DNA of 62,956 bases, taken from Flavobacteriales bacterium (GTDB lineage: Bacteria > Bacteroidota > Bacteroidia > Flavobacteriales_D > Sanyastnellaceae). Shown one piece after another: positions 1 through 62,956 of this stretch. The number at the start of each line of letters is the position of its first letter. Within the stretch, counting starts at the first letter, position 1. A program made the translations under genes and the position numbers. The stretch lies in NCBI GenBank assembly GCA_029245065.1, contig JAQWQB010000085.1, positions 1-62,956 on the forward strand, read 5' to 3'. The notes beneath the pieces are model-generated. The model saw only the letters and a list, made by a program, of their open reading frames with translations. It was not told where the DNA came from and did not search any database.

Positions 1-1
1 T

Positions 2-154
2 GAAATTGGCGGTGCATTCGGTGGAGAAAAAGAAACCGGAGGTGGACGTGAATCAGGAAGTGATGCTTGGAAAGCATACATGAGACGACAAACGAATACC
101 ATCAATTATAGTTCTGAATTGCCATTGGCACAAGGAATTAAATTTGACCTATAA
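2..154 (+). CDS. Aldehyde dehydrogenase, ALDH7-type, C-terminal end (partial)
   Basis: The window opens inside a reading frame that ends with TAA at 152-154. The 50 visible residues contain [19 protein letters not shown], followed by [11 protein letters not shown], which is the C-terminal signature of the ALDH7/antiquitin group (alpha-aminoadipic semialdehyde or piperideine-6-carboxylate dehydrogenase, NAD-dependent, lysine catabolism). The catalytic Cys and Glu lie upstream and outside the window, so the substrate assignment rests only on this tail. A strong terminator follows 7 bases after the stop, so this is the last gene of its transcript. Confidence 0.8.
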
Positions 155-160
155 AAGAAC

Positions 161-190
161 AAGCCCCGACAATATGTCGGGGCTTTTTTA
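161..190 (+). terminator. Rho-independent terminator
   Basis: A perfect stem of AGCCCCGACA and TGTCGGGGCT around a 3-base loop is followed by six T. It closes the aldehyde dehydrogenase transcript just before the TlpA-like gene. Confidence 0.9.
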
Positions 191-204
191 TATTTTCACC
201 TTCT

Positions 205-1434
205 ATGCGATTAAGCCTCCTCCTTATTGTTGCCACTGCCCTCGCAAGCTGTCAACCTACATCCGATCCCGCTCAAACAACTAAAACGCCCGTCACACCT
301 TCTCCTGGTGACTGGACTATGTCTATGCGTTTGGACAGTGTTGACCTCATTCAACGCATTATCATTTCAGAAAACGACCTGATTCTTTTTCACAATGCCG
401 AAGAGATTATTGAGACTGAAATGTTGCTTCAAGGAGACACGGTTTACATTGAGATGCCCGTTTACCATACCCACTTTATAGGACAACTTACTGACTCGGT
501 GACCATCACTGGAAATTGGTACAATCAACACCGATCACCAGACTACAGTATTCCTTTTGAGATGGTTAAAAACGCCACCATTTCTAGACCAAATTGGAGC
601 GACGCTAGAGAAGACCGCTTTGCCGTTCGCTTCAGTCCGGATACAGAAGACGAGTATCCTGCCGTTGGCGTTATCCAACAGTCAGGTGAACGGTTGAAAG
701 GAACCTTTCTGACTGAAACAGGTGACTATCGTTTTCTTGAGGGTTCAATCTCAAGTGATCAAGCCAATCTTCAATGCTTTGATGGAAGTCACGTCTTTCA
801 CTTTAGCATGCAAATGACCGCAGATTCACTTATTGGTGGAACGTTCAGAAGTGGCACACACTGGTCAGAGAATTTCGTGGCAGCTAAAAACAGCAGCTAC
901 ACGCTTACTAATCCAGACTCACTGACTTACCAAGTTACTGATGGGCCAATTACCTTCAGCGCAATGGACATGTCTGGAGAGATTAAAACATTCAATACGG
1001 CTGATTACGAAGGCAAGGTGACCATTATTCAACTATTTGGGACCTGGTGCCCGAACTGCCTTGATGAATCAAAATACTACGCCGAACTGTCTGAATCTAT
1101 CAATGATGAGCGACTACAGATTATTCCGGTAGCCTTTGAAAGGTCTGAAGACTTTGACACCAACGCCTTGCAGCTGAAGCAGTACCAAGAAGAATTAGCA
1201 CTGCCTTTCCAACCTTATCTTGGTGGAAAAGCGAGCAAGTCAAAAGCTAACGAAGTATTCCCGATGCTCAACCACGTGATGTCGTTCCCTACTTCCATCT
1301 TTATCGACCAGAACGGAGAAGTACAACGAATTCACACTGGCTTCTACGGCCCAGGCTCTTTACCAGAATACGAGGCCTTTAAGTCGTCTACTGAAGCGCT
1401 TGTTCTTGAACTATTAGGTCAGGAAGAAGTATGA
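205..1434 (+). CDS. TlpA-family thioredoxin-like lipoprotein
   Basis: This 409-residue protein begins with a lipoprotein signal ending in LASC (Cys16), so it should be anchored to the periplasmic face of a membrane or to the outer membrane. Residues about 30-240 form a long beta-rich region that I cannot assign beyond resembling the N-terminal extensions seen on Bacteroidota TlpA proteins. The C-terminal third is a thioredoxin fold with the redox motif WCPNC (Trp281 to Cys285) and the downstream SFPTSIFID segment carrying the cis-proline. The family reduces or exchanges disulfides in exported proteins, often cytochrome c precursors; the partner here is unknown. The start is ATG only 14 bases after the preceding terminator. 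The gene overlaps the next one by 4 bases (ATGA), which suggests co-translation. Confidence 0.8.
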   Translation: MRLSLLLIVATALASCQPTSDPAQTTKTPVTPSPGDWTMSMRLDSVDLIQRIIISENDLILFHNAEEIIETEMLLQGDTVYIEMPVYHTHFIGQLTDSVTITGNWYNQHRSPDYSIPFEMVKNATISRPNWSDAREDRFAVRFSPDTEDEYPAVGVIQQSGERLKGTFLTETGDYRFLEGSISSDQANLQCFDGSHVFHFSMQMTADSLIGGTFRSGTHWSENFVAAKNSSYTLTNPDSLTYQVTDGPITFSAMDMSGEIKTFNTADYEGKVTIIQLFGTWCPNCLDESKYYAELSESINDERLQIIPVAFERSEDFDTNALQLKQYQEELALPFQPYLGGKASKSKANEVFPMLNHVMSFPTSIFIDQNGEVQRIHTGFYGPGSLPEYEAFKSSTEALVLELLGQEEV

Positions 1435-1898
1435 AAGATTTAGGCATTTACCTCATTGCCCTATCTATTCCCTTCTTTATTCTCTACTTTCTTTCGTTGA
1501 TTCTGACTGATGGTACTTCCACATCATTCAACCTAAACCTGATCGCTGCAGCACACGCTTTCAATGGGTTGAATGTCTACTTTTTATGGCAACGATTTAT
1601 TGAACGTACTCCTCCTGAGGACGTGCTAGACGATGGGTATCTGCCAAGCAGTAAGCACAAAAGAATTCCGAAAATTTTACCTAACCTTCTATTCCCTTTA
1701 GGTTTTCTAGTATCCTTAGGCGCATTGACTTATATGGCCTTTTACATCTTTGACCACAGCAATTATCAATTGGAACAATGGTTTGATTCGAATCTCCTAG
1801 TTACGTTTACACTGGCGTGTAGTGTCCCAGCAGCGCTCATTAGCATTGCTTTCTACTACAGACTTTTAATGAGTCAAGAGTTTACTCAAAGTCACTAA
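1431..1898 (+). CDS. Small multi-pass membrane protein, unknown function
   Basis: This 155-residue protein has four hydrophobic stretches, at residues about 5-26, 36-52, 84-107 and 121-146, with a short charged linker (PPEDVLDDGYLP) between the second and third. I recognise no family. It is translationally coupled to the TlpA-like gene by an ATGA overlap, so it may work with it, for example in membrane electron transfer, but there are no conserved cysteines or haem motifs to support that. Its last 17 bases overlap the end of the convergent M28 peptidase gene. Confidence 0.65.
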   Translation: MKDLGIYLIALSIPFFILYFLSLILTDGTSTSFNLNLIAAAHAFNGLNVYFLWQRFIERTPPEDVLDDGYLPSSKHKRIPKILPNLLFPLGFLVSLGALTYMAFYIFDHSNYQLEQWFDSNLLVTFTLACSVPAALISIAFYYRLLMSQEFTQSH

Positions 1899-3450
1899 CT
1901 ACATCCACCACAATTTTCTTGTCCCTATTGGCAAGGTCCCAGGCTGTGTAGAAAATCAACTGTCCGATCACAGCTGTTTTTTCATACATAATTTTGTCTG
2001 GTGTATCTGTAGGTTGGTGGTAGTCTTCATGAACCCCACTGAAGTAGAAAATCACAGGTATATTGTTCTTCGCAAAGTTGTAATGATCTGAGCGGTAGTA
2101 GAACCTATTAGGGTCGTTTGGATCGTTGTATGTGTAATCCAAGGCGATGTTTGTGTAGGTTGAATTCGCGTTCTCACTAATATCATGAAGCTCTGTACTC
2201 AGCTTATCAGATCCAATAACATAGATGTAGTTTCCATCTTCGTGATCAGCATCTTTTCTTCCGATCATATCTACGTTCAGGTTGGCCACCGTTTTCTTCA
2301 AATCGAATATTGGATGTGTTACATACCACTCACTTCCCAATAGTCCTTTTTCCTCTCCTGAAACGTTCATGAGCAGAACGCTTCTTCTAGGACCATTTCC
2401 TTCGTCGGCTGCCATTTTGAATGCCTCTGCAATTTCCATGACCGTCACCGTACCTGAACCATCGTCGTCCGCTCCGTTAAAGATTTTATCTCCATCCATT
2501 CCTACGTGATCGTAGTGCGATGTAATCACCACTAGTTCGTCTTTCAACAGAGGATCGCTTCCAGGAATGTAGCACAGAATATTTTCAGAAGTAAACTGCT
2601 TTTGCTCTCTCTTTATATTAATAAAAACCGGCAATTTGAATGCTTTCGTTTGCGGTGTTCCTTTGGCCGAAATCTTCTTTTTGAACTTACTTAGTTTGCC
2701 AACTTTCGCTTCGTCAAATAGTGTTTGTAGTGCTGCTGGTTTAATAAAGAACGTAGGAAGCACTTCTTCCTTTTCTTCACGCTCCATGTCGAGACGCATA
2801 CCAGGATTTTCCAACCAATACTTAATTCGACCTAAGTACTTGTCATAATCATCATTCACCACTACCAATGCACGTGCACCTTTCTGCTGCGCAGCATCTC
2901 TCTTCACGCGCCAATCTCCAGACCATTCACTCACGCGTTCCTCATTGGTTACGAGGGAAATTCCTTCCTTATTCATCGGTTCACCAGACAAAACAAAAAG
3001 CACCTTTCCTTTGACGTCAACGCCTTCATAGTCATTGTATAACTCACTATCTATTCCATAGCCTAAGAAAATAGCCTGAGCATCAATTTGACTGGCATCA
3101 AACCCAGGGAAAAAATAGAAATCTTCCGAGAATGCCATGGTTTCATCACCTACCTTCATTGAAGCGTTAACAGTACGTTCAGAGCGCAACGGAAATTCTT
3201 GAAAATAACTTCCTTCCACTACCGGTTGAACTCCCAGGCCAGCATAATAATTTGCGATGAAATCCGCAGCCATTTTTTGGCCTTCTTCCCCTGTTTCTCT
3301 TCCTTGAAATTTGTCACTTGCAAGAATATACAAGTGCTCACTCAATTCTTCAGGAGTGATGGTTGCAGCATATTTCATTGCCAATGAATCTTGCGCAAAA
3401 GAAGCAACACCTGCGCAAAGCGCACCAATAATTAAAACCAACTTTTTCAT
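1882..3450 (-). CDS. Exported M28-family zinc metallopeptidase
   Basis: The product is about 522 residues with a signal peptide ending in ASFAQ. A PA-like insertion (residues about 125-260) precedes the M28 catalytic domain. Zinc-site motifs are visible: SHYDHVG (the HxD pair, near residue 314), NGADDDGSG with the bridging Asp, the catalytic SGEEKGLLGS, a later NVDMIGRKD, and a terminal HEDYHQPTDTPD with the last His ligand. The family contains aminopeptidases and carboxypeptidases; the exact specificity is not readable. Two ATGs exist, at 3456 and 3450. I prefer 3450 because MKKLVLIIGAL is the more usual signal-peptide start, but either would put the start inside or next to the rpiB stop, so the two genes are coupled. 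Confidence 0.88.
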   Translation of the reverse strand: MKKLVLIIGALCAGVASFAQDSLAMKYAATITPEELSEHLYILASDKFQGRETGEEGQKMAADFIANYYAGLGVQPVVEGSYFQEFPLRSERTVNASMKVGDETMAFSEDFYFFPGFDASQIDAQAIFLGYGIDSELYNDYEGVDVKGKVLFVLSGEPMNKEGISLVTNEERVSEWSGDWRVKRDAAQQKGARALVVVNDDYDKYLGRIKYWLENPGMRLDMEREEKEEVLPTFFIKPAALQTLFDEAKVGKLSKFKKKISAKGTPQTKAFKLPVFINIKREQKQFTSENILCYIPGSDPLLKDELVVITSHYDHVGMDGDKIFNGADDDGSGTVTVMEIAEAFKMAADEGNGPRRSVLLMNVSGEEKGLLGSEWYVTHPIFDLKKTVANLNVDMIGRKDADHEDGNYIYVIGSDKLSTELHDISENANSTYTNIALDYTYNDPNDPNRFYYRSDHYNFAKNNIPVIFYFSGVHEDYHQPTDTPDKIMYEKTAVIGQLIFYTAWDLANRDKKIVVDVVSDFE

Positions 3451-3878
3451 GAGCATGCTATTTTATTCACTCTTCTTTCATGTCTTCCACCTTCAAACTC
3501 ACTTGAGAAGTAAGCTTCTAGAATAGCCGCTGTTTCGTCCTCTGACGTGAAACGAGCTGGAATGCAACAGATATTAGCGTTGTTATGTGATTTCGCCAAG
3601 GTTGCTATTTCAGCTTCCCAACAAATAGCAGCTCGAACAGCGCTGTATTTGTTAGCACTCATTGCCACTCCATTCGCAGATCCACAGATCAATACCCCTT
3701 GCTGAGAAACCTGTTCTTGAATATCTTTCGCTACTTGGTGTGCGAAATCTGGATAATCTACAGAATCCTCTGAGTAAGTTCCCTTGTCTGAAACTTCATA
3801 TCCTTTACCTTCCAACCACTTGATTATAAAGGCCTTTCTTTCAAATCCAGCGTGATCGCTTCCAACGGTTACTTTCAT
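3447..3878 (-). CDS. rpiB: Ribose-5-phosphate isomerase B
   Basis: This 143-residue protein matches RpiB/LacAB isomerases along its whole length: N-terminal VGSDHAGFERK, the phosphate-binding and catalytic loop ICGSANGVAMSANK, and HNNANICCIPAR. It interconverts ribose 5-phosphate and ribulose 5-phosphate in the cytosolic pentose phosphate pathway. The catalytic Cys of ICGS is present. The loop differs from the usual CGSGIGxxxxANK in having SANGVA, which is common in Bacteroidota copies. Its stop overlaps the start region of the downstream M28 peptidase. About 20 bases upstream is TTAATTTG (minus strand), one base off the Bacteroidota -7 consensus. Confidence 0.92.
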   Translation of the reverse strand: MKVTVGSDHAGFERKAFIIKWLEGKGYEVSDKGTYSEDSVDYPDFAHQVAKDIQEQVSQQGVLICGSANGVAMSANKYSAVRAAICWEAEIATLAKSHNNANICCIPARFTSEDETAAILEAYFSSEFEGGRHERRVNKIACS

Positions 3879-4353
3879 GGTATTAAATTTGATGTCAAAT
3901 TAACAACATTTACTTGCATTAGCGGCACTTCTCATCAGGTCTATCTACCAACCGTGCATGTTATTAACGAAGTGTTCAAAAACTGTTAATTACATGGCCA
4001 TAAGATGTGAAAGCTTTTTCTAGGATTAACGGATTTAAAGTGCAGGTATAAAAAGCTATGAACAATGCCTCCTTTTGCGCCGAAATTTTTAGCTTATTCT
4101 TGAACGAGCAATTCACATAATTCAACAGTAATTATGACAGAAAAATATGAAAACACCGTTATTGCACTACATTGTTAACAAGTGACAGAAACTGCTGGTA
4201 ATCAGTAAACCATTCAGTTCATAACCTGTTTATAATTTGAAATGTATGTTCAGAAGTCTAAAAAGCAAATTAGAAACAACCATTTTACCAACCGTTTCAA
4301 CATGCCTACTATAACTACATTTCTTTTAAATAAATAAAGATATATACTATTAA
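3879..4353. other. AT-rich divergent intergenic region
   Basis: This 475-base gap separates rpiB (minus) from the MORN gene (plus). It is AT-rich, has no credible reading frame and no strong hairpin. It should hold both divergent promoters; only a near-consensus -7 for rpiB near 3896 is visible. Confidence 0.5.
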
Positions 4354-5880
4354 ATGAGGTTAATAAAGTCTCACATAGGAATTTTCATTCTGCTCTTTAC
4401 TTCATTTCCTTTGTGGAGTCAAGTAGATACCACTGCAACTGATTTTCAGCAATTCTTCTACGCCAATGGAGTTTTATCCAGTGAAGGTCTGCTAATTGAC
4501 GGAAAACCAGAAGGTTTATGGAAAACGTATTATGAATCAGGAACGCTAAAAACGGAAGGAGAAAGAGAAAATGGATTGCTCTCTGGAGAGTGGAAATTCT
4601 TCCGAGAGAATGGAGAGTTAGAGCGAATTATCTCTTACAAAGAAGACTTGAAATCAGGCAATGAGTTGATTTTTTCGGAAGATGGAAACCTCATTTCAAC
4701 ACTGCCCTGGGAAAACGATTTAAAGTCGGGTGAAGCGAGTTATTTCTATGAAAGTGGAGAGCTTTACAGAAAACTAACTTTCGTTGAAAATAAGGAACAA
4801 GGCAAGGGGTATGAGTATGCTAAAGATGGTAGAATCATCACCTATCTGAACTACGAATCTGGTTTTATTAGAAGTATCGAAAAGTTAAATCGGTACAACA
4901 AAGCCCAAAAGAAAACAGGCTATTGGGTTGAATTTTACGCCAATGGAAAGGTGAAAATGGAAGGCTATTTCACCAATGGTGTGCGCAACGGAATATTTAA
5001 GTTTTTCGATAAAAGAGATAACCTCGATCGAATTGAAAAGTACGTTGGAGGTAAACTTGTTGAAGACGCTGCCGAATCAGTTATGCTTGACATTCGCAAG
5101 GAATACTATCCAGATGGTGGTATCAAGTTAGTTGGAAGCTACAAAGACGGATCGAAGCAAGGAGTATTCAGGGAATATGGAAAAGATGGTGAAATACTTA
5201 CATCGTATTTGTACGACGGAAACGTTAAGATAGGAGAAGGAATTATAGATGCTGAGGGCAGAGAACAAGGTCCTTGGAAATTATTTTATCCTACTGGTGA
5301 ACTCAAAGCCGAAGGTGAATACATCGATGGGAAACGAGAAGGACCTTGGCTATTTTACTTTGCTAGTGGCCAGAAAGAACAAAAGGGAAGCTACCGGAAC
5401 GGATTGGAAAGTGGGGAATGGAGATGGTACTTTGAAAATGGAGAAACCCAACGTGAAGAATATTACCGCAAAGGAAAAGAAGATGGTGAATCTGTAGAAT
5501 ATGACAGTGATGGAACCATCATTCATCAAGGATCTTACGTTGACGGCTATAAAAATGGTAAGTGGCTATACTTCGTAAACGACCATAAAGAAGAAGCAGA
5601 GTACATTGATGGAGAGCCCACTGGTGACTGGGTATTCACCCATACGAATGGGAACAAACTATTCAAAGGAAGCTACCTCAATGGTGTGGCTGTTGGAAAG
5701 CATAAGTATTGGTATGCCAACGGTAAAGTGAAGAAAGAAGGAAAGTACGCCGGAGGTGAAAAAGACGGTGATTGGAAGTATTACCAGGAGACCGGAATAC
5801 TTCTTATGACTATAAAGTTCAAAAATGGAGTGAAAATCAAAATAGACGGTGCTAAATTGCCCGTAGATTTTGAAGAGTAA
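4354..5880 (+). CDS. Exported MORN-variant repeat protein (YwqK-like)
   Basis: The 508-residue product has a signal peptide (ending about LWSQ) and then roughly 18 tandem repeats of about 22-24 residues of the type YYESGTLKTEGERENGLLSG, the MORN_2 pattern found in proteins annotated as YwqK-family antitoxins. These repeats form an extended beta-hairpin ladder; in Bacteroidota they are usually exported and of unknown function, so the antitoxin label should not be taken literally. The gene ends 9 bases before the seven-PAS histidine kinase and probably starts that operon, which makes an envelope-sensing or surface role possible. Only the context supports this. A 475-base gap precedes it. Confidence 0.8.
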   Translation: MRLIKSHIGIFILLFTSFPLWSQVDTTATDFQQFFYANGVLSSEGLLIDGKPEGLWKTYYESGTLKTEGERENGLLSGEWKFFRENGELERIISYKEDLKSGNELIFSEDGNLISTLPWENDLKSGEASYFYESGELYRKLTFVENKEQGKGYEYAKDGRIITYLNYESGFIRSIEKLNRYNKAQKKTGYWVEFYANGKVKMEGYFTNGVRNGIFKFFDKRDNLDRIEKYVGGKLVEDAAESVMLDIRKEYYPDGGIKLVGSYKDGSKQGVFREYGKDGEILTSYLYDGNVKIGEGIIDAEGREQGPWKLFYPTGELKAEGEYIDGKREGPWLFYFASGQKEQKGSYRNGLESGEWRWYFENGETQREEYYRKGKEDGESVEYDSDGTIIHQGSYVDGYKNGKWLYFVNDHKEEAEYIDGEPTGDWVFTHTNGNKLFKGSYLNGVAVGKHKYWYANGKVKKEGKYAGGEKDGDWKYYQETGILLMTIKFKNGVKIKIDGAKLPVDFEE

Positions 5881-5889
5881 TCACCATCA

Positions 5890-8800
5890 ATGAAAAAGCA
5901 CCTCCAAACTTGGATAGACAATAGTTCAGAAGCACAAATTGTTTTTGATGTCAACGTGTCTAAACCAAAAGTGATTAACCGTTCTGCAGAATGGTTTATT
6001 CATGTGCTTTTTGGCTTGAATAAGGAAGACGATTCGATTGAATTACCTCAAGAAATTATTGAATTCGCGCACCAATCGTACCAAGAATTCAATACCACGC
6101 CATTCAATTACACCAAGCTTAAAAACGGACTTGAATTGGGTGTTTCATCTTTCTTTTGTGAAGATCATTTGTGCCTAATTACACTACGCATGGCTGGACT
6201 TTCCTTTCCGGGAAGGCAAGCACTCATGGTGTTTGAAAACAACGTTGCCGGTATTTACGAAACCAATATCAACGGACAACTTCTAGCTTTTAATAAGGCA
6301 TTTAGTGACTTGCTAGGGTACACCACAAAGGAGCTCCTACATAAAAAAGGCAATGATTTGTATGTGCATACGGAAGACAGACTTGAATTCTTAGAAGCCC
6401 TTTCCAAAGAACGCAAGCTGATCAACTGGGAAATGCGCTACCAACGGAAAGATGAATCAGTTGCCTGGTGTATAGAAAATGCGTTCATCTCTGAGCAAAA
6501 TGGGCAGGAGAGCATTGTTGGTACCATTGTAGATATTACTGAACAGAAAAATAACAAGGACCGATTTGAGTCACTTTTTTATTCTTCTCCTGATGCTTTG
6601 TTATTGGTAGTGGATGATGTTACAACGAGGGTCAACAAACGGGCGCAAGAAATCTTCGGTTATTCTGATTCAGAATTATTAGCCCTAGATGTTTTTCATC
6701 CCAAAAAAGGATTGTTTCAATTGTCTTCAGATGAGTGTGCCTTATTTCAACACAAACTGAATAAACTTAAAAATGGAAAGAGCGCTAAAATGCGTTTCCT
6801 TTCAAGACGAAAAGACAAATCGCTCTTTTACAGCGAAGTAACCATCACACATTCTGATCTCGGAAATCAACGAATTAAGCAAGTTATTGTAAGAGACGTT
6901 TCCGAACGCGTGCTGTACGAAGAGTCTATCAAAGAAAGTGAGACCAGATTCAAATTACTTTCTGATGTAGCCATTGAAGGAATTGTATTCTCGTTGGATG
7001 AAAAAATCAGGGATTGCAATAAGCAATTTGTTCACCTATTCGGCTACAAAAGCACTGAGGAAATTCTAGGACGGGGCATGGAAGATTTTATTTCCAGAAA
7101 GGACCTACAAGCCCTAGAAAAAATGGTGGTTTCTGACAACAAATCCCGAAAGGAAATTTGGTCTAGAAACAAAGAAGGAAAAGTGCTTATCTTGGAAGCA
7201 AGAGGAAGTAAGATTGAGTACCAACAAATGGAAATGAACGTCTATTTGTTCTATGATATTACTTCTAGAAAGCGAACAGAACAAGCACTTGAACAGAGTA
7301 CAGAACGATTTAAGTCGCTCGTTGAGAACTCACCAAACGGTATTTTTATCCTCATTGATGGCCGCATTCAGTATGTCAACAACAGCGGTGTCAAATTATT
7401 GAAATACGAAGACGAAGATGACGTCTACGATCAACCGTTCAGTGCCTATTTTGAAGAAAGTATTCAGGAAGAATTACAGGAAGACCTTGATAAGGTTAGA
7501 GAGGGCGAAGAAGTAGAATACAAGGAATACAAGATCATTGATAGCAAGGGAAAACGCCTTGAAGTTGGTTTGAAACCAACCCTAACGGTTTATGATAACA
7601 AACCCTCTGTACAAGTAACGCTCAACAACCTCTCCATACGGATGAAGTTGATGCAGGAAACCATGCGTGCGCAAATTGCAGAGGAAATCAATGTGGTGTT
7701 GAAGCGGGAAATTGAAGAACACAAACTGACCCAACAAAAGTTGAGGGAGGTGGAGAACTTCCGACGCAACATCATTCAGAGTTCCATTGATATGATCATT
7801 GCGGTAGATGAAGAACATTGCATCACCGAGTTTAACCCTGCAGCTCAAGAGCAATTTGGGTACTCCTTTGAAGAGGTGCAAGGAAAGCCGTTGTCTATTC
7901 TTTACAAAACGCAGAAAGAGTATAAGAAGGTCGAATCGCTCATCAATAAGAGTCTTTCGTTTTCAGGTGAAATAGTGAACATCACCAAATCAGGGAAAAA
8001 ATTTACCAGCCTGCTTTCGGCCAGTGTCATTCGCGATGAAGAAGATCAGGTAGTAGGTTCCATGGGTGTTTCCAGAGATATTACGGAAATCAAAAAGTCA
8101 GAACAGAAGCTGCGCGATAGTGAAGAAAGGTACCGTGATTTGTTTGAAAATGCTTCTGATTTTATCTTCTCAGTTGACACCGAAGGTAAGTTCAAATACG
8201 CCAACAAAGCCTTTTTGAGAACACTGGGCTACGCGAAGAAAGACCTCCCAAAACTGAAACTGGATCAAGTAGTAATTGACTCTGATTTAAAGTTGAATAA
8301 ACCACTCGATTCTTTCGCCGGAAGAACATTGGAGCTTGAATTCAAATCGAAGAAGGGAGATATTATCAACGTTTACGGAGATAGTAGTGTCAAGGAAAAA
8401 GAGGGTAAGCCAGACCGTGTACGCGCCATTTTTAGAGACATTACCGATTTGAAAGCGCACGAGAACAGCGCGCTTGAGCAAGGAGCAAAACTGGAGTCCA
8501 TCTTCAACTCTACGGAGAACATGATGATATGGACCATGAATTTGGATGGATGCTTGACTTCGTCCAATAAAAACTTCCGCATGTGGGCATCGGTAGATCT
8601 TGATGCAGCCATTAAAGAAAAAGACGCCATACTTGACTTGCTGAGCAACAACGTAAATTCCGACGTTTATCAAAATTCACTCAACGATTTCAATACGGCG
8701 TTCAAGGGCATTGCAACGCAGTTCGAACTTCCGCTATTAACAGTTGGTGGCTCTGAATTGTGGTTGCAAGTGTTTGTGAACCCGGTGTACATCAATGAAG

Positions 8801-9483
8801 AGATGAAGGAAGTAAGCTGCTTGGCTTACGACATCACTGATCGAAAGGAAATAGACAGGCGAATTTTGGACTCGTTGAAAGAAAAGGAAGTCCTGCTCCA
8901 AGAGGTGCACCACAGGGTGAAGAACAACCTTCAGGTGATTTCCAGCATCCTGAACTTACAGTCTTCCTTCGTAGATGATGAAAAGACATTGGCAATTTTG
9001 GATGAAAGCCAGAGTAGAATTAAGACCATGAGCTACATTCATGAGTCGCTCTACCAAACATCTGACTTTTCTTCCATTGAGTTCACGGAGTACATTTCGA
9101 CCCTCGCAAGCAACCTCATTCAATCATACGGATCAAAGGACTGTGTTGTCCATTTGAAGACGGATTTCGACGAGATTTACTTGAACCTGGACCAAGCCAT
9201 ACCCTGCGGTTTGATCATCAATGAATTGGTTAGTAACGCCATGAAATACGCCTACGAAGGAAAAAGTGAAGGCATCCTAGGTTTATCTATCAAAGAAAAA
9301 GAAGGGGTAATTAACCTACAGGTCACTGACAACGGCGTCGGCATGCCCGAAGACTACAACCCTGAAGAATCAGATTCACTCGGAATTTATTTGGTTTACG
9401 CACTTGTTGAACAACTAGATGCGACCATTCAAATTAAGAACGAAAACGGCACAAGGTTTTTACTTACTTTTGAAAAGCAATAA
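5890..9483 (+). CDS. Soluble seven-PAS sensor histidine kinase (HisKA_2)
   Basis: This 1197-residue protein has no signal peptide or membrane segment and should be cytosolic. After an N-terminal region of about 110 residues come seven PAS-like units, starting near residues 113, 226, 353, 473, 623, 747 and 867, each opening with a pattern like RFKSLVENSPNGIF and several closing with a PAC-type DIT/RD motif. A coiled linker of about 30 residues lies between units 4 and 5. The phosphoacceptor region [20 protein letters not shown] (His1007/1008) is HisKA_2, followed by an HATPase with NELVSNAMKYA and DNGVGMP. Kinases of this class usually signal to response regulators encoded nearby; the LytTR regulator starts 12 bases downstream. 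PAS ligands cannot be predicted from the sequence. Confidence 0.92.
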   Translation: MKKHLQTWIDNSSEAQIVFDVNVSKPKVINRSAEWFIHVLFGLNKEDDSIELPQEIIEFAHQSYQEFNTTPFNYTKLKNGLELGVSSFFCEDHLCLITLRMAGLSFPGRQALMVFENNVAGIYETNINGQLLAFNKAFSDLLGYTTKELLHKKGNDLYVHTEDRLEFLEALSKERKLINWEMRYQRKDESVAWCIENAFISEQNGQESIVGTIVDITEQKNNKDRFESLFYSSPDALLLVVDDVTTRVNKRAQEIFGYSDSELLALDVFHPKKGLFQLSSDECALFQHKLNKLKNGKSAKMRFLSRRKDKSLFYSEVTITHSDLGNQRIKQVIVRDVSERVLYEESIKESETRFKLLSDVAIEGIVFSLDEKIRDCNKQFVHLFGYKSTEEILGRGMEDFISRKDLQALEKMVVSDNKSRKEIWSRNKEGKVLILEARGSKIEYQQMEMNVYLFYDITSRKRTEQALEQSTERFKSLVENSPNGIFILIDGRIQYVNNSGVKLLKYEDEDDVYDQPFSAYFEESIQEELQEDLDKVREGEEVEYKEYKIIDSKGKRLEVGLKPTLTVYDNKPSVQVTLNNLSIRMKLMQETMRAQIAEEINVVLKREIEEHKLTQQKLREVENFRRNIIQSSIDMIIAVDEEHCITEFNPAAQEQFGYSFEEVQGKPLSILYKTQKEYKKVESLINKSLSFSGEIVNITKSGKKFTSLLSASVIRDEEDQVVGSMGVSRDITEIKKSEQKLRDSEERYRDLFENASDFIFSVDTEGKFKYANKAFLRTLGYAKKDLPKLKLDQVVIDSDLKLNKPLDSFAGRTLELEFKSKKGDIINVYGDSSVKEKEGKPDRVRAIFRDITDLKAHENSALEQGAKLESIFNSTENMMIWTMNLDGCLTSSNKNFRMWASVDLDAAIKEKDAILDLLSNNVNSDVYQNSLNDFNTAFKGIATQFELPLLTVGGSELWLQVFVNPVYINEEMKEVSCLAYDITDRKEIDRRILDSLKEKEVLLQEVHHRVKNNLQVISSILNLQSSFVDDEKTLAILDESQSRIKTMSYIHESLYQTSDFSSIEFTEYISTLASNLIQSYGSKDCVVHLKTDFDEIYLNLDQAIPCGLIINELVSNAMKYAYEGKSEGILGLSIKEKEGVINLQVTDNGVGMPEDYNPEESDSLGIYLVYALVEQLDATIQIKNENGTRFLLTFEKQ

Positions 9484-9495
9484 TCCACCTCCCAC

Positions 9496-10245
9496 ATGTC
9501 AGTAAACATTCTTGTAACAGAAGACGAAAGCATCGTCAGAAAAGACATCGAACGAAGTTTGAAGAAACTTGGCTACAATGTCATTGGATCGGCAGATACA
9601 GGCGAAAAAGCAATTGAGCTTGCGCTGCAACTGAAGCCAGACCTTGCATTAATGGACATTATGCTGAAGGGGCCGTTGACGGGGATTGAAGCTGCAAACG
9701 CCATTAAAAAGAAGATTGACATTCCAATAATCTTCCTAACGGCCTACGCAGATGAAAGCACATTGGCCAAGGCTAAAGTGACTGAGCCGCATGGTTATAT
9801 TTTGAAGCCATTCAAGGAAATTGACATCCACACGTCGATTGAAATGGCCATTCACAAGCACAAGAAGGAAAAGGAATTCAAGGTGGAAGCAGACTTGCTG
9901 AAAACCATGACCAAGCATAAATCAGACGCAGATTACTTGTTCGTGAAGCACAATTCTGCACTGGTAAAAGTGAAGGTGGAGAATATCTTATTCGTGGAGG
10001 CGTTGAAAGACTATGTTGTCATTCACACCATTGATGACAAGTACACCATTCATTCCACAATGAAAGACATTGAGCGCAAACTTCCTTCGCGGTATTTCTT
10101 GCGCGTTCACCGTTCGTTCATCGTGAACATGGATAAAATTCAAGCAATTGCTTCCAATGGACTTGTTATTGAACAAAGCGATAAAGAACTTCCAATTGGT
10201 GGCTCCTACAAAGACCAACTTGGTAAACGCATCAACCTTCTTTAA
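9496..10245 (+). CDS. LytTR-family response regulator
   Basis: The 249 residues comprise a receiver domain (1-125) with the acidic pair Glu9/Asp10, phosphoacceptor Asp54 in LALMDIMLKG, the Thr of FLTAYAD and the Lys of YILKPF, then a LytTR DNA-binding domain (about 150-245) with VENILFVEALKDYVVIHT and FLRVHRSFIVNMDKI. It should be phosphorylated by the seven-PAS kinase immediately upstream (12-base gap) and bind direct-repeat DNA sites. Its target is not shown, though the barrel protein gene that overlaps its 3' end is an obvious candidate for co-transcription. Confidence 0.95.
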   Translation: MSVNILVTEDESIVRKDIERSLKKLGYNVIGSADTGEKAIELALQLKPDLALMDIMLKGPLTGIEAANAIKKKIDIPIIFLTAYADESTLAKAKVTEPHGYILKPFKEIDIHTSIEMAIHKHKKEKEFKVEADLLKTMTKHKSDADYLFVKHNSALVKVKVENILFVEALKDYVVIHTIDDKYTIHSTMKDIERKLPSRYFLRVHRSFIVNMDKIQAIASNGLVIEQSDKELPIGGSYKDQLGKRINLL

Positions 10246-11497
10246 TCAGCTTATTTCAGGACGAAGAACCCACAAAGCTGGCCTTGCCATTTGTGGCCTT
10301 GCACTGCTTGCCACGAGTGGATTAGCACAGTCTACGCTACGCATTGAATACAACCCCCTGTTCGGATACGCGAGCAACATCTATGGTGCTCCTTCAGACA
10401 AACCATTAACAGGGCCTGATTCTCTTTTTGCAGACACCCTGAGTGTAAGTGATATCTGGCTTCAGAATGCAGTACGCTTTGATTTTAACTTCAAAGACGA
10501 AAAGCACGCCGTACGCTGGGAGAACAATGTTGAGGTGCGAAGTTATTTCAACAACCCTGCTGCCAATACAAACGCTTTTTCCAGTTCGTTGAAGTACCTC
10601 TACGAAGCGGAAAGCGACGGTGTTTTTGGGACCAATGTTTCGCTGGGAAAGGCAGATCAACTGTACGTAGACCTCATTACAACAGATTTGCTTTTACCAT
10701 TTGATAGGAACTACTTGAACCTTGATCTATACGCAGGTAAAAAAGCAGATAACCACACATTTTTAGGGAGGTTCAGCTACAACAGAGACCGCTTTGAAGC
10801 GTGCCTATCCTGTGATTACGAAGAAGTCATTCCAAGCTTGAGTAACAACGAATGGGGAGTTGCTGTTGAAGATACCATTTACTTGGGCCCATCGAATAGG
10901 CAGCAGAAGTTTGTGGTGAGTGTTGGTTGGCGAAACAGAAGGTATTCAGAGTGGGCGAACACGCAGTTATTGAATCCAGCCTTTGGGGAACCAGGGGCAT
11001 CGCAGTTTTCACCGTTCGTGTCTACAGAGAACTACGCCACGCACCATTGGAGGTTTGTTGATGCCCAGATTTCGTACCACTTCCTCCTCAATGAAAAGTC
11101 GGTTATTATTCCCTACTTGAATTATCAAAACCGTTTTGATGTAGGCAATAGTGATTATTCCCGTCAGGATGTTCAGGCCGGAATGCGCCTGAAATGGGAG
11201 CAAGGAAAGGTTAAATTGAATGGAGGTGGGGGCTTTATAAACCAACGTTTTGAGAACCGGTTGGCTTCAAATGAAGGGGTAGAAGGCGGTGAATTATTGC
11301 GCTATACACTTTTGAACGTCCACCTCAATGGCCATTATATGTTGGCAAAACGGGTTGGACTCACACTTGGGGGAAATTTTCAGCAACGGACCTCAAACAA
11401 CACCAACGAACTGTCTATTCGCAGAAAGTCATTTGATAGATGGATGGTTTATGGCGGAATACAATTTCTTATAAACACCAGCAGATCAGGCAAATAA
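10220..11497 (+). CDS. Predicted outer-membrane beta-barrel protein
   Basis: The frame encodes about 425 residues. A signal peptide HKAGLAICGLALLATSGLAQ is followed by alternating beta-strand sequence rich in aromatic residues, with periodic YNRDRF- and YLNYQNRF-like segments, as in outer-membrane barrels. There is no ATG near the signal peptide. The frame is open back to a TTG at 10148, but the TTG at 10220 gives a more natural signal peptide with a basic n-region (GRRTHK). Either start overlaps the end of the LytTR gene, so translation is probably coupled. I recognise no specific family. A convergent tRNA and its terminator follow. Confidence 0.65.
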   Translation: MVNASTFFNQLISGRRTHKAGLAICGLALLATSGLAQSTLRIEYNPLFGYASNIYGAPSDKPLTGPDSLFADTLSVSDIWLQNAVRFDFNFKDEKHAVRWENNVEVRSYFNNPAANTNAFSSSLKYLYEAESDGVFGTNVSLGKADQLYVDLITTDLLLPFDRNYLNLDLYAGKKADNHTFLGRFSYNRDRFEACLSCDYEEVIPSLSNNEWGVAVEDTIYLGPSNRQQKFVVSVGWRNRRYSEWANTQLLNPAFGEPGASQFSPFVSTENYATHHWRFVDAQISYHFLLNEKSVIIPYLNYQNRFDVGNSDYSRQDVQAGMRLKWEQGKVKLNGGGGFINQRFENRLASNEGVEGGELLRYTLLNVHLNGHYMLAKRVGLTLGGNFQQRTSNNTNELSIRRKSFDRWMVYGGIQFLINTSRSGK

Positions 11498-11503
11498 GGG
11501 CAC

Positions 11504-11529
11504 AAAAAAAGCCCTAAGTAAGACTTAGG
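11504..11529 (-). terminator. Terminator of tRNA-Asn transcript
   Basis: On the minus strand the 7-bp stem CCTAAGT/ACTTAGG with a 3-base loop is followed by GC and seven T. It lies just downstream of tRNA-Asn and may also stop the convergent barrel-protein transcript. Confidence 0.75.
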
Positions 11530-11539
11530 ACTTTCAGGG

Positions 11540-11613
11540 CTCCCCCGGCTGGACTTGAACCAGCGACCCTCTGATTAACAGTCAGATGCTCTAACCAACT
11601 GAGCTACAGGGGA
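11540..11613 (-). tRNA. tRNA-Asn (GTT)
   Basis: Read on the minus strand, the cloverleaf begins TCCCCTG and ends CGGGGGA plus discriminator G. The D arm is AGCTCAGTTGGTTAGAGC, the anticodon loop is CTGTTAA with anticodon GTT, and the T arm has GGTTCAAGTCC. CCA is not encoded. Confidence 0.96.
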
Positions 11614-11674
11614 ATGTTTTTACCGTTTGTTCGAAACGGGGTGCAATATTACGTTAATCTTCAATTCAAAACAA

Positions 11675-11682
11675 TATCTTTG
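11675..11682 (+). promoter_or_regulatory. Bacteroidota -7 element for the PfkB gene
   Basis: TATCTTTG matches TAnnTTTG exactly and lies 14 bases before the ATG at 11697. I see no clear -33 TTTG at the expected distance. Confidence 0.6.
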
Positions 11683-11696
11683 CGGAAATTTTTCAC

Positions 11697-12623
11697 ATGA
11701 GTTTAATCGCAGTAGGTACAGTTGCCTTTGACGCAATTGAAACACCATTCGGAAAAACAGACAAAGTTGTAGGTGGTGCTGCAACGTATATCACATTGGC
11801 TGCCAATTACTTCGTAAAGAAGTCTAACCTGATTTCAGTAATAGGTGATGACTTCCCGAACGCCTTTTTGGCAGACATGGAGTCTCGCGGTATTTCGCAA
11901 GACGGACTTCAAGTAAAAGAAGGTGAAAAGTCTTTTTTCTGGTCAGGTAAGTACCATTATGATCTCAATTCACGAGATACATTGGTGACAGAACTGAATG
12001 TTTTGGCTGATTTTAAGCCTGTTGTTCCTGAAAGCTACCAAGGGTGTGAATACCTCATGCTAGGTAACCTTGACCCGAACGTTCAAATGTCTGTAATCAA
12101 CCAATTGAACGACCGACCAAAGCTTGTGGTATTGGATACCATGAACTTTTGGATGGACATCGCTTTGGAGCCGTTGAAAGAAGTGATTGCTAAAGTAGAT
12201 GTGTTGACCATCAATGATGAAGAAGCACGTCAACTTACAGGAGAACACTCGCTTGTGAAGGCAGCACAGATGATCTTGAACATGGGGCCTAAGTACTTGA
12301 TCATTAAGAAAGGTGAGCACGGGGCATTGTTGTTCGACAAAGAGCAGGTTTTCTTCGCACCAGCCCTTCCATTGGAAGTTGTTGTTGACCCAACAGGTGC
12401 GGGAGACACGTTCGCTGGAGGATTCATCGGATACTTAGCGCACACAGGTGATCTGAGCTTTCAGAATTTGAAAAGAGCAGTCATCATTGGTTCGGCAATG
12501 GCGTCATTTACATGTGAAGCCTTCGGCCCGGAAAGATTGCTGAGCTTAACCACAGATGAAATTGACAACCGCATCCAAAAATTTGTGGATTTGGTTGATT
12601 TCGATATTCTTTTGGTAGAGTAA
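11697..12623 (+). CDS. PfkB-family carbohydrate kinase
   Basis: The 308 residues match the ribokinase/PfkB fold: VGTVAFDAIETP at the N-terminus, GGAATYITLAANYF for substrate binding, and the anion-hole signature DPTGAGDTFAGGFIGY near residue 229 with the catalytic Asp of GAGD. It transfers phosphate from ATP to a sugar or nucleoside hydroxyl in the cytosol. The substrate is not predictable from these motifs alone. It has its own promoter and is convergent with the M23 gene, which ends 3 bases away. Confidence 0.9.
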   Translation: MSLIAVGTVAFDAIETPFGKTDKVVGGAATYITLAANYFVKKSNLISVIGDDFPNAFLADMESRGISQDGLQVKEGEKSFFWSGKYHYDLNSRDTLVTELNVLADFKPVVPESYQGCEYLMLGNLDPNVQMSVINQLNDRPKLVVLDTMNFWMDIALEPLKEVIAKVDVLTINDEEARQLTGEHSLVKAAQMILNMGPKYLIIKKGEHGALLFDKEQVFFAPALPLEVVVDPTGAGDTFAGGFIGYLAHTGDLSFQNLKRAVIIGSAMASFTCEAFGPERLLSLTTDEIDNRIQKFVDLVDFDILLVE

Positions 12624-12626
12624 CCT

Positions 12627-13496
12627 TTACTCTTCAAAGACGAGGTATTGAAGGGGGTCAACAGGTGATCCCCTTACCCACAATTCGAAATGGAGGTGCG
12701 GGCCATCAGAATGGTCACCTGTATTGCCAATAACGGCAATGGACTCTCCCGCTTTCACTGTTTCGCCCACTTCTTTGTACAACGCAGAATTGTGTTTGTA
12801 AACAGAAATAAGGTTGTTTTCGTGTTGCAGCGCAATCACGTTTCCACCATCGGATGTGAAGCTGGCTAAAATCACCGAACCGGGTAAAACGGCTTTTACT
12901 ACAGAGTTTTCGGGTGCAACGAGGTCAATTCCAAAGTGTTCAATGTCTGCATCAAACAACGAGGAAATACTCCCATCAACCGGTTTAAAAAGGAATCCGC
13001 TAACAGGCAAACCAGTGGTGTTTTCTTCTGTTCCAACCCGCAACGCAAAGCGATCTTCTTCAGCAACTTGAGCACGCAACAGAGAATCTTCCTCTGAAAT
13101 ATCATAACTCAAATCGGCAGAAGGAACATTTTCACCCAAAGAAGAAAGGCTGTCTACAGGAACTTCACCAGACAAAATGAGCTGTAAATTCCGCAGGTAG
13201 TTTTCTTGGGTTTTCAAAATTGCATCTAACGAATCGGCCTTCGCCCTAGCCAAACGAGCATCTTCTTTCAGCTGGTCGTCGGCATAGCCAGGAACCACAT
13301 ATTGCCGAAGAGGAGTTAAGGCTGTTACGGAATAGGTAATGCCGCCAATAATGATGAAGACCGCCAACAATAACAGAATTACATTCAAGGGAGTTAACAA
13401 TAGAGAAAACTGCTCTTCGTAACTTGCTTCGCGAAGCAAGGAAAGACGAAATTTACTCTTGAGTTTTTTGATGAATTTTTTCTTCGGTTTAGCCAC
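12627..13496 (-). CDS. Membrane-anchored M23 metallopeptidase
   Basis: The 289-residue protein has a basic N-terminus (many Lys in residues 1-20), one membrane segment at about 34-57, a coiled region (about 75-105) and a C-terminal LytM/M23 domain from about 170. Zinc motifs are visible: HFGIDLVAP (HxxxD) and HLHFELW near residue 268 with the metal His. Such proteins cut peptidoglycan cross-bridges or act as regulators of amidases. Both zinc-site motifs look intact, so an active enzyme is likely. The gene is transcribed away from sprE; a short region (13497-13613) carries both promoters. Confidence 0.9.
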   Translation of the reverse strand: MAKPKKKFIKKLKSKFRLSLLREASYEEQFSLLLTPLNVILLLLAVFIIIGGITYSVTALTPLRQYVVPGYADDQLKEDARLARAKADSLDAILKTQENYLRNLQLILSGEVPVDSLSSLGENVPSADLSYDISEEDSLLRAQVAEEDRFALRVGTEENTTGLPVSGFLFKPVDGSISSLFDADIEHFGIDLVAPENSVVKAVLPGSVILASFTSDGGNVIALQHENNLISVYKHNSALYKEVGETVKAGESIAVIGNTGDHSDGPHLHFELWVRGSPVDPLQYLVFEE

Positions 13497-13557
13497 TTTT
13501 TGCGAATTGTATTCTGCGAAATACGTGAAAGGCAGAAGAAAAACAGAAAAATTAAAA

Positions 13558-13565
13558 TATTTTTG
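13558..13565 (+). promoter_or_regulatory. -7 element that decides the sprE start
   Basis: TATTTTTG matches TAnnTTTG. Because transcription would begin near 13572, the open frame upstream back to 13500 cannot be translated from this message, which favours the TTG start at 13614. Confidence 0.6.
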
Positions 13566-13613
13566 CGTGTTTTCTGTTTAAGAAAGACCGAAATCAAAAC
13601 GAGTTTCACCACT

Positions 13614-16274
13614 TTGAAAAGATCTCAACTTACGCGATTATTCTTGTTCCTAGTTATTCTGGGCACCTCTTGCACGACCAAAAAAGATGGTTTCGTGTAC
13701 CGTGTCTTTCATAACACAACGGCTAGGTACAACGGATATTTCTACGCGAAAGAGTCCATGCGAGAGGCGGATATGCAACTTGCAGAACAGCATAAAGACG
13801 ATTACGATGAGGTCCTTCCTATCTTCATTATGGGGGACGAAGAAGGAGCGCAGGCTATATTTCCGTTGATGGAAAGAGCCATTGAAAAGAGCTCGAATGT
13901 CATTGATCGTCACAAGATGGCGCCTCAAGGCAGAAGCAAAAAGAAGAACAAGCGTCCTGAAATGAATAAGTGGATCGATGACAATTACTTGTTAATCGGC
14001 CAAGCGTATTACTACAAGCAGAATTATTACAAGGCCGAAGAGATGTTCCTCTTCATCAGTCGAAAGTACAAAGAGCCAGAAATGCAGGCCCTTGCAAATG
14101 CTTGGCTGACCCGTTGCTATGTGGCGAATGAATCGTGGACCCAAGCAAAAAATGTCATTCTCAAAGCAGAGCAAATAAAGAACCTTGAGCCTGAAGTGCG
14201 GTCTGAGGTGTTATTGATTTACGCAGACTACTTCATTCAGCAGGGAATGTATGAAGAAGCTGCAGAGCAACTCAAAAAGGCGCTCAAGCAAATTGAGAAG
14301 AAAAGAGATCGTGCGCGTCCGACTTACATTCTTGCTCAGCTCATGCAAAAGATGAACAAGTCTTCTGATGCCATTGCATATTATGAAAGCGTGCTTAAGC
14401 TGAAGCCTTCGTTTGAAATGGAGTTCTACGCGAAAATTAGTCAAGCGCTTTCCTTTGATCGACGCGGAGGTAATTCGGGTCAGATCAAGGAGACGCTCTT
14501 CAAAATGTTGAAGGACGAAAAGAACGAAGAGTACCGCGACCAGATTTACTACGCATTAGCAGAGATTGAACTGGAAGAGCGCAAACGAGACATTGGGGTA
14601 GATTATTTGGAAAAATCGCTGCGAGCGAACATTGACAACCAGCGTCAGAAGATGAAAAGTTTCATGAGGCTCGCTGATTTGTACTTTGAAGACAAAGATT
14701 ACCAACTTGCACAAGCTTATTACGATAGTACTTTCACCAATATCGAAGAAGACCATGAGCGCTACCTTGACATCAAAAACAAGGCAGAAAGCTTAACGGA
14801 ATTGGTGGCTCACTTAAATGTGATTGAGGCCCAAGACAGCCTGAGTCAACTTTGTAGCCTTTCTGAAGATGACCTGATCCGCACCATGAAGAAAATCCGC
14901 CGTCAAATGGTGGAGGAGAAAGAAGAGGAAGAAAGGTTGGCAGCGGCAGCAGCGGCGGCGGCAGCAGCAGCAGCTGGAGGAGACGGCGGCAGCACAGCGG
15001 CTTTTTGGCCTTACAACGCCCAACTAAAGCAACGCGGAAAAGACGCCTTCCTGAACACGTGGGGCAACCGTGAACTAGAAGACAACTGGAGACGAAGCAA
15101 TAAACTGCAGCAATCATTTGACGAGGGCGAAGAGCCAGAAGAAATTGAAATTGTTGAGGAGAAAGTCGAAGAAACAGATGAAATCCCATCGGTTGAAGAA
15201 CTAATTGCAAGCTTACCTTGCTCAGACGCAGAGAGAACACAAGGGGATTCAGACATTGCTAATGCCTACTACAATTCTGGGGTGATTTACCGTGAAAAAC
15301 TAGAAGATTTAGACAACGCGATTGAACAATGGGAAGTATTGGTAAACCGGTTCGACGACAGCGAGTTTCACCCTACCTCCTACTACCTTCTTCACAGAAC
15401 ATACCTGTACAGAGAAACAACAGAGAACTACGCAAACCCATTTTGTGAAACATGTAATAGCAAATATTGGGGTGACATCATTTTAGAAAAGTATGCAGGT
15501 TCTGAATGGGCACAACTAGTGGAGAACCCAGACTATCAAGATTATGCAGAGTTAAAGAAAGCGGAGGAACGCGGACGTTATGAGGAGTTGTTATCTCGCT
15601 ACTACTCACGTGCATACCGCGAGGTAGTTGCAACATCTGACTCTATCATCATTACGGAACCAGAGAACTCTGTACTGTGCAAGTACAAAGTGCTGCGTGC
15701 ACAAGCAGTGGGTTATTTGGATGGCCAAGTTGGCATTCGAACAACGTACATTGAAGCGTTGGAAAGCGTGAAGTCTGAATGTCCTGATTCAGAAGAAGCG
15801 GCCTTCGCAGAAGACATTCTGGAGAAACTTCGAAATGGTGTAGGCAACAACGGTAAGACCGAAGACCCGAAAGAAGACCCGAAGGATTCATCTGACTTGG
15901 CAGACAGCCCGTTTAAGTATGACGCTAGTGCAAGACACTATTTCATGCTTGTCCTTCCAATGGGTTCTGGCGATGTAAACAAGATCAAAGGAAGCCTTTC
16001 TGACTTCACGTCTGCTAATTTCCAGACCAACGGATTGAAGGTTTCTTCTAGTTTGGTAGACCGAAACAACCAGCTCGTGTTGGTAAAGACCTTCAACAGA
16101 CTGGACGACGCCAAGAGCTATATCAGCACCTACGGAAATAACGACGAATTAAAGGAGTTGCGAGATGCGGGTTACCAAGTATCTCTCATTTCTAAGGAAA
16201 ATTACGTGACGCTTTTCAAGACGAAGGAGATTGATGGTTATCAAGCCTTCTATGAAGCAAATTACGTGGAGTAG
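13614..16274 (+). CDS. sprE: Type IX secretion/gliding TPR lipoprotein SprE/PorW
   Basis: From the TTG at 13614 the product is 886 residues with a lipoprotein signal LFLFLVILGTSC. The mature N-terminus KDGFVYRVFHNTTARYNGYF and long TPR-like helical pairs (about residues 120-420) are characteristic of SprE of gliding Flavobacteria and PorW of Porphyromonas, a periplasm-facing component needed for type IX secretion. A low-complexity block of about 13 alanines encoded by mixed GCN codons (14939-14980) sits in the middle, followed by a glycine-rich spacer. The C-terminal 110 residues resemble a small SPOR-like alpha/beta domain. The frame is open to 13500, but the promoter at 13558 argues for the later start. 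The type IX cargo gene at 34432 fits its presence. Confidence 0.82.
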   Translation: MKRSQLTRLFLFLVILGTSCTTKKDGFVYRVFHNTTARYNGYFYAKESMREADMQLAEQHKDDYDEVLPIFIMGDEEGAQAIFPLMERAIEKSSNVIDRHKMAPQGRSKKKNKRPEMNKWIDDNYLLIGQAYYYKQNYYKAEEMFLFISRKYKEPEMQALANAWLTRCYVANESWTQAKNVILKAEQIKNLEPEVRSEVLLIYADYFIQQGMYEEAAEQLKKALKQIEKKRDRARPTYILAQLMQKMNKSSDAIAYYESVLKLKPSFEMEFYAKISQALSFDRRGGNSGQIKETLFKMLKDEKNEEYRDQIYYALAEIELEERKRDIGVDYLEKSLRANIDNQRQKMKSFMRLADLYFEDKDYQLAQAYYDSTFTNIEEDHERYLDIKNKAESLTELVAHLNVIEAQDSLSQLCSLSEDDLIRTMKKIRRQMVEEKEEEERLAAAAAAAAAAAAGGDGGSTAAFWPYNAQLKQRGKDAFLNTWGNRELEDNWRRSNKLQQSFDEGEEPEEIEIVEEKVEETDEIPSVEELIASLPCSDAERTQGDSDIANAYYNSGVIYREKLEDLDNAIEQWEVLVNRFDDSEFHPTSYYLLHRTYLYRETTENYANPFCETCNSKYWGDIILEKYAGSEWAQLVENPDYQDYAELKKAEERGRYEELLSRYYSRAYREVVATSDSIIITEPENSVLCKYKVLRAQAVGYLDGQVGIRTTYIEALESVKSECPDSEEAAFAEDILEKLRNGVGNNGKTEDPKEDPKDSSDLADSPFKYDASARHYFMLVLPMGSGDVNKIKGSLSDFTSANFQTNGLKVSSSLVDRNNQLVLVKTFNRLDDAKSYISTYGNNDELKELRDAGYQVSLISKENYVTLFKTKEIDGYQAFYEANYVE

Positions 16275-16278
16275 AAAC

Positions 16279-16704
16279 ATGAAAAAGAGCAAGCGAATGG
16301 GACGAGCTGCAGAGAACCCAATGGAGAACGGCATCAACAGAATTGTTGAAGGAACTAGTTTCAAAGGAGAAATTACCTGTGAAAGCAACATTCGAATTGA
16401 TGGCGTTTTTGAAGGAGAACTTTCCACGAAAGGAAGATTGGTGATTGGCCCCCAAGGAAAACTAAACGGCACAGTGGTTTGTCAGAATTGTGAAATCGAA
16501 GGTGTCATAGAAGGAAAACTGGCAGTGGAAGAATTGCTCTCACTGAAGGCAAGTGCTAAACTAGATGGTGAAGTGCACTACGGTCAAATTAGCATTGAGC
16601 CAGGAGCTGTCCTTACAGGTACCTGCTACATGGGTAGCAAAATCAAAGACATCAAAAGTGGCGGATTCACCCAAGCAAACAAAGCCGAAGAGCAAACAGC
16701 CTAA
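16279..16704 (+). CDS. Bactofilin (polymer-forming cytoskeletal protein)
   Basis: This 141-residue protein has the bactofilin (DUF583) right-handed beta-helix: repeated short hydrophobic strands such as EGTSFKGEITCESNIRIDG, VFEGELSTKGRLVIG and GKLNGTVVCQNCEIEG. Bactofilins self-assemble into filaments on the inner membrane and affect cell shape or position envelope enzymes. The frame extends upstream to 16231, but the ATG at 16279 follows the sprE stop by 4 bases and gives a normal N-terminus (MKKSKRMGR). It probably shares a transcript with sprE. Confidence 0.9.
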   Translation: MKKSKRMGRAAENPMENGINRIVEGTSFKGEITCESNIRIDGVFEGELSTKGRLVIGPQGKLNGTVVCQNCEIEGVIEGKLAVEELLSLKASAKLDGEVHYGQISIEPGAVLTGTCYMGSKIKDIKSGGFTQANKAEEQTA

Positions 16705-16888
16705 CGCTTTTATCAAGTACAGCAACATGGGTTTCGTAATGGCTGCGGCTATTGGAGGCTTCATGTATGGCGGAATGAAGCTGGATGAATACCAAGAGAA
16801 TGAAACACCAGGATGGACGATCGTAGGAGCGATGGTAGGTGTAACCGCAGCTATGTATTACGTCATTAAGGATTTTACCAAGAAATGA
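16658..16888 (+). CDS. AtpZ/AtpI-family ATP synthase accessory protein
   Basis: The frame encodes KQPNAFIKYSNMGFVMAAA followed by two membrane helices (about residues 24-42 and 51-69), the AtpZ pattern. The GTG at 16658 gives 76 residues and overlaps the bactofilin end by 47 bases. Starting at the first ATG (16728) would remove the conserved N-terminal segment. Members assist assembly of the c-ring or magnesium entry for ATP synthase. The position ahead of atpB agrees. The start is the least certain part. Confidence 0.75.
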   Translation: MADSPKQTKPKSKQPNAFIKYSNMGFVMAAAIGGFMYGGMKLDEYQENETPGWTIVGAMVGVTAAMYYVIKDFTKK

Positions 16889-17259
16889 ATAATCGCCCTT
16901 TTTTCATCGCTAACTTCAGCGTACTAGCTCTTCTGTTGGTGATCTACATGGTTTATGTTTACGGCTTCGCGAATGCGTACAATTGGGTCATCCCGGTTGT
17001 TTTTGTGGCGTACAGTTTATTGAACATAATGCTCTACCGCATGTTGGTCAACGCCAATGACAAGTCCCCCGCACGATTCATCACTGCTTTTACAGGGGTG
17101 GTAGGAATCAAACTCATGTCGGCATTGGTCTTTCTCCTGATTTACTTATTAACAACCGACGTAGACCCCATTCCGGTTGTTGCAGCGGTTTTCTTGGGAT
17201 ACACCGGTTTTACAATCGCCCTCATTCGCGTTGTACTCTCCACTATTCGCGAAAAATAG
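16885..17259 (+). CDS. Four-helix membrane protein of the ATP synthase cluster
   Basis: The 124-residue product has four hydrophobic helices (about 9-27, 35-51, 67-89 and 98-117). It overlaps the AtpZ-like gene by 4 bases (ATGA). A protein of this size and topology commonly sits between atpZ and atpB in Bacteroidota and may be an AtpI-like partner, but sequence similarity is too weak for me to name it. Confidence 0.7.
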   Translation: MNNRPFFIANFSVLALLLVIYMVYVYGFANAYNWVIPVVFVAYSLLNIMLYRMLVNANDKSPARFITAFTGVVGIKLMSALVFLLIYLLTTDVDPIPVVAAVFLGYTGFTIALIRVVLSTIREK

Positions 17260-17322
17260 AAAGATTCACTATTCAGGGTGAAATTTTTTAACGCACACCA
17301 CATAGTATCAACATTATTTAAC

Positions 17323-17330
17323 TACTTTTG
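17323..17330 (+). promoter_or_regulatory. -7 element for the atp operon
   Basis: TACTTTTG matches TAnnTTTG and lies 33 bases before the ATG at 17364. It rules out the in-frame TTG at 17328 as the atpB start. Confidence 0.65.
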
Positions 17331-17363
17331 CACCGTTTTTTAAGGGTTGCAAAACCAGTGATA

Positions 17364-18509
17364 ATGGATTTTCGAAAGATTGTTTCGCATGTATTAACTG
17401 TAGTTCTTACTACAGCATTGTTCCTTCCCTTTGCTGCTTCAGCTTCAGAAGACGGACATGAAGGGCACGCCCACGGCGAAAAAGAGCCATTCGTGGCCGG
17501 GGAGTATATCATCCATCACATTGCCGATGCGCACAGCATTCACCTGTGGGGCGATGAGGCCGACGGCGTTCATCCAGTTAGCATCCCATTGCCAATCATT
17601 TTATGGACAGAAAACGGTTTGACTGTTTTTTCTTCTGGCCAGTTTCATCACGATGATGAAGGAAAGCACGTTGTTGAATCCAACGGACAGCGCTTTGTCA
17701 ATTTCCACGAAAAAATTCTTTACGCTACGTCATCTCCAGATGCACACGGAGTGTATGCTAATATTGATGCTGAAACGCACAAGCCAGTTGGTGCGCAACC
17801 AATGGACTTCAGTATCACCAAGTCAGTATTCGGAATGTTGATGATCATGTTCATCATGATTCTTGTGTTCCGTGCCGTAGCGAAGGGCTACAAGAAAAAT
17901 GCAGGAAAAGCACCAACAGGTATTCAAAATGCGTTGGAGCCGCTCATCCTTTTCATTCGTGATGAGGTAGCAATTCCTTCATTAGGAGCGAAGAAAGCAG
18001 ATAAATTCTTGCCTTTCTTGTTAACCGTATTCTTCTTCATCTGGTTATGTAACATCCTTGGTTTGGTTCCATTCTTAGGAGGTTTCAACATTACTGGAAC
18101 ACTAGGAGTGACTATGGTGCTTGCAGCGTTTGTGTTTATCATTACCACAATCAACGCAAACAAGCACTATTGGATGCACATCCTATGGCCTCCTGGAGTG
18201 CCAATCCCAATTAAGTTTATCCTTATTCCTATTGAGCTCGTTGGTATTCTTTTGAAGCCGCTTGTATTGATGATTCGTTTGACGGCGAACATTAGTGCAG
18301 GACACATCGTGATCTTGGCGTTTGTCAGTTTGATCATCATGTTCGGTCAGCAGAGTACAGGACTTGGAATGGGAATTGGCGTGGGGGCTGTTGCCTTCAT
18401 GGTATTTATGTTCTTCCTAGAGCTACTTGTTGCTTTCCTACAGGCGTATGTATTTACGTTGTTGGCGGCCTTGTATTTCGGGGATGCAACTCAAGACGCA
18501 CATCATTAA
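17364..18509 (+). CDS. atpB: ATP synthase F0 subunit a
   Basis: From ATG 17364 the product is 381 residues. It has a signal peptide (about residues 1-28, ending FAASASE) and a long His-rich periplasmic extension (DGHEGHAHGEK) of about 130 residues typical of Bacteroidota, then the five-helix a-subunit core. The essential Arg is present in LVLMIRLTANISAGH, and FLEL/FLQAYVFTLLAALYF marks the last helices. Subunit a forms the proton half-channels against the c-ring. It leads the operon atpBEFHAG; beta and epsilon are not here, as in other Bacteroidota where atpDC is a separate locus. Confidence 0.95.
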   Translation: MDFRKIVSHVLTVVLTTALFLPFAASASEDGHEGHAHGEKEPFVAGEYIIHHIADAHSIHLWGDEADGVHPVSIPLPIILWTENGLTVFSSGQFHHDDEGKHVVESNGQRFVNFHEKILYATSSPDAHGVYANIDAETHKPVGAQPMDFSITKSVFGMLMIMFIMILVFRAVAKGYKKNAGKAPTGIQNALEPLILFIRDEVAIPSLGAKKADKFLPFLLTVFFFIWLCNILGLVPFLGGFNITGTLGVTMVLAAFVFIITTINANKHYWMHILWPPGVPIPIKFILIPIELVGILLKPLVLMIRLTANISAGHIVILAFVSLIIMFGQQSTGLGMGIGVGAVAFMVFMFFLELLVAFLQAYVFTLLAALYFGDATQDAHH

Positions 18510-18533
18510 ATCAAACAATAAATTTTTACAAAA

Positions 18534-18782
18534 ATGGAATTGCTCACAATCCTACTTAACGATTTCCTTGGACAAGGTCTTGCAGGTATCGGTGCTGGCG
18601 CAGCTGTAATTGGCGCAGGAATTGGTATCGGCCGTATTGGTGGTTCAGCTCTAGAAGCTATGGCTCGTCAGCCAGAATCTACTGGTGATCTACGTGCTAA
18701 CATGATCGTTGCTGCCGCTCTTGTTGAGGGTGTTGCACTTTTCGCAGTGATCGTTTGTCTACTTGTAGCTCTTAACGGATAA
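18534..18782 (+). CDS. atpE: ATP synthase F0 subunit c
   Basis: This 82-residue two-helix hairpin has the polar loop ARQPE and the ion-binding carboxylate in AAALVEGVALFAVIV. The residues that coordinate sodium in Ilyobacter (a Gln in helix 1 and a Ser next to the Glu) are absent, the Glu being followed by Gly, so the ring should be proton-driven. Helix 1 has the glycine repeat GAGIGIGRIGG used for tight c-c packing. Confidence 0.96.
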   Translation: MELLTILLNDFLGQGLAGIGAGAAVIGAGIGIGRIGGSALEAMARQPESTGDLRANMIVAAALVEGVALFAVIVCLLVALNG

Positions 18783-18797
18783 TTAAGAGATACCGGT

Positions 18798-19295
18798 ATG
18801 GATGCGCTGTTATCACCTGCCTTAGGTACCATTGTTTGGGCTTCAATTGCCTTCATCATTGTTCTACTACTCCTTCGTAAGATGGCGTGGGGTCCTATTC
18901 TACAAGGACTGAAAGACCGTGAAGAGTCAATTGCAGGTTCATTGAATGAAGCTGAAAAGGCACGCCAAGAAATTGCCAATCTGAAGGCAGACAATGAACA
19001 ACTTCTTCAAGAAGCTCGTAATGAGCGTGATGCTATCCTTAAGGAAGCACGTGAAATGAAGGAGAGTGTTATTGCTGACGCGAAGACTCGTGCGAAAGAA
19101 GAGGCTGACAAAATCGTTACTGCTGCTCGTGAAGAAGTAGTAAACGAAAAGAATGCTGCACTTGCGGAATTGAAAACGCATGTTGCTGCTTTGTCACTCG
19201 ATATCGCAGAGAAAATTCTTCGTAGCAATTTGTCTTCTGACGAAAAGCAATCAGAATTGGTAGGTAAATTACTAGAAGAGACAGATCTCAACTAA
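18798..19295 (+). CDS. atpF: ATP synthase F0 subunit b
   Basis: The 165 residues have one N-terminal membrane helix (about 9-27), then a continuous charged coiled coil from about 30 to 150, the peripheral stalk layout. Only one b gene is present, so the stalk is a homodimer. The spacing to atpE (15 bases) and atpH (5 bases) indicates co-transcription. Confidence 0.94.
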   Translation: MDALLSPALGTIVWASIAFIIVLLLLRKMAWGPILQGLKDREESIAGSLNEAEKARQEIANLKADNEQLLQEARNERDAILKEAREMKESVIADAKTRAKEEADKIVTAAREEVVNEKNAALAELKTHVAALSLDIAEKILRSNLSSDEKQSELVGKLLEETDLN

Positions 19296-19300
19296 GAATT

Positions 19301-19858
19301 ATGCTTAACCCGAAAGTTGCACAACGGTACGCTAAATCGCTCATTAACCTCGCCACAGAACGGAACGAGGTTGATGCTGTTGAGAAGGACATGAATCTTA
19401 TTCTTGAAGTACTCGAGGAAAGCAAGGACATGCGTCTATTGCTCCAGAGTCCTGTGGTGAACACAGACAAGAAAGAAAAAATCCTTGATGCCGTCTTTGG
19501 TGGTCATATCACCGAGATGTCAAAAGGATTTATAAGAATCTTAACTTCCAAAGGCCGTGAATCGCTTCTTTTGGAAGTATCAGCTCGCTTTGTTGAGCTT
19601 GTTAAGCAAAGCAAAGGCATTCTTACCGCTAAGGTGATTACAGCAGGTAAACTCTCAGATGAAGATCGCGCAAGCATCAATAAGATGGTTGCTGAAATGA
19701 ATCAGGGAACTGCAGAAATCGAAGAAGTGGTAGACCCAAGTATTGTAGGTGGATTCATCTTGAAAGTGGAAGATAAGATGGTAGACGCTTCTGTGACATC
19801 ACAGCTGCGTAAACTACGTCGTAACTTCACAGACAAGACATACGAGTCTACCCTCTAA
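19301..19858 (+). CDS. atpH: ATP synthase F1 subunit delta
   Basis: This 185-residue OSCP/delta protein begins NPKVAQRYAKSLINLA and ends with the conserved segment ADVDPSIVGGF-like, here VVDPSIVGGFILKVEDKMVDAS. It connects the b stalk to the top of the alpha3beta3 head. The length is normal. A perfect hairpin lies in the 45-base gap before atpA. Confidence 0.94.
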   Translation: MLNPKVAQRYAKSLINLATERNEVDAVEKDMNLILEVLEESKDMRLLLQSPVVNTDKKEKILDAVFGGHITEMSKGFIRILTSKGRESLLLEVSARFVELVKQSKGILTAKVITAGKLSDEDRASINKMVAEMNQGTAEIEEVVDPSIVGGFILKVEDKMVDASVTSQLRKLRRNFTDKTYESTL

Positions 19859-19872
19859 AGAAATTAAAAATC

Positions 19873-19888
19873 GCACCCTTTTGGGTGC
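19873..19888 (+). other. Intercistronic hairpin between atpH and atpA
   Basis: GCACCC-TTTT-GGGTGC is a perfect 6-bp stem with a 4-base loop. On the plus strand no T-run follows, so it is not a terminator for the operon; it could stabilise the 3' end of processed upstream message. Confidence 0.6.
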
Positions 19889-19903
19889 ACCAAACGTCAT
19901 TCA

Positions 19904-21481
19904 ATGGCTGATTTGAAACCCGCAGAAGTATCTGCAATTCTCAGAGAGCAGCTTTCAGGCATTAAGTCTGCAGCTGAACTAGAAGAGGTAGGAACCGTTC
20001 TTCAGATTGGAGATGGTATCGCTCGTATCTACGGATTGTCTAATGCACAGTCTGGAGAGCTTATCGAATTTGAGAATGGTGTACGTGGAATCGCACTTAA
20101 CCTCGAAGAAGACAACGTTGGAGCTGTATTGTTAGGCCCATCTGGAGACTTGAAGGAAGGAGCTAGCGTAAAGCGTACCGGACAAATTGCATCAATCAAG
20201 GCTGGTAAGGGACTTCTTGGTCGTGTTGTAAACACACTTGGACAACCTATCGACGGTAAAGGACCTATTGAAGGTGACCTTTACGAAATGCCTATTGAGC
20301 GTAAAGCACCAGGGGTAATCTACCGTCAGCCGGTGAACGAACCACTTCAAACTGGAATCAAGGCAATTGATGCCATGATCCCTGTAGGTAGAGGTCAACG
20401 TGAGCTTATTATTGGTGACCGTCACACTGGTAAAACAACTGTTGCGATTGATACCATTATCAACCAAAAGGAGTTTTACGACAGAGGAGAAGCCGTATTC
20501 TGTATTTATGTTGCTGTTGGTCAGAAAGGATCTACAGTAGCAGGAATAGTGAAGACGTTGGAAGACGCAGGAGCAATGGACTACACAGTAGTTGTATCTG
20601 CATCTGCTTCTGATCCAGCACCACTTCAGTTCTACGCACCGTTTACCGGAGCAGCGATTGGAGAGTTCTTCCGTGATACGGGTAACCCAGCATTGATTGT
20701 TTTTGATGATTTGTCAAAACAAGCCGTAGCATACCGTGAGGTATCTCTATTGCTTCGTCGTCCTCCAGGACGTGAGGCATACCCAGGAGATGTATTCTAC
20801 CTACACAGCCGTCTTCTTGAGCGTGCTGCAAAGGTGATTGCTACTGATGAAATTGCTTCTCAAATGAATGACCTCCCAGATTCTATCAAAGGAATCGTGA
20901 AGGGTGGAGGTTCATTGACAGCACTTCCAATCATTGAAACACAAGCGGGTGACGTTTCTGCCTACATTCCAACAAACGTAATTTCGATTACGGATGGGCA
21001 GATTTTCCTTGAGTCAAGCTTGTTCCTATCAGGTGTACGTCCTGCGATTAACGTAGGTATCTCAGTATCACGTGTAGGAGGTTCGGCTCAGATTAAGTCA
21101 ATGAAGAAAATTGCAGGTACATTGAAGCTTGACCAAGCGCAGTACCGTGAGCTTGAAGCGTTCGCAAAATTCGGATCTGACCTTGATGACGCTACAAAAA
21201 GCGTTATTGAAAAAGGAGCTCGTAACGTAGAGATCTTGAAGCAAGCACAAAACTCTCCAATGACCGTTGAAGAACAAGTGGCTATCATTTTCTGCGGAAC
21301 AAAAGGATTGTTGAGCAAGGTTCCTGTTAAGAAGGTAAGAGAGTTCGAAGTAGAATACTTGAGCTACATGCGCAACAAGCACCGCGATGTGCTAGATACA
21401 TTGAAGGCTGGTAAGCTTACTGATGAAGTAACAAGCACCCTTCGTAAAGTATGTGAAGAATTGACCGCTAAATACGCGTAA
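19904..21481 (+). CDS. atpA: ATP synthase F1 subunit alpha
   Basis: The 525-residue product matches alpha along its length, with the beta-barrel N-terminus, the P-loop GDRHTGKTT near residue 170, and the arginine-finger region ([11 protein letters not shown]). The P-loop has His where alpha subunits nearly always have Gln (GDRQTGKT); this noncatalytic site still carries the Lys-Thr needed for nucleotide binding. Alpha alternates with beta in the catalytic head; beta is encoded elsewhere. Confidence 0.96.
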
Positions 21482-21483
21482 TC

Positions 21484-22374
21484 ATGTCAGGAGGGCTTAA
21501 AGAAGTACGTAATAGAATTGTCTCTGTTCAATCAACGAGTCAGATCACGCAGGCCATGAAAATGGTTTCTGCCGCGAAGTTACGCCGTGCCCAAGATGCG
21601 ATTGTTCGTATGCGTCCTTACGCTGAAAAACTGCAAGAAATCCTTTCGAACGTAAGCTCGAGCCTGGATTCTTCTGAAGGGGTTTATTCAGTTCAACGCG
21701 AAGAAAAGAATGTGTTGATGGTAGCCATCACCTCGAATAGAGGACTTTGTGGTGGGTTCAACAACAATGTGATCAAACGAATCAATGAGCTAATTGCTTC
21801 TGATTATTCAGATGCAAATGTGAATGTCCTAGCGCTTGGAAAGAAGGCAAATGACGCTTTTAGCAAGCTTGGACTTGTTACAACGGAAGGATTCAATGAT
21901 CAGCCGTATTTGATTTATGACGACTTAACTTTCGGGGCAAGCTCTGAAATAGCACAGGCTATCATGGATCAATTCGTTGCTGGGAAGTATGATAAGGTTG
22001 TACTCGTTTACAACCAGTTCAAAAACGCAGCAACACAAATTCTTCGCACAGAACAAATGCTACCTGTACTTCCGTTGGAAACAACAGGGGACGAAGAGGA
22101 AGTGGCTTCCAACAATGAGTATATCTTCGAGCCAACGCGCGCAGATATCATTGAACGAATCATTCCGAACTCGTTGAAAGTGCAATTGTTCAAAGGATTG
22201 CTTGATAGCTATGCTTCAGAACACGGAGCGCGTATGACGGCAATGCACAAGGCAACTGACAACGCAAACGACTTGGTTAAGGAACTCAAGTTGAGTTACA
22301 ACAAGGCGCGTCAAGCGGCCATCACAAATGAAATTCTTGAAATCGTTGGAGGTGCGGAAGCACTCAACGGTTAA
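21484..22374 (+). CDS. atpG: ATP synthase F1 subunit gamma
   Basis: The 296 residues begin with the long helix LKEVRNRIVSVQSTSQITQA and AMKMVSAAKLRRAQ and end with EHGARMTAMHKATDNANDL plus the C-terminal helix, the gamma rotor signature. It starts 2 bases after the atpA stop and is the last operon gene, closed by a terminator at 22394. Confidence 0.95.
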   Translation: MSGGLKEVRNRIVSVQSTSQITQAMKMVSAAKLRRAQDAIVRMRPYAEKLQEILSNVSSSLDSSEGVYSVQREEKNVLMVAITSNRGLCGGFNNNVIKRINELIASDYSDANVNVLALGKKANDAFSKLGLVTTEGFNDQPYLIYDDLTFGASSEIAQAIMDQFVAGKYDKVVLVYNQFKNAATQILRTEQMLPVLPLETTGDEEEVASNNEYIFEPTRADIIERIIPNSLKVQLFKGLLDSYASEHGARMTAMHKATDNANDLVKELKLSYNKARQAAITNEILEIVGGAEALNG

Positions 22375-22393
22375 TCAAAAAGATATACCCATT

Positions 22394-22422
22394 AAAAAGC
22401 ACTCCAACCGGGGTGCTTTTTT
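22394..22422 (+). terminator. Terminator of the atp operon
   Basis: The stem GCACTCC/GGGGTGC (one G-T pair) with a 4-base loop is flanked by A-run and T-run, so it can work in both directions. It follows the atpG stop by about 20 bases. Confidence 0.85.
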
Positions 22423-22497
22423 AGTTTAAATCGTAGCATGATATTTGCACGGTAAGGCGTACACCAATAACCTAAACATGGTGTATCTTTCGTTCTC

Positions 22498-23967
22498 ATG
22501 GCAAAATCTCCTATTCATCTTACCCTTAGGCAGCGGATCTATTTTTCTATGCTCACGCTGATTCTACTGTCTTTTGTAGTAACAGGAATTACGGCGTATT
22601 ACAATTTTCGGACCCAAGAAGAGGAGTACAACTTATCCAGGCTGAGCAGAAAAGAGATGGCTGTTCAAGAGAGCATGCGCTATTTCTTGGCTACCAATGA
22701 CGGATACATGGCTACGGATTCTGTCCCGATTCTGTTCTCTGATAAGGTGTGTGAATTGGCAGATGTACATGGTTTAGCAATCAATTTCTATTCACTTCGC
22801 GGAGAGCTACTCATTAGTTCAAGCACCACCGATTTTGATGAACTAGGCTTCACCCAGCAAATCGATTACCAGGTGATGAAGCAACTTTCAATGGGCAATT
22901 CCCGGGCTGAAATGGCCAAGGACATTGACCACGGTACGTACATCATGGCGTATTGGTATTTCAGAGATATTGAAGGGAAGCCCATCGCCATTACCAATGT
23001 GCGTTACGACAAGAAGGAAGTAGATGAAGGAGAGCTGAAGTCTTTCTTAGGTCAGTTGACACAGATTTATGTGCTGCTGTTCCTCGGAGCTAGCTTGTTC
23101 GCATTCATCTTGTCGAACTACATTACTTCGTCCCTGCAAAAGATTGGAAAGCGAATGCAGAACCTTGAGTTAGGTAAAACCAACGAGCCGTTAGAATGGG
23201 ACAGTGATGATGAAATTGGCGCACTTGTGAAGGAATACAACCGCATGATGAAGGAAGTAGAAGCTTCTGCAAGTGTATTGGCAAAGAGCGAGCGAGAAAG
23301 TGCCTGGAGAGAGATGGCAAAACAGGTGGCTCATGAGATTAAGAACCCGCTGACCCCAATGAAACTTCGTGTGCAACATTTAACTAGGTCATACAGTGGT
23401 GGAGAGGGGCAGTATCAGCAGAAACTAGATGCGTTCAGGGACTCCATGATTGAACAAATCGACGCATTATCAAACATTGCCAGCGAGTTCAGCAACTTTG
23501 CGAAAATGCCGAAAGCTCAAAACGAAGAGGTCAACCTGCACGAAGTTATTTCGAGCTGCTTGGACCTATTTGATAAAACAGATGGTATTGAGTTGTCTTA
23601 TGTGAATCAAATTGAAGATGACGCGGTAGTGTACGCAGACAAAGATCAAATGGTGCGGGTATTCAACAACCTGGTTAAAAATGCCATACAGGCCATTCCA
23701 GCGTCCCAAGAAGGCAAGATTCACATACGGCTTATGCCTAAGAACGAAGACCTGTTAATTGAGGTGTGCGACAATGGATCAGGTATTCCAGAAGATATGC
23801 GCAGTAAGATCTTTCAGCCAAACTTCACAACGAAATCCACGGGAACAGGGCTGGGCTTAGCAATGGTTCAGAACATCATCCATCAAGCCGGCGGCAGCAT
23901 TACGTTTGCCACCTCAGAAAACAGAGGAACATGCTTCAAAGTGACCCTTCCTACCTATACAGCGTGA
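22498..23967 (+). CDS. NtrY-like membrane histidine kinase
   Basis: This 489-residue kinase has two membrane helices (about 13-33 and 187-207) around a periplasmic sensor of about 150 residues, then HAMP (about 208-260), HisKA with WREMAKQVAHEIKNPLTPMK (His279) and HATPase with NLVKNAIQAIP, DNGSGIPED and TGTGLGLAMV. The HEIKNPLTPM box is typical of NtrY/NtrB kinases, which act with sigma-54 activators; no such regulator is adjacent. A near-consensus -7 (GATATTTG) is found about 50 bases upstream. Its last 13 bases overlap the convergent cyclase gene. Confidence 0.92.
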   Translation: MAKSPIHLTLRQRIYFSMLTLILLSFVVTGITAYYNFRTQEEEYNLSRLSRKEMAVQESMRYFLATNDGYMATDSVPILFSDKVCELADVHGLAINFYSLRGELLISSSTTDFDELGFTQQIDYQVMKQLSMGNSRAEMAKDIDHGTYIMAYWYFRDIEGKPIAITNVRYDKKEVDEGELKSFLGQLTQIYVLLFLGASLFAFILSNYITSSLQKIGKRMQNLELGKTNEPLEWDSDDEIGALVKEYNRMMKEVEASASVLAKSERESAWREMAKQVAHEIKNPLTPMKLRVQHLTRSYSGGEGQYQQKLDAFRDSMIEQIDALSNIASEFSNFAKMPKAQNEEVNLHEVISSCLDLFDKTDGIELSYVNQIEDDAVVYADKDQMVRVFNNLVKNAIQAIPASQEGKIHIRLMPKNEDLLIEVCDNGSGIPEDMRSKIFQPNFTTKSTGTGLGLAMVQNIIHQAGGSITFATSENRGTCFKVTLPTYTA

Positions 23968-24722
23968 GCCTTGAAGAGGACTGGTCTGCTTGGTGAAGCA
24001 TCATTTTCAAAAGGAGCAGTTTGAAGGTTCATCAAGTATATCCCATCTTCGATAGTGTCATCTATAAACGCTAACTCGGTAATTGTTGCATCTTTTCTGG
24101 GGTTATCAGGTAATCCCCAGAAGGCGCGGTGCGACTGCAATTCTCCACCGTCTACTTCTCGATCAACGCTAGGGAGGTCCATCACCAAGTGCTTTACACC
24201 CCCTGAAACCAACTTTAGAGCTGCTTTAAGCGATAAATACGGCGGATTGGTGTCATTATAAACCTTCGTTCGTTTTGAGCTGTCATTTGGCCTCGTTCGC
24301 AGGATGAGTGCCGGGGGAAGTTTTCCATCGGGAATTTGATGCGCATCGATCATCAGATCTCCTTGCTGCATGACAGGCAACTGCTCGGGCGCTTCGGTGA
24401 GTGTGACGGTATGCAACAGGGCCACACAATGAAAGTCTGTAAAAAGCTGATTCACGGAGTGGAACTCTTTGGTGATGTGCCCAAGGCATTCGGTATGTGT
24501 TCCGTGTCCGTGCGGGTTGAATTTAATAGAGCGAAAATTGACACTGCCTCCTTCTTCAACACTTCCGACCCAGCCGTCAGCGCGCACGGGTTCAATTTCA
24601 ATGGGTGGCACATACCAAGCTGCTAACCGGTTTGGTCCGGCTACAAGAGGAATTGAAATGTCGTGACCTGCAGTAAGGTCTACTTGGAAGGTGCTGTTGT
24701 TGTGGGTGAACGTTGTTTTCAT
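23955..24722 (-). CDS. Cyclase-family (kynurenine formamidase-like) hydrolase
   Basis: The 255-residue protein belongs to the metal-dependent cyclase superfamily: its motif HGHGTHTECLGH near residue 71 is the HxGTHxD/E metal site. Members include kynurenine formamidase and other hydrolases of amides or lactones. The substrate cannot be read. The frame extends to a TTG at 24731, but that lies inside the terminator of the upstream lipoprotein gene, so the ATG at 24722 (MKTTFTHNN) is preferred. No independent promoter is evident between that terminator and the start, so expression may depend on readthrough. Confidence 0.85.
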   Translation of the reverse strand: MKTTFTHNNSTFQVDLTAGHDISIPLVAGPNRLAAWYVPPIEIEPVRADGWVGSVEEGGSVNFRSIKFNPHGHGTHTECLGHITKEFHSVNQLFTDFHCVALLHTVTLTEAPEQLPVMQQGDLMIDAHQIPDGKLPPALILRTRPNDSSKRTKVYNDTNPPYLSLKAALKLVSGGVKHLVMDLPSVDREVDGGELQSHRAFWGLPDNPRKDATITELAFIDDTIEDGIYLMNLQTAPFENDASPSRPVLFKAHAV

Positions 24723-24729
24723 AGGCAAC

Positions 24730-24757
24730 AAAAAAGCGCCCCAGTTGGAGCGCTTTT
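24730..24757 (-). terminator. Terminator after the lipoprotein gene
   Basis: GCGC arms with an inner CC/GG pair are flanked by A-run and T-run, so the hairpin ends with T on the minus strand, 25 bases after the stop at 24782. It abuts the cyclase start. Confidence 0.85.
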
Positions 24758-24781
24758 AAAGTTATGTAAAAGGAAGTAATT

Positions 24782-25648
24782 TTAGTTACATCCCATTGTT
24801 CCGAATCCAGATACGAGATCAAAATCAATGTCCTCATCATCATCAAGTGATTCGAAGATCTCAAGAAGACCTAGGTATTCACCTGTGAAAGACATCTCGC
24901 CACCAGACACGTTAAGTGTTCCGTCAGCAGAGAAATAGAGGTTGAAATTTTGGAAGTCTAGTACATAAGAGAATCCTTTTTGGTCAAGATCATCAAGGTC
25001 ACCCTCTAGATCGTCAAGCCAGTTCAAGATTTCATAAGTACCTGAAGCTTCGTTGTCGTATACGAAGTACATTGCATATCCGTGGAAGAAGTCTGAAAAA
25101 TCAGCATCCTCATCGAATTCATCGTCCAAAAGGGCTTCAAAATCACCTCCGATACCGAGTACCAAAGAGATGCCATCGAGGTTGCCACCGTAATCAAAAA
25201 GATCAAGGCCTAATGCTTCATCAGATGCTGAGAAGCAGAAAGTATAGTCGATGTCAATTGCACTTGAACCAGCAACAACAGTTCCTCCTGAATTTGCTCC
25301 AAAGGAGAAAGAAGGAATGATTAACACGCCGCCACCTTCAGGACTTTCAACGAATACGGGACCATCTGAGTTAGAGAAGTTCCATCCGTCGTTTGCATCA
25401 GCAAAGCTAAAGTCACGCGTTTGAAGGTTGAAACGATAAATCGTTTCTGTTTCTTCGTTGTAGATACCAATTTCTGGTAGATTATTCGCCATTTCTTGCG
25501 CCATACGTAGGTCTGCGTCTTCTACCTTGATTTCACGAGGATAGTAGCCAGTGCCTTCTGTAGCTTGTTTTCCACAAGATGCAGCAAGAGTGATAACCGC
25601 GAATAATACGATTAAACGAAGAGAGAAATTTGTTGTAACAGTTTTCAT
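24782..25648 (-). CDS. Acidic lipoprotein of unknown function
   Basis: The 288-residue product has a lipoprotein signal ending LAASC (Cys25). The mature part is strongly acidic, with runs such as DDEFDEDADFSDF and SLDDDEDIDFD near residues 165-180 and 265-275, and has alternating hydrophobic strands. No family is recognised. It follows the barrel-protein gene by 7 bases and probably forms a surface or periplasmic pair with it. The acidic clusters could bind calcium, but there is no recognised EF-hand or RTX pattern. Confidence 0.75.
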   Translation of the reverse strand: MKTVTTNFSLRLIVLFAVITLAASCGKQATEGTGYYPREIKVEDADLRMAQEMANNLPEIGIYNEETETIYRFNLQTRDFSFADANDGWNFSNSDGPVFVESPEGGGVLIIPSFSFGANSGGTVVAGSSAIDIDYTFCFSASDEALGLDLFDYGGNLDGISLVLGIGGDFEALLDDEFDEDADFSDFFHGYAMYFVYDNEASGTYEILNWLDDLEGDLDDLDQKGFSYVLDFQNFNLYFSADGTLNVSGGEMSFTGEYLGLLEIFESLDDDEDIDFDLVSGFGTMGCN

Positions 25649-25655
25649 AGTTCTA

Positions 25656-26414
25656 TTAGTTGATCAAGAAACCGAGACGGATAAGACCGTTCACAGTAGG
25701 ACCAACATTGAAAGAAGAACCATTTTCAATCGCTGCAGGAGGATCAAGTTCTGCGTCTGTACCTCCAGAAGCTGCAAGGCTCCATGCTGCGTTGTCAGAG
25801 AATTCAACTGTTGAGTCAGCCATACTAGTGCTTGAGAAGCCGAAACCCATCTCTGCCCCAAGATAAATATTATCTGCGAAGTAGAAATCGAAACCTGCCA
25901 ATAGATTCAAACCGATTCTTGTAAAGCCATCTTTGTCTGTTTGTGTCCAAACAACGTTCTTGTCCAATTCGAATACGTTATCGATATCGTTTGGAGACCA
26001 GAACTCTTGCTCAGTGCTCATACGTCCAATACCGAAATCAATTTCAGCACCGATGTATGGAGACAAACGGTCAGTTCCGTCGAAGTGAATTTCGTATCCT
26101 GGACGGATAGTCAAGTCAAACGTACGATCGTACATGTAAAGCGCAGGACTCGTTGGATCTTCAATAGAAAGATCTCCTTCCTGAGACGTTACGGTCTTGT
26201 CTGTAGAAGACCCAACGAAGAAATTCACACGGAAAGCAGAGCTTTCATCTAGGAATGTACGGAAGCGGATTCCGCTAATAGAAATTGGGTTTCCCCCTAG
26301 TGGAGCGAACTGGAACTCAATGTTCTTGTCACCTCCAATTTGTTTTTGAGCCTGCACGTCGATGCCTGTTACGCAAAAGAGTGCGGCTGCAGCAAGAATA
26401 ATTGCTTTTTTCAT
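25656..26414 (-). CDS. Outer-membrane beta-barrel protein
   Basis: The 252 residues have a signal peptide (MKKAIILAAAALFCVTG, cut near VQAQ) and about eight to ten amphipathic strands, ending in Phe-Leu-Ile-Asn, with glycine-rich turns such as YIGAEIDFGIGR and YLGAEMGFGFSS. This is the OMP_b-brl pattern. It is the first gene of a two-gene operon with the acidic lipoprotein. Confidence 0.8.
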   Translation of the reverse strand: MKKAIILAAAALFCVTGIDVQAQKQIGGDKNIEFQFAPLGGNPISISGIRFRTFLDESSAFRVNFFVGSSTDKTVTSQEGDLSIEDPTSPALYMYDRTFDLTIRPGYEIHFDGTDRLSPYIGAEIDFGIGRMSTEQEFWSPNDIDNVFELDKNVVWTQTDKDGFTRIGLNLLAGFDFYFADNIYLGAEMGFGFSSTSMADSTVEFSDNAAWSLAASGGTDAELDPPAAIENGSSFNVGPTVNGLIRLGFLIN

Positions 26415-26565
26415 GATGGTTGAAATTTAGTAATACTCGTTTCCAAGTTGCAAGGAAATAAATTAATCTTCCTCGTTTAAGTAAGTATATATGGTTTATT
26501 AACAATTAGCACTTGAAATGTTGAAAACCACGAACATTCCATAGCATTGTTTCAAATTAAGCCAA

Positions 26566-28410
26566 TTATTCTACCGTAACGGATTTAGCCAAGTTACGTG
26601 GTTGGTCTACGTTGCACCCGCGCATAACCGCGATATGGTAGCTAAGTAGCTGCAATGGAACAGTTGCAAGTAAGGGCACGAGGCAGTCATCAGACTTTGG
26701 AATTTCAATCACATGGTCTGCCAGTTTGCGCACATGCTTGTCGCCAGCGGTTACAATAGCAATGATTTTTCCTTTACGCTCCTTCACCTCTTCAATGTTG
26801 CTTACGACCTTCTCATAGCTCTGTCCTTGTGTTGCGATTACAAACACAGGCATCTCTTCGTCAATCAGTGCAATTGGTCCGTGCTTCATTTCTGCAGCCG
26901 GATATCCTTCCGCGTGGATGTAACTAATCTCTTTCAACTTAAGCGCACCTTCCAACGCAACAGGGAATGTATATCCTCTTCCCAAGTACAAGGCGTTTGA
27001 AGCATCCTTGTAAATTTCTGAGATGTACTCAACAATATCGTTCGACTTAAGTGCCACTTCAACCTTATCAGGAATAGAGTTAATTTCAGCAATTAAGCGG
27101 TGAAGTCTTTCAGGTTGAATGGCACCGCGCTTTTCAGCAACGGTAAGGGCCATCAATGTGAGAACGGTAACTTGAGCGGTAAATGCTTTCGTTGATGCTA
27201 CACCAATTTCTGGTCCGGCGTGGGTGTAAGAACCACTGTGGGTCTCTCTAGAAATGGTTGAACCAACTACGTTGCACACACCGAAAATGTGAGCACCGCG
27301 TTCCTTAGCCAACGTAATAGCCGCTAGCGTATCTGCTGTTTCACCACTTTGCGAAATAGCGATGACGATATCATCTTTCTCAATGATGGGGTTTCGGTAA
27401 CGAAATTCCGAAGCATACTCCACCTCTACAGGAATTCGCGCGAGGTCTTCAAATAGGTACTCGGCCACTAAGCCGGCATGCCATGAAGTACCACAGGCAA
27501 CAATGATGATGCGCTTCGCGTTCACCCACTTGTCTTCGAACTTCTCTATCCCAGACAAACGAACCATGCCTTTCTGAAGGTTCATTCGGCCTCGGAAGCA
27601 ATCCATGATGGAACGGGGCTGCTCGTATATTTCTTTCAGCATGAATGAATCATACCCTCCTTTCTCCAAAGCTTCGAGTTGCATCTCAAGCTCTTGGATG
27701 TATGGAATTTTCTCACGGTTCTGGATGGTCACGATCTTAAGACCGGTCTTTTTATCCATCAAGGCGATTTCTTCATCCTCGAGGTAAACAACGTTCTTCG
27801 TGTATTCTACAATTGGCGTTGCATCAGACCCAACGAAGTAGGTACCATCTTCACCAATTCCAATTACAAGCGGACTACTTTTCTTCGCGGCAATGAGCTG
27901 ACTAGGATTGTTTTTATCCATCACAACAATTGCATAAGCACCTACCACTTCATTGAGTGAGATACGCACCGCTTCGAATAAGTCAACCTTCGTATTGGAT
28001 CTTACCTCTTCAATAAGGTGTGCAAGGACTTCGGTATCGGTGTCACTGGTAAATTTGTGTCCACGGTTAATGAGCTCATCTTTGAGTGTATTGTAATTTT
28101 CAATGATTCCATTGTGAATGATGGCCAAGTCTCCATCACCTGATAGGTGGGGGTGAGCGTTGGTATCATTGGGAGGTCCGTGGGTTGCCCAGCGAGTATG
28201 CCCAATACCCACGTTTCCAGTGGTTACGCTTTCGCCAACGTGGGTTTCGAGGTCCGAAACCTTTCCTTTGCACTTGTATAAAGTGATGTCTTTGTTATTC
28301 AGGAGTGCAACCCCTGCACTATCGTAGCCCCTGTACTCAAGTCTTTTCAAACCTTTGACGAGTATAGGGTAAGCGTCTTCAGTTCCTAGGTAGGCAACAA
28401 TACCACACAT
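26566..28410 (-). CDS. glmS: Glutamine-fructose-6-phosphate aminotransferase
   Basis: This 614-residue enzyme has the class II glutaminase N-terminus MCGIVAYLG with nucleophile Cys2 after Met removal, GHTRWATHG, and two SIS domains with CGTSWHAG and SQSGETADT. The C-terminal PRNLAKSVTVE is the conserved tail. It makes glucosamine 6-phosphate for peptidoglycan and lipid A. The length is normal. No riboswitch-like leader or glmS ribozyme is visible in the short gap to the next gene. It may be read together with the DUF4270 gene upstream. Confidence 0.97.
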   Translation of the reverse strand: MCGIVAYLGTEDAYPILVKGLKRLEYRGYDSAGVALLNNKDITLYKCKGKVSDLETHVGESVTTGNVGIGHTRWATHGPPNDTNAHPHLSGDGDLAIIHNGIIENYNTLKDELINRGHKFTSDTDTEVLAHLIEEVRSNTKVDLFEAVRISLNEVVGAYAIVVMDKNNPSQLIAAKKSSPLVIGIGEDGTYFVGSDATPIVEYTKNVVYLEDEEIALMDKKTGLKIVTIQNREKIPYIQELEMQLEALEKGGYDSFMLKEIYEQPRSIMDCFRGRMNLQKGMVRLSGIEKFEDKWVNAKRIIIVACGTSWHAGLVAEYLFEDLARIPVEVEYASEFRYRNPIIEKDDIVIAISQSGETADTLAAITLAKERGAHIFGVCNVVGSTISRETHSGSYTHAGPEIGVASTKAFTAQVTVLTLMALTVAEKRGAIQPERLHRLIAEINSIPDKVEVALKSNDIVEYISEIYKDASNALYLGRGYTFPVALEGALKLKEISYIHAEGYPAAEMKHGPIALIDEEMPVFVIATQGQSYEKVVSNIEEVKERKGKIIAIVTAGDKHVRKLADHVIEIPKSDDCLVPLLATVPLQLLSYHIAVMRGCNVDQPRNLAKSVTVE

Positions 28411-28469
28411 AAGCGTATTTGCTAAAATTTAAGCCCTTAGGCCAGTACGAATGTAAGATAATCTGGAAA

Positions 28470-29786
28470 TCAATAAGAATAGGTCAGTTCTAGCCTCATT
28501 TTTCTGTCAGGGTCCATTACGTCTCCATCGGGTCCATTCAATTGAACACGTGTAACAGAAACCCCAGCATTGTTGGACACAATGTATAGAAAATTAACAG
28601 CAGCGATGCCATTCAAGTAGTCTTGGAACCAGCGCGAAATGTTAAAACGGTATTCATTGTTAACGCCATCATAATCTCCGTCAATATCAATCAGGGAAGA
28701 AAGTTGACCAGGCAGCGAGACAGGTTCACCGTCTTCGTTTTCAGTCAAACAAAACAGCAAAGACTGAACGCCGAATCGGGTATCTCTTCCGTCTTGCACA
28801 GGAACAATGAGTTCTGCTTTATTCACCGTTCTGGTTTCAATGGCGTTGAAATTGTCAAGGTGAGGGAAAATCACTTTTGCTTTTGCTCCTGCAGCGGCCT
28901 GTACCACGAGCTCATTGCTCCCGTCGACCTCTCCGTCTTGATTTAATGGAGATAAAGAACCGTTGAACGAGTGGTCAAAACGACTCGTACGGGCACACAA
29001 TGAATTAATGGTATAATCAAAGGAGAGTGTATCTGCGTCGTTGTGGTAGTAAAGTGTCATGCGTGATTCACCGCCCAGTAGGTTGAGTGTTGCAACACCG
29101 CCACCACCGCTAGCAGACCTCACGTAGATTCCTTTGAAAAAATCAACGAAGTTCTCATTGGAGTCATACACTTCTTCTCCTGCTGTAATGAACCTGTTCG
29201 CCAAATCCATGTTCAGGCGCATGCGTAGCTGTGCATCAACAGAGTCTTCTTCTGAGAAGAAGATTTGGTCATTCAGGTTGAATTGATGTGTTTCATCACC
29301 TGGTTCAATGAGATTCACAACGTCGCGTTCAAAGTCTCTACCAGAGTAATAGGCAGAATCAATGTCGAGGCTTTCTGTAAGTTCGAATACCTCAAAATAC
29401 TGAGGAGCAACTTGTCCGTAGACATCGCCCGTGTATGTAAAGCTTAGTACGAGTGAGTCAGCAACAGGATTGTCTCCAAAAACAATATCAGGAGTTTCAA
29501 GTCTAAGTTGCGTGTAGATGGATGTTCGAACAGGCCCCGTCAGCTCATCAATGTAGTTTCCAAGAAGAGACAGAGAAAGTTCGTCTGTTCTCAAGGAGTC
29601 TTCAAGCACATTGAAAGCTTCTATGGTAAGGGTGTCGGTCTTGGTGATTGCAAGCAGATCATCTTCAGGTTGCAACCCAAGGCCAACATCATTCGTTGGT
29701 TTCTTGCATTGGACCAAAAGGAGGCTTACAAGCAAAAAGATGGCGGCCTCAAGAGGCCGCCCAGAGCGTTTTTGGCGAGAGGTCAC
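28470..29786 (-). CDS. DUF4270 lipoprotein
   Basis: The family is recognised by the start of the mature protein, CKKPTNDVGLGLQPEDDLL. From a GTG at 29786 the product is 438 residues with signal RPLEAAIFLLVSLLLVQC (Cys27). The frame is open for 48 more codons, but those overlap the GT5 gene in another frame, and the GTG is preceded by GGAGGA at a normal distance, unusual for Bacteroidota, which rarely use Shine-Dalgarno sites. DUF4270 proteins are outer-surface lipoproteins of unknown function. The gene order GT5 protein, DUF4270, glmS beside panC is conserved in Flavobacteriia. A terminator-like hairpin lies inside the signal codons. Confidence 0.85.
   Translation of the reverse strand: MTSRQKRSGRPLEAAIFLLVSLLLVQCKKPTNDVGLGLQPEDDLLAITKTDTLTIEAFNVLEDSLRTDELSLSLLGNYIDELTGPVRTSIYTQLRLETPDIVFGDNPVADSLVLSFTYTGDVYGQVAPQYFEVFELTESLDIDSAYYSGRDFERDVVNLIEPGDETHQFNLNDQIFFSEEDSVDAQLRMRLNMDLANRFITAGEEVYDSNENFVDFFKGIYVRSASGGGGVATLNLLGGESRMTLYYHNDADTLSFDYTINSLCARTSRFDHSFNGSLSPLNQDGEVDGSNELVVQAAAGAKAKVIFPHLDNFNAIETRTVNKAELIVPVQDGRDTRFGVQSLLFCLTENEDGEPVSLPGQLSSLIDIDGDYDGVNNEYRFNISRWFQDYLNGIAAVNFLYIVSNNAGVSVTRVQLNGPDGDVMDPDRKMRLELTYSY
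29742..29761 (-). other. Terminator-like hairpin inside the DUF4270 signal codons
   Basis: The 9-bp arms GGCGGCCTC/GAGGCCGCC around 2 bases are followed on the minus strand by ATCTTTTT. It begins about 25 bases after the GTG start at 29786, so it is within the coding sequence. Confidence 0.6.
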
Positions 29787-29793
29787 TATTGTG

Positions 29794-30624
29794 TTATTCC
29801 TCCACCAAGATCTGCTTTCCCTCAATGATCGAGTCATAGAAAGAAGTAGCGTCTGTAACAATGTTGTTTTCGTCTGTGCTTTCAATTGATGCAATTTCAG
29901 ATTCAGAGATGAAGCCGCGAAGATCGGCATCTACATCTTCAGAACCAACGATTACGCCGTCAGAATATTGGATAGCCAATTTACTGAGGTTGTTAAATGT
30001 TGGATCATCAATTTGAGAAATTTTCTCATGAGCGATTCCGTCCAGCGCAACTTTCTTGCTCATACCGGCGTCAAGACTGCCTTCGAAATCATTCCCCATC
30101 GCCGAGAATACCACTTTTGAATTGGCAAAATGTGGATCCTTGCTGTACAATTCTTTAACATATAATGGCAAAAGTGCAGACATCCAGCCGTGGCAATGGA
30201 TAACATCTGGCACCCAACCAAGCTTTTTCACGGTCTCCAGCACGCCACGAACGAAGAAAATTGATCGTTCATCGCTATCTTCAAACAGGTCGCCATCATC
30301 ATTGCGTAAAAATGCTTTACGCTTGAAGTACTCTTCGTTATCAATGAAATAAACCTGCATACGAGCTACAGGAATAGATGCTACTTTTATGATAAGAGGG
30401 TGGTCGGTATCGTTGATAATGAGGTTCATCCCAGAAAGACGAATTACTTCGTGCAACTGGTGTCTACGCTCGTTGATTTTACCATAACGAGGCATGAACA
30501 CTCTAATTTCTTTACCTTTTTCGTGGGCGCCCTGAGGGAGATTTCTGCTGATCCGAGATTGAGGTGTTTCTGGAAGGAATGGAACTATTTCTTGCGAAAC
30601 ATAGAGGATCTTAGCTTTACTCAT
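29794..30624 (-). CDS. Glycogen-synthase-like protein, GT5 domain only
   Basis: The 276-residue protein starts KAKILYVSQEIVPFLPETP and contains PDVIHCHGWMSALLP, the N-terminal domain of starch/glycogen synthases. The C-terminal GT1-type domain with the nucleotide-sugar site is missing, and the N-terminal ADP-glucose loop KxGG is not obvious (NLPQGAHEKGK occurs instead). Short homologues like this are common in Flavobacteriia and may not make glycogen. It is divergent from panC and its gene is followed 7 bases later by the DUF4270 start. Confidence 0.8.
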   Translation of the reverse strand: MSKAKILYVSQEIVPFLPETPQSRISRNLPQGAHEKGKEIRVFMPRYGKINERRHQLHEVIRLSGMNLIINDTDHPLIIKVASIPVARMQVYFIDNEEYFKRKAFLRNDDGDLFEDSDERSIFFVRGVLETVKKLGWVPDVIHCHGWMSALLPLYVKELYSKDPHFANSKVVFSAMGNDFEGSLDAGMSKKVALDGIAHEKISQIDDPTFNNLSKLAIQYSDGVIVGSEDVDADLRGFISESEIASIESTDENNIVTDATSFYDSIIEGKQILVEE

Positions 30625-30652
30625 CAGGTTATCTTTTTTGTCAGGAATACTG

Positions 30653-30660
30653 CAAAATTA
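30653..30660 (-). promoter_or_regulatory. -7 element for the GT5 gene
   Basis: On the minus strand TAATTTTG matches TAnnTTTG. It lies 28 bases before the ATG. Confidence 0.6.
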
Positions 30661-30693
30661 CGGAAAAATGAGCGATTCTTCAAATGAATCCTT

Positions 30694-30701
30694 TAGCTTT
30701 G
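30694..30701 (+). promoter_or_regulatory. -7 element for panC
   Basis: TAGCTTTG matches TAnnTTTG and lies 34 bases before the panC ATG, back-to-back with the promoter of the GT5 gene. Confidence 0.6.
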
Positions 30702-30735
30702 GCCGATTTGACCAATTTCAAGTGACTTCAAAAAG

Positions 30736-31575
30736 ATGATTGTATTTACCCACCCAAGGGAATGGAAACGACTGCGTTCGGAGTTGTTTTCTGACAGAGC
30801 CTCAGTTGGTTATGTTCCAACCATGGGGGCATTGCACGAAGGCCATCAATCCTTGATTTCAAGAGCTTCTGAAGAGAATGATTTAGTTGTTGTTAGTATC
30901 TATGTAAACCCCACTCAATTCAATCAAGCATCCGATTTAAGTGCTTACCCGAGGGATTTAGGTACTGACTTAGAGATTGCCGCAGCAGCAGGTTGCGAAG
31001 TGGTTTTCGCCCCAACCAATGAATCTATTTATGGTGAAGAAATGGTTTCATCAGATACCGATTATGGCACGTTAACTTCTTCATTGGAGGGAGCAGAACG
31101 TCCCGGACATTTCAACGGGGTGGTTACAATCGTTCGGAAATTATTCAATGCTGTAAAGCCCACCCAAGCTTATTTTGGTGAAAAAGACTTTCAGCAATTG
31201 GCCATTATTCGTGAAATGGTGCGAAGAGAATCCATTGATGTCAACATTGTTGGGTGTGAATTGGTACGCGACGAAGATGGGCTGGCGCTTAGTTCGCGGA
31301 ACGCAAGGTTGTCTAACGAAGGCAAGCTGACGGCGTTGTTTTTAAGTAAGACCATGCGAGAGGCAGATGAAAAAGACCGAACGGTTCCCCCTCAAACACT
31401 GGCAAAATGGGCTTTTGACCAACTTGAGAATCACCCAGGTATTGAACCTGAATATGTAGAGATAGTAGACGCAACAACACTCGAGAAATTGAACGAGTGG
31501 GGAACAGAAGAGGCCAGAATTTTGCTCACCGCGTGGGTAGATGGTGTTCGTCTGATCGATAACAGTGCGATTTGA
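30736..31575 (+). CDS. panC: Pantothenate synthetase
   Basis: The 279 residues carry VPTMGALHEGHQSLI (HxGH nucleotide motif), NPTQFN, GYYFGEKD-like TQAYFGEKDFQQL and DGLALSSRN. It condenses pantoate with beta-alanine using ATP, for coenzyme A synthesis. The length is normal. panD does not follow, unlike in many Bacteroidota. Confidence 0.97.
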   Translation: MIVFTHPREWKRLRSELFSDRASVGYVPTMGALHEGHQSLISRASEENDLVVVSIYVNPTQFNQASDLSAYPRDLGTDLEIAAAAGCEVVFAPTNESIYGEEMVSSDTDYGTLTSSLEGAERPGHFNGVVTIVRKLFNAVKPTQAYFGEKDFQQLAIIREMVRRESIDVNIVGCELVRDEDGLALSSRNARLSNEGKLTALFLSKTMREADEKDRTVPPQTLAKWAFDQLENHPGIEPEYVEIVDATTLEKLNEWGTEEARILLTAWVDGVRLIDNSAI

Positions 31576-31605
31576 GCCTAGTGAACTGAGATTGTTTTAC
31601 CTTTG
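31571..31605 (+). promoter_or_regulatory. Two-part promoter for tatA
   Basis: TTTG at 31571-31574 and TACCTTTG at 31598-31605 give both the -33 and -7 Bacteroidota elements with 23 bases between. The leader would be about 65 bases. Confidence 0.65.
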
Positions 31606-31677
31606 TAACAGGAATACCCGAAATCTGATTTTGGGCTGAACGAGATTTTAGTTTAATAAGTCATAAAACAGTAGAAC

Positions 31678-31863
31678 ATGACACTCTTTATTCAAAACAT
31701 GGGCCCGGCGTCTATAGTACTTATCCTATTGGTAGTTGTGCTATTGTTCGGAGGGAAGAAAATTCCTGAGCTTATGAAAGGACTTGGTAAAGGAATGAAG
31801 GAGTTTAAGGATGCTTCTCAAGGAGATGAGGACATCAAAAAACAGGATGATTCGAACGATTAA
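31678..31863 (+). CDS. tatA: Twin-arginine translocase TatA/E
   Basis: The 61-residue product has a short periplasmic start, one membrane helix (about 10-24), [21 protein letters not shown], the amphipathic helix with the FG hinge, and an acidic tail. It forms the Tat pore for folded proteins. tatC is not in the window. Confidence 0.93.
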
Positions 31864-31918
31864 TCGAGAATCTCCCTCATTACGACAACAAAGCCACTCA
31901 TTTTCGCGTACTCCCCAC

Positions 31919-33412
31919 ATGAAGTACCACCACGTTACATTTCTTATTCTCGCCTTTTTTGGGATTCAATTGAATGCCCAAACAACTGCTAATGCAGATT
32001 CATTGACACTTCCTGTGGAAGTTAGTGAAGAGGTCATGATCAACGGGTTGTTTCTAAATGAAATTGATTCGCTCTGGCAAGAATCGTTCAAAGCCCTCAA
32101 TTGCTTAAGCACAGACACGGCTTTTTGGAACATCAATGATTTTCAGGCCGACGAAGTTCCTGCACTGGATACGGCGCTGATCTTTTCTAGGCTTGAATTG
32201 CTGCATGCAGAGTCTCCTATTGACTTAGCTCCGAACGATATTATTCTAGATTACATCAAGTTTTACAGCTCTAGAAGGCACAAGCACCTTGGGCAAATGT
32301 TGGGTAGCGCGGGGTATTACTTCCCCCTCTTTGAAGAAAAACTGGACCAGAACAACCTTCCATTGGAACTGAAGTACCTCTCTATTGTGGAGAGTGCCCT
32401 CAACCCGAAAGCTCGTTCTCGAGTGGGTGCTACTGGATTGTGGCAGTTTATGTTCCAGACAGGGAAAGCCTACGGATTGGAGGTCAACAGTTATGTAGAT
32501 GAGCGCATGGACCCTCTTCTTGCCACTGAAGCTGCGTGCAAGTATTTTGAAAAGCTGTACAGCATGTATGGCGACTGGAACCTGGTGTTGGCGGCCTACA
32601 ATGCAGGACCGGGAAATGTGAACAAGGCCATTCGTAGGTCTGGAGGGAAGCAAACATATTGGGGTATTCGTCCTTATTTACCAAGAGAAACCAGGGGATA
32701 TGTTCCTGCATTTATTGCGGTGAACTACCTCATGAATTTCCCTTCTGACCACAACATTTATCCTACTGAGCCAACGTGTGCATGGGTAGAAACAGACACC
32801 ATTGTGGTTTCTGAAGCAGTACGCTTTGACCAATTGGAGGCTTATTTAGACGTCACGTCCGAAGAACTTTCAAGGTACAACCCAACGTACCGAAAGGGAA
32901 TAATTCCAGCTGTTGGAAATAACAATGTTCTTCGACTTCCTTACACTCTTTCGGGTGATTTTATCCAGTTTGCAGACAGCATTTACAATTACAAAAAAGA
33001 TGAAGCGCCGGAAGTGGTTGTTGAAAATGAACCGACAGTTTATTACGTTCGAAGCGGAGATGTGCTTGGTTCTATTGCTCAGCGACACGGTTGTTCTGTA
33101 AGCCAACTAAAGGCTTGGAATAACATAAGAGGGACGACCATTCGTGCAGGGCAGAAATTATACATCTATTCTTCTGCTAAGAGCACTAAAAAGAAGACAA
33201 CGAGCGTTAAGAAACAGAGCAACGCTCAATTCGAAACCGACCAAAGTGGTGAATACCGCTACCACACCGTAAAATCTGGCGATACCCTCTGGGATATTGC
33301 TAACTTGTATGACGGAGTATCTGTTGAACAACTGCAGAGACTCAATAAAGGACTGAATGCCAAGAGTTTGAAACAAGGCCAAAAGATCCGAATACAAAAG
33401 ATTAATTCATGA
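31919..33412 (+). CDS. Lytic transglycosylase with two LysM domains (MltD-like)
   Basis: From ATG 31919 the product is 497 residues with signal peptide MKYHHVTFLILAFFG. The GH23 domain (about residues 110-270) has LKYLSIVESALNPKARSRVG with the catalytic Glu, GLWQFMFQTGKAYGL and VLAAYNAGPGNV. Two LysM domains follow (near 375-420 and 447-495: VRSGDVLGSIAQRHG and VKSGDTLWDIANLY) separated by a Lys/Ser linker. It cleaves peptidoglycan glycan strands in the periplasm. The raw frame starts inside tatA, but the ATG with the signal peptide is the true start. The stop overlaps the DUF4837 start by 4 bases. Confidence 0.93.
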   Translation: MKYHHVTFLILAFFGIQLNAQTTANADSLTLPVEVSEEVMINGLFLNEIDSLWQESFKALNCLSTDTAFWNINDFQADEVPALDTALIFSRLELLHAESPIDLAPNDIILDYIKFYSSRRHKHLGQMLGSAGYYFPLFEEKLDQNNLPLELKYLSIVESALNPKARSRVGATGLWQFMFQTGKAYGLEVNSYVDERMDPLLATEAACKYFEKLYSMYGDWNLVLAAYNAGPGNVNKAIRRSGGKQTYWGIRPYLPRETRGYVPAFIAVNYLMNFPSDHNIYPTEPTCAWVETDTIVVSEAVRFDQLEAYLDVTSEELSRYNPTYRKGIIPAVGNNNVLRLPYTLSGDFIQFADSIYNYKKDEAPEVVVENEPTVYYVRSGDVLGSIAQRHGCSVSQLKAWNNIRGTTIRAGQKLYIYSSAKSTKKKTTSVKKQSNAQFETDQSGEYRYHTVKSGDTLWDIANLYDGVSVEQLQRLNKGLNAKSLKQGQKIRIQKINS

Positions 33413-34422
33413 CAAGATTTCTTATTGCCTGTGCTTTGGTACTCACATTCAGCGGATGTGAAGAAAGCAACGAACTCATGCTCCCTGGAAAAGTAGGTCC
33501 AGCGGGAGAACTTTTAGTGGTAGTTGATGACGCTCTTTGGGAGGGCCCAGTTGGAGAAGCCATTGAAGAAGTGGCCGGAAGACCATACGACTTGCTTCCG
33601 CAATACGAGCCTGAATATTCCCTTTCAGTCATCAACCGAAAGTCATTTGACCGCTTCTTTAAACCGCATCGAAACATCTTGTTCGTTGATATGGATGACC
33701 GTATTGACACCCAAGAACCATCATTGAAAATGTACCGCGATAAGTACGCTAGCGGACAAATTTTTGTAGAGGTCAAAGGGAAAACGCCCCAAGCCATTGC
33801 TGATATCATTACCCTTCGTGGAAATGAAATGCTGAGTGCGTTAGACGAAGAAGAATTGAAGCGCGTAGGCGACCTAGTACGAACCTACCCCAATGTACCG
33901 TTGTCTAGCGCTGTTAAAGGTAAATTTGGGTTTACCCTGGATTTTCCGCGTGATGCTTTCTTAGCCAAGGAAACGGAAGACTTTGTTTGGGTGAACCGTG
34001 AGTTAACCCGTATGAAGGGAGGCAACAACCACGACATTAAACAAGGGTGGTTCATGTACACGTATCCGTACAAAACCGACTCCGTTTTTTCTTTTGAATG
34101 GTTGGTAGCGAAGCGTGATTCGATGTTAAAAGCACATGTTCCCGGCGACATTGAAGGGAGTTACATGCAAACGCAAATGAAAATCATCCCTACGTATGAA
34201 GAAAGACCATTCAACGGCCAGTTTACCTCACAAATAAAAGGGCTTTGGACCATGGAGAATGATTTTATGGGCGGACCTTTCTTCAGCATGACCATGTACG
34301 ATGAGCCAAATCAGCGCATTGTTACGGTAGAAGGGTATGCTTACGCACCCTACTTTGATAAGCGCGAGTACATTCGCGAAGTAGAAGCCGTTGTGAAAAG
34401 CTTGAAATTTGGAGCGAAATAG
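33409..34422 (+). CDS. DUF4837 lipoprotein
   Basis: This 337-residue protein has the lipoprotein signal ending FSGC (Cys17) and then LMLPGKVGPAGELLVVVDDALWEGPVGE, the conserved DUF4837 opening. The function is unknown; it is widespread in Bacteroidota. It is translationally coupled to the lytic transglycosylase (ATGA), so an envelope role with that enzyme is plausible. Confidence 0.85.
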   Translation: MTRFLIACALVLTFSGCEESNELMLPGKVGPAGELLVVVDDALWEGPVGEAIEEVAGRPYDLLPQYEPEYSLSVINRKSFDRFFKPHRNILFVDMDDRIDTQEPSLKMYRDKYASGQIFVEVKGKTPQAIADIITLRGNEMLSALDEEELKRVGDLVRTYPNVPLSSAVKGKFGFTLDFPRDAFLAKETEDFVWVNRELTRMKGGNNHDIKQGWFMYTYPYKTDSVFSFEWLVAKRDSMLKAHVPGDIEGSYMQTQMKIIPTYEERPFNGQFTSQIKGLWTMENDFMGGPFFSMTMYDEPNQRIVTVEGYAYAPYFDKREYIREVEAVVKSLKFGAK

Positions 34423-34431
34423 GTGGTTCGT

Positions 34432-36867
34432 TTAATGAATCACCTCCATCATTCCACTTCGTACAATTTCATTAGAGCCATTCAATACTGATAGGTAGTA
34501 CCAACCGTTGTTCCATGAACTAACATCAAGTTGCAGTTGGTTGGTTCCTGCCTCCAAACGAAGTTCTTGTACCAACTGTCCATTCAATGTATACACTTGA
34601 AGTGAAGTGGCATCGGCGTTTTTCCATTGAACAGTTGCTGACTGACTAGCAGGGTTTGGAAACAAAGCCAATTCTTTCGCGTCAATTTCTTCAACAGAAA
34701 CATCCGGATCTCCATTCGCAAAGGCGTATTGTCCTTTGTACAACGGCTCAATAGAGACTTGTCCAGATCCGTTCGTCAAACTGCCGGCTTGCAACTCATA
34801 TGGCCCGTATTTGATCCATGGGTGGTCGCTATTCGGTCTCCAGACCAACATGATGTCGTTTTCATTGAAGCCCACAAGATCATAATCCAGTTCTTCAGGC
34901 TCCGAACCATCATAAATAAGTCGTCCGTCCATTTCAACATCTTCTGGCCAAATACCGTCTACTACCCAGTAGTGTGTCGAAGAAACCTCGTCGATGTAGT
35001 CAGCAAGGTTATTGTTATCTGGGGCAGCCCATTGGTGTTCGATTCGTACGAAAGCGCTATCACCTTCAGCAATTTCATTACACCCAAGTCTAAAGTCTAC
35101 AAATGGGCGGTTCACAGGACCAGAAGGACCATCTTCCACGTATTCATAGTCCATTCTTCCTTGGTTCAGGATGCCGTTGCTATTTAAGCTGATCAATTCA
35201 GGGAGAAAGTCAGTATCCAAGGTAATGGTGGTGTATTGTCCATCACACATAATCATGGAATTGTGCTTCACCCATTCTTGGTCCATGGCTGTTATTTCTA
35301 GCGGAACATTGCTGTAGAAATCGGGGCATTCTCTCAACTTCTGTTGTATGTAAACCGTGTTCGAAAAAGAGCCGTCTCCATTGTTTACGGTATTCACCGA
35401 ATCAATGACGAAGGTGCTAAACCCAGGCTTGTAAATTTGATCTTCGAAAAACGACGTTAAGTCCTCTCCGGTGTATTCGTTCAACAGGTCTCTGAAATCT
35501 TCAGGACGCATGTTTGAGAAGGCATTGTTCGCTTGAATAGAAGACATTCCTTGTCGGAACAACTCATCGCCCAAATAACCTCTCAAATTGTGCAATACGC
35601 TTGCTCCTTTCTGGTAGGTATGACGTCCGTAAATCACAGGATCAGGCATAGGCGATAGCGGGAAAAAGCCGCCATCCTGGATATGCACTGATTCAAGGAT
35701 AAACAACTGATTGTCTTTGATCACGTCAATAAACTCGTCTCTACCATCTCGGAATTCATAGAAAAGGAAGGAGCTGTATTCTGCTGGACCCTCTTTGATC
35801 CACATGTCGTTGTGAACCACCATGGTCACTACATCTCCCCACCAATAGTGCCCTAGTTCGTGACTGAAGAGCTCGCCGTTGCTGTTCAAGCTTTCATTGA
35901 GCATAAACTGTGGATAAGCAATATTGGTTGGAATTTCGAGTGCTCCGTCTGTTGTAAGCACGTATCCAACACGCGGCCAAACCATTGGTCCCCACCAGTA
36001 TTCGCAGGCATCAATGGCGAAATTAAGTTCGCTAAAGACGTTTTGCATTCCGCCTTGGTGTTGCGGCTTCGATGTTAGCCTGATCGGCACGGTACCGTTT
36101 TCGCCTTCGTATTCATAATCTGTGCTTTCGTAGTCTGCAACTGCTATGGCACTGAGGTATGACGGAATTGGAATGTCTAATTCAAAGGTTCGTCGAATGG
36201 TGTCTCCACCAAGAAGCACCTCATCTGTTAGGTTTCCTTGACAAGAAGGAACCATTCCGTTTGCTGCTGTCACATGGTATGTGTAGGTTGCTCTTTCAAG
36301 AAAAATATCAAAACAAGGGTACCACACTTTTCCAAAGTTCGGGGGCACTGTTGTAAGGCCTATTCCCAAGTTGTAGATGTAGTCTGATTCGAAATAAAAC
36401 CCGCCCCATCCATTGTCTTGATGCGGTTCTCCGTGGTAGTGCACCGTTAAATTTTCTTCAACGCCTACTTCCGGTGACTGATCGAAGTATACCTGAAGGA
36501 AGGCGCCATCATAATTGTAGGTCATTTGACCCCCTGCGTTGGTCACAGAATCCACTTCTAGTTCGAAGAGGTCCAGAATGATACTTTCTCTATCAGGTTC
36601 AATTGCGCTGTACGTAATTGTGGTGTGCGCTACGATGCTTTGTCCGCTATAATCCGTTACATCGATGTCGATTTCATAGTGTGAAATATCGATGGTGTCT
36701 GCTCTGAGAATGCTGGTTTGAAGCATTTTTTGCTGCTCAAGCGTCAACTTTTTGGGACGAGGTGTTTCGTGAATGTTTCGGAACACGTGACATCCACCAA
36801 TTTCGGTTTGGGCAAGTAAAGGGGAGGCAGCTAGAAAAAGGGCACAAAAGAGGATAAGGTTTTTCAT
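34432..36867 (-). CDS. Secreted M1-family aminopeptidase with type IX sorting domain
   Basis: The 811-residue product has a signal peptide (cut near LLAQT), an N-terminal beta domain, and the M1 zinc motif HELGH (His336, Glu337, His340) with the third ligand Glu359 in WIKEGPAEY. The usual exopeptidase motif GAMEN is replaced by GALEIPTN, which may alter N-terminus recognition. The final 80 residues, from LALFPNPASQSATVQW, form a type A C-terminal domain, so it should leave the cell through the type IX system and be attached to the surface. SprE/PorW of that system is at 13614. Convergent with the DUF4837 gene; a short stem covers both stops. Confidence 0.9.
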   Translation of the reverse strand: MKNLILFCALFLAASPLLAQTEIGGCHVFRNIHETPRPKKLTLEQQKMLQTSILRADTIDISHYEIDIDVTDYSGQSIVAHTTITYSAIEPDRESIILDLFELEVDSVTNAGGQMTYNYDGAFLQVYFDQSPEVGVEENLTVHYHGEPHQDNGWGGFYFESDYIYNLGIGLTTVPPNFGKVWYPCFDIFLERATYTYHVTAANGMVPSCQGNLTDEVLLGGDTIRRTFELDIPIPSYLSAIAVADYESTDYEYEGENGTVPIRLTSKPQHQGGMQNVFSELNFAIDACEYWWGPMVWPRVGYVLTTDGALEIPTNIAYPQFMLNESLNSNGELFSHELGHYWWGDVVTMVVHNDMWIKEGPAEYSSFLFYEFRDGRDEFIDVIKDNQLFILESVHIQDGGFFPLSPMPDPVIYGRHTYQKGASVLHNLRGYLGDELFRQGMSSIQANNAFSNMRPEDFRDLLNEYTGEDLTSFFEDQIYKPGFSTFVIDSVNTVNNGDGSFSNTVYIQQKLRECPDFYSNVPLEITAMDQEWVKHNSMIMCDGQYTTITLDTDFLPELISLNSNGILNQGRMDYEYVEDGPSGPVNRPFVDFRLGCNEIAEGDSAFVRIEHQWAAPDNNNLADYIDEVSSTHYWVVDGIWPEDVEMDGRLIYDGSEPEELDYDLVGFNENDIMLVWRPNSDHPWIKYGPYELQAGSLTNGSGQVSIEPLYKGQYAFANGDPDVSVEEIDAKELALFPNPASQSATVQWKNADATSLQVYTLNGQLVQELRLEAGTNQLQLDVSSWNNGWYYLSVLNGSNEIVRSGMMEVIH

Positions 36868-36931
36868 AATCTACAATGAGCATCCAAAATACACATTTGT
36901 AGTTAGTTCGAAACCACGAAGGGTGGGAAGC

Positions 36932-37723
36932 TTAGACGGAAAGTATGATTGCTATGATTCCGACAGCGAAGCAGTAGTACGAGAAATAGCGTAGTTGGCT
37001 TCGTTTTACCAATGAGATCATCCAAGTGCAGGCAAGTAATCCAGCAACGAATGCCGCCGCGAAACCGGCAGCATATACTCCCGCATTTGATGAGGTAAAA
37101 TCAACCCCTTCGCCCAACAGGTCTTTCGCCATTTTACCGAAGATGAGTGGAACAACCATTAGGAAACTGAAACGAGCTGCTTTTTCTCGGTCCACCCCAA
37201 GCAACACACTTGTTGAGATGGTAGCTCCGGAGCGAGATATTCCTGGCAGAATAGCAATGGCTTGTGCAACGCCAATAATGAGTGCGTCTACGAAGCCTAC
37301 TTTCTTATCGGTTTTCTTGGCTTTATCTGCCAGAAACAAGAGCAACCCTGTTAAAATGAGCATGCTTCCTACGAGGAGTATCTTTCCACTAAACAGCGCA
37401 TCAATTTCCTCTTCGAAAAGGACCCCAACAAGTGCGGCTGGAAACATGGAAATGATAATCTTGAGGCTGAAATTCATGGCCTCTTTGTCTTTGAAAGACA
37501 GCAAGCCTCGGAGTAAGGTGGCAATGTCTTTTCTGAAAACCACAATGGTGCTGAGCGCCGTTGCGAAATGAACGACGATGGTGAAGGTGATGCTTTCTTT
37601 AGGAACACGTTCGCTTCCAAATAGCTCTTTCACCAGCTCAAGATGTCCGCTACTGCTAACGGGAAGAAATTCGGTTAACCCCTGTACTAGACCAAGAATG
37701 ATGGCCTCTATAATGGCGCTCAT
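36932..37723 (-). CDS. uppP: Undecaprenyl-diphosphatase
   Basis: The 263-residue membrane protein has the BacA/UppP motifs LTEFLPVSSSGHLEL near the N-terminus and LPGISRSGATISTSVLLG, with the catalytic Glu, Ser, His and Arg residues present. It recycles undecaprenyl pyrophosphate for cell-wall synthesis. The gene ends the ftsX, DUF3098, uppP minus-strand run. Confidence 0.96.
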   Translation of the reverse strand: MSAIIEAIILGLVQGLTEFLPVSSSGHLELVKELFGSERVPKESITFTIVVHFATALSTIVVFRKDIATLLRGLLSFKDKEAMNFSLKIIISMFPAALVGVLFEEEIDALFSGKILLVGSMLILTGLLLFLADKAKKTDKKVGFVDALIIGVAQAIAILPGISRSGATISTSVLLGVDREKAARFSFLMVVPLIFGKMAKDLLGEGVDFTSSNAGVYAAGFAAAFVAGLLACTWMISLVKRSQLRYFSYYCFAVGIIAIILSV

Positions 37724-37747
37724 AGAAGAGAATAAGAAAAATCTGTA

Positions 37748-38002
37748 TTAAGCGTCTTTCGAGACGTTATCGTCTTTTTTCGCTGGCTTTTTCATGATGG
37801 CATACATCACAAATCCGTACCCTCCGAGGATAACAATTGGCGCCAGGGTAATTCTTCTGAAGCTAAAGATTTCTTCACTGAATTCATTTGGATCTTTCGA
37901 CCCACCACCCGACATCAGGAAAAATCCAAGTAGAAGGATCCCGATTCCAATGAGGAGAAGGATGTAGTTCTGGCGTTGAAAAGGGAATTGCTTGTTATCC
38001 AT
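37748..38002 (-). CDS. DUF3098 small membrane protein
   Basis: This 84-residue protein has two membrane helices (about 13-29 and 48-66) around GGGSKDPNEFSEEIFSFRRI, the conserved DUF3098 loop. The function is unknown, but the position between ftsX and uppP is conserved in Bacteroidota. On the minus strand TTTCTTTG sits a few bases before the ATG. Confidence 0.88.
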   Translation of the reverse strand: MDNKQFPFQRQNYILLLIGIGILLLGFFLMSGGGSKDPNEFSEEIFSFRRITLAPIVILGGYGFVMYAIMKKPAKKDDNVSKDA

Positions 38003-38040
38003 GGCGCAAAGAAACGAAATAAATGAAATAAGGAAGCAGC

Positions 38041-38913
38041 TTAATAGAGCTGATCTTGTCTTAGACGAATGTACTTATTTACAGCGAAGTGAGTTGAAAC
38101 CCAAGCGATAAGAATTCCTAAAAGAACCACAATTCCGAAAAGCTTCGCGAAAGTGAAGATGTCAATGGCTTCCAACATGTTACTAGACATTTTTCTGAAC
38201 AGCGCCATGAGCCCAACGATGACGGCAAATGCGAGTATTCCGGCAATGATGCCATACCACACTCCTTTCCGAATGAAGGGCCTTCGAATGAACCCTCTAG
38301 TTGCTCCAACGAGTTGCATGCTTTTGATGATGAACCTGCGGGAGAAAATGGAAAGGCGAATGGTGTTGTTGATGAGTGCGATGGCAATAAGCAGTAGCAA
38401 TCCAGCCAGTACCAGTAGGGGTAAGCTCGCTCGTCTCAAGTTTTCTTCCAGTTTTCCCAAGAGCACTTTTTGGTATTCTACTTCTGTCACACCTTCAACG
38501 GATCCGATGTCTTCGGCAATCCAGTTGAGGCTATCCAACGAAGCATACTGCGGTTCCAATTGGAGGTCGATGCTGGGTGGTATGGGTAGGTAACCTAAGA
38601 AATCAACGAATTCTTCGCCCAACTCCTCTTCCATTGACTGACTGGCTTTTTCTGCCGTGACGTAGTCAGCCAGTTTGGTATATGGCTGTGCTTCCAGCTG
38701 TTTTTTCACTCTGGAAATAGCGGTCTCGTCCATGTCTTTTTCCAGAAAAACCTGAACCAGAACTTGTTCGCGCAGCTGTTCTTGCCATTTTTCTCCGAAA
38801 AGGTACAGCAGAGAAATAAGCCCCAACATTGTGAGTGTCAAGGTCATACCAACTACAGTTGACAGCGAGGTGCTCCAGTTGGAACGGGTTGTTTTAAATG
38901 GCGACTTGAACAT
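38041..38913 (-). CDS. ftsX: Cell-division permease FtsX
   Basis: The 290-residue protein has four membrane helices (about 22-42, 163-181, 218-240 and 255-275) with a large periplasmic loop after the first (about 45-155). Conserved SMQLVGATRGFIRRPF and RLSIFSRRFIIKSMQ match FtsX. With FtsE ATPase (elsewhere) it couples division to peptidoglycan hydrolases, such as the M23 protein in this window. Confidence 0.94.
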   Translation of the reverse strand: MFKSPFKTTRSNWSTSLSTVVGMTLTLTMLGLISLLYLFGEKWQEQLREQVLVQVFLEKDMDETAISRVKKQLEAQPYTKLADYVTAEKASQSMEEELGEEFVDFLGYLPIPPSIDLQLEPQYASLDSLNWIAEDIGSVEGVTEVEYQKVLLGKLEENLRRASLPLLVLAGLLLLIAIALINNTIRLSIFSRRFIIKSMQLVGATRGFIRRPFIRKGVWYGIIAGILAFAVIVGLMALFRKMSSNMLEAIDIFTFAKLFGIVVLLGILIAWVSTHFAVNKYIRLRQDQLY

Positions 38914-39033
38914 GTTACAAAGAAACGGTTAAGGAGGTGTTTTTGGTGTTTTGATTGGATCAAAAGTAAACAGATGGGTGTTGATACCGCCTTCGCTAAA
39001 GCCACGGCGGATAACCATTGGGTCTTGATGCCC

Positions 39034-39132
39034 GTCGAAATCGAATTGGAGTTGGATACCTTCGGTCTGTCCATCAAACAACAGACAGGGACGCTCCGCT
39101 TGCGCGCATCTTGTTGAATAATGGTTCAGTAT
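39034..39132. repeat. REP-like repeat, copy 1
   Basis: This copy matches copy 2 over about 90 bases with small indels. It contains GTCCATCAAACAACAGACAG and CTCCGCTTGCGCGCATC, then GGTTCAGTAT. Its central hairpin is imperfect (GGGACGC against GCATCTT). Confidence 0.8.
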
Positions 39133-39271
39133 AACGTGCACAAATTAATGCTGAACGATTACAAAGTTGTTGTCGGAGGAACGAGTTTGGTTCGGAGCTT
39201 TGCACAGGGAAGGGGCTGGTGATATCCTAGTATAAACGTAAGTTATATGTAAGTGCTTGAAAAGGAAGAGA

Positions 39272-39362
39272 GTCGAAATGGGAGTTGGATACCGTTGGTT
39301 AGTCCATCAAACAACAGACAGGGATGCTCCGCTTGCGCGCATCCCGTTGAATGGTTCAGTAT
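39272..39362. repeat. REP-like repeat, copy 2
   Basis: The second copy lies about 240 bases after the first. Its core is a perfect inverted repeat, GGGATGC and GCATCCC, around an 11-base loop at 39321-39345. Confidence 0.85.
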
Positions 39363-39375
39363 GTCGTTATGAAAA

Positions 39376-39397
39376 GCATGCTCTGCTTGCGCGCATC
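39376..39397. repeat. REP-like repeat, short third copy
   Basis: Only the core CTGCTTGCGCGCATC and a few flanking bases are present, next to the stop of the aspartic-protease gene. Confidence 0.7.
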
Positions 39398-39411
39398 TAA
39401 AAAAACCGACG

Positions 39412-40317
39412 TTACCTTCTGACGTACAATTTACCACCAGGATAATCAGCAATAACGCTTCCAAGTTGTGCGAAAGCATTTCCACCAAGCGCGCCAGAAA
39501 CGCGGTTATCCATGCACATTTCAGACATGATGGTGAAATTGTAGTCTGCGCGTTTAGCGAACCAAACGGGACCAATGGTTACTTCTCCAATGCGCACTTC
39601 AGGCACTTTGATCATGTCTTCTGTGCCAACAGATACGTCGCCACCTTTGATTAATTGCCAATCTGGGTGGCCCTTGGCCCAAGCATCAAAAACAGAGGCG
39701 TTGATAAAACTTCCTGCAATAAGCGAAGCGCTAGTAAGTTGCTTTTGCGCTTCGGATGAGAGTTTAACTTGAGCGCCGGTATCAAATAACATGGGAATAG
39801 TTTGACCATCAACAACCATGAAAAAACGACCACATTTATCGGTCATGCGCAAATACGTGTCGTCAAGGAAGTAGAGGTCTGTCAAAGGCCTGCATGTGCC
39901 ATCCAAATCAGTCAACACGCGCAATTGGGATACATTGTAATCAAACTCCCAGATTTTCCCTCTGAACCATTCTCTTCCCAGCATACCGTCTGCTAGGTGC
40001 TTTCCCTTTGACCGGTACATTTTACGGGACTCAGGAAGAGGAATCTTGTACTTTGGAAAAAGGGTGTCAAACCCCGTATAGCGCCAGAAGTTTTCTCTTT
40101 TGTAACGGATTTTCAATTTCTTGAACCCCCCTTTGTACATCAGGTTTTTGCCACCGGTATCGGTATACATCAAGAGCGTGTCTCCCTTGCTGTTAGGCAC
40201 ACTGAGATAGATGAGGTTGTTCTCAAAACGCGTTGGCAAGATGGTTACTCCGTCAATTGCTGAAGACGCGAATAGTACTCCAAGGGCAACAAGTGATGCT
40301 AAAAAGAGGTGTTTCAT
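39412..40317 (-). CDS. Exported bilobed aspartic protease with two DTG motifs
   Basis: From the ATG at 40317 the product is 301 residues with a signal peptide (about 1-20). Two active-site-like motifs are visible: MYTDTGG (Asp53) and MLFDTGAQ (Asp179). Each is followed by a matching segment: ADGMLGREWF with IWEFDY, and SGALGGNAF with VIADYPGGKLYV. This repeats the DTG plus LG pattern of pepsin-like enzymes in one chain, rather than the single-DTG retropepsin type common in bacteria. The start overlaps the DUF4249 stop by 4 bases (ATGA), so it belongs to the TonB receptor operon. Activity is inferred from motifs only. Confidence 0.78.
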   Translation of the reverse strand: MKHLFLASLVALGVLFASSAIDGVTILPTRFENNLIYLSVPNSKGDTLLMYTDTGGKNLMYKGGFKKLKIRYKRENFWRYTGFDTLFPKYKIPLPESRKMYRSKGKHLADGMLGREWFRGKIWEFDYNVSQLRVLTDLDGTCRPLTDLYFLDDTYLRMTDKCGRFFMVVDGQTIPMLFDTGAQVKLSSEAQKQLTSASLIAGSFINASVFDAWAKGHPDWQLIKGGDVSVGTEDMIKVPEVRIGEVTIGPVWFAKRADYNFTIMSEMCMDNRVSGALGGNAFAQLGSVIADYPGGKLYVRR

Positions 40318-41150
40318 TCCGCAATGATCGTGCTTTTTGTAGAAATACCGGCAGCACCCCAATAACCAAGCGCTCCATTGGACAAGTTTGTCTCAACATT
40401 TGCTGGAGGGGCGTCAAATAAGCCACCATTCCATTGGGTTTCATTCATGATGCCAATGAAGATGTCGTAGGCTTCTTCGCCAATGTTATATTGCTCAATG
40501 AGCACCGTATCTCCAATAGTAGCTTCAGTCTCAATGTCGAGATAGTCTACCTCGATATCTTCTACGTAAACACCATCGTACGCCTCATCGTCAACGAAGG
40601 TCAACTCACGCAAGGTGTCACGAACAGATTCATTGTTTACATACGTTTGCCACATGTAACGGTCTCCAGTTCCAGGAAGCTCTTGGGTCCAAATTCGAAC
40701 ACTGTAGTAAGAATCTCCAGGAAACCCGAACTCTTCAAAAGGATCCAATACACGCACGTGAAGTGAGTCAACAGGTGCAACTTCTCTCAGGAAAGAAGAA
40801 GCGGTGTATTCTTCACCTTCCACCTCGATGTTGATCGTATAAGTTGTGTTTGGAACACCAGCAACAATAGGAGTTAAATACACACCAGGAGCTGTTTCAG
40901 AGAGCTCCCAATTATTGTCACCATCTGTGATGTTCAACAATGCTCCTTCTACTCTTGGTGCAGCTTCATTTGCGAAGTAGCTGGTAGTCCAAGTGAGGTT
41001 TACTTCGTGCTGTTTTTCTTCGTTGGTGAACCAACCTTCAACAACCAGGCGTCTTCCGTCCTGATCATTCAAATCAAGATCAATTCGTTCGGTGCAGCTA
41101 GCCAAAGAAATCAGGACAAGTGCGAATGATAGGGATGTGAACTTTTTCAT
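40314..41150 (-). CDS. DUF4249 lipoprotein
   Basis: This 278-residue lipoprotein (signal ending SLASC, Cys19) has the DUF4249 opening ERIDLDLNDQDGRRLVVEGW and several beta-strands. DUF4249 proteins are nearly always next to a TonB-dependent receptor, as here (5-base gap), and probably act as a surface lid or binding partner. It is followed by the aspartic protease through an ATGA overlap. Confidence 0.9.
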   Translation of the reverse strand: MKKFTSLSFALVLISLASCTERIDLDLNDQDGRRLVVEGWFTNEEKQHEVNLTWTTSYFANEAAPRVEGALLNITDGDNNWELSETAPGVYLTPIVAGVPNTTYTINIEVEGEEYTASSFLREVAPVDSLHVRVLDPFEEFGFPGDSYYSVRIWTQELPGTGDRYMWQTYVNNESVRDTLRELTFVDDEAYDGVYVEDIEVDYLDIETEATIGDTVLIEQYNIGEEAYDIFIGIMNETQWNGGLFDAPPANVETNLSNGALGYWGAAGISTKSTIIAE

Positions 41151-41155
41151 CGTGA

Positions 41156-43492
41156 TTAAAATTTGAAGTTATACGTAACAGCAGGAATGACTGGGAGCAA
41201 GTACGTTTGCTCAGCATATGTAAGCTGTGGGTTCTGTTCGTCTTGGACGAAGTTGATTGAATAAGCATTGTGCCTGTTATAGGCATTGTAAATAGAGAAC
41301 ACCCATTCTCCATCCCAGTTTCTTGTGGCATTCTTACGTGGAGTAAGGGTTGCCGAAAAGTCCAAACGGTGGTATGAAGGCATGCGTTCACCATTTCGAT
41401 CGGAGTACACCGGTACTACCATTCCAAGGTATTCGAATCGTCCTGTTGGCATGGTAACCGCATTCCCCGTGCTGTAAACCCAGTTCATCCCGAACGACCA
41501 TTTTTCATTCAATTCATAGGACACCACTACAGAGGCATCGTGTGTTCTGTCGTAGTTCGAAGGGTACCAATCGCCGTAAATTTCAGGTATGAACCGTTCT
41601 GAGCGGGCCAACGTATAGGAGGCCAAACCGGTCAATCTACCCGCTTGCTTTCTGACCATGAACTCCAATCCGTATGCGCGAGAACTTCCTGTTCTTAGCT
41701 CCCCTTCTAAGTAAGTATTCAGCAGTAGCTGGGCATGATCGCGGAAGTCAATTGTGTTCTGCATATCCTTGTAATACGCCTCAACAGATGCTTCCAACTT
41801 GTTGTTGAAGAAGTTTCTAAAATAGCCAATCGCGTACTGGTCGGCAATCTGCGGTTTGATATTCGGACTAGCAGAGAACCACACATCAAGCGGTGAGGAT
41901 GAAGTGCTGTTGGTAGCCAACTGAAGGTATTGATAGGTGCGGTTGTAACTTGCCTTCACAGAGCTAAACCCGTTGATGCGGTAATTCACCCCAATTCGCG
42001 GTTCGAAACCTCCATAGGTTTGATATGGTCCAGAGCTATGAACAGTAGAATCCACCACATTGTATTCTGAGTCGTATTGGAAAACAGTTCCTGGTCCAAC
42101 ATTCTGGAAGAGGGAGTAGCGAATTCCGTAGATCGCCGACAGTTGGTCTGTGATTTTGTGTTCGTTACTTATATAGGCTGCGTAATCAACTGAGTTGTTC
42201 AGTGGAACACGAATTTCCTGTAAAAGGGAAGGCTCCCCGGTACCTCGTGCAAAGCCTGGGTCAAGTTTTCTATAGGTTCCCGAAACGCCGAATTGAAACG
42301 TATGCGAAGGGTTTACGAAGTAGTTGTAATCGAGCTTCGCCGTGACATCCTTGATTTCAGATTCCCATAAGAAGCCAAAATCTTCATCGTCTTGCTCCAA
42401 GAAGTAATCGTAATCAGAGTACGTCAGTGTTAAGTTAGAGAAGAGCTTGTTGTTGTAAATGTGGTTCCAACGTGCGGTTCCTGTGGTGTTTCCCCAACCA
42501 AATCCGAAGATGTCGCCAAACCCGAATTTGTCTCTACCGAAATACCCACTCAAGTATACCCGGTCATCATCTCCTAGCTTGTAATTGGCTTTCAGGTTCA
42601 AGTCGTAAAAGTAGAGCTGGGTGTTTTTTACGGCTTCGTCTTTGCTGAAAATCAAGAACGCATCAGCATAGGTTCTTCGACCCGCAATCAACAAGGAACC
42701 TCTGTCTTTTTTGATCGGCCCTTCTAGCGTTAGGCGCGAAGAAATGGTTCCAATTCCTCCTTGTCCGTGCCACTCCTTATTGTTTCCATCTTTCATTCGA
42801 ATATCCAGTACCGAAGAAAGTCTTCCACCATAACGAGCAGGAATACCGCCCTTGTAGAGTTGAACGTCTTTGATGGCGTCTGAATTGAAAACAGAGAAGA
42901 AACCGAGCAAGTGTGATGCGTTGTATACAGGCGATTCGTCCAGGAGGATGAGGTTTTGATCAACAGCACCTCCTCGAACATAGAAGCCTGAACTTCCCTC
43001 TCCTGCAGCTTGCACTCCAGGGAGCAACTGTATGGCCTTGATCACATCAACCTCTCCCATGAAAGCAGGGATCTTTTTAATGGCATCCATTTGCATGTTC
43101 ACCGTTGACATTTCGGTTGATTCAATGTTCTTGGTGGCCTCTTTTTCAGCTTCAATGACCGCTTCGCCCACTTGCACCCCAACAGAGTTCAATTGAAGAT
43201 CCAGTCGGAGGTCAGCGCTGAGTTCAACTTCTTTAATGAGCTGTTCATAGCCGAGGTAAGAAATACGCAGTGTGTACTTGCCTTTGGGAAGGGTAAGTGA
43301 ATAAAAGCCGTACACGTTGGTAGCCGTACCTCGTTGAATTTCATTCACGAAGATGGTAGCACCAATGAGTTCTTCTCCAGAAGCGTTATCTGTGATGTTT
43401 CCGCTAATGGAATAATTATTCTGCGCTTGGCTACTGAAACCAAACCCCAGAAGGATTATTAAAAGAGAGAGGGAGTGTTTATACATTTTCAA
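41156..43492 (-). CDS. TonB-dependent outer-membrane receptor with CarboxypepD-like N-domain
   Basis: The 778-residue protein has a signal peptide, an N-terminal carboxypeptidase-regulatory-like domain (residues about 25-110: SISGNITDNASGEELIGATI), a plug (about 130-240, with GGAVDQNLILLDESPVYN) and a long barrel ending in VTYNFKF with the terminal Phe. It should import a ligand using TonB energy. The partner genes downstream are a DUF4249 lipoprotein and an aspartic protease, so a peptide or protein-derived ligand is plausible. There is no SusD. Confidence 0.93.
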   Translation of the reverse strand: MKMYKHSLSLLIILLGFGFSSQAQNNYSISGNITDNASGEELIGATIFVNEIQRGTATNVYGFYSLTLPKGKYTLRISYLGYEQLIKEVELSADLRLDLQLNSVGVQVGEAVIEAEKEATKNIESTEMSTVNMQMDAIKKIPAFMGEVDVIKAIQLLPGVQAAGEGSSGFYVRGGAVDQNLILLDESPVYNASHLLGFFSVFNSDAIKDVQLYKGGIPARYGGRLSSVLDIRMKDGNNKEWHGQGGIGTISSRLTLEGPIKKDRGSLLIAGRRTYADAFLIFSKDEAVKNTQLYFYDLNLKANYKLGDDDRVYLSGYFGRDKFGFGDIFGFGWGNTTGTARWNHIYNNKLFSNLTLTYSDYDYFLEQDDEDFGFLWESEIKDVTAKLDYNYFVNPSHTFQFGVSGTYRKLDPGFARGTGEPSLLQEIRVPLNNSVDYAAYISNEHKITDQLSAIYGIRYSLFQNVGPGTVFQYDSEYNVVDSTVHSSGPYQTYGGFEPRIGVNYRINGFSSVKASYNRTYQYLQLATNSTSSSPLDVWFSASPNIKPQIADQYAIGYFRNFFNNKLEASVEAYYKDMQNTIDFRDHAQLLLNTYLEGELRTGSSRAYGLEFMVRKQAGRLTGLASYTLARSERFIPEIYGDWYPSNYDRTHDASVVVSYELNEKWSFGMNWVYSTGNAVTMPTGRFEYLGMVVPVYSDRNGERMPSYHRLDFSATLTPRKNATRNWDGEWVFSIYNAYNRHNAYSINFVQDEQNPQLTYAEQTYLLPVIPAVTYNFKF

Positions 43493-43590
43493 GGTGTAGA
43501 TTCAATTGAAAGACAGCACTATCTTTAAAGGTTGCATGCAAATCAACATACGTTAGTCGACTGTTCAATGCGTTTTGTTACACGCTAACG

Positions 43591-43598
43591 CAAATTTA
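43591..43598 (-). promoter_or_regulatory. -7 element for the TonB receptor operon
   Basis: On the minus strand TAAATTTG matches TAnnTTTG. It predicts a leader of about 90 bases. The rest of the gap up to 43779 shows nothing else. Confidence 0.5.
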
Positions 43599-43779
43599 AT
43601 TTCACGATTACATTTCGACCGCAAATTTTAGGGCAATAGTTGGAAGGCATCAGACAAAAATGCCCAATGGAAACAATTTGTGGTGAATGGTTAGCGCTTG
43701 TTCAAACGCAACGATGAAGCATCAGAATCCAGGTCGAAAAGAAAGTTCAACCATTCAAGAATGAAAATAAAATGGGGGA

Positions 43780-44265
43780 TTAACCTCCGATGAGACGCTT
43801 TCTGTCAGCATCTGTTGCTTCGCGAACAGAAGTAACTTCACCGTCGAAGTACAAGTCAATTCCAGCCAAAGGATGGTTGAAATCAAGTGTTACCGTGTCT
43901 TTAGCTGTAGCTATAACAACACCTTCTAACTCGTTTCCTTCGTCGTCAGACATTGGAATGATTTCGCCTTCTTGAAGCAAATCTTCGTCCAACTCGCCGT
44001 CTACAACAAAGTTCTCTTTTGGGAACTCAACAATTGCTTCTGGATCTTCAGGTCCGTATGCTTGTTCACATGGAATGCTAACAGAAAATGCTTGTCCGGC
44101 TTCTCTACCTTCCAACTCATCTTCAAACGCTTTGAGCATTTCTTCTTCTTTGAAGATAAACTCAAAAATTTCTTCCTTGGTTGTTTCTTCGATAAGATCT
44201 CCGTCAGGCCCGTCTTGGTAGAGGCTGTAATCAACAGAAATCAACATTCCTTTAGCAACTTTCAT
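43780..44265 (-). CDS. FKBP-type peptidyl-prolyl isomerase, SlyD-like
   Basis: This 161-residue protein matches SlyD: VDYSLYQDGPDGDLIEET at the start, the insert-in-flap region, and FNHPLAGIDLYFDGEVTSV, the conserved NHPLAG segment of the FKBP fold. It has no signal peptide and no His-rich tail, so a cytosolic foldase is likely and metal storage is not. Confidence 0.92.
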   Translation of the reverse strand: MKVAKGMLISVDYSLYQDGPDGDLIEETTKEEIFEFIFKEEEMLKAFEDELEGREAGQAFSVSIPCEQAYGPEDPEAIVEFPKENFVVDGELDEDLLQEGEIIPMSDDEGNELEGVVIATAKDTVTLDFNHPLAGIDLYFDGEVTSVREATDADRKRLIGG

Positions 44266-44346
44266 AGCAGTGTGAATTAGACCGCGAAGTTGCGCAGAAA
44301 AAAAAGGATGAGCAAGGCTTTTAAGCGAAATAAGGGGAGAGGAAAA

Positions 44347-45093
44347 TTATCCAGCGAAGTTCTTTGCCACTACGTCCCAGTTTATCAATTCCATAAAGGC
44401 GTTGATATAGTCTCCACGCATGTTTTGGTAGTTCAAGTAATACGCGTGTTCCCAAACATCAATACCAAGAATTGGTGTTCCTGGAGCATCAACAATTCCC
44501 TTCATCATTGGGTTGTCTTGGTTCGGTGTGCTTGAAACGAATAGTTTCCCATCTGTTCCTACACTCAGCCAAGCCCAACCTGAACCGAAACGTGTTTTAG
44601 CTGCTGTAAAGAAAGCTTCACTGAATGCCTCTACACTTCCGAATGCTTCGTTGATTGCGTTTAGTAAATCGCCAGTTGGTGCTTTGGCCTCACTTGGTGA
44701 AATCACCTGCCAATACAAGGAATGGTTGAAATGACCACCACCGTTGTTTCGAACACCAGTTTCGTCAGCAGACACAGCTGCCATGATTTCTTCCAACGAC
44801 ATGCCTGCATACTGTGGCGCGTCCATTAATGCTGCATTCAATTTGCGCACGTATCCTGCATGGTGCTTGCCGTGGTGAATTTCCATGGTCATAGCGTCAA
44901 TTTTTGGTGCAAGCGCATCGAATCCGTATCCAAGAGCGGGTAATGTGAATTCAATTGCTTCTGGAGCGGTTGGCTCTTCAGGAGTGCCCGTTTTTTCTTC
45001 TGGCTTACTAGCTTCTGAACAAGCCATGAATGGAGCAACTACTACTCCAGCGCCCATGATACCTGTGAGCTTTAGAAATTGACGTTTTTTCAT
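44347..45093 (-). CDS. Exported Mn/Fe superoxide dismutase lipoprotein
   Basis: From the ATG at 45093 the product is 248 residues. It begins MKKRQFLKLTGIMGAGVVV and AP, ending in FMACS: a signal with a Tat-like KRQFLK box and a lipobox. Metal ligands are visible: MEIHHGKHH, HFNHSLYW, and the DVWEHAYYL Asp and His. GGHFNHS and the STPNQDNPM Gln are of the manganese type. Most bacterial enzymes of this family are cytosolic; an exported, lipid-anchored copy points to defence against external superoxide. The frame extends 20 codons upstream without a plausible start. tatA is in the same window. Confidence 0.9.
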   Translation of the reverse strand: MKKRQFLKLTGIMGAGVVVAPFMACSEASKPEEKTGTPEEPTAPEAIEFTLPALGYGFDALAPKIDAMTMEIHHGKHHAGYVRKLNAALMDAPQYAGMSLEEIMAAVSADETGVRNNGGGHFNHSLYWQVISPSEAKAPTGDLLNAINEAFGSVEAFSEAFFTAAKTRFGSGWAWLSVGTDGKLFVSSTPNQDNPMMKGIVDAPGTPILGIDVWEHAYYLNYQNMRGDYINAFMELINWDVVAKNFAG

Positions 45094-45258
45094 CTTGAAT
45101 TTTGGTTTCGAGGTGTACTGAAACAAAGGTGGGGCTTTTGCCTCTGAATACAAAACAGCGCTACTTCTTCGTTGTTTAACAGAGGGGTGTTAGCAGCTTG
45201 CAAAAGAAGATGAACTTTTGAACGTTGCTTTTGGCCTACTTTGTGTAGTTCATTCGCT

Positions 45259-47949
45259 ATGAAAAAATTCGTTCGTATTCTTCTTTACTCTTCCGCATTT
45301 TTGCTGGTGGCTGTTGCTGCGATGGCTTGGTGGGTGAGCACGCACGAAGAAGAGCTGAAGGAACGCGCCCTTTCAACGCTCAATGAAGGGCTGCTCACAG
45401 AAATGCAGATTGACACCCTTTCCTACAGCTTTTTCGCGCACTTCCCGAATGCCTCGTTGCAATGTCAGAACGTAATTCTGTTCGACACCTTTGAAGATAG
45501 AGACACCCTTCTTTGGGCTGATGAGCTCAGTTTAGAGGTGAGCCTATTCAATTTAATTGCGGGTGATTACCGATTTGACCGTGTCCGGATCTCTGACGGT
45601 GGGATGCACATGAAGAGAAATAGCCAAGGGAAAGACAACTACCATTTTTGGAAGCCAAGTGATGATTCAGATAGTTCAACTGTGGCGCTGGCACTGGAAA
45701 CGGTTACCCTCGAAAACATCAACTACGTTCTACTAGATGAATATGCTGAAGTAACCGTAAAAACGCTTCACTTGGATGCCGAGGTCACAGGCAATTTTGC
45801 GGGCGACGTCATGGAGCTTGATGGTTTTTTGGACACTCCTGATGCCTTGGTTGCTGTTGCAGGAAAAAATTGGGTACCACATTTGCCGCTAGGAGGAACA
45901 CTTTCTTCCATGTTAAATTTTGGGGAAGAAGTCTATGATTTCCCCGCTTTTGAAATTTTAATAAATGACGTTGCAGCCAAGGGCTCAGCTAATTTCGCCC
46001 TACTCCCTGAAGGTGTGGAATGCACCATTGATGCCGACTTAAGCGACATTGCTTTGGCGCGTGTTCCAGAGATGTTACCCGCAGAAGAAAATGCTTTGCT
46101 CAGCGCATACGCCATGAATGGAAATGCACGTGCCTCATTCACTCTTAGTGGATTAGCAGGTAATGGGAACACCCCTTCATGGAAAGCAACAGGCAACTTG
46201 ACGAGCGGAAGCATGGAACAAATTGCCGAAGGTGTTTCATTGGAGTCAATCAGCACTTCGTTTGAAGTACAAGGAGGTGGAGATAAAAAAGATCAACTGA
46301 TTGTACGCTCGTTCAATGCTTCATTGGAAGGTGGCGAAGTACAATTTAGCGGGGTTTGGGATGATTTCGCCCACCCTTACATCAACTTTGACAGTGAAGC
46401 CTCCATTGACTTGTATGATGCGCAGGCCTTTTTAGGACTTGACTCCATAGGTCAACTTGATGGGGACGCCTTTTTAACAGTGCACTACAAAGGCGCCGCT
46501 CCGTTTTTACGGAATCCTAGTTCAGCTGTTTTCTCAGCTGCCTTGAAGTCGGCAGAAGTCAGCGGCGAGCTTTCATTAAACGATGCCTCCATTGCACTAA
46601 CAGCACTTCCACGACCATTTGAGCAAGTTCAAGGGCGCTTCATCATGCTAGGAGACCACGCAGATATTCAATCGCTTTCAATGCTTGTGGGTGGCACTGA
46701 TCTTGCGCTTCAGGGCAGCTTAACCAACTTCATTCCATGGGTCATGGGCGAAGGAGCAACCCTTTACATAGACGCCTCTTGCGAGAGTGATGTCTTCAAC
46801 TTAACATCGTTCGTCAGTTCCGATGAAAGCACCTCCGAAAGCGATGACGATTATTCGTTCACCATACCTGAGCACATTGTCTTCAACTTGAATACCTCTA
46901 TTCGTGAATTCGCATTTCGTGAGTTCAATGCCGCCAACATGAGCGGATTGTTGCGCATGGATCAAGAGGGAATCTATTTCAAGGATGTGGCGTGTTTAAC
47001 CGCAGGTGGAAGCTACGGCATGAACGTAAGCTGCTTGAAGAAGAACAGTGGATTCACCGTTCGTGCAGAAAGCCAATTGGAGAAAATTGACGTGAATAGG
47101 TTGTTTACGTCCTTTGAGAATTTCGGACAAGACTTCATTCAAGCGGGAAATGTGCGCGGCAACTGTACGGCGTCAGCGACTTTCCAAGCACACATGTCGA
47201 ACGCCATGAAAATTGACGCCAAGAGCATTGTGAGTCACATCGATTTGAAGCTTGAAAATGGCGAATTGATAGCGCTTCAAAGCATGGATCACATCAGCCA
47301 GTACATGCGTGAAAACAAGCTTATTTCGCCCTTTGTAAAGTCAGAGGCACTGGAAGAAAAGCTCAAGCACATTCATTTCGCAACGCTAGAGAACGAGATT
47401 GAAATTAGAGATGAACGCATTTACTTTCCGACCATGGACATGCACTCTTCAGCCATGGACATTACAGTGAGCGGTTCGCATTGGTTCAATCAAAGCATTG
47501 ATTATTCCATTGCTCTTTACCTCAGGGATTTCCTGATCCAACGCGACCAGTCTGAGTTTGGCGAAGTAGAAGACGATGGACTTGGCAACCGGTTTTTCTT
47601 AAGCATGACAGGCACCACAGACGACCCTAGTTTTGGCTATGACCGCTTGGCGAAGAAAGAAGTTAGAAAGCAAGAGCGACAGGAAGAGAAAGAGAATTTC
47701 AAGCAGATGCTTCAGGAAGAGTTCAAGATTTTTGGTCGGAAAGACTCTTCGGCAACTCAAGACAAGGAGCCTGAAAAGAATAACACAGGCATTTCTGTGA
47801 GCTGGGGTGATGATGAAAAAGAAGAGAAGCCTGCAAAGGGGTCAGAAACCAAGCCTAAAGAAGAGAAAGGCAAGAAGAGACGCTGGAAATTCTTGAAAGA
47901 AGATGAAGAGGAAGAAGAGGTTGATATTTCAATTGATGATGACTTTTAA
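45259..47949 (+). CDS. AsmA-like envelope protein
   Basis: The 896-residue product has a single N-terminal membrane helix (about 6-26) followed by a long periplasmic beta-rich region. LSLEVSLFNLIAGDYRFDRVRISDGG and DITVSGSHWFNQSIDYSIAL are typical of AsmA-like proteins, which bridge the periplasm and carry lipids toward the outer membrane. The C-terminus is strongly charged (about residues 790-896) with acidic and lysine runs ending EEEEEVDISIDDDF; its role is not clear. ATG 45259 is preferred over an upstream TTG at 45241. Confidence 0.85.
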   Translation: MKKFVRILLYSSAFLLVAVAAMAWWVSTHEEELKERALSTLNEGLLTEMQIDTLSYSFFAHFPNASLQCQNVILFDTFEDRDTLLWADELSLEVSLFNLIAGDYRFDRVRISDGGMHMKRNSQGKDNYHFWKPSDDSDSSTVALALETVTLENINYVLLDEYAEVTVKTLHLDAEVTGNFAGDVMELDGFLDTPDALVAVAGKNWVPHLPLGGTLSSMLNFGEEVYDFPAFEILINDVAAKGSANFALLPEGVECTIDADLSDIALARVPEMLPAEENALLSAYAMNGNARASFTLSGLAGNGNTPSWKATGNLTSGSMEQIAEGVSLESISTSFEVQGGGDKKDQLIVRSFNASLEGGEVQFSGVWDDFAHPYINFDSEASIDLYDAQAFLGLDSIGQLDGDAFLTVHYKGAAPFLRNPSSAVFSAALKSAEVSGELSLNDASIALTALPRPFEQVQGRFIMLGDHADIQSLSMLVGGTDLALQGSLTNFIPWVMGEGATLYIDASCESDVFNLTSFVSSDESTSESDDDYSFTIPEHIVFNLNTSIREFAFREFNAANMSGLLRMDQEGIYFKDVACLTAGGSYGMNVSCLKKNSGFTVRAESQLEKIDVNRLFTSFENFGQDFIQAGNVRGNCTASATFQAHMSNAMKIDAKSIVSHIDLKLENGELIALQSMDHISQYMRENKLISPFVKSEALEEKLKHIHFATLENEIEIRDERIYFPTMDMHSSAMDITVSGSHWFNQSIDYSIALYLRDFLIQRDQSEFGEVEDDGLGNRFFLSMTGTTDDPSFGYDRLAKKEVRKQERQEEKENFKQMLQEEFKIFGRKDSSATQDKEPEKNNTGISVSWGDDEKEEKPAKGSETKPKEEKGKKRRWKFLKEDEEEEEVDISIDDDF

Positions 47950-47979
47950 GGTGGTTTTAGCACCTTAAACGAGGTTTTT
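47945..47979 (+). terminator. Probable terminator after the AsmA-like gene
   Basis: A perfect 9-bp inverted repeat TTTAAGGTG/CACCTTAAA covers the stop codon; six T follow after a 4-base gap. Confidence 0.5.
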
Positions 47980-48021
47980 TACGCCAACTACTCAGTGTGC
48001 GTGCCTTTCACTCAATGTTGT

Positions 48022-48052
48022 TTTGTGTTCTACAGAACTAGAATTACTTTCG
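48022..48052 (+). promoter_or_regulatory. Two-part promoter before the kinase remnant
   Basis: TTTG at 48022 and TACTTTCG at 48045-48052 are 19 bases apart, near-ideal for Bacteroidota. The ATG at 48057 is only 4 bases after the -7, so the message would have almost no leader. Confidence 0.45.
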
Positions 48053-48056
48053 AAGA

Positions 48057-48180
48057 ATGCGGTTTTTCACCTTGACATGCATTCTCTTTTTTCACTTGAC
48101 GGCGCTGGCTCAATTTCCTGAGCGGGAAGGTCGCTTCCTGAACTATGGAGCAGATGAAGGGTTGACTTCAAGGAATACGA
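48057..48180 (+). pseudogene. N-terminal fragment of a propeller-type sensor kinase
   Basis: The frame encodes a signal peptide (cut near ALAQ) and [21 protein letters not shown], the opening of two-component-regulator propeller sensors. Such proteins normally continue for hundreds of residues of propeller blades before the membrane helix. Here the sequence instead runs after about 45 residues into the half membrane helix and kinase, in another frame. I read this as an internal deletion with a frame break near 48180. Confidence 0.65.
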
Positions 48181-48885
48181 ATGTTGTTGCCACTGGGTGC
48201 AAGCTTTCTCATTTTCATCAACAAGAGGAATACGCACAAACTGGAGGAGAAGAATGCGCAAATTCAGTTGGCACTGGAAGAAAAGGAGTTGTTGCTGCGC
48301 GAAATTCACCACCGGGTTAAGAACAACTTACAGGTTGTATCTAGCTTGCTAGGGATTCAAAGCCGACATATTGATGATAAAGTGGCTCATGAAGCCATCA
48401 CTGCTTCCCGAAGTAGGGTGCTTTCTATGTCGCTCATTCATCAAAACCTTTATACTCAGGACAGCTTAACGAACATCCACATCAGAAACTATGTCTCCGA
48501 TCTTTGTAGTAGTATCATGAGCACTTATTCGCGCTCTAGTCAGATCACGTTGCATACGGAAGTAGATGAAACCCAGATTGATGTGGATACACTTATTCCG
48601 CTCGGATTAATCACGAATGAGCTTATTAACAATGCGTTGAAACATGCGTTTGAGGAAGAGCAAACCGGGAATTTATGGGTGAAGCTAGTGGAAACACAAG
48701 GCGGCCTTGTACTCGAAATAAAGGACGACGGCGTAGGGTTTAACTTAGAGGACCATCAAGGTAAAGGTTCTTTTGGGATGAAGATGTTAGACGCTTTCGC
48801 CAAGAAGTTGAGAGCAAAGTGGACGATCAAAGGAGACAACGGCACCACTTTCACCATGTGGGTTGATAAAAATAAAGTGGCTTGA
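48181..48885 (+). CDS. Truncated HisKA_2 histidine kinase (C-terminal part)
   Basis: The 234-residue frame starts with a partial membrane helix ([12 protein letters not shown]), a coiled coil [20 protein letters not shown] and [21 protein letters not shown], the HisKA_2 box, followed by HATPase with [11 protein letters not shown] and DDGVGF. It lacks its sensor domain. It is joined out of frame to a propeller-type N-terminus. If translated from the ATG at 48181 it could be an active but unregulated kinase. Its likely partner is the LuxR-type regulator at 51541, which carries a stop codon. Confidence 0.75.
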
Positions 48886-48966
48886 TTCCTATTTTGCCTA
48901 GTGAAATTCGAACCGAGTTTCCTATATTCATTGTTGCTAACATCATTCCTACCTACTCAAACATAC

Positions 48967-51501
48967 ATGCGGTATTTAATACTGACAATTTACTTTCTGA
49001 TTCTTTCTTTAGCCAATGGCCAAGCGCAGAAACCGTTAAACGAAATCTTATCGGACTCACTCTCGTTTCAAGAGGAACTTTTCTTTCTAGAACGCAATGC
49101 CGCGGATGACCCTGAAGGTATGTTTGAACGGTGCAAGAAAATATTGGAAATGAATACCCGCCAATATCCAGTGCTTCATATTGAAATGTTGCGCCAATAT
49201 GTGTCTTCAGGTGTTATGGCGAAGGAACAAGACCACCTGGACTCTACCTTAGCGTACATCAAAGACGAAGGTCAATTACCGCATGAGAGAAGTGCGGTTC
49301 TTTTACTAGAAGGAGTTGTAGCAAGTGCATTCCATGCTACAGAATTGATGGAATTAATGAGCGTTATTGCTTATTGCGATTCACTACCTGAAACTCCGTA
49401 TCACTATGATTTAACGAGGAGGTCGTTTTACCGGGCCTATACACGAGCGCTTGAAAAAGAGAGCCTCTACGATGAAGCGTCCAGCATGGCCCTTTCCAGT
49501 TTGTTATTCAAGTTGCCAGACCTTTATGCCAGAACCGCCTACTACGATCAATATCTCATTGGAAGGCATTATTTCAAAGCACGAAATTATGAATTAGCCG
49601 AAGAGACTTTTACGAATGTTTTAGAGCTATTGCCAGAAAAAAGGAATAGGCCTGCTCGAAACATAGAGGCTCGAAGTATCCATTATCTTGGGATTATGGC
49701 CGAAAAGCAAGGAGACAATGAGACATACATGATTAACACGAAGGTTGCTGTAGATATTTTACTTTCGTTGAAGACAGCTGATGCTATTCCACCTATGCTC
49801 GATATCGTTGATCATATGGTCAATGAGCGGAAGTTCGAAACTGCAGATAATTACTTTCGAGAAGTGTATAGGCTGATGGACCAGCATAACACAAGCGTGT
49901 ACATTAGGGGTTCTGTTAAAATGTCGCAATACAGGTACGCTCGAAAAAAAGGAAATTTAGATGATGCGATAACGTTGGCACTTGAAGCTGAGACCCTGTC
50001 TAGAGGCACTGTATTACAGGATAAAATTGTCTCCCAGATTGTTGAAATGTATGAGGAAAAGGGTGATTTCAAGGCCGCCTTTAATGTTCAAAGTGAATAC
50101 CAAGACATCTTAACCCGAAAACGTGACCAAAATGCCCTTCGCGAAATTGAGCGTCGTCGTTACCGATATGAACTGAAGAAAAAAGAGGACGAAAAAGCCG
50201 CTTTGCTGGTTCAACAACAACAGAATAAACAGGTTATTCAAATGCAGGATCAGCTGCTCCTTGCCGCCATTGCCGCCATTGTTATTCTCATGATTACCGC
50301 CTTCTACATTTTCTATGTAGGAAAGAAATTGCAACTGGCTAACAAGAACCTAGGAACCCAGGCCGTTGAACTACACGATGCGAAAGAAGATGCTGAAAAA
50401 GCTTCTCAAGCAAAAACAGATTTTTTGAGTGTGATGTCGCATGAAATACGCACACCACTGAATGCAATTGTTGGTCTGAGCAACGAGCTTAAGCTAAAAT
50501 CGCCTCGAGAAGATCAACAAATGGAAATCGCGAACATCAGTAGTTCGTCAAAGCACTTGGTTGAGCTGATTAATGACATCCTTGACCATAACAAGCTTGA
50601 TGCTTCAAAATTACAGCTGGAATACCGCACTGTTTTCATCCAAGACCTCGTCAAACAGATGGCAGAAACCGGTGAGATTCTGAAAGGAGAAAAGGAGATA
50701 AAAATCCTTTGTGACATTGAACCCAACATGCCAGAATTGCTCAAAGGCGATAGCATGAGGTTGCGTCAAATTTGCACGAATCTAGTCATGAATGCCGTGA
50801 AATTCACTAATTCAGGTTACGTGAAACTTTCGCTATACCATGAAGCGGAGCACTATTTCTTAACGGTTAAGGATACTGGTATTGGTATAGATCCTGATAA
50901 AATTGAGGCCATTTTTCAAGACTTTACTCAGGCCTCTAAAAGCACATCTCGGGTCTATGGTGGAACCGGTTTAGGCCTGAGTATTACAAAGCGCTTAATA
51001 GAGTTAATGGGCGGGTCTATCAAGGTGTTATCAAAAGAAGGAGAAGGGTCACATTTTATCGTAAAACTTCCTTTTATAGCCGCAGAGAAGCACACCACTG
51101 AGCCCATTGAGAAAATGGTCATTCCGCCTTCTACGCGCATCCTTGTTGCGGAAGACAATGAATTGAATAAACTGGTTGTTAAGAGCATTCTTGACCGGTG
51201 GGAAACAGATTATGAGATTGTCTCAAACGGACAAGAAGCAGTTGATGCGGCTCATGCCAGCGTTTTTGATTTGGTATTAATGGATGTGCAAATGCCGGTT
51301 TTGGACGGTTTGGACGCCACCAAAGAAATTCGAAACTCGAATAATTCTATGGTGTCTGAACTTCCAATTATTGCCCTTACAGCGAGCTCCCAACCTGAGG
51401 AAATAGAGCAGATGCGGAGTGCGGGAATGAATGAACACATTCTCAAGCCTATTGATACGGAATCATTAAAAAAATGCATTGTACTTCTTTTGAATAGTTA
51501 A
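48967..51501 (+). CDS. Hybrid TPR-containing sensor histidine kinase
   Basis: From ATG 48967 the product is 844 residues. It has a signal peptide (LSLANGQAQ), TPR-like helices over about residues 50-400, a membrane helix (about 435-455), HisKA with FLSVMSHEIRTPLNAI (His492), HATPase with NLVMNAVKFT and GTGLGLSIT, and a C-terminal receiver with VLMDVQMPVLDG (Asp773). The TPR part should lie in the periplasm. The adjacent regulator gene is broken. The upstream frame to GTG 48901 lacks a signal peptide at its start and is unlikely. Confidence 0.9.
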   Translation: MRYLILTIYFLILSLANGQAQKPLNEILSDSLSFQEELFFLERNAADDPEGMFERCKKILEMNTRQYPVLHIEMLRQYVSSGVMAKEQDHLDSTLAYIKDEGQLPHERSAVLLLEGVVASAFHATELMELMSVIAYCDSLPETPYHYDLTRRSFYRAYTRALEKESLYDEASSMALSSLLFKLPDLYARTAYYDQYLIGRHYFKARNYELAEETFTNVLELLPEKRNRPARNIEARSIHYLGIMAEKQGDNETYMINTKVAVDILLSLKTADAIPPMLDIVDHMVNERKFETADNYFREVYRLMDQHNTSVYIRGSVKMSQYRYARKKGNLDDAITLALEAETLSRGTVLQDKIVSQIVEMYEEKGDFKAAFNVQSEYQDILTRKRDQNALREIERRRYRYELKKKEDEKAALLVQQQQNKQVIQMQDQLLLAAIAAIVILMITAFYIFYVGKKLQLANKNLGTQAVELHDAKEDAEKASQAKTDFLSVMSHEIRTPLNAIVGLSNELKLKSPREDQQMEIANISSSSKHLVELINDILDHNKLDASKLQLEYRTVFIQDLVKQMAETGEILKGEKEIKILCDIEPNMPELLKGDSMRLRQICTNLVMNAVKFTNSGYVKLSLYHEAEHYFLTVKDTGIGIDPDKIEAIFQDFTQASKSTSRVYGGTGLGLSITKRLIELMGGSIKVLSKEGEGSHFIVKLPFIAAEKHTTEPIEKMVIPPSTRILVAEDNELNKLVVKSILDRWETDYEIVSNGQEAVDAAHASVFDLVLMDVQMPVLDGLDATKEIRNSNNSMVSELPIIALTASSQPEEIEQMRSAGMNEHILKPIDTESLKKCIVLLLNS

Positions 51502-51532
51502 GTGTTGTACCTTAATTTCGTACCACTTAACT
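51496..51532 (+). other. Hairpin between the hybrid kinase and the regulator
   Basis: AGTTAAGTG and GTAC on the left pair with GTAC and CACTTAACT on the right: 13 bp with a 2-base bulge and a 9-base loop. It covers the kinase stop codon. No T-run follows, so it is not a normal terminator. Confidence 0.55.
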
Positions 51533-51540
51533 AAATCAGC

Positions 51541-52161
51541 ATGCTTCACTCTAAAATACGCATCCTTGTTGTAGAAGATGAGCCAATTGTGGCTGAAGAC
51601 ATCCCCGGATGCTTGGAAAGTGTCGGGTTCGATGTCACTGCAATTGCCTAATCTGGAGAAGAAGCAATGGGTTTTCTCTCAAGTCAGACGTTCGAAGCAG
51701 CACTATTAGATATTACCCTCGGTGGCGAAGTTGATGGCGTTATGGTGGCAGAAGAAATCAATAAGAACCACCAGTTTCCATTTGTATTTCTTACCTCCCA
51801 CTCTGATAGGGGAACACTTGACCGTGTGAAGTCTACTTTTCCTTCAGGTTATTTGGTGAAGCCCTACAATGAGCCAGATTTATTGACTTCTCTTGAAATT
51901 GTGGTTTCGAACTATGTTATGCGTAATGCGAAAAAGGAATTTAGCTTGGAATTGGTGAATGAAGCCATTCCGACCCCACTTTCTGAACGTGAGTTTGAGA
52001 TGTTGAATTTGATGAAAGACGGCAAAACGAATAAACAAATTGCCGAAGAGAGTTTCTTGTCAGTGAATACAGTGAAAACCCACCTTTTGCACGTCTATGA
52101 AAAGCTTGATGCAAAGAATAGAACAGAGACGCTTTTCAAAATAAATGAATTACTAAAGTAA
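51541..52161 (+). pseudogene. LuxR-type response regulator with a nonsense codon
   Basis: The frame from ATG 51541 reads KIRILVVEDEPIVAEDIPG, stops at TAA (51649-51651, codon 37, after VTAIA) and then continues in the same frame with SGEEAMGFLSS to a LuxR-type HTH (LSEREFEMLNLMKDGKTNKQ and SVNTVKTHLLHVYEKL). A single base change (probably a Tyr codon) would restore a complete 206-residue REC-HTH protein. The phosphoacceptor Asp (LLDITLGG) and the HTH are intact. A restart at ATG 51667 would give 164 residues with the HTH but not the acidic pocket. A sequencing error cannot be excluded. Confidence 0.8.
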
Positions 52162-52163
52162 AA

Positions 52164-52179
52164 TCACCCATTTGGGTGA
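52164..52179 (+). promoter_or_regulatory. Palindrome TCACCCATTTGGGTGA
   Basis: This 16-base palindrome lies just after the broken regulator stop, 57 bases before the repeat-protein ATG. It shares its arms with a palindrome before the solo LuxR gene, so a common operator is likely. Confidence 0.55.
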
Positions 52180-52236
52180 GAGGTGAGCGAATGGCTTTGG
52201 CCAATTTCGTGGTGCGAAACTGAAAAACGCCCAGCC

Positions 52237-54723
52237 ATGAAATACCTCTTCGGATTACTCTCTTTATTTTTATCAACCCTTTCTTTTGCTATTGATAATG
52301 ACGACTGTTCTTCTGCAATCGTTGTTGCCGTTGGTACGGAATGCACGTCTACCTTTTACAGCACACTTGACGCTACTACATCGGGTGATGCCTCGCCTTC
52401 ATGCGGGTTTTACCAAGGAGGTGACGCTTGGTACTCATTTACCGTGCCCGCGAGTGGAGATTTTAGAATACAAGTGGACGATGCCGGCGAGGGGAATCCA
52501 CATTATTCGTTGCACTCAGGAGCCTGTGGTTCATTAACAGAAATCATATGCACTTCTGGCCCCACGAATTGGTCTGACCCTGTTTTGGCAGGACAAACGC
52601 TTTATTTGCAGATTTTTACCTTTAACAACACTGCCGGAGCTGAATTTGACCTTTGTGTGTTTGAAACGGTACCGCCAGTTAATAATCACTGCGCTGATGC
52701 CATTGATCTCCCGGTTTCTAAGGATTGTACCCCGCAGTCGTTCACTAGTCTGTATGCCACTTCAGACTATACCGTTGGGCCAGATCCAAACTGTGGGTTC
52801 TTTCAAGGAGGTTCTGTGTGGTTTAGCTTCACTGTTCCAGCAGATGGACAGTTTCGTGTGGAGCTAACAGATGAAGGACCGGGAAATCCAGAATTTTACT
52901 TGTACACTGGGTCGTGTGGCAGTTTGGTTCAGTATGAATGCGGACCTTCTCAAGACTTCATTAACATCAGTGATCTCTCTCTAGCTGGACAAACAATGAC
53001 AATGCGCGTTTTTCGATTTAACTCATTGGAAGATGTAGCTTTTGACTTGTGTATTCAAGATGTGGTAATGGTAGAAAACGACGATTGTGCGAACGCCATT
53101 GTCTTACCTGTGACTGCAGATTGTGCGGCGCAAACTTTCGATACATTTCCTACCACCGAAGAGGAAGGAATAGCACCAAGTCCAGGTTGTGGGTTTTATC
53201 AGGGGGGCGATGTTTGGTTCACAACTGAAGTGCCATCAAGTGGCCATCTTCGAATAGAAAGTGAGAATATAGAAGGCAATAGCGTCTTCACCGTTTACAC
53301 TGGAACATGTGGAACGATGGCTGTTTATTCATGCGAGTTTGGATCAGGAAACTTCAACATCAACGATGATGATTTAGCTGGTGAAACGATATACATCCGG
53401 GTATTTCGATTTAACAATCCAGACAGCGCTGTATTTACACTATGCGCTACAGAACCGAACACCCCAGACTATGACGACTGTGATTTAGCTGAAGAGCTGA
53501 CTGTTGGCTCATCTTGTAGCCCGCAGGCGTTCACTACCGAAGGTTGCACGGCGGATGATGCTGCAGCGATTAATCCGAACTGCGGCTTCTTTCAAGATGT
53601 AGACGCTTGGTTCACCTTTGATATGCCTATGAGCGGACACCTTCGTATTGACATGGAAAACACAGGTGATGGAGGAATTGCTTACCAACTATATTCAGGA
53701 ACATGTGGTAGCATGGAAAGAGTAGACTGTAGGTCGAATTTCTACCATATGAACATCCATGAAGATGACCTAGCTGGTCAAACGCTTTACCTCAGAGTTT
53801 ACGGTTACAACTCTACTGAACAGCGTGATTTCACCCTTTGCGTTTGGGAACCAATGATTCCTGACTATGATTTCTGTGAAACAGCACAACCATTGACGCT
53901 CACAGGGTGTTGTCAAATGATGGAATACTCCAATGAATTTACCACTTGGGAAGATGATACTCCTTCACCGGGATGCGGTTTCTACCAAGGGAACGATGTG
54001 TGCTTTACCGCTGAGGTGCCGGCATCAGGATTGCTCACCATTGAAACAACACAAGTTGATTTTAGCAAACCTGCTTTGGCCATTTACACGGGAGATTGCC
54101 AAAACCTCTCTATTTATGAATGCGCTGACGCTGGAGCAGAGGATAATTCGGGCCTTGTGATTATTGATGATGCTTCGCTTATCGGACAAACGCTGTACAT
54201 CCGTGTATTCCGCAGAAACTCGATTGATGGAGGCGTTTTCACCCTCTGTGCGTACGACCCAACATTGTGCGGTGTCTATGAAATTGAAGGCGGAGCACAA
54301 ACCGAATGTGACCCAGAGAATGGGCAGTATGACCAAGAGGTTATTGTGAAGTACATCAACGCACCAGCCACCGGTTTCTTAAATGTGAACGGGGTTGACC
54401 ATCCGATTACGGGCAGTCCGCAGTATGTGATGATCAACAACCAATTCGCAAACTTTCAATTGGTGGGTGTAACAGCGTTTTTCACAGATGATCCAACATG
54501 TACTTACACAGACAACGTAGTGTACCAAGAACCATTAACGTGCTACTGCCCGGGCGACATCAACAACGATGAGACGGTGAATGCCACAGATTTACTCTTG
54601 CTATTAGGCGCTTATGGTTGCACAGAGAACTGTTCGGTAGATTTGAACGAGGATGGCACAACTGACACAGCGGATTTGCTGTTATTGCTAGGACAAATCG
54701 GCGAAGACTGTCCGGGACTTTAA
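52237..54723 (+). CDS. Secreted Cys-rich five-repeat protein with a dockerin-like tail
   Basis: The 828-residue product has a signal peptide and five repeats of about 125-130 residues, each beginning with a DNDDCSSAI-like motif and containing CGFYQGGDAWYSF and a later LAGQTLYIRVF. Each has several cysteines, so disulfides are likely. This is a CUB/C-type beta-sandwich-like layout seen in secreted Bacteroidota proteins. The last 58 residues hold two repeats, GDINNDETVNATDLLLLLG and DLNEDGTTDTADLLLLLG, the calcium-loop plus helix pattern of dockerin type I. No type IX sorting domain is present, so the export route is unclear. It sits between the damaged kinase locus and the solo LuxR gene. Confidence 0.82.
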   Translation: MKYLFGLLSLFLSTLSFAIDNDDCSSAIVVAVGTECTSTFYSTLDATTSGDASPSCGFYQGGDAWYSFTVPASGDFRIQVDDAGEGNPHYSLHSGACGSLTEIICTSGPTNWSDPVLAGQTLYLQIFTFNNTAGAEFDLCVFETVPPVNNHCADAIDLPVSKDCTPQSFTSLYATSDYTVGPDPNCGFFQGGSVWFSFTVPADGQFRVELTDEGPGNPEFYLYTGSCGSLVQYECGPSQDFINISDLSLAGQTMTMRVFRFNSLEDVAFDLCIQDVVMVENDDCANAIVLPVTADCAAQTFDTFPTTEEEGIAPSPGCGFYQGGDVWFTTEVPSSGHLRIESENIEGNSVFTVYTGTCGTMAVYSCEFGSGNFNINDDDLAGETIYIRVFRFNNPDSAVFTLCATEPNTPDYDDCDLAEELTVGSSCSPQAFTTEGCTADDAAAINPNCGFFQDVDAWFTFDMPMSGHLRIDMENTGDGGIAYQLYSGTCGSMERVDCRSNFYHMNIHEDDLAGQTLYLRVYGYNSTEQRDFTLCVWEPMIPDYDFCETAQPLTLTGCCQMMEYSNEFTTWEDDTPSPGCGFYQGNDVCFTAEVPASGLLTIETTQVDFSKPALAIYTGDCQNLSIYECADAGAEDNSGLVIIDDASLIGQTLYIRVFRRNSIDGGVFTLCAYDPTLCGVYEIEGGAQTECDPENGQYDQEVIVKYINAPATGFLNVNGVDHPITGSPQYVMINNQFANFQLVGVTAFFTDDPTCTYTDNVVYQEPLTCYCPGDINNDETVNATDLLLLLGAYGCTENCSVDLNEDGTTDTADLLLLLGQIGEDCPGL

Positions 54724-54743
54724 GAACTTCATAGGTGATGGTG

Positions 54744-54761
54744 CCGCGTTCTAGGACGCGG
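54744..54761 (+). other. GC-rich hairpin after the repeat-protein gene
   Basis: CCGCGT and ACGCGG pair around a 6-base loop, 20 bases after the stop. No T-run follows directly; the terminator is at 54803. Confidence 0.5.
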
Positions 54762-54802
54762 TGCTGTTGCTGACTTCCAGCACACTGGATTTTACGTAAA
54801 TC

Positions 54803-54834
54803 AAAAGGGACCGGCTAACCACTGGTCCTTTTTT
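54803..54834 (+). terminator. Terminator of the repeat-protein gene
   Basis: GGACCGG and CTGGTCC (one G-T pair) around a 7-base loop are followed by six T. Confidence 0.8.
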
Positions 54835-54843
54835 AAGGCTCAA

Positions 54844-54861
54844 TTCACCCAATTGGGTGAA
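54844..54861 (+). promoter_or_regulatory. Palindrome TTCACCCAATTGGGTGAA
   Basis: This perfect 18-base palindrome is 48 bases before the solo LuxR ATG. It has the same arms as the palindrome at 52164. Confidence 0.6.
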
Positions 54862-54909
54862 GGGCAGGCGTGAGATATTCGGCAACTTGGACTGAACTAG
54901 AAAAACAGC

Positions 54910-55113
54910 ATGCGTCCTCTCACTCCCAAAGAAAAAGAAGTGCTTTTATTGCTTCGGTTAGGTAAAAGCAACAGTGAAATAGCTACCACGCTTTCCATCA
55001 GCATGAATACCGTAAAAACACATATAAAGAGTGTTTACAAGAAGCTGGAGGCGCGCAATAGGACAGAGGCGGTTGTGAAAAGTATGGAAATTGAAAAAAG
55101 GAAAAACGAATAG
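54910..55113 (+). CDS. Solo LuxR-type HTH protein
   Basis: The 67 residues are a bare LuxR/GerE DNA-binding domain: LTPKEKEVLLLLRLGKSNSEIA, then ISMNTVKTHIKSVYKKLEARNRTEAV. No receiver or ligand domain is present. It resembles the HTH of the broken response regulator at 51541 (same KTNKQIAEE/NTVKTHL layout and RNRTE tail). A perfect palindrome sits in its promoter, so autoregulation or regulation by the same factor is likely. Confidence 0.85.
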   Translation: MRPLTPKEKEVLLLLRLGKSNSEIATTLSISMNTVKTHIKSVYKKLEARNRTEAVVKSMEIEKRKNE

Positions 55114-55120
55114 GTTGTAA

Positions 55121-55149
55121 CCCTTTTCAAAAGCGCACGTAGAAAAGGG
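55121..55149 (+). other. Hairpin after the solo LuxR gene
   Basis: CCCTTTTC and GAAAAGGG pair around a 13-base loop. No T-run follows directly. Confidence 0.4.
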
Positions 55150-55226
55150 CTCAGGCCGTCTTAAGTTATTAAAGGTTTTGGTTGACTCATTATTAGTGAA
55201 AGGACGTGTTTGAACAACAAGCAAAG

Positions 55227-55254
55227 GAAGAAGGTCGAAAGGCCTTCTTTTTTA
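55227..55254 (+). terminator. Strong terminator downstream of the solo LuxR gene
   Basis: GAAGGTC and GGCCTTC (one G-T pair) around a GAAA tetraloop are followed by seven T. It lies about 115 bases after the gene stop, so the transcript has a long 3' part or carries a small RNA. Confidence 0.8.
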
Positions 55255-55651
55255 TTTTAAAGAGATTGGCGCATTTGGTAAGATGTCGTTGAGGACGAAT
55301 GAGGTGCTCGTGGCGTCTAAAAAATAGATTGAGGCGTTGGTGAAGTTGGTGTTGAAGGGGTTCGAATGTTTCGGAACTTTGCAGGATTACCTCAGGTTGT
55401 GAGTTGAGATGACACAGCCCGTCCCGGGCCCTCCCTTTCCCTCCCCCGCCTTCCAGCCTATCCCCGAATCTAAACCACTCCTCCCGAATAACCACCCCAA
55501 TCCCCCCACTTTTTCACCCACCATTTCACCAACGTCCCCCTTTCTTTTATATCTGTCCCTCTCACTTCTCTTCCACCCCCATTTCCCACCTCAAACCGCC
55601 CCAAAAAACAAAATCCATCCAGAACATACGTTCCCGCGCATAGCTACGTTG
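55255..55651. other. Gene-free region with a C/T-rich tract
   Basis: No credible gene is seen. From about 55420 to 55620 the plus strand is almost only C and T with blocks of C, giving a proline-rich open frame that I consider an artefact of composition. Confidence 0.55.
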
Positions 55652-55659
55652 TACTTTTG
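55652..55659 (+). promoter_or_regulatory. -7 element for the kinase at 55676
   Basis: TACTTTTG matches TAnnTTTG and lies 16 bases before the ATG. It separates the gene from the pyrimidine-rich open frame upstream. Confidence 0.65.
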
Positions 55660-55675
55660 CTACATTGCAACTCAG

Positions 55676-57181
55676 ATGAATCTCTATTCAAACAAACAGC
55701 GCTGGAAAATTGTGCTCCTCATCGCCGCATTGGTGATTGCGGGAATTACCCTCTGGTACTCCAACAGCATTGCTGAGAAAATTAGAGAGGAAGAAAAACT
55801 GAAGGTGAAACTCTGGTCTGAGGCCATTCAGCAGCGTTCTGAACTGGTGAATTATACCGAGTCGCTTTTTGAAGAGTTGAGAACAGAGGAACGGGAAAAA
55901 GCAGACCGACTAGCACAAGCGTACCGCATCATCAACGACCCGCCAGAGCAGGGAGACCTGACGTTCATAACGGAGTACTTGTGGTCGAACAAGACCATCC
56001 CCGTGCTCATTTACAACGGCAAAGATTCCCTGTTGTACAAGATCAATGTGCGCCAGCCAGATGGAGTAGACCCTGAGCAGTTTACCGATTCATTGAAACA
56101 GGTCATGATTGCACGGAACGAGCCCATTCAGTTAACAGATGTAGGCCACACGATCTATTACAACGAGAGCTACCGTTTTTCGGAATTGCGGAGCGTGATG
56201 GAAGACCTTATCAGTTCGTTTATCTCTGAAACGGTCATCAATTCGGCGAGTGTGCCGGTGATTCTGACCGATAGTACGCAAACAAAAGCCATTCGCGCTG
56301 AGCGAATAGACGAAGCCATTTTGGGCGACAGTCTGCGCTTGCAAAAGCGAATAGCCGAGATGGCGAAGGAGAACAAGCCCATTGCCATTGAACTGCCCGA
56401 TAGTGGCCTCAATTACATCTATTTTGAAGATAGTTTGGTACTCACACAATTGCAGTATTTCCCGGTTGTTCAGCTCATCTTGATTGCTGTATTCCTGATT
56501 ACAGCCTACTTGATCTTTTCGACCTTCCGAAAGGCAGAGCAGAATCAAGTTTGGGTGGGTATGGCGAAGGAAACAGCCCACCAGCTGGGGACGCCGTTGT
56601 CTTCGCTCATGGCATGGGTGCAGCTATTGGAGTCGCAAGGTGTGCCGAAATCAACCATTGTGGAGTTGGACAAAGACCTCACCCGGTTGAATATGATTAC
56701 CGACCGATTCTCCAAAATTGGTTCGAAACCCGAACTGAAGCCAGAAGCGATTTCGACTTTGGTAGACAGTACCTTCAACTACTTGGATTCTCGTGTGTCG
56801 AAGAAGGTCGTCATCACCATGAACCATCAAAACCCACAGGCGGAAGTGCTTGTTTCGCCGCCGTTATTTAGTTGGGTGCTGGAAAACTTGGTGAAGAATG
56901 CCATTGATGCCATGGAAGGCGTGGGCACGTTGGATGCTGAAACAGGAATGGAAGGGGGATTCATCTACATCGACATCACTGATTCTGGAAAAGGGATCCC
57001 GAAGAGCAAGCAGAAAACCGTCTTCGAACCCGGTTTTACGACCAAGAAACGAGGTTGGGGATTAGGCCTTTCCCTCACCAAGCGAATTGTTGAGGAATAC
57101 CACGGAGGTAAAATCTTTGTTAAGCGTTCAGAGGTTGGCAAAGGAACTACGTTCCGTATCATGTTGCGCTCCACGGTGTAA
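55676..57181 (+). CDS. Membrane sensor histidine kinase with HQLGTP box
   Basis: From ATG 55676 the product is 501 residues: a membrane helix (about 10-29), a charged coiled periplasmic part to about 255, a second helix (about 257-277), then the phosphoacceptor segment MAKETAHQLGTPLSSLMAW (His302) and HATPase with NLVKNAIDAME, DSGKGIPKSK and RGWGLGLSL. The HQLGTP box replaces the usual HEIRTP and is common in Bacteroidota. No regulator is adjacent. The open frame extends 89 codons upstream through a pyrimidine tract, but the promoter at 55652 shows that this is not translated. Confidence 0.92.
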   Translation: MNLYSNKQRWKIVLLIAALVIAGITLWYSNSIAEKIREEEKLKVKLWSEAIQQRSELVNYTESLFEELRTEEREKADRLAQAYRIINDPPEQGDLTFITEYLWSNKTIPVLIYNGKDSLLYKINVRQPDGVDPEQFTDSLKQVMIARNEPIQLTDVGHTIYYNESYRFSELRSVMEDLISSFISETVINSASVPVILTDSTQTKAIRAERIDEAILGDSLRLQKRIAEMAKENKPIAIELPDSGLNYIYFEDSLVLTQLQYFPVVQLILIAVFLITAYLIFSTFRKAEQNQVWVGMAKETAHQLGTPLSSLMAWVQLLESQGVPKSTIVELDKDLTRLNMITDRFSKIGSKPELKPEAISTLVDSTFNYLDSRVSKKVVITMNHQNPQAEVLVSPPLFSWVLENLVKNAIDAMEGVGTLDAETGMEGGFIYIDITDSGKGIPKSKQKTVFEPGFTTKKRGWGLGLSLTKRIVEEYHGGKIFVKRSEVGKGTTFRIMLRSTV

Positions 57182-57259
57182 GCGCTCAACTCGATTCTTG
57201 CAATGAAGAGTGACGAATTTCAACCTTCAAATAGACGTCATTTTCACTACCTTCATTTC

Positions 57260-58564
57260 ATGAAAAATCTCTTCTTTGTTGGAAGCATGCTACTTGCTAT
57301 TGGCGGATGGTCGCAGGCTGGCTGGACGTGGACCGAGCTTCCAGACATGCCAGAGCCAGTGGCGAATAATGCCGTGGTTGAGGCCATGAGCAACGATACC
57401 CTGTGCATTTATTCATTCACAGGTATTGATAGCACCAAAGAGCCATCTGGCATCCATTTGAAATCGTGGAAGTACAATACGGTTTCACAAATTTGGTCTG
57501 CCCTTCCGGCTGTGCCCGATGAAAATGGGGGGAAGATAGCGGCCGGTGCTAGCGTGGTAGATAATATCATTTACCTGATTGGAGGATACCATGTGGCCGA
57601 TAATTTCAGCGAAACATCGTCAGAGAAAGTGCATCGTTTCGACCCCAACACAGATACGTGGCTTGAAGACGGTTCGCCCATTCCCGTGCCCATTGATGAT
57701 CATGTGCAAGCGGTGTGGAATGACAGTTGGATTTACGTCGTAACTGGTTGGAGCACCAATGGAAATGTAAACGATGTCCAGATATACAATCCCAATGTGG
57801 ATTTCTGGCAAGCAGGAACACCTACTCCAAACGGTGTAAATTATGAGGCGTTCGGCACCAGTGGAAGCATCATTGGCGACACCATCTATTACTTCGGAGG
57901 AGTGCAAGGTTCGTTTTCGTTTACGTCCAATGCACGGTTGCGAAAAGGGGTGATTGACGCTACGGATCCTACGGTCATTACGTGGTCTTTGCTTGATGAT
58001 GCACCCGGCGCCGATGGCTATCGTGCGGCAGCGGCACACTACGGAGATCGCTTGTTTTGGATAGGAGGAGCGGGCGTGGCGTACAACTTTGACGGCATTG
58101 CCTACAACGGCACAGGAGGGGTGAGTCCCGAACCACGCATTGCTACGTATTATGCTGGAGGTTCTGTTTGGGAGGAAGGAATTACTGCTCCGTATGGCGT
58201 GATGGACCTGCGCGGAATAGGCCAGGTTTCGCCTACTTCCTGGATTATTTGTGGTGGAATGGAGGAAGACCAGCTCGTTTCAGACAGAACGTTCTTACTG
58301 GAGTATGACCCCAGTGTAGGAATAGCAGGACAGGTGCATGAATTTCAATTCGAAGTGGTCAAGAACGAACTGCGTATTCGAACAACAGGAACACCGCTTA
58401 CTTCGGTTGCTGCCTATGACCTAAACGGCATGCTAATTGCGGAAGAAAGGGCAGAAGGTGGTGTTGAAAATGCCTTTGATTTGGGCGAAAAAAGCCACCG
58501 ACTTATCATTGTGGCGTTGCTTTTTGATGACGGCACCATTGAACACATCAAATTAGGACATTAA
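57260..58564 (+). CDS. Secreted Kelch-repeat protein
   Basis: From ATG 57260 the product is 434 residues: a signal peptide (cut near GGWSQ), then about five Kelch repeats (patterns such as VVDNIIYLIGGYHVADNF, WIYVVTGW and RLFWIGGAG) forming a beta-propeller, and a C-terminal 70-residue beta domain (VAAYDLNGMLIAEERA) that resembles a degenerate type IX sorting domain lacking the PNP start. Function unknown. It ends 4 bases before the next gene. Confidence 0.8.
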   Translation: MKNLFFVGSMLLAIGGWSQAGWTWTELPDMPEPVANNAVVEAMSNDTLCIYSFTGIDSTKEPSGIHLKSWKYNTVSQIWSALPAVPDENGGKIAAGASVVDNIIYLIGGYHVADNFSETSSEKVHRFDPNTDTWLEDGSPIPVPIDDHVQAVWNDSWIYVVTGWSTNGNVNDVQIYNPNVDFWQAGTPTPNGVNYEAFGTSGSIIGDTIYYFGGVQGSFSFTSNARLRKGVIDATDPTVITWSLLDDAPGADGYRAAAAHYGDRLFWIGGAGVAYNFDGIAYNGTGGVSPEPRIATYYAGGSVWEEGITAPYGVMDLRGIGQVSPTSWIICGGMEEDQLVSDRTFLLEYDPSVGIAGQVHEFQFEVVKNELRIRTTGTPLTSVAAYDLNGMLIAEERAEGGVENAFDLGEKSHRLIIVALLFDDGTIEHIKLGH

Positions 58565-58568
58565 AAAG

Positions 58569-60125
58569 ATGAAGAATTCACTTGTGATCATTGTTTTTCT
58601 GCTGTGCTCGGCACTTTTGACCGATGCGCAAACGACAATATCATGGACTGATGGATTCAAAATGGACCGTAAGCAGCGCACCACACGAATGATTGGTTCC
58701 GATGGAACGAACTTCTTCGCCCTGCAAGAAATAGCTTCTAAACCAGCGAGGTGGCAGTTGCATGTGTACGACAATGATTCCCTCACAACAAGGTCAATTT
58801 CAGACATTGAGCTACCCCAATTACCGGGGGTGAAAATGGTCTTTTCGGATGTGCTGTTATTCGGAAACCGTTTGTTGCTTATTAGCACCGGAGTAGATAG
58901 CGAGGCGAACCTCATGAGTGCTTATGGGACGTGGTTATCTGCCGAGGGAAAGCCTATGGACATGCCTGTTTTATTGGGCGAACAAACAACGAATAGGCGA
59001 AAAGAGAACGATCAATTTGGCTTTCAGCTAAGCGATGACGGCACCAAATTGTTGATCTACAACGAGAGCAATTTCGAACGAAAAGCCAATGAACGGTTTA
59101 CCTTGAAAGTGATTGATTTGACCTTGGAAACGCTTTGGAAGAAAGACCTGGAACTTCCTTATAGTCGCGAAATATTTGAGATCAATCAATACTTGGTAGA
59201 CAACCGGGGACACGTGTACATGATGTCTGGAATTTCACTGAAGAAAGTGGGCAACAAGAGCGCTGACCGGCCAAATAGCGATAAGCGGTACGTCATTATT
59301 AGCTATGACCCTGACCAAAATAAGGTCAAGGAATTTGATGTGAGTTTGGACGAAAAGTGGGTTATTTCGACTACTTTTTCGCTGGGCGAAGATGGGGATT
59401 TGGTGATTGGTGGATTCTATTCCAACGACCGTTTTTTCACCATTGCGGGCACCTTCTTCTTTCGGGTAGATGGCGACTCGAAGACCATAGAGGCGAAGGG
59501 GTTGCAGCCATTTGGGAAAGACGTATTGAAGCTCTTTATGAACGAACGCAGGGCTGAAAAAGGCTTGGAGCTCGACAATTTTTACTTCGACCATTTCATT
59601 TTAAGAGAAGACGGGGGCGCCAGCTTGGTAGCAGAGCAGTACTATGTGACGCAGCGCTTCCAAACAGACATCGCTTCTGGCCGACAGGAGATTCAGTACT
59701 TCTATCATTATGATGATATTTTGGTGGTAGACATCGATGCTGAGGGAGAGATCAATTGGGTAACGAAGGTTCCCAAAATACAGGTTAGCATCAACGACAA
59801 AGGCCCCTATTCATCTTACGCCCTCACCCACAAAGCAGATACGCTGTACGTTGTATTTAACGACACGCCAGACAACATTCCGTTGTTGGAGAAGAACCCA
59901 GATGGTAACGTGCGTTCTTTCAGCACCATTAAAAGAGCTGTGGTGACGTTGGTGAAAATTGCACCAGATGGTACTGCTACGCGTGAAGCCTTGTTCAGCA
60001 TGAAAGATTCAGAAACCTTGGTCAAGCCCAAAGTCAATTTGGTCCCTTCAGATGGGGAATTGTACTTGTATTCTCAGATGCGAAAAAACGTTCGTTTTGG
60101 CAGAATTCAGTTTGGGACTTGGTGA
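58569..60125 (+). CDS. Exported protein of unknown function
   Basis: This 518-residue protein has a signal peptide (cut near LTDAQ) and a beta-rich body with repeats of the type FGFQLSDDGTKLLIYNES and FSLGEDGDLVIGGFYSNDR, which suggests a propeller. There is no sorting domain or lipobox. It follows the Kelch gene by 4 bases and probably shares its transcript. I do not recognise a family. Confidence 0.7.
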   Translation: MKNSLVIIVFLLCSALLTDAQTTISWTDGFKMDRKQRTTRMIGSDGTNFFALQEIASKPARWQLHVYDNDSLTTRSISDIELPQLPGVKMVFSDVLLFGNRLLLISTGVDSEANLMSAYGTWLSAEGKPMDMPVLLGEQTTNRRKENDQFGFQLSDDGTKLLIYNESNFERKANERFTLKVIDLTLETLWKKDLELPYSREIFEINQYLVDNRGHVYMMSGISLKKVGNKSADRPNSDKRYVIISYDPDQNKVKEFDVSLDEKWVISTTFSLGEDGDLVIGGFYSNDRFFTIAGTFFFRVDGDSKTIEAKGLQPFGKDVLKLFMNERRAEKGLELDNFYFDHFILREDGGASLVAEQYYVTQRFQTDIASGRQEIQYFYHYDDILVVDIDAEGEINWVTKVPKIQVSINDKGPYSSYALTHKADTLYVVFNDTPDNIPLLEKNPDGNVRSFSTIKRAVVTLVKIAPDGTATREALFSMKDSETLVKPKVNLVPSDGELYLYSQMRKNVRFGRIQFGTW

Positions 60126-60193
60126 ATCAAGGTGAATTAGGTAAATTTGCCCTCGCTTTCGTCGGAAAGTGATTTTGAACATAAGACGTTCAT

Positions 60194-60274
60194 GCCCGAG
60201 TGGCGGAACTGGTAGACGCGCACGACTCAAACTCGTGTTCCTTTGGAGTGTCGGTTCGATTCCGACCTCGGGTA
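60194..60274 (+). tRNA. tRNA-Leu (CAA)
   Basis: The acceptor GCCCGAG pairs with CTCGGGT (terminal G-T pair) and the discriminator is A. The anticodon loop CTCAAAC gives CAA. The D arm TGGCGGAACTGGTAGACGC, a short class II variable arm and T arm GGTTCGATTCC are present. CCA is not encoded. Confidence 0.95.
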
Positions 60275-60283
60275 CTACGCTAT

Positions 60284-60326
60284 AACCCTTAACCCTTTGT
60301 TTGTCATTGGTTTAGGGGTTTTTTCT
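60284..60326 (+). terminator. Probable terminator of tRNA-Leu
   Basis: AACCCTTAACC pairs with GGTTTAGGGGTT (two mismatches) around a 14-base loop, followed by a T-run. Confidence 0.6.
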
Positions 60327-60615
60327 TTTGAGGTGTATGGTATTATCGTAGCAACAAGGCGGAGGTTTTAGTTGTTTTGGACAGCTTAGGTTGAGTGTTT
60401 TCTTAACGAGCTGCCTGAGTTCGTCTATTTATCTTTCCAAGGCAACAAAGAGCCGCTAAAACAACGTTTGGATCTTATATCTCTCAGAAACGAGAACGGC
60501 TCCATTTGTGCGCGCACACTGCCATAAATGGTGATTTGCTGCTTGCAGTTAAGTAACCTTGTGTTTGGTAAACGTGAGACACCCAAAACAAGCTTTTTGT
60601 TCCGCTTTCAGCAAT
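60327..60615. other. Gap after tRNA-Leu without recognisable gene
   Basis: A frame of about 45 codons (60404-60528) lacks a normal start and I cannot assign it. There is no other feature. Confidence 0.4.
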
Positions 60616-61467
60616 TTATTTTAATCCTTTAATAACGGATGTTCCGGCACCGAAAACATTATTTTTCCCATACGGTGATCCTTTTCCATCAGCATACCCC
60701 TTCCACTTAACCAATTCTATGTAGTTCGGAGATCTTGTAAGTTGCTCTTGAACTAATCTTATTTCTTCCGCTCTACCTTCTGCTCTTAATATGGCAGCAG
60801 TTTTTTCTCCTTCTGCTTTTTTAATTTCAGCATTAGCGAGGTACTGTTGTTCTTCCTCAAGCTCTTTAGCTTTTTGGTTTCTTTGTTTCTGAGTTTCTTT
60901 TTCTGTGATTGCTAATTTTACATTTTCAGGCAGATTAACGTCTGCAATTTCACAGAAGTTATATGAAATGAAGTTAGCAGGAAACTCCGCTTGGAAGATA
61001 GTATCCATTTCTGTCTCTAGTGCTTCACGCTTCGTTGAGTAGATTTCTTCATATGTGTATCTTCCAATAACGTCCTTAATTACCCCCCTTACTTTAGCAT
61101 CAATGAATGAATTTTCAAATGCTTTACCGTGTTTTAAATGAAGCTTTGAACAATTGTTTTGCATTGGGTTGTAATTGATGGTAACATCTATTCCAATTTC
61201 CATCCCATTTTTTTCCATCACCTTTGAACTATAATTTCTACTTTGTTGTAGGATGTTATAGGTAATCATCTCATTCCAAGGAGCTATAAGCACAGTTCCT
61301 TCAGAGTAAACACTTTCTTGGTCAATTCCGCCAGTGTAAGGTCTGTATATGAACCCTTCTTCACCAGGGTCTACATCTGTCCAAGACATGAGAAATGTAA
61401 TAACTATAAGGGCTCCCAACCCACCAATCAAAACTATGCGTACTATGTTTTTTAATTCCATTCCCAT
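60616..61467 (-). CDS. Prohibitin-like SPFH/Band 7 protein
   Basis: The 283-residue product has one N-terminal membrane helix (about 9-27) and an SPFH domain with EEGFIYRPYTGGIDQESVYSEG and PWNEMITYNILQQ, then a charged coiled coil (KEKELEEEQQYLANAEIKKAEGEK-like, about 190-245). SPFH proteins make ring or scaffold structures on membranes and guide FtsH-type proteases. It starts 1 base after the 52-residue gene and probably shares its transcript. The sequence is AT-richer than the genes at 55-60 kb. Confidence 0.88.
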   Translation of the reverse strand: MGMELKNIVRIVLIGGLGALIVITFLMSWTDVDPGEEGFIYRPYTGGIDQESVYSEGTVLIAPWNEMITYNILQQSRNYSSKVMEKNGMEIGIDVTINYNPMQNNCSKLHLKHGKAFENSFIDAKVRGVIKDVIGRYTYEEIYSTKREALETEMDTIFQAEFPANFISYNFCEIADVNLPENVKLAITEKETQKQRNQKAKELEEEQQYLANAEIKKAEGEKTAAILRAEGRAEEIRLVQEQLTRSPNYIELVKWKGYADGKGSPYGKNNVFGAGTSVIKGLK

Positions 61468-61468
61468 T

Positions 61469-61627
61469 TTATTCTTTGTTTTTTTGAATTAACATCTTCA
61501 TTAATAATGCTGAAAGTATAAACACAATTAAAATTAACACCCTCAAAATTATAGGTTTAAACAAGTAAAAAAGAAAAACAAAGATGATCAATGCTACTAC
61601 TCCACCTAGATATATTTTCTTTCTCAT
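61469..61627 (-). CDS. Small membrane protein (52 residues)
   Basis: Read on the minus strand from ATG 61627, the frame encodes MRKKIYLGGVVALIIFVFLF, then YLFKPIILRVLILIVFILSALL and a short basic end: two membrane helices around a Lys-Pro turn. The stop at 61469-61471 lies one base before the ATG of the prohibitin-like gene, so it is the first gene of a two-gene operon and may be its partner. Two-helix proteins of this size next to SPFH genes are not a family I can name. Confidence 0.6.
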   Translation of the reverse strand: MRKKIYLGGVVALIIFVFLFYLFKPIILRVLILIVFILSALLMKMLIQKNKE

Positions 61628-62339
61628 TAAATAGTTTTTGAGGGTTAACTCAACTTTCGCGCTCCTCGCCTGTGATAAAGCCGAATTTAAGAAAATACTA
61701 TTTTATTGACAGAGGAGTAGGTTTGTAGCATTTCATTTTCAGGTTTGCACTGTGCCGAAACCTAGTTTTGGCCCTGCCAGCCCAAAGAGTAGAATGTTTT
61801 TATCGTTTTAACGCTTGATTTTGGACCATGATATCGACTGGCTGAGTGGCGTGGCGTTTAGCCCATATTGGGTGACGTTCTTTTTTACAGATCAAAAGCG
61901 AATATCTTAAGACCCTTTAGAAGCATCGCTCCTGATTTTTGTATTGGCTTATTGCCAGTTGGGAGTTGGTTCAACACACGGAGGCATTAACCGGGTTCAT
62001 CGGCACGGATTGGCATTTGAAAGCCGCTGCAAGATTGGATCAAACCCAAGAAAGAAGTGTTATATAACCGCCTTGGATAAATGTCGAAGCAGTCCACAAC
62101 GGATGTGAATAGTACAGTTTTTCTAATGTACGAGGTTATTTTCTTTCTCCTAAATGACGCTAATCGGTCATGTAAAACGCATTTTTCCCCTGATTAAATC
62201 GGTTTAAGCTTTCGGAAAAGTATTTTGCGTTTTTCTAACCCACCCATTTGAATGACATTTTGGGTTTTCGTAAAAAGAGACAAAATTTTGATTTTTTCAT
62301 GCAGCACATTTAATATATCTGCATCTACAGAGAAAACAT
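61628..62339. other. 712-base gap without recognisable gene
   Basis: AT-rich with scattered GC islands. One open stretch (about 61960-62110) encodes GINRVHRHGLAFESRCKIG, which I cannot assign; no IS ends or long inverted repeats are seen. A near-consensus -7 lies at 62314. Confidence 0.4.
62314..62321 (+). promoter_or_regulatory. Near-consensus -7 for the last lipoprotein
   Basis: TATATCTG differs from TAnnTTTG by one base and lies 18 bases before the ATG at 62340. Confidence 0.45.
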
Positions 62340-62956
62340 ATGAATATGAGACTTTCAAAATTATCTACAGTAATCGCTTGTGGAATAGTGGCTTTAACCT
62401 CTTGTGAAAAAGAACCTACTCTAGAACCTACTCCTCAAATGGGATGCCCATCATGCACTTGTAATGAATTTGATTCATCAGGAATCAACCAGTCGTTTAC
62501 TTCTGCCACATACGGATCAGTATTCTATTATCAAGCGTATGCTGAGATGACCGGAAGGTATGTTGATTATTCAATGAACATGTACGGAAGCGGGTCTGTA
62601 GATGTAATTTCTTTAGATCCTATCTGGGAGGCAGAGTGCTCAAATTACACTGGTGAGATCTTAAGATTTACCGATGTAGATGTAATGTTTGATTATAGTG
62701 ACTATACGAATGTTTCTAAAACAGTATCATTTGATGCTAACTTGGATTTAGGAGATTTTCTCTTCCTAATTGATGGGTTGGGTTACACTACCCCTCCGGC
62801 TGGAGTATTGGTGAACACAACAAATTTAACAAGTGGCAAGCACATTGCTGTTTTAGGAAACTTTACAACAATAGAATTAGGTGGCTGGGAGCTTGCAATA
62901 GACAATATGTGCATTGAGGATTACACTCCTGCTCCTAGTATTCCTTTTTGTGAAGA
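62340..62956 (+). CDS. Cys-rich lipoprotein, truncated by the window end
   Basis: The frame begins MNMRLSKLSTVIACGIVALT, then SCEKEPT: a lipoprotein signal with TSC (Cys23). The mature part opens with QMGCPSCTCNEFDSSG and has more cysteines (WEAECSN, DNMCIED, PFCEE). It runs to the last base without a stop (205 codons visible). The four closely spaced cysteines could bind a metal or form disulfides; no family is recognised. A second ATG at 62346 is possible. Confidence 0.7.
   Translation, partial: MNMRLSKLSTVIACGIVALTSCEKEPTLEPTPQMGCPSCTCNEFDSSGINQSFTSATYGSVFYYQAYAEMTGRYVDYSMNMYGSGSVDVISLDPIWEAECSNYTGEILRFTDVDVMFDYSDYTNVSKTVSFDANLDLGDFLFLIDGLGYTTPPAGVLVNTTNLTSGKHIAVLGNFTTIELGGWELAIDNMCIEDYTPAPSIPFCE

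Follow-up and report, generated by a model that had tools for sequence, protein, structure and literature searches.

The aspartic protease gene that ends a three-gene run in a Flavobacteriales contig looks like a later arrival behind an older transporter module. The window analyzed here is a stretch of 62,956 nucleotides (contig JAQWQB010000085.1), and we put at roughly 77% the probability that its three-gene locus joins two unrelated things, an old TonB receptor-DUF4249 module and a protease gene added afterwards, with the protease being a divergent, patchily distributed branch of the Bacteroidota two-lobed aspartic proteases that hitch-hikes on the transporter operon. The locus opens no new kind of system; it is a clear case in which tight spacing and an ATGA overlap mimic a functional operon and comparison points to insertion.

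The three genes are consecutive on the minus strand, with the spacing given in a preliminary description of this DNA. The first (41156..43486) encodes a TonB receptor of 776 aa with a CarbopepD_reg_2 N-terminal domain (Pfam PF00593, E 2e-21; PF13715, E 2.6e-19; PF07715, plug, E 2e-9) and begins with an ATG at 43486, a TTG start being listed at 43492. It is followed directly, after 5 bases, by the gene for a 278-aa DUF4249 protein (40314..41150; PF14054, E 1.6e-27), which has a lipoprotein-like start, SLASC, read by eye, and gave a pLDDT of 31 when folded alone. The stop of this gene overlaps the start of the third, which encodes the 301-aa protease (39412..40317), in the sequence ATGA. Next come a repeat-rich spacer (38914..39411) and ftsX (38041..38913, minus strand), the 3' neighbor of the protease, whose product scores above the cut-offs of PF18075 and PF02687 and under the curated cut-off of TIGR00439 (E 5.2e-50). 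Repeat and similarity searches of the spacer identified a direct repeat of 76 nt (39044-39119 and 39277-39352, 89%) together with a dispersed element of ~110 nt (39133-39246), and found no similarity to six relative loci past 15-base matches; these downstream repeats could postdate the insertion. An Rfam scan of 38000-44000 gave nothing above gathering scores. Promoter-like sites numbered 4 (shuffle mean 8.4) and terminator-like sites 11 (shuffle mean 5.7, sd 2.6), counts on which no conclusion here is based.

The expectation that DUF4249 proteins pair with TonB receptors was borne out in 10 of the 11 DUF4249 loci read, the eleventh beginning at a contig edge. Eight of the loci examined carry close orthologues of the window DUF4249 protein (55-78% identity), and in six of these eight the gene after DUF4249 is ftsX (genomes G011, G031, G004, G024, G005 and G025, in the last of which it comes after a second DUF4249), while different genes lie downstream in G033 and G015. 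FtsX identity to the window is 75% in G011 and G031, 71% in G004 and G024, 43% in G005 and 34% over 164 residues in G025. Judged from these gene orders, ftsX appears to be the usual downstream neighbor of the receptor-DUF4249 pair in relatives, and because the pair runs on into ftsX in six of them, the protease looks inserted. When the window was compared with G011, identity was 74.5% over 773 aligned positions for the receptor, 76% for DUF4249, 75% for FtsX and 37.5% for the protease, the G011 copy of which comes from a place 2.7 Mb away.

By parsimony, an old outer-membrane module of TonB receptor and DUF4249 lipoprotein would have stood ahead of ftsX, and the protease gene would have entered between DUF4249 and ftsX in the window lineage. 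The protease would now probably be carried on the transcript of the module, with the ATGA overlap probably coupling its translation to that of DUF4249, and such co-transcription is possibly useful to the cell in this lineage. GC content and codon use of the protease gene do not stand out within the window (rank 29 of 43 mechanically picked ORFs) and thus give no sign of recent foreign origin. Since no other species of the same genus was found among the relatives searched, the insertion carries no date.

Tight spacing, a common strand, the ATGA overlap and the exported appearance of all three products had suggested one system for the uptake of peptides or proteins, its protease trimming the cargo or the receptor. 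This now seems quite improbable. The same three-gene order, sought in relatives as the preliminary description had proposed, occurs in none of 11 protease-bearing stretches and at none of the eight DUF4249-orthologue loci, from all of which the protease is missing. All 11 protease-homologue stretches lacked a match to the window receptor or DUF4249 at tblastn E 1e-3, a search in which the DUF4249 query has little power for distant copies: the DUF4249 of G543 escaped it and was detected by Pfam profile only, while the receptor query did find the partner of that gene. The G543 pair lies ~12 kb from a protease homologue, which would favor a functional tie; such proximity is estimated to arise by chance in ~3% of cases in one genome (4 DUF4249 matches, ~3.6 Mb) and is therefore unremarkable across 11 loci. 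Both the protease and a receptor-DUF4249 pair are present in G011 and G031, but apart, and there the protease start forms the same ATGA overlap with the stop of an esterase-like gene (neighbor names, i.e., esterase-like, LysR-type, DEAD-box and YdeI-like, were assigned by eye). The three other DUF4249 matches of the window's own genome sit on contigs that match neither the protease nor PF13650. Among the matches listed for 20 sampled genomes, which leave out DUF4249 places in, e.g., G409, G414, G512 and G520 and from which same-contig cases were picked by eye, the closest PF13650-DUF4249 pair on one contig is 51 kb apart. The functional set proposed at the outset is not supported: the protease is unlinked to the receptor in relatives, the very outcome named beforehand as counting against it, and receptor-DUF4249-ftsX exists without the protease.

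The expectation of a two-lobed, single-chain fold for the protease was supported. Its AlphaFold2 model (pLDDT 85.8, pTM 0.84) and fold matches indicate a single-chain, two-lobed aspartic-protease fold, with 9iy9 from Bacteroides fragilis as the best solved match (Z 18.4) and renins, pepsins and others matching at Z ~13 over about residues 20-301. The predicted export is likewise consistent with what is seen by eye, as residues 1-19 (40261..40317, minus strand; pLDDT under 50) resemble a signal peptide (SSA|ID), without a lipobox Cys, which would export the protease to the periplasm. Both DTG motifs are present on the minus strand, Asp53 in the DTGG of lobe 1 (codon 40159..40161) and Asp179 in the DTGA of lobe 2 (codon 39781..39783), and each is followed by a hydrophobic-hydrophobic-Gly segment of a pattern conserved in the family (M112-L113-G114, 39976..39984, and A276-L277-G278, 39484..39492, respectively). 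Across 10 intact family members (window included), lobe 1 has DTG in all and lobe 2 has DTG in 8, DSG in 1 and DLG in 1, so that Asp is kept in 10/10 at both sites. Two D[TS]G motifs arose in 463/20,000 shuffled protease sequences, and a longer motif, a pattern composed after seeing the protein, arose twice in 1/20,000. The motif pair appears to be more than chance, and its conservation in 10/10 members is stronger evidence of this than the shuffles. Profiles of the two lobes matched at E 1.8e-4 (probability 23%) with lobe 2 as query and at E 1.2e-3 (8%) in the reverse direction; the DTG motifs coincided whichever lobe served as query, the LG segments (MLG/ALG) in one of the two comparisons, so the likeness between the halves is no more than suggestive.

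On this reading, each lobe would supply one Asp, from a DTG psi-loop, to a common cleft; whole-chain superposition on pepsins provides indirect support for the two Asp facing across it. The protease would most likely cleave peptide bonds by the usual aspartic-protease mechanism. It is unlikely that the two-lobed protein has lost catalysis and instead binds peptides or a partner, given that DTG and LG motifs are intact in both lobes of the window protein and that Asp is conserved throughout the intact branch members compared. Several observations nevertheless fit such a loss. The DLG in lobe 2 belongs to homologue L012 (a Gemmatimonadota record), two copies in relatives are decayed (G015 by an internal deletion, G068 by five stops), and, of seven proteins aligned from the wider group, L035 has neither Asp and L034 has DFG in lobe 2. 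In addition, no standard flap Tyr (Tyr75 equivalent) could be assigned in the window protein, where parts of the region are weakly modeled; residues 71-80 and 101-110 have mean pLDDTs of 68 and 73. As a separate observation, the protease ORF of L012 faces a longer opposite frame.

The protease matched PF13650 at 19.8 bits, below the cut-off of 24.3, over residues 169-194 at the second DTG, and the five intact branch members scanned were likewise under this cut-off or without a match; NCBIfam gave no match for the protease or for one homologue. The branch is therefore under-annotated. Its assignment as PF13650-type, for which the curated cut-off is not reached, relies on homology over both lobes, two DTG-type motifs and the two-lobed fold: the branch profile aligned with PF13650-type proteins above that cut-off at a hhalign probability of 98.4% (E 6e-15, 238 columns), each DTG falling on its counterpart. 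Of 148 sampled Bacteroidota genomes, 27 contain ORFs with two PF13650 matches, a count of domain matches that says nothing about catalysis by both domains. The window protein joins this group by profile, and the earlier remark that such proteins are rare in bacteria is not supported; family A1 pepsins, for their part, are reported from few bacteria (PMC2761423). Descent from a true A1 pepsin, of a eukaryote or of the known bacterial A1 group, is extremely improbable: the renin/pepsin match spans both lobes, but bacterial 9iy9 is clearly the better match, PF00026 gave no match at E up to 1, and the profile matches Bacteroidota PF13650-type proteins. Searches of solved-structure sequences with the protease and its profile returned chance-level matches only and no pepsin, one of these matches being a retroviral protease (E 2) over the second DTG.

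Within the genome contigs, a single-protein scan gave 18 pattern matches and no relative, and an alignment-based scan gave 5 loci. A tree of 10 proteins, with 5/7 inner branches open, long branches meeting and the place of the window protein not fixed, carries no weight as evidence of transfer. It is rather improbable that the branch is an unnamed small family of exported proteases, marked by lobe 2 stretches of its own, that is mobile between genomes, settles 3' in unrelated operons by ATGA coupling and was recruited here to work with the TonB-DUF4249 transporter. No paper on this branch was among those listed by the literature searches. The branch is further evidence that aspartic proteases with two lobes in a single chain are common among Bacteroidota, and such proteins bear on the origin of pepsin-like enzymes from one-lobe ancestors.

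Among known systems, the BT2172/BT2173 operon likewise has a TonB receptor beside DUF4249, and the portion of PMC11003636 cited here mentions no protease. The closest solved structure, 9iy9 ('putative endopeptidase' / 'Exported protein', released 2025-08-06; no paper was found in a literature search), shares with the protease the two-lobed fold (238 aligned residues, rmsd 3.3), a Bacteroidota origin and a name denoting export, and differs in its 420-residue chain, aligned over 155-437 only, and in sequence (14% identity); the link derives from the fold, and, separately, the first lobe of a wider-family member matches 9iy9 weakly in sequence (E 8e-4). Bacteroidota PF13650 two-domain proteins (e.g., L020, L023, L031) also carry two DTG-type lobes per chain, with or without a C-terminal PDZ, whereas the window branch has no PDZ, falls below the Pfam cut-off and has its own lobe 2 stretches (SFINA-FDxW-HPxW and KRxDxNFxxMSxxFMD); PDZ-linked aspartyl proteases are called functionally not yet characterized in the cited part of PMC6411480. 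Family A1 pepsins and their bacterial homologues, as outlined by Rawlings and Bateman 2009 (PMC2761423), resemble the protease in having a single chain and two lobes with a psi-loop and Asp each; unlike the protease with its signal-peptide-like start, the bacterial homologues are described there as lacking signal peptides. The RloA retropepsin-like proteases of Pseudomonas, according to the sections of PMC12239564 used here, are secreted proteins with a signal peptide and DTG, one of them in an operon, but have one lobe per chain and are dimeric, whereas the window protease holds both lobes in one chain.

The minus-strand array comprises genes for a TonB receptor (43486-41156) and a DUF4249 lipoprotein (41150-40314), both with strong Pfam support, followed by a gene for a 301-residue protease with a signal-peptide-like start (40317-39412), for which Pfam returned a match only below the cut-off. 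Five bases separate the first two genes, and the lipoprotein and protease genes join in an ATGA overlap. The coordinates, DTG motifs and residue numbering (Asp53 and Asp179) of the preliminary description were correct when rechecked on the sequence, and its observation of the trio stands. By the usual criteria for lipoboxes and signal peptides and the common chemistry of aspartic proteases, the protease would probably be exported, fold into two lobes with a shared two-Asp site, cleave peptide bonds in the periplasm and share expression with the receptor.

The two-lobed fold was obtained by structure prediction. With an alignment of six sequences as input, the best AlphaFold2 model reached a pLDDT of 85.8 and a pTM of 0.84 (remaining four models, pLDDT 75.6-77.2). 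Its top Foldseek match was the solved Bacteroides fragilis structure 9iy9 (E 1.3e-9), ahead of renins, endothiapepsin and others. A second structural aligner gave Z 18.4 for 9iy9 (rmsd 3.3, 238 residues) and Z 12.8-13.7 for a fungal aspartyl peptidase, renins, pepsins and others, with these superpositions spanning both lobes (about residues 20 to 301). The third protein is thus predicted to be a two-lobed aspartic protease. When profiles of the lobes were compared with each other, the DTG motifs were superimposed in both directions and the LG motifs in one, all at low probabilities. Both Asp are kept in all ten intact family members compared (window protein counted), with DSG in lobe 2 of one and DLG in another.

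The preliminary description had suggested that the trio could be an uptake system, which gene order in relatives does not support. Neither the window receptor nor its DUF4249 matched by tblastn (E 1e-3) in any of 11 stretches bearing protease homologues (nine intact, two decayed), the shortest a contig of 6.6 kb and the longest 19.5 kb. A reading of genome G724 over 30 kb likewise produced no hit. A receptor-DUF4249 pair does lie ~12 kb from the homologue in genome G543 (contig C1, 213294-227400, L122), with several ORFs on both strands in between; by our own estimate, such closeness has about a 3% chance in one genome. This DUF4249 was missed by the tblastn query and detected by the Pfam profile, while the receptor was found by its query, so the absence of the pair near homologues rests mainly on the receptor query. 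Upstream of two homologues (~0.7 kb in L008, 940-1569; ~0.4 kb in L010, 5970-6590), proteins with an LTPGRQRGY stretch appear YdeI-like and similar by eye on otherwise different contigs.

Conversely, the protease was absent from every one of the eight loci read around close orthologues of DUF4249 (55-78% identity; G011, G031, G004, G024, G025, G005, G033 and G015, the last beginning at a contig edge, so that its receptor is out of view). The next gene in six of the eight is ftsX, which directly follows the protease in the window; in G025 it comes only after a second DUF4249. That locus (L041) holds a tandem DUF4249 pair behind a single TonB receptor. The protease site lies about 2.7 Mb from receptor-DUF4249-ftsX in G011 and on another contig in G031, and in both an ATGA overlap joins the protease start codon to the stop codon of an esterase-like gene. 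Identity between the window and G011 is 74-76% for the receptor module and FtsX, versus 37.5% for the protease. PF13650 and DUF4249 co-occur in 50 of 148 sampled Bacteroidota genomes; among the matches listed, 20 genomes have the two on a shared contig, with at least 51 kb between them. The other three DUF4249 matches of the own genome (one below cut-off) lie on contigs without a match to the protease or PF13650. Overall, these comparisons argue against the three-gene order as a unit.

Between protease and ftsX lies a repeat-rich spacer (38914-39411) with a 76-nt direct repeat and shorter repeats. It also contains, at 39133-39246, a portion of a dispersed element that recurs elsewhere in the genome at 79-83% identity: four further copies, 105-114 nt long, lie on contigs C8, C130, C68 and C91, and a 68-nt copy on C15. 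An 18-base spacer pattern (≤1 mismatch) occurs at eight places in the genome, three inside the spacer. The DUF4249-ftsX spacers of G011 and G031 measure about 90 bases, and the window spacer had no match longer than 15 bases in six relative loci. These data fit a repeat-associated insertion of the protease gene; the repeats could also have arrived afterwards. The gene's base composition is ordinary for the window, and a recent foreign source is therefore not demonstrated.

The window branch proper is rare: among 399 genomes of the order it occurs in 7 (the own genome, four with intact and two with decayed copies), and among 395 in the phylum sample in 3 (own plus two), each count leaving out five genomes with weak matches only (raw tallies 12 and 8). 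The genome_contigs collection yielded five loci; a Gemmatimonadota record accounts for one of them, and two others share their contigs with G039 and G031. The window protease is 43-44% identical to its G039, G057 and L008 homologues versus 36% to those of same-family G011 and G031. The homologues of G015 (L006; internal deletion, two pieces in different frames) and G068 (L018; five stops) are in decay, a sign that the branch is disappearing from some relatives.

The own genome encodes a second aspartic-protease-like protein (L060 1333-2412; contig C12 near 13175), with a single PF13650 match (E 8.4e-8). Another DTG lies farther along the chain, and AMPK1_CBM (E 4.3e-23) and CBM_48 matches follow it, an arrangement in which a retropepsin-like lobe is joined to a domain of the glycogen-recognition type.

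Membership of family A1 by sequence was rejected, as the Pfam scan gave no PF00026 match to the protease. Two-lobed PF13650-type proteins are common in Bacteroidota: 58 of the 148 sampled genomes (own included) have a PF13650 match, and 27 carry at least one ORF with two (30 ORFs altogether). The window-branch profile matched that of seven such proteins at 98.4% (E 6e-15); some of the seven have a PDZ domain, L035 is without both Asp and L034 has DFG in lobe 2. The protease is an under-annotated member of an already known kind.
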